This document shows, in pieces, positions 1-40,533 of a stretch of 40,533 bases of DNA (within the stretch, counting starts at the first letter, position 1; each line of letters starts with the position of its first letter). Source of the DNA: Anaerostipes butyraticus (lineage in GTDB: Bacteria > Bacillota > Clostridia > Lachnospirales > Lachnospiraceae); NCBI RefSeq assembly GCF_016586355.1, contig NZ_BLYI01000067.1, positions 1 to 40,533 of the forward strand. Reading direction: 5' to 3'. The translations under genes were made by a program, and so were the position numbers. Under the pieces are notes generated by a model. That model searched no databases and was not told the origin of the DNA. It was given only the letters and a program-made list of their open reading frames with translations.

Positions 1-125
1 GGATAGAACCTGCGGCGCCAGCCGCGAACGAACGACGAAGTCGTGAGGTGCGAGGCTTGCAGCGTTAAAGGGATAGAACCTGCGCCGCAGAGCTTGCAGC
101 GGAAAGCCGCCGGCGACCGATTGTA
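1..125. repeat. Intergenic repeat-rich segment upstream of trpE
   Basis: No gene is visible here. GGATAGAACCTGCG occurs at 1-14 and again at 71-84, and GCTTGCAGCG occurs at 55-64 and 92-101, so two partial copies of one unit lie in tandem. Short hairpins are present (GCGGC/GCCGC at 12-25; ACGAC/GTCGT at 32-44). I see no run of Trp codons or T-box, so the trp control region is either elsewhere or upstream of the window. Confidence 0.55.
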
Positions 126-137
126 AGGAGGCTTAAG

Positions 138-1595
138 ATGTTATATCCATCATTGGACGAAGTGAGAGAATTACTGAAAGAGTACAAGAGTGTACCGGTA
201 TTTTATGAAGTACTGGCGGACTATATGACGCCGATTCGTATGTTCCGGGCTCTCAGGAAAAAAGGGACTTCCTGCTTTATGCTGGAAAGTGTGGAAAATA
301 AGGATCAATGGGGAAGATATTCCTTTATCGGAATCAATCCAAAATCAGAAATCAGGATACAGGGAAAAGAAGCAGATATCGATGGACAGAAACAGGAGAT
401 TGAGAATCCGGCACAGTTCCTGATGGAAATTGCCAGGGAACACAAAGCTCCGGTCATTCCGGGAATGCCGAATCTGACAGGAGGTCTGATCGGATATTTC
501 GGTTATGATATGATCCGTTATATTGAAAAGAGTCTGAAGAATGTGCCGGAGGATGATCTTCAGATGCCGGACTGCCACTTGTGTATGTATGATCAGCTGA
601 TTGCATACGATCATTTATCCAACAAGGTCATCATCATCCAGAATATCCATCAGGGAGACCCGGTGGAAGACATTTATGAAGAACTGGAAGACCGGGCGGA
701 GCTGATCCTTCGCAAGATGGAGCGTCCGGTGGCAATTCAGAGAGACCGTTTCCTGGCAGAAAAGCCGAAGGTAACTTCTAATCTCACAAAAGAAGGGTAC
801 GAAGAAAGCGTAAAGAAAGCCAAAGAATATATTACGAAAGGTGATATTTTCCAGGTGGTTCTTTCCCAGAGATTCGAAGTGGAAAGCGATGCGGATCCGT
901 TTGATGTGTACCGATGTCTGAGAACCAGCAATCCATCGCCGTATCTGTATTTCTTCGATTTCGTAGATTATCAGGTAGTCGGAGCGTCACCGGAGAAACT
1001 GGTCAGTGTGCAGAATCAGATTGTGACCACCAAGCCGATCGCAGGAACCGTGCCGAGAGGAGCCACCAGAGAAGAAGATGATATGCTGGTAAGGCAGCTG
1101 GAGCATGACCCGAAGGAACGTGCGGAACACACTATGCTGGTGGATCTTGGAAGAAATGATGTGGGAAAAGTCAGTGAATTTGGCACGGTGGAAGTTAAAA
1201 ACTTCATGACAGTAGAAAAGTATTCCAAAGTCACCCATCTGGTCAGTGATGTTCAGGGGAAATTACGGAAAGATAAGACGCCGATGGATGCTCTCTTCAG
1301 TGTGCTTCCGGCAGGAACATTGTCCGGAGCGCCGAAAGTAAGAGCCATGGAGATCATCGATGAGCTGGAAGAGAAGAAACGGGGCGTTTATGGAGGAACC
1401 GTCGGCTATCTGGCATTTGACGGCAGAATCGATACCTGTATCGCTATTCGGACCGTAGTATTTAAAGACGGAAAAGGATACGTACAGGCGGGAGCCGGAA
1501 TCGTAGCGGATTCTGTGCCGAAGAGAGAGTATGAAGAAACCAGAAACAAAGCACAGACAGTGATTGATGCGATCAAGGAGGCGGCTCAGTTATGA
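138..1595 (+). CDS. trpE: Anthranilate synthase component I
   Basis: First committed step of tryptophan synthesis: chorismate plus ammonia to anthranilate, acting with the TrpG amidotransferase. The 485 residues are normal length. The N-terminal feedback site is visible ([18 protein letters not shown], about 48-65). The C-terminal chorismate-binding domain shows [43 protein letters not shown] and [23 protein letters not shown] at 125-131 sets the ATG with a 6-nt spacer. The stop overlaps the next start by 4 nt, so translation is probably coupled. It is the first gene of a six-gene trp operon; no promoter is evident in the 137 bases available. Confidence 0.97.
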
Positions 1596-3232
1596 TTTTA
1601 TTGATTGATAATTATGATTCTTTTACCTATAACGTATACCAGTATGTGGGAGAGCTTCATCCCCATATTGATGTAGCGAGAAACGATGAGATTACAATAG
1701 AAGAAATAGAAACCATGGCGCCGGAGTCGATTATCATTTCTCCGGGGCCGGGATATCCTGAAACCGCGGGAATCACAAACGAAGTGATCCGGCAGTTCTC
1801 CGGCAGAGTGCCGATTCTTGGCATTTGTCTTGGACATCAGGCCATCGGGGAAGTGTTCGGCGGAAAAGTCATACCGGCAGAGGAACTGATGCACGGAAAG
1901 ATGAGCAAAATCTTTATTAAGAATACAGATCCTCTGTTTGACGGACTGGAAGAGGAAATTTATGCGGCAAGATACCATTCCCTTGTGGTGGATGCGGAAA
2001 GCGTGCCGGACTGTCTGGAGGTTCTCGGAACCGATGAGGCAGGACAGATTATGGCGCTGAAACACAAAGAGATGCCCGTGTATGGCATTCAGTTTCATCC
2101 GGAGTCTATTCTGACGGAAATGGGAATGAGAATATTAGAAAACTTTTTAACTGATGTGGCAGGAATTGACATTGAGAACAGAAAGAAGGAAATCGATATG
2201 ACAACGATGAATCAGGAGACATTAAAACCATTCTTAGCAAAGATTGTAGAAGGAAACCACCTGACCACAGAGGAATCTTATAAAGCAATGGACTGTATCA
2301 TGTCAGGAAATGCAACGGAAGCCCAGATTGCCAGCTTTCTGACCGGGCTTCGCATGAATGGGGAGACGCCGGAAGAAATCACAGGTTTTGCGAAGGTGAT
2401 GCGTGCGAAGGCAGCGGTTGTTCCGGAGGAGACAGAAGCCATTGATATTGTAGGAACCGGAGGAGACCTGGCAAACAGTTTTAATATTTCCACCACATCT
2501 TCTTTCGTTATCGCGGCAGCAGGCGCCAAGGTCGCAAAACACGGAAACCGGAGTGTTTCCTCCAAGAGCGGCGCAGCCGATGTTCTGGAATCCCTGGGAG
2601 CTAAGATCGGATTGTCACCGGAAGAAGGCAGACAGTGTCTGGAAGATATCGGAGTGGCATTCCTGTTTGCTCAGACTCATCATGGCTCTATGAAATATGC
2701 CGGTCCGGTTCGGGCCCAGCTTGGAGTCCGTTCTGTATTTAACATTTTAGGACCGCTGGCCAATCCGGCCATGACTAATTATATTGTTTTGGGAGTCTAT
2801 GAAGAAGAATTGCTGGAACCGATGGCAGAAGTATTAAAAAATCTTGGAGTCAAACATGCGCTGATCGTATTCGGAGATGACCGTTTGGATGAGCTGTCTA
2901 TTTCTTCCACATCCAGTGTCTGTGAAATCAAAGACGGCAAGATTACAAAATATAAAATAGATCCAGAAGAATTGGGATTGTCTTTATATTCTAAGGACGA
3001 TATTGTTGGCGGAACAGCAGATGAAAATGCTGTGATCACCAGAGATATCCTGGAAGGAAAAGAACAGGGAGCAAAGAGGGACATCGTTCTTTTAAATGCA
3101 GGGGCCGCTCTTTATACCATAGGAAAAGCGGCAACGATAAAAGAAGGAGTCGAGATTGCCAGACAGGCAATCGAATCAGGGAAGGCTTTAGAGAAATTAG
3201 ATGAATTTATTCAGTACACCAATGCTTGTTAG
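1592..3232 (+). CDS. trpGD: Fused anthranilate synthase component II / anthranilate phosphoribosyltransferase
   Basis: A two-domain enzyme. Residues about 1-190 are the class I glutamine amidotransferase (oxyanion region SPGPGYP, nucleophile Cys in GICLGHQAIGEVFGG, His-Glu in QFHPES) that supplies ammonia to TrpE. Residues about 205-546 are TrpD, which attaches anthranilate to PRPP (GTGGDLANSFNISTTSSF, KHGNRSVSSKSGAADVLE). The genes are separate in many bacteria and fused in others such as E. coli. The linker carries an in-frame ATG (MTTMN, about 2198) preceded by a purine-rich AGAAGGAA stretch, so some free TrpD might also be made. Overlaps trpE by 4 nt and is followed by trpC after 9 nt. 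Confidence 0.96.
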   Translation: MILLIDNYDSFTYNVYQYVGELHPHIDVARNDEITIEEIETMAPESIIISPGPGYPETAGITNEVIRQFSGRVPILGICLGHQAIGEVFGGKVIPAEELMHGKMSKIFIKNTDPLFDGLEEEIYAARYHSLVVDAESVPDCLEVLGTDEAGQIMALKHKEMPVYGIQFHPESILTEMGMRILENFLTDVAGIDIENRKKEIDMTTMNQETLKPFLAKIVEGNHLTTEESYKAMDCIMSGNATEAQIASFLTGLRMNGETPEEITGFAKVMRAKAAVVPEETEAIDIVGTGGDLANSFNISTTSSFVIAAAGAKVAKHGNRSVSSKSGAADVLESLGAKIGLSPEEGRQCLEDIGVAFLFAQTHHGSMKYAGPVRAQLGVRSVFNILGPLANPAMTNYIVLGVYEEELLEPMAEVLKNLGVKHALIVFGDDRLDELSISSTSSVCEIKDGKITKYKIDPEELGLSLYSKDDIVGGTADENAVITRDILEGKEQGAKRDIVLLNAGAALYTIGKAATIKEGVEIARQAIESGKALEKLDEFIQYTNAC

Positions 3233-3241
3233 GAGTAAAAA

Positions 3242-4021
3242 ATGATTTTAGATGAGATTGTAGAAAAAAGAAAAGAACAGCTTCAGAGAGAAATGGATAA
3301 TTTCCCTCTGGAGGATATGAAAGAAATGGCCTTAAATTCAAAAAACAAGAATTATGGATTTAAGGAAGCCCTGCAGAAGGATGGGTTATCCATCATTGCG
3401 GAAGTAAAAAAAGCGTCTCCGTCCAGGGGAGTGATCGCGGAAGAGTTCCGGCCGGTGGAAACGGCTCTTGCCTATGAGGAAGCCGGCGCAGCCGCCATTT
3501 CCTGCCTGACAGAAGAACATTATTTCAAGGGCGGCAGCAAATATTTCGCAGATATTCGTGCCAAAGTGGATCTCCCGATGCTGAGGAAAGATTTCATCAT
3601 TGATCCATATCAGATTTATGAGGCGAAAGTCCTGGGAGCAGATGCGGTTCTGCTGATCGCAGCCATTCTTTCAGAGGAGAAAATGAAGGAATTTTACGAA
3701 CTGGCAAAGAGTCTTGGGCTGGACTGTCTGGCGGAAGTTCATAATGAAGAGGAATTGAAACAGACAACCGCCTGCAAGTGTGATATCATAGGGATTAACA
3801 ACCGTAATCTGAAAACTTTCGAGGTCGATCTGAACACCACATCAAAGCTTGCGCCGAAAATCTCTTACGAGGCGGTTCTGGTTTCTGAAAGTGGAATGAT
3901 GACCAAAGAAGATCTGCTGAATGTAAGGAAACAGGGAGCGGACGGAGCCCTGATTGGCGAAGCATTTATGAGAGCTGATAACATTCAGGAAATGATGAAA
4001 GAATTAAGGAGCAGTTTATGA
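3242..4021 (+). CDS. trpC: Indole-3-glycerol phosphate synthase
   Basis: Converts CdRP to indole-3-glycerol phosphate. 259 residues, a single TIM barrel of normal length. Family signatures are in order: EVKKASPSRGVI near residue 54 with a catalytic Lys, LRKDFIIDPYQ, GINNRNLKTFEVDL, VSESGM and GALIGEAFM. Ribosome site AGGAG precedes the ATG. The stop overlaps the trpF start by 4 nt. Unlike E. coli, TrpC and TrpF are separate proteins here. Confidence 0.97.
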   Translation: MILDEIVEKRKEQLQREMDNFPLEDMKEMALNSKNKNYGFKEALQKDGLSIIAEVKKASPSRGVIAEEFRPVETALAYEEAGAAAISCLTEEHYFKGGSKYFADIRAKVDLPMLRKDFIIDPYQIYEAKVLGADAVLLIAAILSEEKMKEFYELAKSLGLDCLAEVHNEEELKQTTACKCDIIGINNRNLKTFEVDLNTTSKLAPKISYEAVLVSESGMMTKEDLLNVRKQGADGALIGEAFMRADNIQEMMKELRSSL

Positions 4022-4638
4022 TCGTTAAAATGTGCGGAATCCGCAGGGAGGAAGACGCTGCATATGCCGATGAAGTCTGCCCGGATTATGTCGGATTTGT
4101 CTTTGCAGACAGCCCGAGACAAGTGTCTGTGGAAGAGGCAGTCAGATTTCGGAAGGATTTGAGGAAAGAAATCCGCTGTGTGGGGGTATTTGTCAATGAG
4201 ACGCCGGAGAAGATGGCAGAAACTGCCGCACGGGTTCCGCTGGATGCGCTTCAGCTTCATGGGGATGAGACAGAAGAAGATATCCGGAAGTTAAGAAGTC
4301 TTTGTGATAAAGAAATCTGGAAGGCAGCCAGGGTGAAATCAGCGGAAGATATTCAGAAAGTGCAGATGCTGCCGGCTGACCGGATTCTGCTGGACAGTTT
4401 TTCAAAAGAAGCCTATGGAGGAACCGGCAGAACCATCCGTCTGGATATTCTGAAAGAGGCAGAGATTACGAAGCCGTATTTTCTGGCCGGCGGACTGAAT
4501 CCGGAGAATCTGAAGGATATTTTAGATGAGATTCATCCGGAAGGGATTGATATTTCCAGCGGAATTGAAACCGATGGATATAAGGATTTGGAGAAAATGA
4601 AGAAAATCATGGAGATAGCAGGAGGAAACAATGGGTAA
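4018..4638 (+). CDS. trpF: Phosphoribosylanthranilate isomerase
   Basis: Amadori isomerisation of phosphoribosylanthranilate to CdRP. 206 residues, compact TIM barrel. Signatures: [11 protein letters not shown] at the N-terminus with the catalytic Cys, [38 protein letters not shown] with the catalytic Asp, [10 protein letters not shown] and GIDISSGIE. Its ATG overlaps the trpC stop, and its end overlaps trpB by 8 nt, so the three genes are translationally coupled. Confidence 0.96.
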
Positions 4639-5821
4639 AACAGGAAGATTTGGAGAGTACGGCGGACAGTATGTGCCGGAAATTGTTATGAACGCAGTCA
4701 ATGAGCTTAATGAAGCTTATGAAAAATATAAAAATGATCCGGATTTTTTGAAGGAACTTCATTATTATTATAGAGAGTATGCCAACCGTCCGTCTCTTCT
4801 TTATTATGCGGAGAAGATGACGAAGGACCTGGGAGGAGCAAAGATTTATCTCAAAAGAGAAGATCTGAACCACACAGGCGCCCATAAGATTAATAATGTT
4901 CTGGGACAGGTGCTCCTGGCAAAGAGAATGGGCAAGAAAAGGATCATTGCGGAAACCGGAGCCGGACAGCATGGCGTGGCAACAGCGACAGCGGCTGCTT
5001 TGTTTGATATGGAATGTGTGGTATACATGGGAGCGGAAGACGTGGAGCGTCAGAGCTTAAATGCCTACCGCATGGAGCTTCTGGGAGCAAAAGTAGTAGC
5101 GGTGGAAAGCGGAACCAGAATCTTAAAGGACGCCATTAATGAGGCTATGAGAGACTGGGCAACAAACATCGAAACCACATTTTACTGTATCGGATCTGTT
5201 ATGGGACCGCATCCTTATCCGGCTATGGTAAGGGATTTCCAGAAGATTATAGGAGAAGAGACAAGAAAGCAGATGCAGGAAAAAGAAGGAAAACTTCCGG
5301 ACTGTGTGGTTGCCTGTGTCGGCGGCGGATCCAACGCCATGGGCGCTTTTTATGATTTTATCAAAGAAGAATCTGTCCGTCTGGTAGGGGCAGAGGCAGC
5401 CGGAAAAGGGGTAGATACAGATCAGCATGCTGCAACGATGGCAAAAGGAACCAAAGGAATTTTCCATGGAATGAAGAGCTATTTCCTTCAGAATGAAGAA
5501 GGTCAGATCAATCCCGTATATTCAATTTCTGCAGGGCTGGATTACCCGGGTGTAGGACCGGAACACGCGTATCTTCGTGAAATCGGAAGGGCCGAATATG
5601 TAAGTATCACGGATGAACAGGCAGTCAGGGCGTTTGAGTATCTGTCCAGGCTGGAGGGAATTATTCCTGCCATTGAGTCATCTCACGCGGTGGCCGCAGC
5701 CATGGAGATTGCTCCGAAAATGAGCCAGGACGAGACGATGGTTATCTGTCTGTCCGGACGTGGAGACAAAGATGTATACCAGGTAGCAAGATACAGAGGA
5801 GTGGAATTAGATGAGAATTAG
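4631..5821 (+). CDS. trpB: Tryptophan synthase beta chain
   Basis: PLP-dependent condensation of indole with serine, in the alpha2beta2 complex with TrpA. 396 residues, TrpB1 type. The N-terminus begins [13 protein letters not shown]. The PLP Lys is K86 in [14 protein letters not shown], the phosphate loop is GGGSNAMG, and the C-terminal motif is LSGRGDKD. Ribosome site GGAGG lies at the end of trpF. Overlaps trpA by 11 nt, consistent with equal production of both subunits. Confidence 0.98.
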
Positions 5822-6599
5822 AGAGACATTTGAAAAAAGAAAAAACAGCGGCCAGAAGGCGCTGGTGACTTATATTGTTTCCGGAGATTACGGATATGAG
5901 ACAACAAAAGAAAACATTCGTGAAATGGTAAGAGCCGGAGCGGACATTATTGAAATCGGGGTTCCTTTTTCTGATCCGATTGCGGAAGGAATCGTCATCC
6001 AGGAAGCCAGCCAGCATTCCCTTTCCCAGGGGACGACTCTGAAAGGAATCTTTCAGATGGTGAAGGAATTAAGAGAAGAGATTAAAGAAACTCCGTTTGT
6101 TATGATGATGTACTTAAACAGTATTTACCGTTTCGGAACAAAGAAATTTTTTGATCTTTGCAATGAGTGCGGAATCGACGGCGTCATTGTGCCGGATATG
6201 CCGTATGAAGAAAAGGATGAGATTCAGGGAGAGGCGACAGCCCATAGAGTAGATAATATCAGCCTTGTGACGCCGACATCCCATGACCGTATTTCTATGA
6301 TCGCAGGCGATGCGGAGGGCTTTCTTTACTGCGTCTCTTCTATCGGAGTGACAGGAACAAGAAGCGAATTTACAACGGATTTTGATTCTTTCTTTGATGT
6401 GATCAAAAAGAATTCAGAGATCCCATGCGCGGTGGGATTTGGAATATCCGGTCCGGAACAGGCAAAGACAATGAGTCAGTACTGTGACGGCGTGATCGTT
6501 GGAAGTGCCATTGTGAAGCTGATCAGCCAGCATGGCACAGAGAGTCCGAAGCATGTTTATGAATTTACACACAGCTTAAGAAAAGCCTTAGATGAGTAA
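5811..6599 (+). CDS. trpA: Tryptophan synthase alpha chain with a substituted catalytic aspartate
   Basis: Cleaves indole-3-glycerol phosphate to indole, which tunnels to TrpB. 262 residues, TIM barrel. The catalytic Glu is present (E48 in [10 protein letters not shown]), but the residue aligned with the classical catalytic Asp60 is Glu (E59, in DPIAEG), and the next motif is GIVIQ rather than GPTIQ. Phosphate-binding [10 protein letters not shown] and [11 protein letters not shown] are intact. It is the last gene of the trp operon, and no clear terminator follows. The enzyme is probably active, because Glu keeps the acid group, but this active site is a variant. Confidence 0.94.
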
Positions 6600-6613
6600 A
6601 TTGGGAGGAAGGC

Positions 6614-6642
6614 TTGCCTGGATACTTGCTTTGTTTTACAAT
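6614..6642 (+). promoter_or_regulatory. Sigma-A-type promoter for the aminotransferase pair
   Basis: TTGCCT (6614-6619), a 17-bp spacer, then TACAAT (6637-6642), 24 bp before the start at 6666. It lies in the only gap after trpA, so the two aminotransferase genes can be transcribed separately from the trp operon. Confidence 0.55.
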
Positions 6643-6665
6643 AAAGTGAGAAAAGGAGAAAAAAG

Positions 6666-7853
6666 ATGTTATCAAAAGAAGTATTAGAATTATCAAAACA
6701 GCACTCTGTGATCCGTGATATTTTTGAATTTGGAATGCAGCGTGCGAAGGAAGTAGGTCCGGAAAATGTATTTGATTTCAGCATCGGCAATCCAAGCGTT
6801 CCGGCGCCGAAAGAAGTCGATGAGACGGCGATCCGGTATCTGCAGACCTTAGATCCTGTGGAAATTCACGGTTATACAAGCAATGCGGGAATCACAGAAG
6901 TCCGTAAAGCAGTTGCGGATTCTTTAAACCGCCGGTTTGGAACGCATTATACAGAGAATAATATTTTCATGACCATTGGAGCAGCAGCAGCCCTTGGAAT
7001 CTGTTTCCGGACGCTGGTGGACGGCCCGGAGGATGAGATTATTACGATCGCGCCGTATTTTCCAGAGTATCAGGCATATGCTCAGGGAGCCGGCTGTAAA
7101 CTGGTAACGGTTCTGGCAGACACATCTGATTTCCAGATTAATTTTGAAAAGCTGGAAGAAGCAGTCAATGAGCATACAAAAGCGGTTCTGATCAATTCTC
7201 CGAACAATCCGACAGGAGTTGTGTATTCTGAGGAAACGATCCAGAAACTGGCGGATTTGCTGGAAGCAAAACAGAAAGAATACGGGCACAGCATTTATAT
7301 TATTACAGATGAGCCATACCGCGAGATTGTTTATGATGGGTTTGAAGTGCCGCATGTGCCGAAATATTATAAAAATACACTGGTGGGATATTCTTTCAGT
7401 AAATCCCTGTCTCTTCCGGGAGAGCGTGTGGGATATATTGTTGCGCCGACCGAGGCGGAAGACTTCGAAAATCTGATTCCGTGCTTTATTGCGGCGGGAA
7501 GGCTGCTTTCTTATGTCAGCGTTCCGAGCCTTTACCAGAAAGTCATCGGGGAATGTGTGGATCTCACATCTGACATTTCCATTTATCAGAAGAATAAGGA
7601 TTTGTTCTACAATGCGCTCATTGATATGGGATATGAGTGCGTGGAACCGGGCGGAGCCTTTTATCTGTTCCCGAAAGCGCTGGAAGAAGATGCCAATGCT
7701 TTCTGTGAGCGCGCGAAGAAATATGACCTTCTGATCGTGCCGGGAGACAGTTTCGGATGCCCTGGATATGTAAGGGTTTCTTATTGTGTGCCGACCGAGA
7801 GAATCGAGCAGGCCCTGCCGCTGTTTAAAAAACTCAGGGATGAATATAAATAA
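6666..7853 (+). CDS. Class I/II PLP-dependent aminotransferase (aspartate aminotransferase-like)
   Basis: 395 residues, fold type I. Landmarks: FSIGNPSVPAP near residue 40, NSPNNPTGVVYSEE, ITDEPYREIVYDG with the PLP Asp and Tyr, SFSKSLSLPGERVGYI with the PLP Lys, and RVSYC with the substrate-carboxylate Arg near the end. AAAGGAG precedes the ATG. The substrate cannot be fixed from sequence. Its position between trp genes and a HisC-like gene suggests amino acid metabolism, possibly aspartate or an aromatic amino acid. It has its own promoter and is followed after 13 nt by the next aminotransferase gene. Confidence 0.9.
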   Translation: MLSKEVLELSKQHSVIRDIFEFGMQRAKEVGPENVFDFSIGNPSVPAPKEVDETAIRYLQTLDPVEIHGYTSNAGITEVRKAVADSLNRRFGTHYTENNIFMTIGAAAALGICFRTLVDGPEDEIITIAPYFPEYQAYAQGAGCKLVTVLADTSDFQINFEKLEEAVNEHTKAVLINSPNNPTGVVYSEETIQKLADLLEAKQKEYGHSIYIITDEPYREIVYDGFEVPHVPKYYKNTLVGYSFSKSLSLPGERVGYIVAPTEAEDFENLIPCFIAAGRLLSYVSVPSLYQKVIGECVDLTSDISIYQKNKDLFYNALIDMGYECVEPGGAFYLFPKALEEDANAFCERAKKYDLLIVPGDSFGCPGYVRVSYCVPTERIEQALPLFKKLRDEYK

Positions 7854-7866
7854 ACGGGAGAATGTT

Positions 7867-8922
7867 ATGAGCAGTTGGAGAGATAATGTACGAAAAGTTG
7901 AGCCTTATACTCCCGGCGAGCAGCCGAAGGAAGAAGGGGTCATTAAATTAAATACCAATGAAAATCCATATCCGCCGTCTCCGAAGGCCATGGAGGCAGT
8001 GTCTCAGATTAAAAATCTGAGAAAATATCCGGATCCGGCGGCAGTGAAGCTGACGGAAGCCATCGCTTCTTATCATGGACTTTCCAAAGAGGAAGTTTTT
8101 GTAGGAGTTGGGTCCGATGATGTGCTGGCGATTGCATTTATGACCTTTTTTAACAGTGACAAGCCGGTTTTCTTCCCGGACATTACATATTCATTTTATC
8201 CGGTCTGGGCAGAACTTTTTGAAATTCCGTATGAAAAGAAAGCACTGGATCAGGAATTTAAGATCAGAATAAAAGATTATGCCGGAGAAAATGGAGGTGT
8301 TGTATTTCCGAATCCGAACGCTCCGACAGGAATTCTGATGCCTTTGGATGAAGTGGAAGAGATTCTTAAGGGAAATCAGGATGTTGTTGTAATTGTAGAT
8401 GAGGCTTATATTGATTTTGGGGGGACTTCTGCGCTGGAACTGACCAGGAAATATGAGAATCTGCTGGTGGTGCAGACGTATTCCAAGTCACGTTCCATGG
8501 CGGGACTTCGTATTGGATATGCCATGGGAAATAAAGATCTGATCCGTGCCATGAATGATGTGAAATATTCTTATAATTCTTATACGATGAATGAGCCGTC
8601 GATTCTTATGGGGGCAGCGGTTCTGGAAGATGAAGAATATTTTCAGGAGACGAGAAAGAAGATCATAGATACAAGAGAATGGTTCAAAGAGGAAATGAAG
8701 GGATTAGGATTTACTTTCCCGGATTCTAAGGCAAATTTCCTGTTTGCTTCTCACGAAAAGTTTGCGGCAGAAGAATTATTTGAAGCTGCCAAAGAAAAAA
8801 AGATTTATGTCAGATATTTTGATCAGCCAAGGATCAATGATTATCTGAGGATTACGATTGGTACAAAGGAAGAAATGGAAGCTTTGCTCGATTTTTTCCG
8901 GGAGTATTTCAAAGAAAAATAA
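7867..8922 (+). CDS. hisC: Histidinol-phosphate aminotransferase-type enzyme
   Basis: 351 residues from the ATG at 7867, chosen because GGGAG (7856-7860) sits 6 nt upstream and family similarity starts here; the reading frame is open further upstream inside the preceding gene. HisC landmarks: KLNTNENPYPPSP, KYPDP, VGVGSDDVLAI, NPNAPTG, VIVDEAYIDFGG, TYSKSRSMAGLRIGYA with the PLP Lys, and the C-terminal YVRYF plus LRITIGT. It transfers an amino group to imidazole acetol phosphate, and some family members also accept aromatic keto acids, which would suit the neighbouring trp operon. No other his gene is nearby. Confidence 0.88.
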   Translation: MSSWRDNVRKVEPYTPGEQPKEEGVIKLNTNENPYPPSPKAMEAVSQIKNLRKYPDPAAVKLTEAIASYHGLSKEEVFVGVGSDDVLAIAFMTFFNSDKPVFFPDITYSFYPVWAELFEIPYEKKALDQEFKIRIKDYAGENGGVVFPNPNAPTGILMPLDEVEEILKGNQDVVVIVDEAYIDFGGTSALELTRKYENLLVVQTYSKSRSMAGLRIGYAMGNKDLIRAMNDVKYSYNSYTMNEPSILMGAAVLEDEEYFQETRKKIIDTREWFKEEMKGLGFTFPDSKANFLFASHEKFAAEELFEAAKEKKIYVRYFDQPRINDYLRITIGTKEEMEALLDFFREYFKEK

Positions 8923-8940
8923 GTTTATGCATAATGAAAG

Positions 8941-8970
8941 GGAAATTTTCGCAGGAAAATTTCCTTTTTT
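8941..8970 (+). terminator. Rho-independent terminator after hisC
   Basis: Perfect 10-bp stem GGAAATTTTC (8941-8950) / GAAAATTTCC (8955-8964) with loop GCAG, then six T. An A-run on the 5' side could also pair with the T-tract, so it may work in both directions. Confidence 0.9.
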
Positions 8971-9048
8971 CAGTTGACTGTAAAATTTTGTCTGGTCAGG
9001 CCGGGCGCCGCGCAGAATATGACAATTTTATAAATTAGTATAAAAGAC

Positions 9049-9077
9049 TTGAAAAAGCAGAGAGATTCCAGTACAAT
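9049..9077 (+). promoter_or_regulatory. Sigma-A-type promoter upstream of the DUF5688 gene
   Basis: TTGAAA (9049-9054), 17-bp spacer, TACAAT (9072-9077). It lies in the 253-bp gap 8923-9175, about 100 bp before the start codon, leaving an untranslated leader. No other feature was seen in the gap apart from the terminator. Confidence 0.65.
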
Positions 9078-9175
9078 GAAAATGGAAAATATTTACAAAT
9101 GAAAAAGCGTGAAGGAACTGGCAAGGCCAGCGGGTATGACATGGGTTTTTCGTCCTGGAGGGAAAGGAGAACATC

Positions 9176-10078
9176 ATGTTAAGTGAGAGAGAATTTTATG
9201 ATTATGTGAGACAGCATATCCTGGAATATGTCAGGGATGCGGAAGGGAAAGAAGCCAGAGTACAGAAAATCTGCAGAAACAATCAGGTAATGATCGCAGC
9301 ATTGTCGATTGGAAGAGAAGGGGAGCATCTGCAGCCGGTTTTGTACCTGGAGCCATATTATCAGGAATATGCCAAAGGATGGGATCTGTCGGAGATCATG
9401 TGTGGAATTGGGACTGCCTATGAGGAATGCAGTCTTGGTTTTGACCTGGATGAACAAAAGATGACGGATTATGGTTACATCAAAGACCGGCTGTTTTACC
9501 GGCTGGTCCATTATGGAAAGAACCGGGAGATGCTGAAGATGTGTCCATTTGATCAGATGGAGGATCTTGCGGTGACTTACCGGTGGATGGCATATCGGAA
9601 TGCAGACGGGATGGCAAGCGCGCTTGTGCGTAAGAGAGATCTTCTGATGTGGGGCGTTGATGAAGAGCAGATAAAGAAAGATGCCAGACGCAATACCGAA
9701 AAGATATTTCCTCCTGTACTCAAGAAGATCGAGAGTGTGATTCCTGTTCAGGTGGAGGAAAGCGGCATACCGGTTTTTGTTTTATCTAACAGTGATTATA
9801 TGAACGGAGCATCGGCAATGATCTATCAGGAGGTGCTGTACGATTTTGCGTCCAGGATGGAACAGAATCTTTATATTCTTCCGAGCAGCATTCACGAGGT
9901 GATTCTGCTGAGAGAAGAGGATGTGGAAAATGTCAGGGAATTATCGTATATGGTAAAGGAAACCAATCAGACAATTGTAAACCCTGAAGAGATTCTGTCA
10001 GATCATGTTTATTATTATGACCGCAGGTCAGACAGGATCCGTATTGCAGATCATCCAGGGTGGACGGGTATGTCATGA
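9176..10078 (+). CDS. DUF5688 family protein
   Basis: 300 residues of unknown function, soluble with no signal peptide or membrane segment. Features recalled for the DUF5688 family in Lachnospiraceae: an early block about LYLEPYYQEYAKGW, a middle VFVLSNSDYMNGAS, then YILPSSIHEVILLRE and VNPEEILSDHVYYYDR near the C-terminus. AAAGGAG precedes the ATG. It is the first gene after a strong promoter and is separated by 40 nt from a permease gene. No catalytic residues can be named. Confidence 0.8.
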   Translation: MLSEREFYDYVRQHILEYVRDAEGKEARVQKICRNNQVMIAALSIGREGEHLQPVLYLEPYYQEYAKGWDLSEIMCGIGTAYEECSLGFDLDEQKMTDYGYIKDRLFYRLVHYGKNREMLKMCPFDQMEDLAVTYRWMAYRNADGMASALVRKRDLLMWGVDEEQIKKDARRNTEKIFPPVLKKIESVIPVQVEESGIPVFVLSNSDYMNGASAMIYQEVLYDFASRMEQNLYILPSSIHEVILLREEDVENVRELSYMVKETNQTIVNPEEILSDHVYYYDRRSDRIRIADHPGWTGMS

Positions 10079-10118
10079 TACGTTATAATAAGCGGGATAA
10101 GAAGGCAAGGAGTGATAG

Positions 10119-11267
10119 ATGCATATGAAACGTTGGGAAATTTATCTGGATATGATTATGGAATTGCTGGTAATCGCCGCGGGAGCGGTGCTTCTGGTAT
10201 TTGTCGTGCCAAGATGTCTGGGATTTTTATGGCCTTTTGTCGCAGGATGGATCATTGCAATGATTGCTCATCCGGTGATCGAATATCTGGAAAAGAAGAT
10301 AAAGCTGCCGAAAAAGTTCGGTTCGGTCATTTTGATCGTGGCGGTCGTGACAGCGATTATCGCGCTGCTGTATTTCTTTGTACGGGGAGTGACAATGCAG
10401 GTCATTCAGTTTATCCAGGGATTTCCGGACTTTCAGAAGGACTTTATTGTGCAGTTTGATTTTTTCCGGCAGAAGATAGAATATATTCTGGAAATTCTGC
10501 CGCCGGCAGTGCAGAGTCAGCTGGATAACATTCTTCAGTCCATCGGCAGCGGAATTGCAGGAATTGTGTCAGGCATAGGAAATTACGGGGTATCTCATGC
10601 AGGAAGCATGGCAAAAGGCATGACCAATGGATTGATCGGTGTGGTCGTTATGTTCTTTTCTTCTTATATGTTTTTGATTGACAGGGAAAAGATCATACGG
10701 TGGTATCACAGGTCAGTGCCGAAGGTTGTAAAGCACAAAATCAATATTTTTCTGCATAATACTTTGGGCGTCCTTGGAAGCTACTGTCTGGCGCAGATTA
10801 AGATCATGTTTATTATCATTGCGATTTTGTGGATCGGATTTAAGATTGCCAGCATCAGCTACGCGTTTTTGTTTGCGGTTTTGATTGGAATTGTGGATAT
10901 TTTTCCGATTCTTGGAACCGGTACGGTAATCATTCCATGGGCACTATTCTGTATTGTGACAGGAGATATTAAGAGAGCGGTAATCCTGCTGATCGTATAC
11001 GCAGTCTGTCTGATCCTGAAACAGGTGCTTCAGCCGAAGATGATGGGAGACAGTATGGGAATCTCAGCCCTGACGACGATTTTCCTGATTTATGTCGGAT
11101 GGAAGATCGGAGGATTAGGCGGTATGCTGCTTGCCCTTATATTAGGTATGTTTGTGATTAATCTGTATCGTCTTGGTATTTTTGACCGTAAGATCAATTT
11201 CTTCCGGCGAAGGATTGAGATGCTGACGATAAACAGTGAAGCAGAAGAAAAAGAAAAGGAGAAATAA
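10119..11267 (+). CDS. AI-2E family membrane permease
   Basis: 382 residues with about eight membrane helices, including the N-terminal pair IYLDMIMELLVIAAGAVLL and GFLWPFVAGWIIAM. The family signature is near residues 255-300 (FAVLIGIVDIFPILGTGTV). A basic and acidic tail follows (SEAEEKEKEK). The family is named after an AI-2 exporter, but members include sodium/proton antiporters and sporulation proteins such as YtvI, so the substrate is unknown. The ATG at 10119 is chosen because AAGGAG (10107-10112) is 6 nt upstream; a second ATG lies at 10125. Confidence 0.88.
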   Translation: MHMKRWEIYLDMIMELLVIAAGAVLLVFVVPRCLGFLWPFVAGWIIAMIAHPVIEYLEKKIKLPKKFGSVILIVAVVTAIIALLYFFVRGVTMQVIQFIQGFPDFQKDFIVQFDFFRQKIEYILEILPPAVQSQLDNILQSIGSGIAGIVSGIGNYGVSHAGSMAKGMTNGLIGVVVMFFSSYMFLIDREKIIRWYHRSVPKVVKHKINIFLHNTLGVLGSYCLAQIKIMFIIIAILWIGFKIASISYAFLFAVLIGIVDIFPILGTGTVIIPWALFCIVTGDIKRAVILLIVYAVCLILKQVLQPKMMGDSMGISALTTIFLIYVGWKIGGLGGMLLALILGMFVINLYRLGIFDRKINFFRRRIEMLTINSEAEEKEKEK

Positions 11268-11271
11268 TAGA

Positions 11272-12120
11272 ATGAGTTACGCAGATCAATTGTTTATTGA
11301 CATGTGCAAAGATATTCTGGATCATGGAACAAGTACGGAAGGAGAAAAGGTCAGACCTCACTGGGCGGATGGAACGCCGGCTTATACGATCAAACAATTC
11401 GGAGTCGTGAACCGATATGATCTGTCAAAGGAATTTCCGGCGCTGACTCTCAGGAAGACTTATGTAAAATCAGCCATTGATGAACTCCTTTGGATCTGGC
11501 AGCGAAAATCTAATAATGTGAAAGATCTGAAGAGCAGTATCTGGGATGAGTGGGCAGATGAGAATGGCTCTATTGGAAAAGCTTATGGATACCAGATGAG
11601 GGTGAAGCATCAGTATCCGGAAGGTATGATGGATCAGGTGGACCGGGTGATTTATGATCTGAAGAATCATCCGTTCAGCCGCAGGATTATGACGAATATT
11701 TATGTCCATCAGGATCTTCATGAAATGAATCTGTATCCATGCGCTTACAGCATGACATTTAATGTAACCCAGAAACCCGGACATGATAAATTAACTCTGA
11801 ACGCGATTTTGAATCAGAGGTCCCAGGATATTCTGGCAGCAAATAACTGGAATGTAGTGCAGTATTCTGTTCTGGTATATATGATGGCGCAGGTATGTGA
11901 TATGGAGCCGGGAGAACTGGTGCATGTCATAGCAGATGCGCATATTTATGACCGCCATATTCCGATTATTCAGGAAATGATCCAGAGGAAGACGTATCCG
12001 GCACCGAAATTCTGGATGAATCCGGACGTGAAAGATTTTTATGAATTTACGCTGGATGATTTTAAGGTAGAAGATTATCAGGCCGGTGAGCAGATCAAAG
12101 ATATACCAATCGCCATATAG
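11272..12120 (+). CDS. thyA: Thymidylate synthase
   Basis: dUMP to dTMP using methylenetetrahydrofolate. 282 residues from the ATG at 11272 (AAGGAG 11256-11261); an in-frame ATG at 11236 inside the previous gene lacks support. Catalytic Cys lies in LYPCAYSMTF, phosphate-binding Arg-Ser in NQRSQDIL, Asn in NNWNVVQYS, and His-Tyr in DAHIYDRH. The Cys is followed by Ala rather than the His of E. coli, as in longer Firmicutes-type enzymes. Directly followed by folA, which recycles the dihydrofolate it makes. Confidence 0.95.
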   Translation: MSYADQLFIDMCKDILDHGTSTEGEKVRPHWADGTPAYTIKQFGVVNRYDLSKEFPALTLRKTYVKSAIDELLWIWQRKSNNVKDLKSSIWDEWADENGSIGKAYGYQMRVKHQYPEGMMDQVDRVIYDLKNHPFSRRIMTNIYVHQDLHEMNLYPCAYSMTFNVTQKPGHDKLTLNAILNQRSQDILAANNWNVVQYSVLVYMMAQVCDMEPGELVHVIADAHIYDRHIPIIQEMIQRKTYPAPKFWMNPDVKDFYEFTLDDFKVEDYQAGEQIKDIPIAI

Positions 12121-12129
12121 GAGGATATT

Positions 12130-12618
12130 ATGAATCTAATTGTAAATGCAGATAAGAACTGGGGAATTGGCAAGAATAATGAACTGCTTGTCCATATTCC
12201 GAATGATATGAAGATGTTTCGAAATACAACGATCGGTAAAGTAGTTGTTATGGGCAGGAAAACTCTGGAAAGCTTTCCAAACGGACTGCCTCTGGTGAAA
12301 CGGACCAATATTGTTATGACGAAAAACAAAGATTACGATGTGAAGGGCGCTGTGATTGTCCACAGCAAAGAAGAACTGCTGGAAGAATTAAAAAAATATC
12401 CGCAGGAAGATATCTTTGTCATAGGAGGGGAGAGCATTTACCGTATGCTCCTTCCATACTGCAGTACGGCTTATGTTACAAGGACGGATTATGCCTACGA
12501 CGCGGACACTTATTTCCCGAATCTGGATGAGATGGAGGAGTGGAAGCTGACGGAAGAAGGAGAAGAAGAAACGTATTTCGATATCGAGTACCGTTTTACA
12601 AAATACGAAAAATTGTAA
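12130..12618 (+). CDS. folA: Dihydrofolate reductase
   Basis: Reduces dihydrofolate to tetrahydrofolate with NADPH. 162 residues, standard length. Motifs: NADKNWGIGKNNELLVHIPNDM with the substrate Asp, VVMGRKTLESFP for NADPH, and FVIGGESIYRMLLPY. AGGAGG lies just before the ATG and the gap to thyA is only 9 nt, so the pair forms a thyA-folA unit. Confidence 0.96.
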   Translation: MNLIVNADKNWGIGKNNELLVHIPNDMKMFRNTTIGKVVVMGRKTLESFPNGLPLVKRTNIVMTKNKDYDVKGAVIVHSKEELLEELKKYPQEDIFVIGGESIYRMLLPYCSTAYVTRTDYAYDADTYFPNLDEMEEWKLTEEGEEETYFDIEYRFTKYEKL

Positions 12619-12625
12619 ACAACAA

Positions 12626-12654
12626 TTGACATCCGAAAAAAAAAGTTTCATAAT
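12626..12654 (+). promoter_or_regulatory. Promoter of ilvE
   Basis: Consensus TTGACA (12626-12631), 17-bp spacer, CATAAT (12649-12654), in the 68-bp gap before ilvE. A small inverted repeat, AATTGT/ACAATT, overlaps the -35 box (12611-12627) and may be an operator or a weak hairpin. Confidence 0.7.
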
Positions 12655-12686
12655 ATATTCAACAAAATACAAACAGGAAGGAAGAG

Positions 12687-13763
12687 ATGAGGATGTTAGA
12701 CATCAAAGTAACAAAGACGGAAACTCCAAAAGCGAAACCTGCAAAAGATGATCCATTATTATTTGGAACTATCTTTACAGATCATATGTTCATCATGGAT
12801 TATGCAGAGGGAAAAGGATGGTATGATCCTAGAATTGTCCCATATGGAGATATTACATTACCTCCGGCTGCAACGATTTTCCATTATGGACAGGGTGTTT
12901 TCGAAGGATTAAAAGCATATAACGCAGTTGACGGGGGAGTCAATCTGTTCCGTCCGGATATGAACGCAAAACGTTCCAACCGTTCTTCCGACAGATTGTG
13001 TATTCCAGAGATTCCGGAAGAAGATTTCGTACAGGCGATTGAAGAACTGGTAGAACTTGATAAAGACTGGATTCCGAATGAACCAGATCATTCTTTATAT
13101 ATTCGTCCGTTTATCATTGGTACAGATCCATTCTTAGGATTACGTACATCTGCATATTATAAATTTATTATTATCTTATCACCGGTAGGACCATATTATC
13201 CGGAAGGACTGGATCCGGTCGGTATCTGGATTGAAGATGACTATGTAAGAGCTGTCAGAGGAGGAATCGGTGAAGCGAAGACCGGAGGCAACTACGCAGC
13301 AAGTATTTTATCACAGGTTAAGGCTCATGACGAAGGATATTCTCAGGTACTCTGGCTGGATGGTGTATATAGAAAATACATTGAAGAAGTAGGAGCGATG
13401 AATATTTTCTTTAAGATTGATGGAAAAGTTGTAACACCAATGCTCAACGGCAGCATCCTTCCTGGAATTACAAGAGATTCTGTTATCCAGATCTGCAAAG
13501 AATGGGGATATGATGTAATTGAGAAACGTATCGATATTGCAGAGATTGAAGAAGCATGGAAGAACGGAACACTGGAAGAAGTATGGGGAACCGGAACAGC
13601 AGCCGTTATTTCACCTGTCGGAAAATTACGTATGGGTGATGAGATCATGCAGGTACAGGATGGCGGAATTGGTGAATTAAGCCAGAGACTGTATGACGAA
13701 GTAACAGGTATCCAGCTTGGTAAAGTAAAAGATACCCGTGGATGGATTGTAAAGATCGACTAA
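12687..13763 (+). CDS. ilvE: Branched-chain amino acid aminotransferase
   Basis: Last step of Val, Leu and Ile synthesis and the first of their breakdown; PLP fold type IV. 358 residues, the longer IlvE group. Motifs: IFHYGQGVFEGLKAY, LYIRPFIIGTDP, GEAKTGGNYAAS with the PLP Lys, EEVGAMNIFF, LPGITRDSV and GTGTAAVISPVG. Two ATGs, 12687 and 12693, follow AGGAAGG (12675-12681) and either could be used. It has its own promoter and terminator. Confidence 0.95.
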   Translation: MRMLDIKVTKTETPKAKPAKDDPLLFGTIFTDHMFIMDYAEGKGWYDPRIVPYGDITLPPAATIFHYGQGVFEGLKAYNAVDGGVNLFRPDMNAKRSNRSSDRLCIPEIPEEDFVQAIEELVELDKDWIPNEPDHSLYIRPFIIGTDPFLGLRTSAYYKFIIILSPVGPYYPEGLDPVGIWIEDDYVRAVRGGIGEAKTGGNYAASILSQVKAHDEGYSQVLWLDGVYRKYIEEVGAMNIFFKIDGKVVTPMLNGSILPGITRDSVIQICKEWGYDVIEKRIDIAEIEEAWKNGTLEEVWGTGTAAVISPVGKLRMGDEIMQVQDGGIGELSQRLYDEVTGIQLGKVKDTRGWIVKID

Positions 13764-13788
13764 GATTTTGAAAATAAAACAGAGAATA

Positions 13789-13829
13789 AAAGAACGCAGG
13801 ATTTTCTATGAATTCCTGCGTTCTTTCTC
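13789..13829 (+). terminator. Terminator after ilvE
   Basis: Perfect 13-bp inverted repeat, AAAGAACGCAGGA (13789-13801) and its complement (13814-13826), 12-nt loop, followed by a CTCTTTT tract. Confidence 0.88.
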
Positions 13830-13870
13830 TTTTATGCTTATATACAGATGAGATTTTGGCAGGAATTATG

Positions 13871-14014
13871 ATGGAAGGACTTGAGGCAGTTCTTTTTGAA
13901 ATGGATGATAAATACTTTCAGGGAAATGTCTCGCTGAAAAGTATGTTGAAAATTTTGAAAGAGGATTCTTCCTTAGAAGAACCGTTTTCCGGGAAAAAAC
14001 ATATATTAGAGTAA
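13871..14014 (+). CDS. Possible small protein upstream of the SleC-like gene
   Basis: A 47-residue open frame (MEGLEAVLFEMDDKYF onward, acidic) ending 21 nt before the next gene. AGGAA at 13861-13865 gives a weak ribosome site. The frame is open back into the ilvE terminator, which argues against a longer protein. No family recognised; it may be real or chance. Confidence 0.3.
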   Translation: MEGLEAVLFEMDDKYFQGNVSLKSMLKILKEDSSLEEPFSGKKHILE

Positions 14015-14035
14015 AAGACTTTTGGAAGGTGGCAT

Positions 14036-14953
14036 ATGCCGGAACAAGACAGAAGGGAACAGATTGATAAGGGACAGCTGATGGTTCAGGTAAATTCCAA
14101 TACCGGAGCCAGACCGATTTCCGATGCGTCTGTGGAGATTTCTTATACCGGAGATCCTGAATCCGTAATTGAAAAGATAGAAACCAATGAAGACGGACAG
14201 ACGGAGGATATTGAACTTGCAGCGCCTCCGGTAGAATACAGCATGTCGCCGGGGGAAAATCAGCCGTACGCGGAATATACGGTAAAAATCAGTGCCCCGG
14301 GGTATGAGCCGGTTACCGTATCCGGAGCGCAGATTCTTTCCGGAGTCCGGGGAATACAGAATGTCCGGATGCAGCCATTGGAAGTGTCCGATGATAATCT
14401 GGATAATTTTGTGATCGGTCCGCATACCTTGTGGGGAGATTATCCTCCTAAAATTGCTGAAGCTGAAATTAAACCGGTAAATGAAACGGGAGAGATTGTA
14501 TTAAGCCGTGTGGTAATTCCGGAGTATATTGTAGTTCATGATGGTCCGGTGGGAGATAAGACGGCAACAGATCATTATGTCAGATACAAAGATTATATTA
14601 AAAATGTAGCAGCCTGTGAGATTTATTCCACGTGGCCAAGATCAACGCTGGAAGCCAATATTCTGGCGATCATGTCATTTACGATGAACCGGGTATATAC
14701 GGAATGGTACAGAAACAAAGGCCATGATTTTACGATCACTTCTTCTACAGCGTACGATCATAAGTGGATTCCCGGAAAAACCACTTATGATTCGATCAAT
14801 ACGATTGTAGATGAAATTTTTTCAAATTATCTTTCAAGACCAAATGTAAAGCAGCCGATTCTGACACAATACTGCGATGGGAAACGGGTCAGCTGTCCGG
14901 AATGGATGACCTTTTCGCAATTGTTTATAAGTACCAAAAAACCACGTATTTAA
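14036..14953 (+). pseudogene. SleC-like spore cortex/peptidoglycan protein, 3' end removed by prophage insertion
   Basis: 305 residues. The N-terminus (GQLMVQVNSNTGARPISDAS) resembles the carboxypeptidase-regulatory-like start of clostridial SleC-type spore cortex-lytic proteins. The middle carries IPEYIVVHDG, YKDYIKNVAACEIYSTWP and SFTMNRVYTEWYRNKG. The family motif that should run WMTQWGSK and continue for a peptidoglycan-binding tail breaks after WMT (about 14911), and 13 unrelated residues follow. The serine integrase gene begins 8 nt beyond the stop, so the break is the prophage junction. GGAAGGTGG supports the start. The missing 3' part should lie beyond the right end of the window. A truncated product might keep partial function. 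Confidence 0.8.
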
Positions 14954-14960
14954 GCCATTT
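14900..14960. other. Left prophage attachment junction (attL)
   Basis: Host SleC-like coding similarity ends near 14911 and the integrase stop codon is at 14961, so the crossover lies in this interval. Serine integrases recombine at a short core, often 2-3 bp, and the exact core cannot be placed without attR or an empty site. Confidence 0.6.
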
Positions 14961-16415
14961 TCAGGCATAGTAGTGGATAGAGATTTCTTTATTTTCCCGG
15001 TCAAAGACAATTTTGCTGACAACAGACGTGATGGCGGCATGTTTTTCTTCTGTGCTGTATTTTTCACTGGAAACGATATCATAAACGCCCCGGATCCGGC
15101 CTGGCATGTTGACCGGTTCCGGTTCTGCCGGCCGGGATTTTAATTTTTCTTCCAGTGCAGCACGTTCCTTCTCTAAAAGTTTTTTATTCTCTTTATACTC
15201 TTCCAGAGTATCCACGCCGTCAAGATAGGCCTCTTTGATACGTTTCTCTTTCAGTTCCAATTTCTGCATCTGCTCCTCATAGAGACATGTGTCGCTGGAC
15301 AGAGAGGTAGCAGGTGCATATTCGTATTCTATGTAAGACTTTCCCATATCTTCCTGCAGGGCATTTAAGATCAGAGGCACGAGTTTCTTCTCGCTGATCC
15401 GGTGGTTACTGGAACATTTCCCTTTCAGATACCGGTAGCACTGGAAATTGATATAAGTCCGGCCATATCTGGAATCTTTTTGCACAGAGGTGGACAGAGT
15501 GGCGCCGCAGGCGGAACATTTTACGAGACCGGACAGCCAGTGGCGTCTCATGGAAATGGCCACGCCGCCCCGGGGATGGTATTCTCTTTCCAGTCGTTCG
15601 TTGGCCAGATTCCAGGCTTCTTCTGGGATGATGGCTTCAAAATTGCCTTTCCGGATGATCCATTCGCTTTTATCTTTTAACTTTTTGGAATTTGCATCAG
15701 AACGATTCCAACGCAGATATCCTTTGTAGATGGGATTCTGGATAATGTACCGCACGCCACGGGCTTCAAATTCGCCGCCAGTTCGCGTTTTAAGTCCAAG
15801 GCTATTAAGATATCGGGCAATCTCATAAAAGCCCATTGTAGAGCCTGTGTATTTGTCAAAGATCAATTTGACAATCTCTGCCTGGTCTGGGACGATGACC
15901 GGAGGTTTCCCCTTTTGCTCTACTTTGTATCCGAGAGCAGGAGAGGCCTGGAAATTGCCCCGCAGAGCATTTTCTGTCATTCCTCTGGTAACATCCTCTG
16001 CCAGGCGGATGGAATAAAACTCATCCATCCATTCGATAATCCGCTCGATTAGGCCGCCATAGATGTCGCCGCCAATATTTTCAGTTATGCTGATCACTTC
16101 AATACCGCATTTATTCCGAAGCATAGATTTGTACACGATAGACTCCTCTTGGTTTCTGGCAAACCGGGAGAATTTCCAGACAAGGATTACTTCAAAAGGA
16201 GCAGGTTTTTGCTTGGCGAGGGAGATCATCTCCATAAAGGCCGGCCGTTTGGCCGCTTTTTTGCCGGAGATGCCCTTATCAACAAAAATAAATTCTTTGG
16301 GCAGTATCATATGGTTTTTCTTTGCATATTCCAGGAGGAGACGCCTCTGAGCGTCTGGGGACAATTCTTCCTGCATATGTGTACTGACGCGAATGTAAGC
16401 AGCAGCTGTTTTCAT
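14961..16415 (-). CDS. Large serine recombinase (prophage integrase)
   Basis: 484 residues from the ATG at 16415, set by AAGGTGA on the minus strand (16421-16427) and by the family N-terminus AAAYIRVSTHMQEE with catalytic Ser11. Residues about 4-145 are the resolvase fold (VWKFSRFARN, GGLIERIIEWMDEFYS). About 165-265 is the recombinase domain (ALGYKVEQKGK, YIIQNPIYKGYLRWNR). A zinc ribbon with paired Cys follows (VKCSACGATL), then a coiled coil about 375-425. It catalyses site-specific integration and, with a directionality factor, excision. It reads toward the interrupted host gene. Confidence 0.95.
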   Translation of the reverse strand: MKTAAAYIRVSTHMQEELSPDAQRRLLLEYAKKNHMILPKEFIFVDKGISGKKAAKRPAFMEMISLAKQKPAPFEVILVWKFSRFARNQEESIVYKSMLRNKCGIEVISITENIGGDIYGGLIERIIEWMDEFYSIRLAEDVTRGMTENALRGNFQASPALGYKVEQKGKPPVIVPDQAEIVKLIFDKYTGSTMGFYEIARYLNSLGLKTRTGGEFEARGVRYIIQNPIYKGYLRWNRSDANSKKLKDKSEWIIRKGNFEAIIPEEAWNLANERLEREYHPRGGVAISMRRHWLSGLVKCSACGATLSTSVQKDSRYGRTYINFQCYRYLKGKCSSNHRISEKKLVPLILNALQEDMGKSYIEYEYAPATSLSSDTCLYEEQMQKLELKEKRIKEAYLDGVDTLEEYKENKKLLEKERAALEEKLKSRPAEPEPVNMPGRIRGVYDIVSSEKYSTEEKHAAITSVVSKIVFDRENKEISIHYYA

Positions 16416-16551
16416 GTATATCACCTTACCTTTGTAAAAAATATGAAAAAAGGGTACAAAAAATACACCTCTTGCCAGGTGCAACCAAGAAATGATATAC
16501 TTAAACTTGTGTAGAGGAAAGTATATCATGCTGGCTGCATGGTAGTAAGTT

Positions 16552-16588
16552 TTCTCAGTGCCGCCTGGTTGCCGCCAGGCGGTTTTTT
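16552..16588 (+). terminator. Hairpin with T-run, first copy of a 36-bp repeat
   Basis: CCGCCTGG (16561-16568) pairs with CCAGGCGG (16575-16582) around TTGCCG, followed by six T: a rightward terminator shape. The 36-bp block 16552-16587 recurs at 16707-16742 with two differences, T to C and G to A. It sits upstream of the leftward integrase gene with no obvious rightward gene to end, so it may insulate the lysogeny genes. Confidence 0.55.
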
Positions 16589-16600
16589 GTTTATAAATTA

Positions 16601-16640
16601 AAAGACACCCAAGTATTATAAAAAATACATGAGTGCCTTT
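16601..16640 (-). terminator. Leftward hairpin after the exonuclease gene
   Basis: Arms 16601-16617 and 16624-16640 with a 6-nt loop. As minus-strand RNA they form 17 positions with two G-U pairs and one U-U mismatch, then a U-rich tail. As plus-strand RNA the two G-U pairs become mismatches, so the structure favours the minus strand and probably ends the repressor/exonuclease transcript. Confidence 0.5.
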
Positions 16641-16642
16641 CA

Positions 16643-16660
16643 ACCGTAATCAGTACGGTT
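16643..16660. repeat. Small inverted repeat in the integrase-exonuclease gap
   Basis: ACCGTA (16643-16648) and TACGGT (16654-16659) around ATCAG. TATAAT lies at 16674-16679 but has no good -35. The gap 16416-16740 holds only these hairpins and repeats; no gene was seen. Confidence 0.35.
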
Positions 16661-16706
16661 TTCTCTGTACTAGTATAATACCATAGAAATTTTATTATTA
16701 CAACAA

Positions 16707-16742
16707 TTCTCAGTGCCGCCCGGTTGCCGCCAGGCAGTTTTT
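16707..16742. repeat. Second copy of the 36-bp repeat
   Basis: Matches 16552-16587 at 34 of 36 positions. It ends on the stop codon of the exonuclease gene. The stem is imperfect compared with the first copy, so it is less likely to terminate. The pair could come from a duplication or a short deletion/insertion event in this gap. Confidence 0.6.
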
Positions 16743-17745
16743 AAATTTCATTTATCAAATCGTAAAATACATTTTCAGACAATATCTCTATGTCTTGACC
16801 TGAAAGTTTCAATTTTTCTGCTTTCTTTTGTTTTGAGCTTTTTCCGTCCTTAATTGTTGGGCAGTAGTCGTTGTTACCTAAAATCAAATAATTTGTTTTC
16901 TTGGTAACAGAATTAGCGATTATACCTCCGGCATTCACAACAAGCTGCATAGCTTCTTTTCGAGTCATTTTTTCTAATTTACCGGTGAAACAACATACTT
17001 TTTGGTAAAAGAAGCCAGACTCGTCAATTTCGTCAGAAACAGGCGTAATAGAACTAAGGTCAATGTAAGTATGTTTCTTCTGCTTGAAATCTGCAATAAA
17101 ATTATCAACACTTCCGAACTGATCTATAGCAGCATTTTGAAGTTTTATGAAGAGATCATACGTGGCCTGACAATCTGAAAGCGAACGGTGGACGGACTCT
17201 ACTTCTATATTGTAAAAATCAACCATATCAGAAAGTCTGTGATGCTTAAGCGATTTATGCAAATTTCTTGACAATCTTAAAGTATCTACAAAATCGTTTG
17301 AAAGTTCAAAATTTAAATATTTGGCGAAATTATCATATAAAAAATTTATGTCAAAATGAATATTATGTCCAATTAAAATATCGTTACCAATAAAATTATA
17401 AAAATCTTGTAAAACAATAGAAATATCCGGAGCAGAAGAAAGCATTTTATTTGTTATTCCGGTCAAATCAGTAATAAAAGGATCAACGAAATAGTACTTT
17501 TGACCATTATTGTCAATTAAAAAATCAGAATTAAAATCCTCAATACAGTCATCATAAAGAGGCTGAGGTGCCGGCTTGATTAATGAAGAAAATGAAGACT
17601 CAGGTTTTCCATCTTTAACTTTAATGGCGCCAACTTCGATAATAGAATCAAATGCAGGATCAAGTCCGGTGGTTTCGATGTCGATTATAGTGCAATCTGA
17701 TGGAAAGTCGATTAGACTATTTCCTTTGTTACGAATCTTTTTCAT
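16741..17745 (-). CDS. DnaQ-like 3'-5' exonuclease with C-terminal BRCT domain
   Basis: 334 residues. The N-terminal DEDDh exonuclease has Exo I IIDIETTGLD (Asp22, Glu24), Exo II IGHNIHFDINFLYDN and Exo III HRSLSDCQATYDLF. Residues about 246-334 form a BRCT domain (FTGKLEKMTRKEAMQLV, GGIIANSVTKKTNYLILG) like that of NAD-dependent ligase. It lies behind the repressor in the leftward lysogeny transcript, so it may be expressed in the lysogen. A role in host or prophage DNA repair, or in blocking other phages, is possible; the sequence does not decide. Confidence 0.88.
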   Translation of the reverse strand: MKKIRNKGNSLIDFPSDCTIIDIETTGLDPAFDSIIEVGAIKVKDGKPESSFSSLIKPAPQPLYDDCIEDFNSDFLIDNNGQKYYFVDPFITDLTGITNKMLSSAPDISIVLQDFYNFIGNDILIGHNIHFDINFLYDNFAKYLNFELSNDFVDTLRLSRNLHKSLKHHRLSDMVDFYNIEVESVHRSLSDCQATYDLFIKLQNAAIDQFGSVDNFIADFKQKKHTYIDLSSITPVSDEIDESGFFYQKVCCFTGKLEKMTRKEAMQLVVNAGGIIANSVTKKTNYLILGNNDYCPTIKDGKSSKQKKAEKLKLSGQDIEILSENVFYDLINEI

Positions 17746-17764
17746 GTTATATACCTCTCTAATA

Positions 17765-18430
17765 TTAAAATTTTGCCCTTAGTTCCACAACACGCCCGAT
17801 AATCCGAACGGGTTTTGACTTTATCTCCTGATTGGAAAAGAACATAGGCTCATAACTGGGATTTGTAGAAATGAGTTCAATTCCATCCCTGTATTTTCTT
17901 AGTCTTTTGCATGTTGCATCTGTTCCATTTACAGTCGCTATAACAGTATCACCGGTTTCCGCGTCATCCTGTTGTCGGACAATAACAATATCACCGTCGG
18001 AAATCTTAGGTTCCATGCTGTCTCCGTGAATCTGTAAACCGAAAAAGCTGCCGGTTTTGGCCATATCTTCCGGAATCTCTTCCGTGTCTATAACATCTTC
18101 TATCATCTCTAATGGGATACCAGCGGCAACACGGCCATATATATTGATTAAAGCTCCCTTTTTAGCAGGAGGTTTGCTTTCTTCTTTATTCGGAGTCAAT
18201 GATACAGTACCGTCTATTCGCTCAAATAATGTATTGAAATCAATACCCATCGCATCTGCGGCTTGCTTAATGCATTGAATAGAAGGAGAAATTGGTTTTC
18301 CTGTTTTAGGATGCTTATTCTTTTCTAAAAGAGAAATGTACGCTTTACTTATACCACTCATATCAGAAAAAGTTCCCATGCTTATTTTATGAGAAGTTCT
18401 ATATTCTTTAATAATATCTCCTAAAGTCAT
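17765..18430 (-). CDS. Prophage repressor, XRE helix-turn-helix plus S24 peptidase (CI/LexA-like)
   Basis: 221 residues. An N-terminal XRE HTH (about 5-65) binds operators. The C-terminal S24 domain has the cleavage-type dipeptide Ala-Gly (103-104, GRVAAGIP), the nucleophile Ser138 in HGDSMEP and the Lys175 base in ATCKRLRK. All parts for RecA-stimulated self-cleavage are present, so the prophage is probably DNA-damage inducible. Its promoter overlaps operator O1. Ribosome site GGTGG lies upstream of the ATG at 18430. Confidence 0.93.
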   Translation of the reverse strand: MTLGDIIKEYRTSHKISMGTFSDMSGISKAYISLLEKNKHPKTGKPISPSIQCIKQAADAMGIDFNTLFERIDGTVSLTPNKEESKPPAKKGALINIYGRVAAGIPLEMIEDVIDTEEIPEDMAKTGSFFGLQIHGDSMEPKISDGDIVIVRQQDDAETGDTVIATVNGTDATCKRLRKYRDGIELISTNPSYEPMFFSNQEIKSKPVRIIGRVVELRAKF

Positions 18431-18456
18431 TTTTTTTCACCACCTTTGTTTAGTAT

Positions 18457-18486
18457 ATTATACAATGGTGGGGTTACACATGTCAA
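18457..18486 (-). promoter_or_regulatory. Leftward repressor promoter
   Basis: Minus-strand TTGACA (plus 18481-18486), 18-bp spacer, TATAAT (plus 18457-18462). The -35 box lies inside operator O1, so the repressor can control its own synthesis. Confidence 0.8.
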
Positions 18487-18555
18487 ACATTTTGAACAAA
18501 AGTATTGACAAAGTGTGTCTAACAAGTTAAACTATTTGTGTCAAACAAATTAAAC
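18482..18555. promoter_or_regulatory. Three 16-bp operators O1-O3 of the lysis-lysogeny switch
   Basis: O1 18482-18497, O2 18517-18532 and O3 18540-18555 share the near-palindrome GTCWAACAARTTAAAC, with half-site GTYTAAC. O1 covers the leftward -35. O2 lies between the -35 and -10 of the rightward promoter and covers most of the -10. O3 is just before the cro ribosome site. Centre spacings are 35 and 23 bp. These are the likely sites for the repressor and the Cro-like protein. Confidence 0.8.
18505..18533 (+). promoter_or_regulatory. Rightward early promoter
   Basis: TTGACA (18505-18510), 17-bp spacer, TAAACT (18528-18533). Overlapped by operator O2. Drives the Cro-like gene and the early operon. 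Confidence 0.75.
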
Positions 18556-18572
18556 GAAAGGAGGGACAAACC

Positions 18573-18764
18573 TTGAATTATAGAATCAAAGAGATTAGAG
18601 AAAAGGAAAAAATGTCACAAGTAGAGCTGTCTAAAAAGGCAGGAGTGTCAAGGACAATAATTTCTGGTTTAGAGAGCGGGACAATTACCGTTACAACAAC
18701 AGAGACTTTGTCAAAAATTGCAACTGCACTAGGGAAAAAGGTAAGTGATATTTTTTTAGATTGA
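18573..18764 (+). CDS. Cro-like XRE transcriptional regulator
   Basis: 63 residues, almost entirely one helix-turn-helix (RIKEIREKEKMSQVELSKKA, then GVSRTIISGLESG). It starts with TTG at 18573, placed by AAAGGAGGG (18557-18565); no ATG is available. First gene of the rightward transcript, divergent from the repressor, so it plays the Cro role. Confidence 0.88.
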   Translation: MNYRIKEIREKEKMSQVELSKKAGVSRTIISGLESGTITVTTTETLSKIATALGKKVSDIFLD

Positions 18765-18766
18765 GT

Positions 18767-18782
18767 GTTTAACAAATTAGAC
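18767..18782. promoter_or_regulatory. Fourth operator (O4) after cro
   Basis: GTTTAACAAATTAGAC matches the O1-O3 consensus, and its half-sites swap the T/C variants. It starts 3 bp after the cro stop, about 227 bp from O3. It could support repressor looping or act as a roadblock. Confidence 0.65.
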
Positions 18783-18836
18783 AATAACAGAGATTGAAAT
18801 GCAAATATTGTTTAAAGGCAGCAGGAAGGAGAACGG

Positions 18837-18986
18837 ATGAAAACATTGATAGTAATAGGAATGTGGATTGTTGGAGCAATCATGATTGCAATAATGCGAA
18901 AAGTAGCACCGGAAAACAATGGCTGGTATCCGGTGTGGGCGCTATTTGTATGTGTAGTATTTACCTTAAGTTCTCTAACTTGGTAA
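18837..18986 (+). CDS. Small membrane protein
   Basis: 49 residues with two hydrophobic segments (LIVIGMWIVGAIMIAIM and WALFVCVVFTLSSL) split by a short polar loop. AAGGAG (18826-18831) is 5 nt before the ATG. Function unknown. A longer frame starting at 18794 on the same strand is not supported, because this frame has the good ribosome site and protein-like composition. Confidence 0.65.
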   Translation: MKTLIVIGMWIVGAIMIAIMRKVAPENNGWYPVWALFVCVVFTLSSLTW

Positions 18987-19005
18987 TAGAAGGAAGGAAA
19001 AGCGG

Positions 19006-19188
19006 ATGGAAGAGCAAAAATGGCTGAGATTAGAAATAGTAGATGATCAATTATATTTGGAAAAGAAACTTCTAAAAGGAATTGAATATTACAAATTAAA
19101 AAAGGAATCGACTATGCCAGAGGGCACAGCCGAACTTGAATTAAAGATCATAGTAAACTTTGGAAATGCGAGAGAGCCAAATCTTTAG
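19006..19188 (+). CDS. Small hypothetical early protein
   Basis: 60 residues, charged, with a likely helix-strand pattern (MEEQKWLRLEIVDDQLYLE). AGGAAGG lies 8 nt upstream of the ATG. The 3' end overlaps the convergent DUF2513 gene by 41 bp. No family recognised. Confidence 0.6.
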   Translation: MEEQKWLRLEIVDDQLYLEKKLLKGIEYYKLKKESTMPEGTAELELKIIVNFGNAREPNL

Positions 19189-19513
19189 CCAGTTCAAAAA
19201 GAATAGGAAGTGATGCGGCCCCTTTACTTTTAAGTTTATTCCATACGGTTTCGGTCCTGATATTAGCGAGAAATTCATGGCCTTTTGGAGTTAAATCGGT
19301 GATATAAACACTGCGGCCAGAATCGTAAAAACTGCTAGTAGTTATTAATCCGGAATCTCTTGCTTGAAGAATATGATAAATGATCTCGTCGTGAGAATAT
19401 TTATCAGATAAAGATGAGGGAGTGTCTTTTTCGTAATAGAAACTTTTTTCGAATGTAATAACTTCTTCAGCAGATATTAAAATATCGCGCACACAATCGA
19501 TGTTTAATTTCAA
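19148..19513 (-). CDS. DUF2513 domain protein
   Basis: About 121 residues on the minus strand inside a rightward operon. The N-terminus KLNIDCVRDILI, then HDEIIYHILQARDSGLI and ITDLTPKGHEFLANIR, match DUF2513, a winged-helix-like family common in prophages. No ATG: TTG codons at 19519 and 19513 both follow AGGAGG, and I chose 19513 because it gives the usual MKLN start. Probably a DNA-binding or accessory lysogeny gene. Confidence 0.75.
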   Translation of the reverse strand: MKLNIDCVRDILISAEEVITFEKSFYYEKDTPSSLSDKYSHDEIIYHILQARDSGLITTSSFYDSGRSVYITDLTPKGHEFLANIRTETVWNKLKSKGAASLPILFELAKDLALSHFQSLL

Positions 19514-19613
19514 TAACAAATAGCCTCCTTTCTTTCAATACTCGGCATGGCAGTGCCTGTATTTAAAGTATACGAAGAAAGAGAATAAAAAGCAAACATA
19601 TGTAGCAAAGAAA

Positions 19614-19641
19614 CTGCCGGTCCCTGGCAGGGATCCGGCAG
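19614..19641 (-). terminator. Leftward terminator after the holin-like ORF
   Basis: CTGCCGG/CCGGCAG outer stem (19614-19620, 19635-19641) and TCCCT/AGGGA inner stem around GGC, one bulged base. On the minus strand it is followed by TTTCTTT. It ends a short transcript covering 19674-19754. Confidence 0.7.
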
Positions 19642-19673
19642 GATATGTAAGGGTGTAGATCAGAACAAACAGC

Positions 19674-19754
19674 CTATTTACGACTGTTTAATAATGCCAC
19701 GATTGCACAAAGCATCATGACAAATTGAAAAAGGTCGCTGTAAGTAACGCACCT
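19674..19754 (-). CDS. Holin-like small toxin peptide with a putative AGG start
   Basis: 25 residues after the start: CVTYSDLFQFVMML, then CAIVALLNSRK, one hydrophobic helix with a basic end. This resembles the putative holin-like or TxpA-type toxins of Firmicutes, whose start is usually M-x-VTYSDL. In the start position is AGG (plus 19752-19754), 8 nt after AGGAGG (plus 19763-19768). The ATG at 19761-19759 is only 1 nt from the Shine-Dalgarno and opens a different, non-hydrophobic frame. With its own promoter and terminator it looks like a type I toxin unit. An AGG start links it to the prophage initiator-like tRNA. Alternative: a frameshifted remnant. Confidence 0.5.
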   Translation of the reverse strand, partial: RCVTYSDLFQFVMMLCAIVALLNSRK

Positions 19755-19792
19755 TCAACATTCCTCCTTTCTTAGGAAATGAAAAGAAGAAA

Positions 19793-19820
19793 AATCTACA
19801 CCCTATACAATAAATGTCAA
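19793..19820 (-). promoter_or_regulatory. Leftward promoter for the holin-like ORF
   Basis: Minus-strand TTGACA (plus 19815-19820), 16-bp spacer, TAGATT (plus 19793-19798). An inverted repeat AACTTCC/GGAAGTT (19821-19827, 19841-19847) lies just upstream, and TTCCGGAA occurs at 19846-19853 and 19932-19939; these may be regulator sites. The rest of 19520-19963 shows no further gene. Confidence 0.5.
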
Positions 19821-19963
19821 AACTTCCAAAGGTGACGGATGGAAGTTCCGGAATCTTTAACCTGGATAGCTTACTGAAATAGAAGAAGAAAAAGAGGGGC
19901 GATGCAGGCTTTTAATTCATAGCGGACAAACTTCCGGAAATACGATGTAAGGGAGGTAATTGT

Positions 19964-20089
19964 ATGGAAGGTTATAAGATCAAGAGGTTTGTAAACGGGA
20001 AAGAAGTAAAGGAATTGACGCCGGAGCTGAAACGGCAGATGACTCTGGCAGTGATAAGAGCAATAGGAGCGAAAGAAAAAGCCCGATAA
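19964..20089 (+). CDS. Small hypothetical early protein
   Basis: 41 residues (MEGYKIKRFVNGKEVKELT onward), basic, no membrane segment. AGGGAGGT (19949-19957) marks the ATG. First rightward gene after the minus-strand insert. No family recognised. Confidence 0.6.
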   Translation: MEGYKIKRFVNGKEVKELTPELKRQMTLAVIRAIGAKEKAR

Positions 20090-20110
20090 ACCGGGCAGGA
20101 AGGACAAGCA

Positions 20111-20419
20111 ATGATTGAAGGAAGTATTTTAGTCATGATCGGCACAATGCTGGCGTACTTTGCAGATGTTCCATTAGCTTTAGTACTTTGCTTTATTGTT
20201 CCAGGAATCGTCATGATGAAAGAAAAGGTAGATCAATTAAAAGACACAATGAGAATGCAGGAGCAGAAAGTAAGATACAAACGGGATGCCGAGATGCGTA
20301 GATTAGAAAAAGCGTATCTGGAAGAACCAGAGCGCGAGATTGCTTATAAAGAAGGAGCCGTGATGGCTTACAACGAAACTTTAGCGATTTTAAGAAAGGA
20401 GAAAGAAGATGGCAGATAG
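20111..20419 (+). CDS. Hypothetical membrane-anchored protein
   Basis: 102 residues. One or two N-terminal hydrophobic segments (ILVMIGTMLAYFADVPLALV, then LCFIVPGIVMM) are followed by a charged coiled-coil-like tail (residues about 37-100). AGGAAGGA precedes the ATG. The end overlaps the next gene by 11 nt. Function unknown. Confidence 0.65.
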   Translation: MIEGSILVMIGTMLAYFADVPLALVLCFIVPGIVMMKEKVDQLKDTMRMQEQKVRYKRDAEMRRLEKAYLEEPEREIAYKEGAVMAYNETLAILRKEKEDGR

Positions 20420-20723
20420 GAAAAGCTTTACAGAAGAAATTAAGCAGGTTGCAGAAATGAAGGGGAGTAAAGAAGAAAGAATAGCGGCAAGAAATGAGTT
20501 ATTGGGAGAAGTACTGAACAATGTGACGAATTTTGTATATCCGTGCAATGAACTGGAAATGCCGATCTTAGCTGCAGCTATGCTGGTAACGGTACAGGAA
20601 ATGCAGGGAAGCATGGAGATAAAAGACCTGCAATTAATGAAAGAAACGCGGAGAGTGATGATGGATAACTTTGAGATGCAACCGCTTGTAATCTACAACG
20701 AATGGGAGAAAGTATGCGATTGA
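20409..20723 (+). CDS. Hypothetical early phage protein
   Basis: 104 residues, soluble, helical. The N-terminal half is charged (FTEEIKQVAEMKGSKEERIA) and is followed by FVYPCNELEMPILAAAMLV. AAAGGAGAAAG precedes the ATG inside the previous gene. The end overlaps the next gene. No family recognised. Confidence 0.65.
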   Translation: MADRKSFTEEIKQVAEMKGSKEERIAARNELLGEVLNNVTNFVYPCNELEMPILAAAMLVTVQEMQGSMEIKDLQLMKETRRVMMDNFEMQPLVIYNEWEKVCD

Positions 20724-20905
20724 CAATGAGGAACCATGGATCCTATACATACCGAGCTTCTCTGATCCGTGTGGATAACAATTGCGCACTGGGAGATATT
20801 GTGGACAAGCTTGGAAAATATGAGGACATTGGAGAACCGGAAGAATTTGAACATCTGAAATGTGAGCATGAAAAAAGAACCCGCCAGAAAAAGCAAGGTT
20901 CTTAA
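20714..20905 (+). CDS. Small conserved phage protein with a KLGxYEDxG motif
   Basis: 63 residues from the ATG at 20714 (GGGAGA 20704-20709). The pattern DIVDKLGKYEDIGEPEEFEHL resembles the common prophage motif KLGAYEDTGLTPEEI seen in many Firmicutes hypotheticals. Function unknown. A start at 20702 is possible but weaker. Confidence 0.65.
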   Translation: MRLTMRNHGSYTYRASLIRVDNNCALGDIVDKLGKYEDIGEPEEFEHLKCEHEKRTRQKKQGS

Positions 20906-20963
20906 TTCATCAATCATTAAACATCTTCAGTATATCAAATTCCTCCTAAAAAGGCAAGAAAAT

Positions 20964-20983
20964 GGCGGCAAAAAGCCGCCTTT
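20964..20983 (+). terminator. Weak hairpin before the replication gene
   Basis: GGCGGC (20964-20969), loop AAAAA, GCCGCC (20975-20980), then TTTCAG. The T-run is short, so it may only attenuate. The gap 20906-21040 holds nothing else convincing. Confidence 0.4.
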
Positions 20984-21040
20984 CAGCCTTGTTAAAAGTA
21001 TTAAGTTTAGAAATACAAAGAGATTAAGGAGTAAAGAGAT

Positions 21041-21779
21041 ATGCCATTTTATCAGCGGACTGTAATAGCTGGGAAAACGATAGAGACAAAGAAGTATTAC
21101 AGCAGGATGCATAAGCCGAAAGAAAGACGGATCAAGAGGAAGGAACAGACAAAGGAGGCCCAGGAGAACGTAAATATCCGACATCAGGTAGAACGATTAA
21201 GATGGTTGCTGAACTGTAATTTTGAAGAAGGAGATATGTTTGTAACCTTCTCAATCCGGAAAAATGAAAGACCAGATACCTATAAAGAACTGGTAAAAAT
21301 GAAAGATAAACTGATAGCAGACCTGCGAAGAGAGCATAAAAAAGCAGATAAAGTATTTAAATATGTCTATGTATTGGAGACAGGAGACAGGGGAGCTGCC
21401 CATATCCACATGGTCTTAAAGAGCATAGACACAAAATTGTTGAAAAGATGCTGGGATCGTGGATATATCCACATAAAACTATTAGATGGGACAGGCCAGT
21501 ATGGAGAACTTGCTTCTTACCTGGTAAAAGAGAAGGGCAGGAAAAAGATGGAGAAGTATGGAGGGAAGACATATTCTCCCATCGAGGAACATGACACGGC
21601 CAATCATAATCAAAGAAGTAGTATGGGAGAGGGATTTCTTTCGTGCAGATGCCAGAGCAAAAAAGGGATACTATATCGACAAGCGTCATGATAGGGAAAA
21701 TGCAGGCGTAAGAAAAGGATTCACACAGACAGGGTACCCATTTATGGAGTACATTCAGGTCAGGATTAAAGATGGATAA
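21041..21779 (+). pseudogene. HUH-type replication initiator with an internal frame change
   Basis: The first frame (21041 to about 21585) carries a Rep-like domain: FVTFSIRKNERPDTYKE, the HUH metal motif GAAHIHMVL and a candidate Tyr-Lys helix ELASYLVKEKG. The conserved tail of this family (SRNMTRPIIIKEVV then KGYYIDK and TGYPFMEYIQ) continues in the +1 frame from about 21584 to 21779. The join is at TAT TCT CCC A TCG AGG. One extra base explains it; +1 slippage on CCC-A is an alternative, as reported for a Pro codon in phage PSA. Without a shift the product ends at 21691 with about 36 unrelated residues. It resembles rolling-circle replication proteins. Confidence 0.7.
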
Positions 21780-21788
21780 GGAGGGCTT

Positions 21789-22232
21789 ATGAAGAAAATA
21801 GATATCTACATATACACATTGACGCACAGCAGAGGAAGAGGACCGGCAGTCTATAAAGCTGTGCTGGAATTTATCCGGAGCAACGGGACACCGTACACAC
21901 TGGAAATAGATGGATTTGATCTGGAAACGACCAGGAACCGGATCACGATCCAGGCAGCCGTCATGGCAATGCGTCGAATCAAGTTAAACGAAGCTTATGA
22001 AATAAGAATCCATGCGGATTCGGACTACTTTGCGCGCATGTTGAAGGGAACAAAAGTCTATGCGCAGCATGAGTGGAAGACTGCAGCTGGAAAAGAGATT
22101 GCCAATGAAGATCTCTGGAAGCAGATTTATATCTTTACGCAGACCAACAAGGTAACCGCAGACACAGATCAGATGGAACGATACGAATGTAGAAAGGAGT
22201 TAGAGGAAAAATTATGCAGCTGTACGAATTAG
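21789..22232 (+). CDS. RNase H-fold protein, probably catalytically impaired
   Basis: 147 residues with an RNase HI-like layout: an N-terminal strand (KKIDIYIYTLTHSR), a helix (RITIQAAVMAMRRIK), the strand IRIHADSDYFARML, and NEDLWKQIYIFT near the end. Classical RNase HI needs Asp10, Glu48, Asp70 and Asp134. Here only the Asp70-like residue (HADSDY) is clear, and the first Asp and the helix Glu are replaced. It is likely a nucleic-acid-binding derivative. AAGGAGG precedes the ATG; the end overlaps the next gene. Confidence 0.6.
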   Translation: MKKIDIYIYTLTHSRGRGPAVYKAVLEFIRSNGTPYTLEIDGFDLETTRNRITIQAAVMAMRRIKLNEAYEIRIHADSDYFARMLKGTKVYAQHEWKTAAGKEIANEDLWKQIYIFTQTNKVTADTDQMERYECRKELEEKLCSCTN

Positions 22233-22612
22233 AAGATGCTCTGGGAGGATTTACAACGGAAGAATGTATGGGAAGGTTGGAAAAACATCATATCATCTTC
22301 CGGAGCCAGGGAGGATGTGACTTTTATTACAACATTATTGAATTGCCGTTAGGATTTCACCACGGAGACAGAGGACCACATAAATGTCGCAAGACGGACC
22401 TGCTGTTAAAGAGGAGCCTCAGAGATACGCTTTTTATGGAATTTGGACGCGGCCGGAAGACAGCAGAAGAGATCGTGCATCTGTGCTGTCCGATGAACCG
22501 CAAAAGCGCAGAGAAACTGCATCGGAGGCTTTTGCAGGCGAAAAATTATGCAGGAAAGTATGAACCGGAGGATGCGATCCGGGAGATCATGGGTGGAAAT
22601 TTGTACTGGTAA
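22214..22612 (+). CDS. HNH-like nuclease-fold protein
   Basis: 132 residues. The core EKHHIIFRSQGG, NIIELPLGFHHG, then RSLRDTLFMEF resembles a beta-beta-alpha metal HNH fold with HH, N and HH. The zinc Cys pairs of larger HNH proteins are absent. The C-terminal half is helical. It overlaps the RNase H-like gene by 19 nt. It may process replication intermediates or act as a homing-type nuclease. Confidence 0.6.
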   Translation: MQLYELEDALGGFTTEECMGRLEKHHIIFRSQGGCDFYYNIIELPLGFHHGDRGPHKCRKTDLLLKRSLRDTLFMEFGRGRKTAEEIVHLCCPMNRKSAEKLHRRLLQAKNYAGKYEPEDAIREIMGGNLYW

Positions 22613-22660
22613 GCTCGCAAAAGCAGCATTTATGCGATTTTGCAGGAAGGAGAGAGGCGA

Positions 22661-23110
22661 ATGTTTGATGTATTCGGAGAAATGGAAACTGCTGGAGAGA
22701 TCAATGCCGTAGCCAGGAGCCTGAAAGAAGAAGGAGAAAAGGAACAATTGGAGAAATTATGCCAGGAAAACGGACTGGATGAAGAAATCACAGAGATGTT
22801 CTGGAATGGAGAGATTGATTTCGTGACGGATGATCTGATGGCAGCAGTCGGGAAGCTGGATATGGAGATAAAAGAAGCGAAGGAAAAGGACCTGGCAGAA
22901 GGCATTGCGGACTATCTAAAAGTTCAGGCTGAGAAGGATGAGAATTTTGCAAGGAAGATCCGAAAAAAAGGAAAACACCTGCAAAAAGCTATGGATTTGG
23001 CCAGGAAGGAAGCCGAGCGACGCAGAAACGGGAAAACATGCGTATATCTGCCGCCGAGAGTCGTATTTAAAATTGCAAAAGATTATTACGAAGGAAGGAA
23101 TAAGAAGTGA
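22661..23110 (+). CDS. PcfK-like / AcrIIA9-related protein
   Basis: 149 residues from the ATG at 22661, set by GGAAGGAG upstream. The N-terminal pattern SxEEINAxAxxLKxEGxxxxLxxLxxENGID is matched by TAGEINAVARSLKEEGEKEQ and CQENGLDEE. Later come LMAAVGKLDMEIKEAK and IADYLKVQ, then ARKIRKKGKHLQKAMDLA. This is the PcfK-like family, in which the Cas9 inhibitor AcrIIA9 was found. It is paired with a PcfJ gene as on conjugative plasmids. Cas9 inhibition is possible but not shown by sequence. Confidence 0.72.
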   Translation: MFDVFGEMETAGEINAVARSLKEEGEKEQLEKLCQENGLDEEITEMFWNGEIDFVTDDLMAAVGKLDMEIKEAKEKDLAEGIADYLKVQAEKDENFARKIRKKGKHLQKAMDLARKEAERRRNGKTCVYLPPRVVFKIAKDYYEGRNKK

Positions 23111-24903
23111 AAAAGAAACAGATCGAAGCTATCCCATTCGGAGAGAAGAAAGTACATATCCTGGGAGACTGCCTGGTGATAGATGGAAAGACCATTGCCA
23201 GGAAGCAGAATGCCAGGGTGTGCATCCGAGGTACAGAATTTGCTAACTACGTGGAAGGAGAAGGCTGGAACCAAAGAATGATAGGATATTGGAGCAGTGA
23301 TCCATTCCGGCTCGAAACGGATCTGGTACAGGAAGAGCAGGACGTAGTCGATAAATTTTTTGATGACATGGAAGAATGGCCAGAGTGGGAAAGGAAAAGT
23401 GATCTAAAAGGCAAGATAGTGACGATGCAGGAAGAAGTAAATAAAAGAAAGTGGGACAGGGCGTGGGCAAGACGGAGAAAAAAGGTCATGGAACATATAA
23501 AAGAAATCCGGCCCATGTCGGGGAAAATGAGACAATGGATAGAAAACCAGATGCCTGCATATGTATTTTACCGAACGGAAAAGAAGGAGAGTAGGGCAAT
23601 ATGTTGCCATTGTGGAGGAGAAGCCGTATATGACAGGAGAGAACATCCGATCCGGCACAATCAGAGAGGGACATGTCCTTGCTGCAGGAAGAAGATCATC
23701 TTTAAGTCTGCCGGAAGGCAGCAGAAAGAGGTCGATAAAATGCGGTTTGTCCGATTCCGGAAAACAAAATATGGAGTAGCGGCGATCGAGAGCGCAGTGC
23801 AAAAGATATCAAAAGCAGGAGAAAGAGAAGAACTGAGAGTAGGCGATGCCTATATTTGGTTCATTGAAGATGATTATGTCCTGTATGAAGAAGAAAGAGG
23901 ACGAGGCAGTTGCTGGAGCGATGCAGGCGCTTATGGAACGGGGAACTATCCGCACGGAACGGCAAGGATCTATAAAGGCGGGTTAAAGCAGGCGATCAAA
24001 GGAAGTACGATCCAGTACAGCGGGATAGATGTTGTAGCGGATTGGAGAAATCCGAAAGAGAAATGGGAAAAGATTTTACGTGCATATGCTTACCAGCCAC
24101 AGATTGAGAAGGTAATCAAGGCAGGAATGAAGAGACTGGCAAGAGAACTGGACTCATATGAAAGATTCCTGAAAGAAGGAAAGAAACTACAGGAAGTCCT
24201 GGGGATCACAAGAGAGCAGATGAAGATGGCAAGGGATAACGACATCGGGAAAAAGGGGATAAGTATCATGCGACAGGATCCGGACAACAAATTGAGTCTG
24301 GAAGAGATTTATGCGATGGAACTTGCAACATACCGCCTGGCGGAATTGAAACAATACACAACGATCCGGAAAATCTGCACATATCTGATGAAAGGAAATG
24401 ATGCCGGAACATGGCTGGATTATCTTCGGATGGCAGAAAGAGCAGGGTACAACATGAAGGAAAAAGCAGTGCTCTTTCCAGGGAAACTGCAAAAGAGGCA
24501 CCGCGATTTGATAGAAGAGATAGAGATCAAAGAGAGCCGGGCAAAGGAACAGAAATGGCAGGAAAGACGGCCGGAGTTCCTGAAATATAAATACAAGACC
24601 AAAAATTATACGATTGTGGTACCAGAAACATTACAGGATATCACAGAAGAAGGAAAGAGATTACATCATTGTGTCGGGACGTATATAGATAAAGTGATCA
24701 AAGGAGAGACAGATATCGTGTTCATCCGGCAGATCGGGGAAGAGGAAATTCCGTTCTACACCATGGAGATACGAGGAGCAGAAGTAATCCAGTACCGGGG
24801 AGCCTACAATAATAACAATGGGAATCCGGTACCGGAATCCGTAAAGAAATTTGTAAAAGGTTTTGAAAATACAATCTTGAGGAAGATAAGGAAGGCGGCG
24901 TAA
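23107..24903 (+). CDS. PcfJ domain protein
   Basis: 598 residues starting with GTG, overlapping PcfK by 4 nt. A zinc ribbon at about residues 168-200 has paired Cys (ICCHCGG and CPCCRKK). The PcfJ core is C-terminal: GKRLHHCVGTYIDKVIKGET, FYTMEI and QYRGAYNNNNGNP. PcfJ and PcfK occur together on pCF10-like plasmids and in many prophages. The molecular role is unknown; the ribbon suggests nucleic-acid binding. Confidence 0.85.
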   Translation: MKKKQIEAIPFGEKKVHILGDCLVIDGKTIARKQNARVCIRGTEFANYVEGEGWNQRMIGYWSSDPFRLETDLVQEEQDVVDKFFDDMEEWPEWERKSDLKGKIVTMQEEVNKRKWDRAWARRRKKVMEHIKEIRPMSGKMRQWIENQMPAYVFYRTEKKESRAICCHCGGEAVYDRREHPIRHNQRGTCPCCRKKIIFKSAGRQQKEVDKMRFVRFRKTKYGVAAIESAVQKISKAGEREELRVGDAYIWFIEDDYVLYEEERGRGSCWSDAGAYGTGNYPHGTARIYKGGLKQAIKGSTIQYSGIDVVADWRNPKEKWEKILRAYAYQPQIEKVIKAGMKRLARELDSYERFLKEGKKLQEVLGITREQMKMARDNDIGKKGISIMRQDPDNKLSLEEIYAMELATYRLAELKQYTTIRKICTYLMKGNDAGTWLDYLRMAERAGYNMKEKAVLFPGKLQKRHRDLIEEIEIKESRAKEQKWQERRPEFLKYKYKTKNYTIVVPETLQDITEEGKRLHHCVGTYIDKVIKGETDIVFIRQIGEEEIPFYTMEIRGAEVIQYRGAYNNNNGNPVPESVKKFVKGFENTILRKIRKAA

Positions 24904-26061
24904 ATGGGAGAAGTAAGAGTAGAAGAATATCACCAGATCACGATACAGGAATATATGGATATCAAGGAAGATTTGAGGAGAAGATTGAATCATCTGGCAG
25001 AGAGTTTTGTAGCGATCGGATACCGGTTAAAGCAGATACGGGATTCAGAAGCGTACCGTCAGGATGGATATGAAAACATCTTTGAATTTGCTGAAAAGGA
25101 GCTGGGACTGACCAAAAGCCCGGCCAGCCGGTTTATGGCCATCAATGACCGGTACAGTGTAGGTGGGAATAGCATGGAACTGCGGCCGGAATTTATTGGA
25201 CTGGGAAAGAGCCGGTTATCAGAGATGCTGACCATGGATCCAGAGGACTATGTGCTAGTAACGGATAAAACGAGCATCAAAGAGATCAGGGAATTGAAGC
25301 ATATGGAAAAAGATGAGAGTGCAGAACCAACGAAGCTTCAGGAAGTGCTGTTAAAAGAATATGAATCGCCCAGACGAAGGGAAGAGCTGCAGGAGATCGC
25401 AAAAGCAAAGTGTATCGATGATGTAAAGGCAACAGTTATCCCGGAAGGATACCGGCTGATGAAGAAAGGTATTTTGGCAATCAAATTTGAAGAGGACAAG
25501 ATCACAGTGAGGACCATGGGAACATCCGGAGTCCAGGAACTGTCATGGAATGAAATGTTGGTGGAATACAGCGAAACGTTCGATTTGAATGCTGAGGATC
25601 CATGGGAAGCGGCTTATGGGAGCCAGGAAGAAGAAACAGAACCGCCGCAGGAAAAAGAAAAAAAGCCCGCAAAAGAAGAACCTATGCCGGTTGCGACATC
25701 GCAACAGGAAGAACAGATACCAGGCCAGACAGAACTGGAAAAAGATTTTCCAGAGTACCTTCCGGATGATCAAAGGGTGGAGATACCAGATACAAAACGG
25801 GTAGAAGCACCGGAAATCGAAGAAGTGGGCAGGAGACATAAGCTTAAGATAGCGAAAATGTTCTTTGATGCGATAGCAGACGGGACCAAGACATTTGAAC
25901 TGCGGAAGAATGACAGGAATTACATGATAGGTGACATCCTGGAGCTGCGGGAAATGATGGATGGGAGTCCAACGGGTCGGGAACTTGAAAAAGAAGTTGT
26001 TTATGTATTGGAAGGATTCCGAGGATTGGAAGAAGGATATTGTATCTTAGGGATTCAATAA
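24904..26061 (+). CDS. Two-domain protein: helical N-terminal region plus C-terminal DUF3850 (ASCH-like)
   Basis: 385 residues. The N-terminal half (about 1-110) is helical with an HTH-like block (ENIFEFAEKELGLTKSPASR) reminiscent of DUF3102/KorB-type phage proteins. Residues about 240-310 are an acidic, Glu/Pro-rich linker. The C-terminal 75 residues, RRHKLKIAKMFFDAIADGTK then TFELRKNDRNYMIGD, are DUF3850, an ASCH/PUA-like fold expected to bind RNA or modified bases. It starts directly after the PcfJ stop. Confidence 0.7.
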   Translation: MGEVRVEEYHQITIQEYMDIKEDLRRRLNHLAESFVAIGYRLKQIRDSEAYRQDGYENIFEFAEKELGLTKSPASRFMAINDRYSVGGNSMELRPEFIGLGKSRLSEMLTMDPEDYVLVTDKTSIKEIRELKHMEKDESAEPTKLQEVLLKEYESPRRREELQEIAKAKCIDDVKATVIPEGYRLMKKGILAIKFEEDKITVRTMGTSGVQELSWNEMLVEYSETFDLNAEDPWEAAYGSQEEETEPPQEKEKKPAKEEPMPVATSQQEEQIPGQTELEKDFPEYLPDDQRVEIPDTKRVEAPEIEEVGRRHKLKIAKMFFDAIADGTKTFELRKNDRNYMIGDILELREMMDGSPTGRELEKEVVYVLEGFRGLEEGYCILGIQ

Positions 26062-26213
26062 AGGTAAAAAACTGATTTGACCGGGAAAACTGCAAGTAAC
26101 CGTAAACAAATCCTAAATATAGTTGTTTTTTTATGTAATTCTCGGCGACCAGTTTTTTGAAGCACTGGTTTTCATATACCGCAACCGGCGCATAAGAAAC
26201 AAAGAAACCACCA

Positions 26214-26237
26214 GCCTGCCGCCGGAAGGCAGCAGGC
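26214..26237. promoter_or_regulatory. Hairpin in the leader of the HTH gene
   Basis: GCCTGC-C-GCC, loop GGAA, GGC-A-GCAGGC (26214-26237) with one C-A mismatch and no T-run. It ends 4 nt before the AAAGGAGG ribosome site of the next gene, so it could affect translation. The rest of 26062-26252 holds no gene. Confidence 0.4.
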
Positions 26238-26252
26238 GGAAAGGAGGAACAA

Positions 26253-26492
26253 ATGTACATCGATTTGACGATAGAGGAAGCAAAAGAGCTGATCGACCTG
26301 ATCAGAGGAGGAAACAGGCAGCAGGAAGAACTGAAAAAAGAAGGAAAGAAAGGAACGAAGAAGAAACCGCTGGATTTGGGAAAGGTAAAGGCATTACGTG
26401 ATGCTGGATGGAGTAATTCGAAGATAGCGGATGAACTGAAAGTAAGTACAAGTACAATCCAAAGAGCTGTTACTGAGATGAAAGGAGAATAG
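26253..26492 (+). CDS. Small helix-turn-helix protein
   Basis: 79 residues. The N-terminal part is a charged helix; the C-terminal KVKALRDAGWSNSKIADELK then VSTSTIQRAVTEM is a resolvase/Hin-type HTH. AAAGGAGG precedes the ATG. Likely a DNA-binding regulator of the early-to-late region. Confidence 0.75.
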   Translation: MYIDLTIEEAKELIDLIRGGNRQQEELKKEGKKGTKKKPLDLGKVKALRDAGWSNSKIADELKVSTSTIQRAVTEMKGE

Positions 26493-26495
26493 AAA

Positions 26496-26588
26496 GTGAA
26501 AGGATGTCCGTTTTGTGGAGAAAAAGCAGGAGAGGCTATTGAAGAGGAAGAAGCAAAAAAAACTTTTATTAAGATATGCACCGAGTAA
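26496..26588 (+). CDS. Tiny Lar-like zinc-knuckle peptide
   Basis: 30 residues from a GTG start with AAAGGAG 8 nt upstream. It begins VKGCPFCGEKAGE, the CPFCG knuckle of Lar-type restriction-alleviation and similar phage proteins, but lacks a second Cys pair. A run of eight A near 26553 separates it from a +1 frame that stays open to about 26625 (RYAPSKYEELFEEIPEA), so the gene may be frameshifted. Confidence 0.45.
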   Translation: MKGCPFCGEKAGEAIEEEEAKKTFIKICTE

Positions 26589-26668
26589 GTATGAAGAATT
26601 GTTTGAAGAAATTCCGGAAGCTTAGAAGAAACAAAAAACGAATTGGGAAATAACAGGAGGAGAAAAAA

Positions 26669-26860
26669 ATGGGATGCAAAATGGCGAGGAGAACTGATCA
26701 ATATCACGGATGGGAATGCGAAATAAGTGGAGGAGAGTGCATGTTTTTGTATCCAGATGATGAAGAATGCCTTAAAAGATGCGATGGAGAACCAAAAGTA
26801 GAGGAAAAGAAAGAACCGCAGTGGCACCAAACCGGGGCAGCAGGAGGTTACTGGGAATGA
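26669..26860 (+). CDS. Small Cys-rich hypothetical protein
   Basis: 63 residues with five Cys (MGCKMARR, WECEISGGECMFLYPDDEEC, KRCDGE), suggesting metal binding. AGGAGG lies 8 nt before the ATG. The TGA stop overlaps the next ATG. No family recognised. Confidence 0.6.
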   Translation: MGCKMARRTDQYHGWECEISGGECMFLYPDDEECLKRCDGEPKVEEKKEPQWHQTGAAGGYWE

Positions 26861-27102
26861 TTATTGTAAGTCAGGATAGAGATGAAATATTTAACATGGA
26901 TCAGGCGGAGAAGATTGAGTGTGGACAATACTTACCGGGAATATATGGAATTTTTATCACTCATGGGGGAAAGCATGATATAGCAGGGAAATACACAAAA
27001 CATGAGAGTGCGGAAAAAGTATTAAAAAAGATTATAACAACATATAAAGACAGGATACCAGATGAAAATACAGTGTTTTACATACCGAAGGAGGAAGAAT
27101 GA
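26857..27102 (+). CDS. Small conserved phage protein
   Basis: 81 residues from the ATG at 26857 (AGGAGG 26842-26847; ATGA overlap). The layout MIIVSQDRDEIFNMDQAEKI, GKYTKHESAEKVLKKII and FYIPKEEE matches a small protein common in Firmicutes prophages. Function unknown. The reading frame is open upstream, but those residues overlap the previous gene and look unrelated. Confidence 0.7.
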   Translation: MIIVSQDRDEIFNMDQAEKIECGQYLPGIYGIFITHGGKHDIAGKYTKHESAEKVLKKIITTYKDRIPDENTVFYIPKEEE

Positions 27103-27401
27103 AGGTATTAACAGAAGTAGGAGAAATTAACAACGTAGTAATCATGCACAAAGGAACTGGGTACAAATATCGTAGAATAGTTGGAAACTCTGGTTATCGA
27201 GGATACAGAGAAGCTATGGAAGAAGACAGTGCGGTGATGATCGAAATTGAAGATATGGCAGAGATAGATGCCATGATTGGAGTATTGTTCGATTTCAGGG
27301 AAATGATGTTGGATACCTTAGGAATATGGGAACCAAGAAGATTAAAAAACAGAGAAGCACAGGGATGCAAAGAAAAGATGGTGAGACGAAGAAAAAGATA
27401 A
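27099..27401 (+). CDS. Hypothetical phage protein
   Basis: 100 residues, starts by ATGA-type overlap with the previous gene after GGAGG. Pattern: MKVLTEVGEINNVVIMHKGT, a middle acidic helix (IEIEDMAEIDAMIGVLFDF) and a very basic tail. No family recognised. Confidence 0.6.
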   Translation: MKVLTEVGEINNVVIMHKGTGYKYRRIVGNSGYRGYREAMEEDSAVMIEIEDMAEIDAMIGVLFDFREMMLDTLGIWEPRRLKNREAQGCKEKMVRRRKR

Positions 27402-27416
27402 AGGGAGGGGTGACAA

Positions 27417-27479
27417 AGGCGGAATTTGAAGGAAAATAAGCGGCAGCAGGAGGAGAGGAAATGGACAGAAATATATTGA
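27417..27479 (+). CDS. Possible 20-residue ORF with AGG start
   Basis: AGG at 27417 follows GGAGG with an 8-nt spacer and opens a 20-codon frame (RRNLKENKRQQEERKWTEIY) overlapping the next gene. It is listed only because AGG-start genes seem real in this prophage; composition and length do not prove it. Confidence 0.15.
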   Translation, partial: RRNLKENKRQQEERKWTEIY

Positions 27480-27916
27480 TCCAGTACGTAGACATGAAGC
27501 AGAGAATAAAAATCATAAAAGAAAGGATCCGGAAATTAGAAAAAGAAATAACGGATTTAAGAAAAATGGAAGTAGCAGATACAGTGAAAGGAGGATATGG
27601 AGGCACACAGCATTTTAAGATAGAAGGGCACCCAGACGGGATTTTGGACAAAAAGAAGAAACTCCTGCAGAAAAGAAAAGATATGCTGCAGAGAGAAGAA
27701 ATGGAACTTTTAACACTGACGAATGAAGCAGAAGAGTACATACAGAGTATAAATCAGATCGAGTTAAGAATAATGTTTGATTTTTATTATTTGCAAGACC
27801 TGAATTGGACCCAGACGGCATATCGGATGAATATGATGTATCCAAACCGGAATATACCATACACGGCAGAATCCTGTCGCCAAAGAAATAAAAGATTTTT
27901 TGAGAAAAATTTATAA
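27461..27916 (+). CDS. ArpU/DUF1492-like late transcription regulator
   Basis: 151 residues. The N-terminal half is a long coiled coil (MKQRIKIIKERIRKLEKEI). The C-terminus is sigma-70 region-4-like (QIELRIMFDFYYLQDLNWTQ, then TAESCRQRNKRFFEK). Such proteins sit at the end of the early operon in Firmicutes phages and activate late genes. The late operon with the tRNA and packaging genes starts about 150 bp downstream, so it probably controls tRNA synthesis too. Confidence 0.75.
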   Translation: MDRNILIQYVDMKQRIKIIKERIRKLEKEITDLRKMEVADTVKGGYGGTQHFKIEGHPDGILDKKKKLLQKRKDMLQREEMELLTLTNEAEEYIQSINQIELRIMFDFYYLQDLNWTQTAYRMNMMYPNRNIPYTAESCRQRNKRFFEKNL

Positions 27917-28014
27917 ATGTCACGCCGTGTCACACAAAAGTATGTTAAAAATAAAATGAAGCCAGTGAACAAATAAACCATTGTTGACAAGTTTCTATTG
28001 ATAACCTTTCAGGA

Positions 28015-28046
28015 AACAGCATCCATATTAGGTGGGTGCTGTTTTT
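28015..28046 (+). terminator. Terminator ending the early operon
   Basis: Stem AACAGCATCCA (28015-28025) with TGGGTGCTGTT (28033-28043), one T-G pair, 7-nt loop, then a T-rich end. It stands 18 nt before the tRNA. TTGACA at 27984-27989 may belong to a late promoter, but no matching -10 is clear. Confidence 0.8.
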
Positions 28047-28063
28047 GTTATGTGTAAAAATAG

Positions 28064-28134
28064 CGCGCCTTAGAGTAAGGGTAGCTTATCGGTCTCCTTA
28101 GCCGATGGTCCTGGTTCGAGTCCAGGGGGCGCAA
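28064..28134 (+). tRNA. Initiator-like tRNA with anticodon CCU (reads AGG)
   Basis: Complete 71-nt cloverleaf. Acceptor 28064-28070/28127-28133; D arm 28073-28076/28084-28087; anticodon stem 28089-28093/28101-28105 with loop CTCCTTA (28094-28100); 4-nt variable TGGT; T arm 28110-28114/28122-28126 with loop TTCGAGT; discriminator A at 28134; CCA not encoded. Initiator hallmarks seen: C1xA72 mismatch, G2:C71, C3:G70, G4:C69 (formylation determinants), A11:U24, G29:C41 and G30:C40. The third anticodon-stem pair is U31-G39 instead of G:C. The E. coli initiator loop is CTCATAA; here the anticodon is CCU and position 37 is U. An elongator tRNA-Arg(CCU) would not have the C1xA72 mismatch. First gene after the early terminator and just before the late genes. 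Which amino acid it carries is unknown. Confidence 0.8.
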
Positions 28135-28152
28135 TCAAACAGGAGGATGAAA

Positions 28153-28374
28153 ATGAATTTATATTTGTGTGATGGGAAAGTAAAAAAATGCAAGAAAGGT
28201 GAATGCTACAGGAATGGTGGAAAATGCAGGCATACTACACAGAGAAAGAACAGAAAGAAAGCAGATGGAACTCAGATGATAATAGTAGGGAAAGATAACT
28301 GGGAAATGGATCCGGAGGGAATCAGGGAATTGATCAACAATCTGATAAAAGGAAGAAATGAAGGAAGATGCTGA
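28153..28374 (+). CDS. Small basic Cys-containing hypothetical protein
   Basis: 73 residues from the ATG at 28153, 7 nt after AGGAGG (28140-28145). N-terminal Cys pattern LYLCDGKVKKCKKGECYRNG then GGKCRHT suggests a small metal-binding module. Starts 18 nt after the tRNA and ends overlapping the HNH gene. Uses a normal ATG. Confidence 0.65.
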   Translation: MNLYLCDGKVKKCKKGECYRNGGKCRHTTQRKNRKKADGTQMIIVGKDNWEMDPEGIRELINNLIKGRNEGRC

Positions 28375-28784
28375 GATCATGCCAGTATTGCGGGAGAGTA
28401 CACGACACGAAGTATATGTGTCCGCAAAAAGAAAGAAGAATCAAGGAAAGACAATCATACAAAAAGAAAGAAGGAAGAAAGATACAGGTATTCAGACGAG
28501 GCGAGAGATGGAGAAGGAAGAGTGTTGATATAAGAACGAGAGACAGATACTGCTGTCAGATATGTAAAAGGAAACTGTATGGGGCAAAGAGGGTTGAGAC
28601 AGAAGGCATATCAGTACATCATATTGTGCCGATCGTGGAAGATTGGGACGCAAGGCTGGATGATAGCAATCTGATAAGCTTGTGTGGACGACATCATGAA
28701 ATGGCCGAAAAAGGAGAAATACCGAGAAAAGAACTGCAGGAGATTGCGCGGCAGCAGGAGGAAGAGGACGAAGGCGCAGTATGA
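28368..28784 (+). CDS. HNH endonuclease of the packaging module
   Basis: 138 residues. N-terminal CQYCGR knuckle, a basic stretch, then the HNH core: DRYCCQICKRKLYG, VHHIVPIVEDWDARLDDSNL and ISLCGRHHEMAEKG, with paired Cys and the His-Asn-His residues. In HK97-like cos phages an HNH protein next to the terminase works with it in cos cleavage. Located immediately before the cos-like stretch and the small terminase gene. Confidence 0.9.
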   Translation: MLRSCQYCGRVHDTKYMCPQKERRIKERQSYKKKEGRKIQVFRRGERWRRKSVDIRTRDRYCCQICKRKLYGAKRVETEGISVHHIVPIVEDWDARLDDSNLISLCGRHHEMAEKGEIPRKELQEIARQQEEEDEGAV

Positions 28785-28866
28785 TGATCCCCCCGGGGTT
28801 CTGGCCTTGATTTTTTGAGCTGTCTCCCGACCGACGCCCCATATCTGAGCACACAAAATCTTAGAA
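28785..28866 (+). other. Cos-like region between HNH and small terminase
   Basis: A non-coding gap with a GC-rich CCCCCCGGGG block (28789-28798) unlike its AT-rich surroundings, followed by GTTCTGGCC. The position between the HNH and TerS genes and the composition fit a cohesive-end site. The exact nick positions cannot be read. Confidence 0.45.
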
Positions 28867-28890
28867 ATGAAAATTTTAAGGAGGGATAGA

Positions 28891-29355
28891 AGGGCAAGAC
28901 CGGCAAAAAGCGTGGAAGCAAAAACAGGAACGATCACAAAAGAGGAAGAGCAAAAGCGCAGAAACATTGAAAAGCTGACCCGCGGCAAAACTGACAAATT
29001 AAAACCTCCGAATTACTTGAACAGGAATCAGAAAAAGATTTTTAGGTACATAATCGCTGAATTAGATGAGTCAAAGTTGCTTGGAAATCTTGATTTATTC
29101 ATTCTTTCCAGGGCGTGCGTATCGATTGACCAGCTGCAAAGTTTTGACAAACAATCCAATGAAGATCCCAAAATGTTATTAGAAAAAAATTTCAGACTTG
29201 CAAAGGATTCAGCAACGAAAGATTTTTTTCGCTGCTGTAATGAGCTTTGCTTATCTCCGCAGAGCAGAGCAAAATTGTCAATTGCGGCGGTACATCAAGA
29301 AGAAGAGAAAAAAACTCTGATGGACATACTGAATGAGGAAGATGACGATGATTAA
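28891..29355 (+). CDS. terS: Terminase small subunit (P27 family), putative AGG start
   Basis: 154 residues counted from AGG at 28891. The family normally begins M-A-R-P-x-K-S, and here AGG stands where the Met codon should be, followed by ARPAKSVEAKTG, then KLKPPNYLNRNQKKIFRYI and LDLFILSRACVSIDQLQ. AAGGAGG (28878-28884) is 6 nt upstream, exactly right for 28891. An in-frame ATG at 28867 lies before this Shine-Dalgarno and has none of its own. TerS recognises phage DNA and loads the large terminase. Overlaps terL by 8 nt. Confidence 0.82.
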   Translation, partial: RARPAKSVEAKTGTITKEEEQKRRNIEKLTRGKTDKLKPPNYLNRNQKKIFRYIIAELDESKLLGNLDLFILSRACVSIDQLQSFDKQSNEDPKMLLEKNFRLAKDSATKDFFRCCNELCLSPQSRAKLSIAAVHQEEEKKTLMDILNEEDDDD

Positions 29356-31018
29356 ACACCCGGCAGTTAATTATGCGGAGGAAGTCGCAGAAGAGCGTAT
29401 CAGAGCGCCAAAATACGTAAAGATACAATGCAGGGAATTTCTTTCGATTTTCCGAGGGGAAAGTGAAATTTATTGTATTAACACGAAATTGCTAAAAAAA
29501 ATCTATGTAATTTTAAAACTGCTCAAAATGGCGAAAGGGCCAAAAGCAGGGCAAAGCATATATAAATCCTTGGCCGGATACCAGTGGCTGCTGATCACGG
29601 CTGTGATCGGAACAGTATACAGAGAAGACAAAAGAAAAAGAAGGTACCAGACAGCACTGCTGGAAATATGCAGAAAAAACGGAAAAACATTTGTTGTGGC
29701 CGTACTGTTTATTTTGCTCTTTTACCTGGAACCGAGCTATTCGAGATTTTTTTCTGTCGCGCCAGATGGAGCATTGGCAAGAGAGATAAAAGAAGCAATT
29801 GAACCGCTAATACAGACAAACGCAGCAGTGTTTGAAAAGGGAGAATTTAAAATACTGCGGGATTATATCTTACACCGGCCAACGAAAACAAAATATACAC
29901 CGCTGAATTATTCCACAACAAGGATGGATGGAAAAGAACCATCTGTTTTTATAGCAGATGAAGTAGGTGCACTGCCGACACCATACGCGATTGAGGCTAT
30001 GCGATCAGGCCAGCTTCTTGTAAAAAATAAACTGGGATTTATTATATCCACGAAATATCCGACGGTTCACAATCCGCTGGAAGATGAAGTGCAGGATGCC
30101 AAAATGATACTTGATGGTCTGGTAGAAGACCCGACAGTATTTGCTTTACTGTATGAGCCGGATAATCCAGATGATTGGGCGACGGATGATGACGTGCTGA
30201 AGGACGGAAATCCTCTGGCACAGGAAATCGAAGAAGTATGGGATGATCTGGTAAAGAAAAGAGAGAAGGCGATACGACGGGAGAGTCTTCGAGAAAATTT
30301 CCTGACCAAACATTGCAATATCGTCTATCAGGGGCAGGGAACAGAAGTCTATGTTGAAGTAGAGAAAGTAAGAGCCTGCAAGATAGATCATATTGATTGG
30401 GAAGGAATGGAAGTATATATTGGCGTCGATCTGGCCATGTCGAACGATAATTGCGCCGTAGCCATGAGCGCAGAGATGGACGGGGAAATTTACTCCGATG
30501 TAATAGCATTTATCCCAGAAGGCCGGATAGACGAAAAGAATGAATTTGAACATATTGATTATAGAAGATTTATTCAAGAGATGAAATGCATTGCCTGCGG
30601 CGATATGACAGTAGATTACAGCGTGATCGAGGATTTTGTATTTGGAATCGAAGAAAAATATGGCGTAACGGTGCGGGCGATTGGTTACGATCGTTACAAT
30701 GCCCTGTCCAGTGCACAGAAATGGAATGAGAAATACGAAACGGTGGAAATCCGGCAGCACAGCGATACACTGCATCCGCCGACAAAACTGCTTTACGAAT
30801 ATATCTTAAATCGGCAATGGCATTACACAGAAAATATTCTTTTAGAAATCAATTTTGAAAATGCAAAGTGTACTTTTGATACAAATATGAACCGATACGT
30901 GAACAAGAAAAAATCATCCGGAAAAGTGGATGAAGTGGCAGCAATCATAAACAGCATTTATCTATTGCAACAAAATGTATTGCTGTATGACGGAGATTTT
31001 GTAGTACAGACAGCATAA
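29348..31018 (+). CDS. terL: Terminase large subunit
   Basis: 556 residues from the ATG at 29348 (GAGGAAG upstream; in-frame ATGs at 29333 and 29342 are alternatives). The ATPase domain has a Walker A-like ICRKNGKT (about 107-114) and Walker B VFIADEVGAL (Asp204-Glu205). The C-terminal RNase H-like nuclease shows GVDLAMSNDNCAV and YSVIEDFVFG. This is the motor that packages DNA into the prohead. It uses a normal ATG, unlike terS and the portal gene. Confidence 0.93.
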   Translation: MIKHPAVNYAEEVAEERIRAPKYVKIQCREFLSIFRGESEIYCINTKLLKKIYVILKLLKMAKGPKAGQSIYKSLAGYQWLLITAVIGTVYREDKRKRRYQTALLEICRKNGKTFVVAVLFILLFYLEPSYSRFFSVAPDGALAREIKEAIEPLIQTNAAVFEKGEFKILRDYILHRPTKTKYTPLNYSTTRMDGKEPSVFIADEVGALPTPYAIEAMRSGQLLVKNKLGFIISTKYPTVHNPLEDEVQDAKMILDGLVEDPTVFALLYEPDNPDDWATDDDVLKDGNPLAQEIEEVWDDLVKKREKAIRRESLRENFLTKHCNIVYQGQGTEVYVEVEKVRACKIDHIDWEGMEVYIGVDLAMSNDNCAVAMSAEMDGEIYSDVIAFIPEGRIDEKNEFEHIDYRRFIQEMKCIACGDMTVDYSVIEDFVFGIEEKYGVTVRAIGYDRYNALSSAQKWNEKYETVEIRQHSDTLHPPTKLLYEYILNRQWHYTENILLEINFENAKCTFDTNMNRYVNKKKSSGKVDEVAAIINSIYLLQQNVLLYDGDFVVQTA

Positions 31019-31029
31019 AGGAGATAGAC

Positions 31030-31275
31030 ATGGGATTAAAAGACACAATAAAAATGATGGAAAGCAATGATTATAAAGAACGATTTCGGGCGGAATACTG
31101 GCAAGTAAGAATCCGCTTTGAAAAATTAGAATCCATGATAAAAAAATGGGAAAACCGGGAACTTGATTTTATACCGACGTGTCCAAAGAGCATCTATTGC
31201 CTGCAGCTTAACATGATGCAGGATTACATCAATCTACTGGAAGCGAGGGCGGAACTGGAGAATATTGAACTATAG
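31030..31275 (+). CDS. Small protein of the crAss001_48-related type
   Basis: 81 residues (YKERFRAEYWQVRIRFEKLE, LDFIPTCPKSIYCLQLNMMQ, YINLLEARAELENIEL). The pattern, a helical pair ending in LExRAELExI, matches a small phage family often near terminase or structural genes. Function unknown. GGAG precedes the ATG. Confidence 0.65.
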   Translation: MGLKDTIKMMESNDYKERFRAEYWQVRIRFEKLESMIKKWENRELDFIPTCPKSIYCLQLNMMQDYINLLEARAELENIEL

Positions 31276-31285
31276 GAGGTAGCAA

Positions 31286-32539
31286 AGGTTATTTTTTAAG
31301 AAAAGAGTAAGAGCAGAGCCGGAAGAAACGGAAGAGAAAAAAGAAGAATCCGAACAGGGAAGTCAACTCCTTTCTGCCTGGATTAATAACGATGACATCA
31401 CGAGAGAAAAAGCGATACAGATTCCGTCGGTGGCAGGGGCGATTAATGAAATTGCAAGAACAGTGGCCAATATCCCGATTAAACTGTATCGGAGAGATGG
31501 AGACAGGGTAATTGAGGCGAAAGAAGATTACCGGGTATTTATGTTAAATGAAGAAACCGGAGACACACTGGATGCAAACCAGATGAAACAGGCGATCGTG
31601 AAAGATTATTATCTTGGCCGAGGTGGATATATCTATGTTGACTGGAATGGACTGACAATAGATTCTCTAAGATATGTAAAAAGCGAATGTGTTTCTACAG
31701 CATCCAACGCAGACGAAATCTTTAAAGAATATGTAATTATGGTACAGGGGAAATCTTATTTTCCAGAACAATTCATCCGGGTGCTCCGAAATACAAAAGA
31801 CGGTATGCGAGGAAACAGCATTGTTGAAGAGAATAGCAAGGTGTTAAGCGTGGCATATAATTCGCTTGAATATGAAGAAAACCTTGTGAAAACCGGTGGA
31901 AATAAGAAAGGTTTTGTAAAGTCGGCCAGAAAGCTGTCGCAAGGGGCGATTAACAAGTTGCGGGCGGCCTGGAGGAACCTGTATCGAAATAACACGGAAA
32001 ATGTTGTGATCCTGAATGAAGGGCTGGAATTCCAGGAGGCGTCTAATACGTCTGTTGAGATGCAGTTGAACGAAAACAAGAAAACCAATGGAGAGGAGTT
32101 GCGCCGGATCCTTGGAGTTCCGGAAGATATCGAGACGGAACAGGGAGACAAAACGTACATAAAATACTGTGTAAATACCTTTATGGGCGAATTTATGACA
32201 GCATTAAACCGGGCGCTGCTCCTGGAAAAAGAAAAAGGAACCTACTATTTCGCTCCGGATATGTATGAGCTTACTAAAGGAGACACAGATAAACGTTACA
32301 GTGCTTATAAAACGGCGGCAGAAACCGGATGGCTGCAGATCGACGAAATCAGAGCGATGGAAAACCGTGAACCGTTAGGAATTAATATGGTAAAACTTGG
32401 ATTACAGGACGTGTTATACGATCCGGAAAACCAAAGTATTTATATACCAAACATGAACAAAAGTGCAAAGATCGGGGAAGGAGGGACCGAAGAAGGGCAA
32501 GAATTGAACTCAGGGCAGAGAATGGAAGAGAATCCGTGA
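31286..32539 (+). CDS. Phage portal protein, putative AGG start
   Basis: 417 residues counted from AGG at 31286, 6 nt after AGGAGG (31274-31279). The following codons give LFFKKRVRAEPEE, a typical portal N-terminus, then IPSVAGAINEIARTVANIPI and DYYLGRGGYIYV. Later come LRRILGVPEDI and EIRAMENREPLG. The next canonical start in frame is a GTG at 31430, inside the conserved block, which would drop 48 residues and has no Shine-Dalgarno. HK97-type portal forming the dodecameric DNA gate. Confidence 0.85.
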   Translation, partial: RLFFKKRVRAEPEETEEKKEESEQGSQLLSAWINNDDITREKAIQIPSVAGAINEIARTVANIPIKLYRRDGDRVIEAKEDYRVFMLNEETGDTLDANQMKQAIVKDYYLGRGGYIYVDWNGLTIDSLRYVKSECVSTASNADEIFKEYVIMVQGKSYFPEQFIRVLRNTKDGMRGNSIVEENSKVLSVAYNSLEYEENLVKTGGNKKGFVKSARKLSQGAINKLRAAWRNLYRNNTENVVILNEGLEFQEASNTSVEMQLNENKKTNGEELRRILGVPEDIETEQGDKTYIKYCVNTFMGEFMTALNRALLLEKEKGTYYFAPDMYELTKGDTDKRYSAYKTAAETGWLQIDEIRAMENREPLGINMVKLGLQDVLYDPENQSIYIPNMNKSAKIGEGGTEEGQELNSGQRMEENP

Positions 32540-33108
32540 TCATTGATGGGTATGTGAATGTGACAGGAAGGAATAGCCGGCCAATCCCGGATGGGAAGGG
32601 CGGCTATTTTATCGAGAGGATTCAGTCGGGAACTTTCCGGAAAGCGATGAAGCGGGCAGAAGAGATAAAAATCTTACTGAACCACAAGTGGAGCAGGATC
32701 CTTGGAAGCACCAAGACAAACCTGAATCTGCAGGAAGATAAAATCGGGCTGAGAGCACATGTGGAAACCGAAGATCCGGAAGTTGTACAGGCAGCAAAAG
32801 AGAGAAGGTTGCGAGGATGGAGTTTTGACATCCTGCACCCGGTAGAAGTCCGAGCAGATGGAGAGAACGGGATCCCGACACGGACGATTACCGACATGGA
32901 TATGAGGGAGGTGTCCTTAATAACAAACATGCGGCCATGGTACGAAGGGACTACAGTCACAGCAGAGACCAGAGCAGGAGAAAAAGAGGAAGTTTTTGAA
33001 ATCCGTGCGGAAGAATTTGAACCTGAATATATCGGGTTTGAAGATAAAAAGAACTATGACAACAGCAGCTTAAAAAAGATTATCGAAAAATACGGAGGTA
33101 ATGTGTAA
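32536..33108 (+). CDS. HK97-family prohead protease
   Basis: 190 residues with a GTG start overlapping the portal end. Catalytic His50 lies in LLNHKWSRILGST and Ser96 in LRGWSFDIL, the pair used by the herpes-like protease fold; DMREVSLI follows. It cleaves the capsid scaffold domain. GTG is used here while its neighbours on both sides use, or appear to use, AGG. The TAA stop overlaps the possible AGG start of the capsid gene. Confidence 0.88.
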   Translation: MIIDGYVNVTGRNSRPIPDGKGGYFIERIQSGTFRKAMKRAEEIKILLNHKWSRILGSTKTNLNLQEDKIGLRAHVETEDPEVVQAAKERRLRGWSFDILHPVEVRADGENGIPTRTITDMDMREVSLITNMRPWYEGTTVTAETRAGEKEEVFEIRAEEFEPEYIGFEDKKNYDNSSLKKIIEKYGGNV

Positions 33109-34358
33109 GGAAAAAGACGAGAGTAAATAGAGCAGAGCAAAGAAAGATGAAGATGAACATTCAGTTCTTTGCAGAAAAAAACAACATCAAAAAATTAAAA
33201 GAGCAGAGAGCCGAAAAAGTACAGGAATTGAAAGACCTGTATGAAACAGTAGAGGCAGAACAGAGAGCAATCAACGAAGAAGAGGAACAGAAAGTAAACG
33301 ATATCCAGAAAGAGATCGATGATATCGACAAGACGATCAAAACGCTGGAAGGAATCAAAAAACGCTTAGAAGAGACAGGCGGAAACAATGAGGAAGGCGG
33401 CGAAGGAGCTTCGGAAAACGATGAATCCGCAGAGCAGAGAGCGCAGGATGAAGAAAAGATGTTCGCAGAGTATCTTCGCGGAGTGGCGAACGGAGAATTA
33501 AGAGCTGACACAAACATGACGCTGACGGACAATGGAGCCGTGATCCCGGAAACCATCGCACAGAGAATCATTGAAAAAGTATATGAAATTTCGCCAATCC
33601 TGGAAAGAGCAACTAAGTACAACATCAAGGGAAGCCTTGTGATCCCGTTTTATCCAGCGGATGCAAATGATATTGAAATGGCATACGCGGATGAATTTGA
33701 AGAACTGGAAGCAAGCGCAGGAAAATTCGGAAGCATTACCTTATCTGGATTTTTAGCAGGGGCATTGACTAAAGTGTCGCGCTCGCTCATGAATAACAGC
33801 CAGTTCGATATCGTATCTTTTGTTGTAAATCACATGGCTCAGAAAGTGGCCAGATGGATTGAAGGCGAATTATTGAAAGGGACGGCATCCAAAATTGAAG
33901 GATTGTCTACGGTAACTCAGGGAGTAACTGCAGCATCTCAGACGGCAATTACAGCGGATGAGTTAATTGATCTGCAGGATTCTGTAAAAGATGCGTTCCA
34001 GCAGAGGGCTATCTGGATCATGTCAAGCAAGACCAGAACAGCCATCAGAAAATTAAAAGATGGAAATGGAAGATATCTGCTGCAGGATGACATCAATGCA
34101 GCGTTTGGCCGTGTACTGCTGGGAAAAGATGTGTATGTTTCTGACAACATGCCGGAAATGGCAGCAGGATCCAGAGCTATCTATTATGGCGATATGTCTG
34201 GACTGGCAGTTAAGATCACGGAGAATTTTGAAGCACAGGTATTAAGAGAAATCTACGCAACACAGCACGCGATCGGAGTTGTAGGATGGACAGAAATTGA
34301 CGCGAAAGTGGAAGACGAGCAGAAAATTTCTGTACTTACAATGGCTTCTGGAGATTAA
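33108..34358 (+). CDS. HK97-fold major capsid protein, start AGG (33108) or ATG (33147)
   Basis: 403 residues from ATG 33147 (KMNIQFFAEKN) or 416 from AGG 33108 (KKTRVNRAEQRKMKMNIQFF). GGAGG (33094-33098) is 9 nt before the AGG, while the ATG has no clear ribosome site. Residues about 10-110 after the ATG form a charged coiled coil, the delta/scaffold domain removed by the protease. The shell part carries GAVIPETIAQRIIEKV, KYNIKGSLVIPFYP, GKFGSITLSGFLAGALTKVS and IWIMSSKTRTAI. I prefer AGG because of the spacing, but with less certainty than for the other AGG genes. Confidence 0.88.
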   Translation, partial: RKKTRVNRAEQRKMKMNIQFFAEKNNIKKLKEQRAEKVQELKDLYETVEAEQRAINEEEEQKVNDIQKEIDDIDKTIKTLEGIKKRLEETGGNNEEGGEGASENDESAEQRAQDEEKMFAEYLRGVANGELRADTNMTLTDNGAVIPETIAQRIIEKVYEISPILERATKYNIKGSLVIPFYPADANDIEMAYADEFEELEASAGKFGSITLSGFLAGALTKVSRSLMNNSQFDIVSFVVNHMAQKVARWIEGELLKGTASKIEGLSTVTQGVTAASQTAITADELIDLQDSVKDAFQQRAIWIMSSKTRTAIRKLKDGNGRYLLQDDINAAFGRVLLGKDVYVSDNMPEMAAGSRAIYYGDMSGLAVKITENFEAQVLREIYATQHAIGVVGWTEIDAKVEDEQKISVLTMASGD

Positions 34359-34369
34359 GGTGATACACA

Positions 34370-34519
34370 ATGAAATATAGGGCATTGAAAAGTTTTTCCG
34401 GAAAGATTGCAATGGAAAAAGGAGAGGTGCGGGAGCTGAAAAGTTCCCTGGCCTCTGAATATGTGGCGTGTGGATTTCTGGAAAAAATGAAGGCGGTGAG
34501 AAAGAAGGAAAATAAATGA
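34370..34519 (+). CDS. Small head-associated protein
   Basis: 49 residues (MKYRALKSFSGKIAMEKGEV) with an SH3-like strand pattern often seen as a small gene after the capsid. AAGGTGA precedes the ATG. The stop overlaps the head-tail connector gene. Confidence 0.6.
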   Translation: MKYRALKSFSGKIAMEKGEVRELKSSLASEYVACGFLEKMKAVRKKENK

Positions 34520-34814
34520 TATTTCGCTTGCTACGATTTGTAATCATATCAGAGAAATTGAGGAAAATCTTGAAGATGATGACAAAAATCTAATAGAAGC
34601 TCAATTTGGGGCTGCGGTTGCATATTGTAAAGGATATACCGGCCTGACAGAAGAAGAACTAAACGAACATGAAGATATTACAATAGCTGTTCTTGCGCTG
34701 ATCGCGGATATGTGGGACAACCGATCCACGACGGTGAGCCAGGCAAATCCAAATAGGACGGTAGAGACAATCCTTGGAATGTATAGCACAAACCTGTTAC
34801 CGAACGGAGAGTGA
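34506..34814 (+). CDS. Head-tail connector (gp6-like), putative AGG start
   Basis: 102 residues counted from AGG at 34506: KINDISLATICNHIREIEEN, then EAQFGAAVAYCKGYTGLTEE and LIADMWDNRSTTVSQANPN. This is the gp6-like adaptor, whose usual start is M-K-I-x-D-I. No ATG, GTG or TTG occurs in frame before the middle of the gene. GGTGAG (34495-34500) gives a 5-nt spacer. An ATG at 34516 opens a different 25-codon frame with no family match. The protein closes the portal ring. Confidence 0.75.
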   Translation, partial: RKINDISLATICNHIREIEENLEDDDKNLIEAQFGAAVAYCKGYTGLTEEELNEHEDITIAVLALIADMWDNRSTTVSQANPNRTVETILGMYSTNLLPNGE

Positions 34815-34818
34815 TCGT

Positions 34819-35157
34819 ATGGATGCCGGAGCTTACAGAAATAAAGTTGTGATACAAAAATATACAGGCGAGTTTGATGATATCGGGAATCCGGCCGGAA
34901 AATGGGAAGATTACAAGAAAGCATATGCTTATGTTAACGGCCTGTCCGGAAGAGAGTACTGGGAAGCAGCCAATGTAAAACAGGAAAATACGGTAGAATT
35001 TATATTTCGGTGGAAGCCGTTCTTTGATGAAATGAATACAAAACGATTCAGGATATTGTTTCGGAACGGAGTCTATAACATAAATTCGATTGACAACATA
35101 CAGTTTCGGAACCAGACAGTAAAAATAAAGGCGGTGGTAAAAGATGGCGAAAGCTGA
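34819..35157 (+). CDS. Head-tail adaptor (head closure protein)
   Basis: 112 residues from the ATG at 34819. Pattern: AGAYRNKVVIQKYTGEFDDI, AYVNGLSGREYWEA, TVEFIFRWKP and YNINSIDNI, the beta-barrel head-completion family. GGAGAG upstream. Overlaps the next gene by 14 nt. Confidence 0.82.
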   Translation: MDAGAYRNKVVIQKYTGEFDDIGNPAGKWEDYKKAYAYVNGLSGREYWEAANVKQENTVEFIFRWKPFFDEMNTKRFRILFRNGVYNINSIDNIQFRNQTVKIKAVVKDGES

Positions 35158-35533
35158 CGCCGGAAATCTGGCAGATGTGATTATGAAAGAGTTGAGAGAA
35201 TACAGAGAACTTAAAAATGAAGAAATGGAAGAGATTGCAAAGGAAGTAGCGGCCGAAGGAAGAAAAAAATTGAAGGCGACATCGCCGCGCGGATCCGGAA
35301 GCAGAAAAGGACACTATGCGGACGGATGGAGCGTAAAGGCAGTTAAATCTGGAAACGGGAAATTTTCTTTTACGATTCATAACCGGAAAAAACCGGGACT
35401 AACACACCTTCTGGAGAAAGGACACCAGTTGCAGCAGGGAGGGAGAGCCGAAGCATATCCACATATTAAAAAAGTAGAAGAGTGGTGCAACAAAGAGTAT
35501 GAACGACGCGTGAAAGCGAGGCTAGGCAGATGA
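35144..35533 (+). CDS. HK97 gp10-family tail component
   Basis: 129 residues. An N-terminal helix, RGSGSRKGHYADGWSVK in the middle and the family signature THLLEKGHQLQQGG with the conserved HLLExGH. Attaches the tail to the head connector. GGTGG precedes the ATG. Confidence 0.85.
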   Translation: MAKADAGNLADVIMKELREYRELKNEEMEEIAKEVAAEGRKKLKATSPRGSGSRKGHYADGWSVKAVKSGNGKFSFTIHNRKKPGLTHLLEKGHQLQQGGRAEAYPHIKKVEEWCNKEYERRVKARLGR

Positions 35534-35847
35534 CAGCACAAGAAATCTATGAGGGACTGAAAAGCCTGGGATATCCTGTTGCATACAGCCATTTTGCGGA
35601 AGGAGATGTTCCGCAGCCGCCTTATATTGTGTATTCATTCTCGGGAACCGACAATTTTTCTGCAGACGGCATTGTATATCACCAGATCACGGAGGTGGAC
35701 ATCGAATTATATACAATGAAAAAAGATTTGGAGGCGGAGGGAAAAATAGAAAACTGGATGACAGAAAATGAACTCTTTTACGAAAAGTCAGAGTATTATA
35801 TCGAATCTGAAAGAATGTTACAGGTAAATTTTGAAACGGAGGTATAA
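35530..35847 (+). CDS. Tail completion / terminator-like protein
   Basis: 105 residues: LKSLGYPVAYSHFAEGDVPQ, PPYIVYSFSGTDNFSADG, VDIELYTMKKDLEAEG. It has the size, position and strand pattern of tail terminator proteins between gp10 and the major tail protein. Overlaps gp10 by 4 nt (ATGA). Confidence 0.7.
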   Translation: MTAQEIYEGLKSLGYPVAYSHFAEGDVPQPPYIVYSFSGTDNFSADGIVYHQITEVDIELYTMKKDLEAEGKIENWMTENELFYEKSEYYIESERMLQVNFETEV

Positions 35848-35849
35848 GA

Positions 35850-36395
35850 AGGAGCAAAGTAAAATTTAACATTAAAAATGTGCATTATGCAGTGCAGGAA
35901 GATGACGGATACGGAACTCCGGCACCACTTCCGGGAGCGGTATCAATATCCCTTGAACAGCAGGGAGAGATTACTCCGTTCTATGCGGATGGCATCGTGT
36001 ACTATAAAAGTGCATCAAATGGCGGGTATGAAGGCGATTTAGAGATGGCGTTAATTACGGATGATTTCCGGAAAGATGTTTTAGGAGAAGAAGAAGACGG
36101 TAAAAAGGTACTGATTGAAAACATAAATGCGAAGGGAAAAACATTTGCACTGGGGTTCCAGATTGATGGGGATGTAAAACCAACGCTGTTCTGGTTTTAC
36201 AATTGTACGGCGACACGCCCAAATGTAGAGTCCGAAACAACGGAAGACACCAAGGAACCAGGAACCGAAACGGTTACAATTTCCTGCGCATCAAATGAAG
36301 ACGGGGATGTAAGAGCAAAGACAACAGACAATACTGACGATGCAACGAGAAACAGCTGGTTTGAAAGTGTATACGAGAAACAGCCGGCTGCATAA
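35850..36395 (+). CDS. Major tail protein, putative AGG start
   Basis: 181 residues counted from AGG at 35850, 7 nt after GGAGG (35838-35842). The following SKVKFNIKNVHYAVQ is the normal beginning of phi13-type major tail proteins, which start M-S/A-K-V-K. Further motifs: PGAVSISLEQQGEITPFYAD, SNGGYEGDLEMALITDDF and ATRNSWFESVY. The first canonical start in frame, a GTG at 35880, lies inside the first strand and has no ribosome site. Forms the tail tube. Confidence 0.85.
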   Translation, partial: RSKVKFNIKNVHYAVQEDDGYGTPAPLPGAVSISLEQQGEITPFYADGIVYYKSASNGGYEGDLEMALITDDFRKDVLGEEEDGKKVLIENINAKGKTFALGFQIDGDVKPTLFWFYNCTATRPNVESETTEDTKEPGTETVTISCASNEDGDVRAKTTDNTDDATRNSWFESVYEKQPAA

Positions 36396-36418
36396 GCTGA
36401 TGGAGGGACTGGACAGAC

Positions 36419-36838
36419 ATGAGAAAAACAATAACCATTGATGAAAAAGAATGTAAATTTAAAAGCTCAGCAGCGATTCCGAGAATGTACCGGCTGAAGT
36501 TTAACAGGGATATTTTTGTGGATATGGACAACATAGCAAAGCAGATGAAAGTCCAGGAACGGTTGAAAGAAGACTTAAAGAAAGCAGCCGAAGAAAAAGG
36601 AGAAGAATTTGACGAAAGTCAGTTTGAGTCCAATTTGCCAATCCATTCGCTTGAGATGTTTGAGAATATCGCATACCTGATGCACAAACACGGAGACCCA
36701 AGTCAGCCGGACGATATCTTAGAATGGATTGACCAGTTTGAAATGTTCGACATTTATAAAATTTTTCCAGAGATCATGAAAATGTGGAACCTGGAAAATA
36801 AACAAATGTCAAAGGCAAAAAAAAAGAAAGGGAAATAG
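36419..36838 (+). CDS. Tail assembly chaperone (gpG-like)
   Basis: 139 residues: KTITIDEKECKFKSSAAIPR, YRLKFNRDIFVDM, a charged coiled coil, then PDDILEWIDQFEMFDIYKIF. The end is a run of Lys codons ahead of TAG. Position before the tape measure gene and the slippery site at its 3' end fit gpG, which chaperones the tape measure during tail assembly. Start ATG; GGAGGG is rather far (12 nt). Confidence 0.8.
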   Translation: MRKTITIDEKECKFKSSAAIPRMYRLKFNRDIFVDMDNIAKQMKVQERLKEDLKKAAEEKGEEFDESQFESNLPIHSLEMFENIAYLMHKHGDPSQPDDILEWIDQFEMFDIYKIFPEIMKMWNLENKQMSKAKKKKGK

Positions 36839-37011
36839 ATAGACAGTTAAATACCGCATTGTTCATGCTACGGTGTGTGCAATGCGGTATTGCTGTATCT
36901 GACCTGGACTTATTGAGCATTGGACTGGTAAACGACATGTTTGTGGAAATGAAAAACGATGAATACGATTATCCGCGGCTGGCTACGCAGGAAGATATTG
37001 ACAATCTGTAG
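36820..37011 (+). CDS. Programmed -1 frameshift extension (gpGT-like, product starts at 36419)
   Basis: The gpG frame ends at 36838, but a -1 frame continues to TAG at 37009-37011: KKERE IDRQLNTALFML, VQCGIAVSDLDLLSIGLV, NDMFVEMKNDEYDYPRLATQ. The heptamer A AAA AAG at 36820-36826 is the classical bacterial -1 slippery sequence in the right phase. The long product would be the gpGT chaperone, as in lambda. No independent start with a good ribosome site exists for the second frame. Confidence 0.82.
   Translation, partial: KKEREIDRQLNTALFMLRCVQCGIAVSDLDLLSIGLVNDMFVEMKNDEYDYPRLATQEDIDNL
36850..36891 (+). repeat. Perfect 12-bp stem-loop after the slippery site
   Basis: AATACCGCATTG (36850-36861) and its exact complement (36880-36891) with an 18-nt loop. 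It starts 23 nt after the slippery site, further than usual stimulators, but lies within the overlapping coding region and has no terminator T-run. It may stimulate frameshifting directly or through a pseudoknot. Confidence 0.65.
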
Positions 37012-37022
37012 GAGGTGAGACA

Positions 37023-39827
37023 GGGAGCAGCAGGATAAAAGGCATCACGATCGAACTGGATGGAGATGCGACTGGATTAAATAAAGCCCTGGAGGGGGTA
37101 GATAAAAACTTAAAGAGCACATCGAAGGAATTACAGGATGTAAATCGATTGCTGAAACTGGATCCGTCCAACATAACGCTTCTGACACAAAAAAACGAAT
37201 TGCTTGGGAAATCGATCTCTGACACAGAAAAAAGATTAGACGCATTGAAGATCGCAAATGAGCAGGCTGCAGCATCGGCTAAAAATTATGATGCATGGAA
37301 AGCGGCAATGACGCCGATTCAGACAGAAATAGAACAGACGAAAAAGAAAACGGCCGAACTGAAAAACGCGATGCAGGAAATGCAGGATGCTGGAGAAACG
37401 GATACTACAGGATACAAAGAACTGCAAAGCGAGCTGACTGAATCCACTAAGAAATTACGAAGTTTGAGAGCAGAAGCCAAAACGGTGAATGCCGAGTTTG
37501 GGAATCCGATTAGTCCGGAAGGATTTCGGGCGTTGCAAAGAGAGACAGAACAGACAGAGCAGAAACTGGGAAATCTTAAAAATGAAGCAAAACAGACATC
37601 CAGTGCTCTGGAAAATGCTTTCAAAAACGCAGGGAGCGGAGCGGGAGGTCTAAAAGAAAAGATTGACCAGATTGCAAATTCAACGCAGATCACGGCCATG
37701 GCAGAATTGGCAGATGTAGCTGGAGGCATAGGCGATAAGCTCGTAGAGATCGGGAAGAACGCTATGGGAACATCGCAAGAATTTGGAGATGCGCAATCCA
37801 ACATGCAGGCAAATCTTGGGTTAACGGAAAAAGAAGCGCAGCAGGCGGGAGACGTTGTAAAAAATGTTTTTAACTCAGGCGTGACTGATTCCGTAGAAGA
37901 AGCCGGAAAGGCTGTAACGTTGGTGAAACAAAATTTTGGAGAATTGGATAATACGAATCTGCAAAATATTTCACAACAGCTGATGTCGATATCGGATATC
38001 ACAGGAACTGATATGCAGGACAATGTTCTGGGTGCATCGAAACTGATGCAGGAATACGGACTCAGTGCCCAGGAAGCTATGGATCTGATAGCGGCAGGAT
38101 ATCAGGAGAACTTGAATAAGAGCGGGGACTTCATGGATACGCTCAACGAGTATTCCCCACTATTCGAAGAGGCCGGTTTTTCCGCTGAACAGATGATGCA
38201 GATTATGAAGAACGGCATGGAAAACGGGGCAATGAATACAGGTAAAGTGGCCGATGCCGTAAAAGAGCTGCAGATCAAGCTTGGAGACGGAACCTTTGAA
38301 GAAAACATGGGGAACTTCTCAAAAGCAACACAAAATACATTTAAGGAATGGCAGAGTGGAAAAGCGACAGTTGCGGATGTGGCATCAAGCATTGGGGCAG
38401 ATTTGAAAAAAATGTCCCCGGAAGACCAACAGAAAGCATTGTCTTCACTGTCCAGCCAATTTGAAGATCTGGGAATTGATGCGTCTGTTGCCCTCTTTCA
38501 GACAGGAGACGCATTTAGTGACACAACTGGCAAAGCAAAAGAATTTGCAAAAGCGACACCGAGCCAGGAGTGGCAGTCATCTATCAATGAGATCAAGAGC
38601 AGTACAGAGGGAATCGGAGAAAATTTACAGAATGCTCTACAACCGATATTAGATGTGATAGCGGATATTGCGAAAAAGTTTTCGGAACTGCCAGCGCCAG
38701 TACAGACGTTCGTGACGGTGCTGGGAGTATTACTGGCAGCAGCAACTGTAATAACGCCAGTTGTATTAGCTATGGCAGGAGCATTTGCAACATTACAAGT
38801 ATCGTTACTGCCAATTATAGCGGTCATAGCCGGAATCGCATTGGCAATAGCTGCCATTATAACAGTTATACAAAACTGGTCGACGATCACGAAAGTAGCT
38901 GGACAGGTATGGCAGCAGGTAAAAACAGCAATTTCGACGGCCGTGAATGCCGTGAAATCAGTCATAACGTCCGTATTTAATGCTGTAGGATCGTTTATAA
39001 CGTCTGTATTTAACAGCATTAAATCTGTGGCGTCAAGCGTATGGAACGCGATCAAATCAGCAATACAAACAGCGGTGAACGCTGTGAAATCTGTAGTTCA
39101 GTCTGTATTTAATGCCGTGAAATCATTTGTGACTTCTGTGTTCAATGGGATTAAATCCGTAACGACGAGCGTATGGAACGCGATAAAATCAGCGATACAA
39201 ACAGCAGTAAACGGAGCAAAATCTGTTGTAACATCTGTTTTTAATGCAATAAAGTCTTTTGTATCCACAGTAACTAATGCAATAAAAAATGCTGCGGTAA
39301 AAGCATTTAATGGACTTAAAAATGGGATTAAGTCTGTTGTAAGCGGACTGGCAAATATCGTAAAAAAACCGTTTAATACGATAAAAGATTTTATTACCGG
39401 ATTAGCGAGTCAGGCGTACGAATGGGGCGCTGATTTTATAGGTGGGCTTAAGGATGGAATTATGTCTGGAGTTGGAAAAATCGTAGACGGAGTGAAAGGA
39501 ATTGGAGGCAAAATCAAAAGTTTCCTGCACTTTTCACGGCCGGACGAGGGACCACTAAGAGAATATGAGTCGTGGATGCCGGACTTTATGAGTGGACTTG
39601 CGAAAGGAATTTACAATAATATCCCGGTAGTGGCTAAAGCAGCGAAAGCAGCGGCGAATGCCATCAGTATAAATACGCAGGGGGCAACACAAATGGGAAC
39701 TGATATTGATTACGGCAGAATGGCTGCAGCATTTTCAAGAGCAGCACGGAATATTAAAGTAATATCGGTAATTGACAGCCGGAGCTTTAAACGAGGACTT
39801 GGAGAAATCGGGGTGCAATTTCAATGA
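37023..39827 (+). CDS. Tail tape measure protein, putative GGG start
   Basis: 934 residues counted from GGG at 37023, 7 nt after AGGAGG (37010-37015). Next come SSRIKGITIELDGDATGLNK and DVNRLLKLDPSN, the standard N-terminus of this family (usually M-S-S-R-I-K-G-I-T). No ATG, GTG or TTG occurs in frame until TTG 37149, which would delete 42 conserved residues. Long helical regions follow, hydrophobic helices near 500-580 (VQTFVTVLGVLLAAATVITP), 11-residue repeats and a C-terminal GGLKDGIMSGVGKIV. It sets tail length. Confidence 0.87.
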   Translation, partial: GSSRIKGITIELDGDATGLNKALEGVDKNLKSTSKELQDVNRLLKLDPSNITLLTQKNELLGKSISDTEKRLDALKIANEQAAASAKNYDAWKAAMTPIQTEIEQTKKKTAELKNAMQEMQDAGETDTTGYKELQSELTESTKKLRSLRAEAKTVNAEFGNPISPEGFRALQRETEQTEQKLGNLKNEAKQTSSALENAFKNAGSGAGGLKEKIDQIANSTQITAMAELADVAGGIGDKLVEIGKNAMGTSQEFGDAQSNMQANLGLTEKEAQQAGDVVKNVFNSGVTDSVEEAGKAVTLVKQNFGELDNTNLQNISQQLMSISDITGTDMQDNVLGASKLMQEYGLSAQEAMDLIAAGYQENLNKSGDFMDTLNEYSPLFEEAGFSAEQMMQIMKNGMENGAMNTGKVADAVKELQIKLGDGTFEENMGNFSKATQNTFKEWQSGKATVADVASSIGADLKKMSPEDQQKALSSLSSQFEDLGIDASVALFQTGDAFSDTTGKAKEFAKATPSQEWQSSINEIKSSTEGIGENLQNALQPILDVIADIAKKFSELPAPVQTFVTVLGVLLAAATVITPVVLAMAGAFATLQVSLLPIIAVIAGIALAIAAIITVIQNWSTITKVAGQVWQQVKTAISTAVNAVKSVITSVFNAVGSFITSVFNSIKSVASSVWNAIKSAIQTAVNAVKSVVQSVFNAVKSFVTSVFNGIKSVTTSVWNAIKSAIQTAVNGAKSVVTSVFNAIKSFVSTVTNAIKNAAVKAFNGLKNGIKSVVSGLANIVKKPFNTIKDFITGLASQAYEWGADFIGGLKDGIMSGVGKIVDGVKGIGGKIKSFLHFSRPDEGPLREYESWMPDFMSGLAKGIYNNIPVVAKAAKAAANAISINTQGATQMGTDIDYGRMAAAFSRAARNIKVISVIDSRSFKRGLGEIGVQFQ
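38925..39290 (+). repeat. 11-residue repeats in the tape measure gene
   Basis: About ten tandem 11-codon units of the type VNAVKSVVTSV/FNAIKSFVTSV. A larger 132-bp unit is visible: the block starting GCGTATGGAACGCG at 39037 recurs at 39169. Repeat number in tape measure proteins tracks tail length, and such repeats change by recombination. Confidence 0.75.
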
Positions 39828-40533
39828 TAAAATACATTAGTTCACAGGGGAGAGAGATTGATCTCTCCTCTTTTAAAACGAGATTGAAAGACGCCGTATT
39901 CCATGCGTATTCATGGAACTACGAAAGCACAGAGCAAAAATACGGCATCGAGATCAATAATTTTCGGAAAGACCCGCTAGAATATGATCTTGAAATATGG
40001 GTTAGAGGAGCGAATGCAGAAAAGAAAGAAGCTCTAAATGAGCTGACGGATCAGGCTGAATACGATGTAGTAAATAAAACGCCAGGAAAATTAATCTTTG
40101 GAGACTATTACCTAACGTGTTATATTTTGACAGCGAGTACGGAACCGGGAGATTATGCAACAGTAAAGACAATGCAGATTCTTGCGCCGTATCCGTTTTG
40201 GATCCGAGAAACAACATATTCATTTCTGGCGGAAGCAGCGGATCCGATCACGATCCTACCTGGAGAAGAAGAGCCGGAACCAGAGATCACGATGGAACAA
40301 GGAATAATGTTCCCGGAGTTTCCGTTCGATCTTACCGTAAAAGAAGGCAAGAAAACGAAAGGGCTCTTTGACCTTCCGACCGATTTAAAAAGAGTCCGAG
40401 GCACAAGGATGATCAACAACGAATCTTATCTGCCATGTCATTTCCGGATGACGATATATGGACCGGTCACGGATCCGGAAATCGTGATTGCAAACCACAT
40501 CTATAAAGTAGAGACTACTGTATTTACGGATGA
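39824..40533 (+). CDS. Distal tail protein, N-terminal part (runs off the window)
   Basis: 236 codons are visible, with no stop before the edge. ATGA overlap with the tape measure stop. The pattern KYISSQGREIDLSSFKTRLK, then HAYSWNYE, YGIEINNFRKDPLEYDLEIW and QILAPYPFWIRE, fits Dit-type baseplate hub proteins that join the tail tube to the tip. Uses a normal ATG. Confidence 0.8.
   Translation, partial: MIKYISSQGREIDLSSFKTRLKDAVFHAYSWNYESTEQKYGIEINNFRKDPLEYDLEIWVRGANAEKKEALNELTDQAEYDVVNKTPGKLIFGDYYLTCYILTASTEPGDYATVKTMQILAPYPFWIRETTYSFLAEAADPITILPGEEEPEPEITMEQGIMFPEFPFDLTVKEGKKTKGLFDLPTDLKRVRGTRMINNESYLPCHFRMTIYGPVTDPEIVIANHIYKVETTVFTD

Follow-up and report, generated by a model that had tools for sequence, protein, structure and literature searches.

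Organization of the late region

The analyzed stretch of 40,533 nt (the window) contains a prophage whose late region is headed by a tRNA gene. The spacer between this gene and the small terminase gene (terS) measures 0.5-0.8 kb, and the tRNA was found directly before terS in all five window-family phages examined. A clearly conserved block upstream of the tRNA could not be identified among the five phages compared. The regulator encoded upstream (Table 1) may be the late activator. The gene names proposed in an earlier sequence-only reading of this DNA were confirmed by PHROGs.

Table 1. Features of the prophage late region and of the sequence directly upstream.
Feature	Start codon	Position	Strand	Evidence
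Transcriptional regulator (phrog_36), upstream of the late region		27461..27916	+	PHROGs
Terminator-like hairpin, directly 5' of the tRNA		28012..28046	+	pattern match only
tRNA, initiator-type, anticodon CCU (loop CUCCUUA)		28064..28134	+	ARAGORN; Rfam RF00005; covariance model R1; alignment A4
Small terminase (terS, phrog_83)	AGG	28891..29355	+	SD 28878-28885; PHROGs; homologues
Large terminase (terL), contrast case	ATG (ordinary)	29348..31018	+	PHROGs; start caller
Portal (phrog_12)	AGG	31286..32539	+	SD 31274-31279; PHROGs; homologues
Head maturation protease (phrog_80)	AGG	32494..33108	+	SD GGAGGG ~8 nt upstream; PHROGs; homologues
Major capsid protein (phrog_10), overlaps protease stop (TAAGG)	AGG (probable)	33108..34358	+	SD 33094-33099; PHROGs
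Head-tail adaptor Ad1 / connector (phrog_40)	AGG	34506..34814	+	PHROGs; homologues
Major tail protein (phrog_88)	AGG	35850..36395	+	SD 35837-35843; PHROGs; homologues
Tape measure (phrog_58)	GGG	37023..39827	+	SD 37010-37015; PHROGs; homologues

Characteristics of the initiator-type tRNA

The sequence-only reading had pointed to a nearby initiator-type tRNA with the anticodon CCU. It is real according to ARAGORN and Rfam (44.5 bits with RF00005) and lies just outside the range given there. The covariance model R1, which was built with the window tRNA included, assigned it 81 bits. Its cloverleaf fold was no better than that of shuffles (z -0.98), and a CCA end is not encoded. Elongator tRNA-Arg(CCU) is characterized by a paired 1-72 position and a pyrimidine 11:purine 24 combination. 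Neither was found in the window tRNA, which has a C1xA72 mismatch at the acceptor end and A11:U24 in the D-stem. The anticodon stem contains two G:C pairs (G29:C41 and G30:C40), followed by a U31-G39 wobble.

Alignment A4 comprises 19 tRNAs, 13 with the anticodon CCU and 6 with CUU; the CAU of a bacterial initiator does not occur among them. By-eye reading revealed no Watson-Crick 1-72 pair in any of the 19 (CxA in 10, CxU in 4 and AxA in 5), the L164 tRNA being read one base past the ARAGORN end for this count. Read in the same way, A11:U24 is present in 13 and U11:A24 in 6 sequences, and the U31-G39 wobble in 17 of 19, so that the three G:C anticodon-stem pairs of an initiator are incomplete. 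ARAGORN labels the CCU and CUU tRNAs as tRNA-Arg and tRNA-Lys, and its drawings ruled out the tRNAs of L020, L041 and L048 as elongators. The CUU tRNA of L124, outside the alignment, has a paired U1-A72; in the phage that carries it, AAG is not enriched (8 vs 7.3 expected). The L169 tRNA is degenerate; it was recovered by pattern search, and the fragment gave no cloverleaf in the fold test. The first tRNA pattern had returned 66 loci, mostly chance matches. Several of the CCU/CUU phages also carry other tRNAs.

A CAU tRNA is retained in some ordinary-start A1 sisters. That of L171, an ATG-using sister phage, shares 79% identity with its CCU counterpart in L166 and lies at about the same distance from the capsid gene.

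Start codons of the virion genes

AGG at terS, portal, connector and major tail and GGG at the tape measure were found exactly where the sequence-only reading had placed them. A spacing of 5-7 nt from the Shine-Dalgarno (SD)-like sequence had been claimed; 6-7 nt was measured for all five starts, with GGAGG in four of them and a weak GGTGA before the connector. The set of recoded genes proved to be larger than these five, since the protease and probably the capsid have to be added.

It had also been suggested that homologues should have Met at these codons. This holds for terS (ATG at the matching residue in L158, L246, L249 and L275), for the major tail protein (ATG in L242 and L300, AGG in L239 and L240) and for the connector, where the matching codon is ATG in L155 and L158 and GTG in L156, with an ATG four codons earlier in L157. 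It does not hold strictly for the portal, for which ordinary relatives start one codon off (ATG in L157, GTG in L156) or further off (L155 and L158). The connector starts with ATG in L239, L240, L241 and L245, AGG being confined to the window and to L069, which is its 99% relative. The portal AGG also occurs in L069, L239, L240, L241, L244 and L245; its frame has a stop two codons upstream, and the next ATG, GTG or TTG follows 48 codons downstream. A sequencing error was rejected because the portal AGG is found again in L069, a sequence of independent metagenomic origin.

For the tape measure, the automatic start caller gave AGG at 37032 instead of the GGG. A four-base reading (AGGG) is superfluous at this gene, since the equivalent residue is a plain AGG in L239 and L240, and at a different gene of L163 GGG stands in for the AGG of its relatives. 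The protease has AGG at the equivalent residue in L239 and L240 and ATG one or two codons downstream in ordinary-start relatives. For the capsid, an SD-linked AGG is present at the corresponding place in L239, L240, L244 and L245; against this, ordinary-start relatives begin near codon 14-25, and an alternative ATG lies 13 codons on (33147). The comparison suggests that the window capsid probably starts at AGG 33108 rather than at this ATG. An internal canonical start was discarded in the case of the portal, the connector, the major tail protein and the tape measure; for the capsid, ATG 33147 is the less likely alternative.

Ordinary starts were identified for terL, Hc1 and the genes at 35144, 35530 and 36419. 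The claim of ordinary starts elsewhere holds for terL and largely for HNH, where the ATG is the start in relatives, although an AGG preceded by a better SD is found two codons upstream of it. No AGG starts were found in the window phage before the tRNA. Two AGG sites before the tRNA of L240 were discarded as starts, as they lie inside a cytosine-methylase-like frame (by-eye reading).

Codon statistics

In the late region of the window, no codon is enriched behind SD motifs as strongly as AGG (6 vs 1.1 expected, Poisson P ~1e-3); the rest of the window has 4 vs 4.2 expected. Three sets of control sequences likewise showed no excess (21 vs 21.8, 33 vs 32.0 and 3 vs 2.7). Enrichment was also detected in four further tRNA-carrying contigs, among them G401 and G397, which look like copies of a single phage. 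The AGG test was negative for G398 (5 vs 6.5), G400 (8 vs 5.8) and G403 (4 vs 3.5), as was the AAG test for G407 (6 vs 5.2), and the case for these four rests on individual genes. The CCU phage G405 has an unexplained excess of AAG as well (11 vs 4.5).

The analyzed relatives were the best 80 of 165 (A1), the best 80 of 503 (A2) and 16 of 16 (A3). At the aligned starts, query phages included, A1 has AGG in 65 cases and AGA in one (internal AGG share of Arg codons 0.10), A2 has AGG in 20 cases and no other Arg codon (internal share 0.17), and A3 has AAG in 21 of 21 (internal share 0.18). Two recoded genes are without any in-frame ATG, GTG or TTG; both encode major tail proteins (PHROGs, E 5e-9 and 2e-4). 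An AGG gene of L100 (2506) was rejected as terS, since its continuation shows the front part of terL.

The start caller misplaces starts where the N-terminus is unaligned. It reported 23 AGG (19 in the protease) and 5 AAG among 254 calls for ordinary-start A2 classes, and 13 AAG and 1 AGG among 266 calls for ordinary-start A1 classes. In the inspected rows (34 protease, 30 g8566) these calls look like an Arg second codon after ATG or TTG, or like an alignment ending short of the start. Seven of the 74 ordinary-class A2 loci were examined separately for their start, which is TTG or GTG in six and lies outside the available sequence in L282.

Co-occurrence of start codon and tRNA

Among the 86 loci whose upstream sequence spans 5 kb or more, a matching tRNA was found in 15 of 15 AGG/AAG-start loci and in 0 of 71 relatives with ordinary starts (Fisher 5e-17); after clustering the numbers were 14/14 and 0/58. 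The anticodon fits the start codon in every co-occurring case. The proposal that codon and anticodon changed together agrees with these counts and with the like behavior of a second pairing, CUU with AAG. AGG phages without such a tRNA, sought as the refuting case, were absent among these 15 recoded loci. No tRNA is visible in 10 of all 28 recoded loci, which have 0.2-4.2 kb upstream; for one of them, L159, it is located elsewhere on the contig. Outside the window family, such a codon-tRNA pairing was found in three more phage groups, one of which combines CUU with AAG starts. Chance is ruled out by the SD-linked enrichment, the co-occurrence and the codon bias of the aligned starts.

Interpretation and alternative explanations

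The sequence comparisons argue strongly for a start codon reassigned by a phage-encoded initiator tRNA, mostly in virion genes. The anticodon of this tRNA would have changed from CAU to CCU. It would set the ribosome on AGG after an ordinary Shine-Dalgarno sequence and read GGG through the same G-U pairing by which CAU reads GUG, so that most virion genes would begin at AGG. We infer actual initiation at the AGG and GGG codons and acceptance of the tRNA by MTF and IF2 of the host. Recognition by MetRS is expected to require a CAU anticodon; therefore, the charging of a CCU tRNA is uncertain.

It is highly improbable that the tRNAs are ordinary tRNA-Arg(CCU) and tRNA-Lys(CUU) supplementing rare codons, with AGG and AAG being internal and the true ATG, GTG or TTG starts elsewhere. 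The ARAGORN names, the further tRNAs of several phages and the ATG within the window capsid would fit this. It is contradicted by the missing 1-72 pair in all aligned tRNAs, the SD spacing, stop codons close upstream, the two tail genes lacking a canonical start, the near-absence of synonymous codons at the start site, and the ATG or GTG at or adjoining the equivalent residue in tRNA-less relatives.

Other explanations accept the recoding and differ in its benefit. As the tRNA heads the late region, quantity synthesis of virion proteins would await late transcription: the region, tRNA included, would have to be transcribed before these proteins are made in quantity. Such a translation gate on late genes is plausible, although we advance it tentatively. 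Some non-virion genes of A1 phages (DNA metabolism, RNA repair) appear AGG-started, and some starts in the window family (connector, terS) alternate between AGG and ATG; a strict late gate would fit less well with both. Escape from host defences or toxins acting on tRNA-fMet, such as VapC-type nucleases, with late timing as a secondary effect, seems rather unlikely as the main benefit. Some VapC enzymes are known to cut initiator tRNA, and altered anticodon loops of phage tRNAs have been proposed as a means of evading such nucleases in the available part of PMC10264068. The RNA ligase gene (phrog_968) of one AGG phage itself appears AGG-started, and the apparent recoding of other A1 non-virion genes points the same way. 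A defence against tRNA-fMet would hit early genes too, though, and the window phage has no AGG starts before the tRNA. A neutral or selfish ratchet, in which genes shifted by drift from ATG to AGG or back after the anticodon change, and the phage came to need the tRNA without regulatory benefit, is distinctly unlikely. Gene-by-gene differences in start codons among relatives and the CAU tRNAs of A1 sisters agree with it; the concentration of recoding in virion genes of the window family and the constant tRNA position before terS do not, and the use of two different anticodons by separate phage groups may be a sign of selection.

Reassignment by the phage tRNA may have occurred in several distinct phage groups, perhaps independently, as AGG/CCU or AAG/CUU. 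Virion proteins would then carry formyl-arginine or formyl-lysine in place of formyl-methionine, because aminoacylation follows the anticodon; this is conceivable, if on the doubtful side. If true, such starts would form an orthogonal initiation channel, kept apart from the translation of the host and turning on the synthesis of virions, and non-Met initiation in nature becomes a testable question. The phage initiator tRNA with its new anticodon and matching starts would represent a natural orthogonal initiation system and ready-made parts for synthetic biology. Standard gene callers would misplace or miss AGG- and AAG-start genes.

Comparison with known systems

Few parts of the genetic code are as fixed as the identity of the start codon. 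To our knowledge, known natural code changes of phages concern stop codons. Searches of an open-access library returned no earlier natural case of a tRNA-reassigned start codon. AUU and the GTC of sigR are rare bacterial non-AUG starts that ordinary tRNA-fMet reads. The GTC start of sigR is used for control (PMC5472188, as far as accessible). Such rare starts concern single genes without a dedicated tRNA, unlike those of the window prophage.

Nuclease-evading phage tRNAs likewise have an altered anticodon loop; in contrast to the window tRNA, they apparently leave codon meaning unchanged (PMC10264068, same part). In stop-codon reassigned phages (crAss-like and others), a phage suppressor tRNA likewise alters codon meaning, often in structural or late genes, and the accessible sections of PMC9523058 give proteomic support for TAG to Gln together with a late-timing hypothesis. 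There a stop is read in elongation, whereas in the window an initiator-type tRNA would read a sense codon to begin translation, and AGG or AAG codons within genes may keep their usual meaning.

Engineered initiator tRNAs likewise combine an initiator backbone, a new anticodon and a matching non-AUG start. Those with changed anticodons start at UAG (U35A36) and GUC (G34C36) in E. coli, and their charging follows the anticodon (Gln and Val, respectively), according to the portion of PMC2268962 available; the AAG/CUU initiation pair is reported as functional in vitro in the available text of PMC13232202. These tRNAs are man-made and none is natural or phage-borne, whereas the tRNA described here is both.

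Start sites and initiator-type tRNA of the prophage

The window, an entire contig of 40,533 bases, combines ordinary host genes with a temperate prophage that encodes a serine recombinase and a repressor of the S24 type. A phrog_36 regulator and then a terminator-like hairpin precede the start of its late region. The tRNA of this region was named tRNA-Arg(CCT) by ARAGORN, with an Rfam score of 44.5 bits. Its body is of the initiator type (C1xA72, A11:U24), and its anticodon stem consists of two G:C pairs and one U-G. The two main initiator marks are the C1:A72 mismatch and three G:C pairs (excerpt of PMC8576571), the third of which is absent from the window tRNA. Folded alone it forms a cloverleaf, the stability of which is not above that of shuffled sequences (z = -0.98). 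By our own reading, the U31-G39 wobble is common to 17 of the 19 aligned CCU and CUU initiator-type tRNAs, at a position where the host fMet tRNA has G:C. The anticodon CCU would read AGG, and also GGG by the same pairing as CAU with GUG.

All five genes for which the sequence-only reading had named AGG or GGG starts (small terminase terS, portal, connector, major tail and tape measure) were found as described. This list was incomplete, as the protease also starts at AGG and the capsid gene probably does so too. The portal frame has a stop two codons upstream of the AGG and lacks ATG, GTG and TTG in the 48 codons that follow. Homologue alignment supported the proposal that such codons replace a canonical start in terS, connector and major tail: relatives lacking the tRNA have ATG or GTG aligned with the AGG.

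The start pattern is repeated in four related CCU-tRNA phages (L239, L240, L244 and L245; portal identity 53-68%). AGG was found in portal and capsid of all four, in the protease of three (ATG in L244) and in major tail and tape measure of L239 and L240, whereas the window has GGG in the tape measure. In terS, the AGG of the window recurs in L245, and the other three phages have ATG. The connector AGG was seen only in the window and locus L069.

Positions of the late-region genes in their order and of further features
Feature	Sequence	Position	Remark
tRNA	window	28064-28134	
U31-G39 wobble	window	28093 and 28101	within the tRNA
small ORF	window		
HNH	window		
terS	window		
terL	window		
portal	window		
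protease	window	32494	AGG start
capsid	window	33108	probable AGG start
connectors	window		
major tail	window		
tape measure	window		
fMet-like gene	L102	73-148	anticodon CCT
terL	L166	~5558-6548	+1 frame change
skipping-rope RNA	L169	4974-5087	Rfam
skipping-rope RNA	L333	6239-6323	Rfam
RNA ligase (phrog_968)	L135	16287-17435	apparent AGG start

Co-occurrence of tRNA and recoded starts

Relatives were collected for three phage groups. In the AGG group A1, the best 80 of 165 capsid relatives had AGG in 11 and ATG or GTG in 69 cases. The best 80 of 503 portal relatives in A2, the AGG group that includes the window family, showed 6 AGG and 73 ordinary starts, and one start (L282) lay beyond the available sequence and was placed with the ordinary starts in the co-occurrence test. 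The 16 portal relatives of the AAG group A3 comprised 11 AAG and 5 ATG starts.

A covariance model built from the 19 tRNAs was run against all of these relatives. CCU or CUU tRNAs were present in 18 of 28 AGG/AAG loci and in 0 of 148 other loci. Among loci with at least 5 kb of upstream sequence, the suspected co-occurrence was complete, with a matching tRNA in 15/15 recoded and 0/71 ordinary loci (Fisher 4.6e-17), or 14/14 and 0/58 with one locus per 95% cluster, the source tRNAs of the model including those of the tested recoded loci. Since the model also matched many ordinary tRNAs, including the CAU tRNAs of ordinary-start sisters, it was not blind to such tRNAs. The combined CCU/CUU pattern matched only the window's own genome among 392 genomes of its order, thus the trait is either rare there or missed by the pattern.

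At the aligned start, counted with the query phages included, A1 showed 65 AGG, 3 ATG, 1 GGG and 1 AGA; a further 8 starts had another codon with an AGG directly before or after it, and 14 of the 92 did not align. A2 (34 in all) had 20 AGG, 4 ATG and 1 GGG, 2 starts with another codon and an AGG directly after it, and 7 not aligned. For A3 (22 in all) the numbers were 21 AAG and 1 not aligned. The share of AGG among internal Arg codons was 0.10 (A1) and 0.17 (A2), and that of AAG among internal Lys codons 0.18 (A3).

Furthermore, codons lying 4-9 nt downstream of Shine-Dalgarno (SD) motifs were counted wherever they opened a frame of 60 codons or more. AGG was observed 6 times in the window's late region (1.1 expected), 13 times in contig G401 (1.6; G397 has an identical count and is apparently the same phage), 20 times in G404 (1.6) and 15 times in G405 (3.8). 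Three control sets gave 21 (21.8), 33 (32.0) and 3 (2.7), the two larger ones being contigs brought in by a chance pattern match rather than a random draw. There was no excess of AGG in G398 (5 vs. 6.5), G400 (8 vs. 5.8) and G403 (4 vs. 3.5), nor of AAG in G407 (6 vs. 5.2) and G408 (8 vs. 7.3; its CUU tRNA has a paired 1-72). A small number of recoded genes or dilution by host DNA may perhaps account for these flat counts. In G405 (L134-L136), a CCU phage, AAG was also raised (11 vs. 4.5).

Other recoded phages and possible origin of the tRNA

The CCU-initiator pattern identified four loci in a genome collection of 84,980 species: a phage in a Clostridiales MAG (L100; C1xU72), two Lachnospiraceae sharing one tRNA (L101 and L103; A1xA72) and L102. 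The latter, from Neobacillus piezotolerans, lies beside a tRNA-Asp at a contig edge among ordinary chromosomal genes and is not a phage; mutation, pseudogene or assembly error could each explain its CCT anticodon. Viral contigs yielded the CCU form in L104 (tRNA same as in L100), L020, L041 and L048, and a CUU form in L119/L122/L126. According to our own reading, the L041, L164, L324 and L333 tRNAs seem to have an acceptor arm with one extra base and a shortened T stem.

L101/L103 have AGG starts in terS, portal and tape measure (PHROGs names) and, by our own reading, in a MuF-like gene with a weak SD; terL, scaffold and capsid, also named by our own reading, start at ATG. L041/L048/L104 and their relatives gave 100 start calls for eleven virion-region genes, of which 93 were AGG, 1 GGG and 6 ATG. 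In L119/L122, the portal, capsid and major tail genes have AAG after an SD, each preceded by a stop no more than 2 codons away, and the first canonical codon of the capsid gene lies 126 codons in.

The terL frame shifts by +1 at the same place near Walker A in four distinct AGG-start phages (L166; also L100, L161/L162, L163 and L169), possibly a programmed frameshift; terL is in frame in the relatives L159, L164, L167 and L171. A skipping-rope RNA occurs in two recoded phages.

The ordinary-start A1 sisters L171, L174 and L175 carry identical CAU tRNAs with A11:U24 and a 1-72 able to pair (A-U); their distance from the downstream capsid gene is about 5.6 kb. L166 has its CCU tRNA 5.3 kb upstream of the capsid gene, and identity between this tRNA and the CAU tRNAs is 79%. 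From these sequences we infer that an initiator-like CAU tRNA may have been on the phage first, its anticodon changing later together with the starts. The A3 portals and the L103 portal belong to one PHROG, phrog_533.

Proposed function and comparison with known systems

By analogy, the simplest function would be a translation gate, in which virion proteins would require the late-transcribed tRNA. The tRNA precedes terS by 0.53-0.76 kb in the window, L239, L240, L244 and L245, and no recoded starts were seen upstream of it in the window. Two AGG sites flagged before the tRNA in L240 look false. Escape from tRNA-fMet-directed defences (excerpt of PMC10264068) is a serious rival to the gate, because AGG also appears to start an exonuclease gene, a RusA-like gene and an RNA ligase gene of A1, each of them in a single phage. 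The phage with the RNA ligase (L135) carries a large tRNA array, and the ligase could be linked to tRNA repair.

With regard to charging, we take CCU to be the ArgRS anticodon identity (C35, U36), here without A20, and CUU to be that of LysRS. Anticodon-changed E. coli initiator mutants were charged by GlnRS or ValRS and retained initiation (excerpt of PMC2268962).

Searches of an open-access library turned up engineered and stop-codon cases and, among the titles and abstract beginnings listed, no natural reassigned start codon. Start-codon reassignment of this kind can be viewed as a new branch within phage recoding, and for stop-codon recoding in phages a gate has likewise been proposed (excerpt of PMC9523058).
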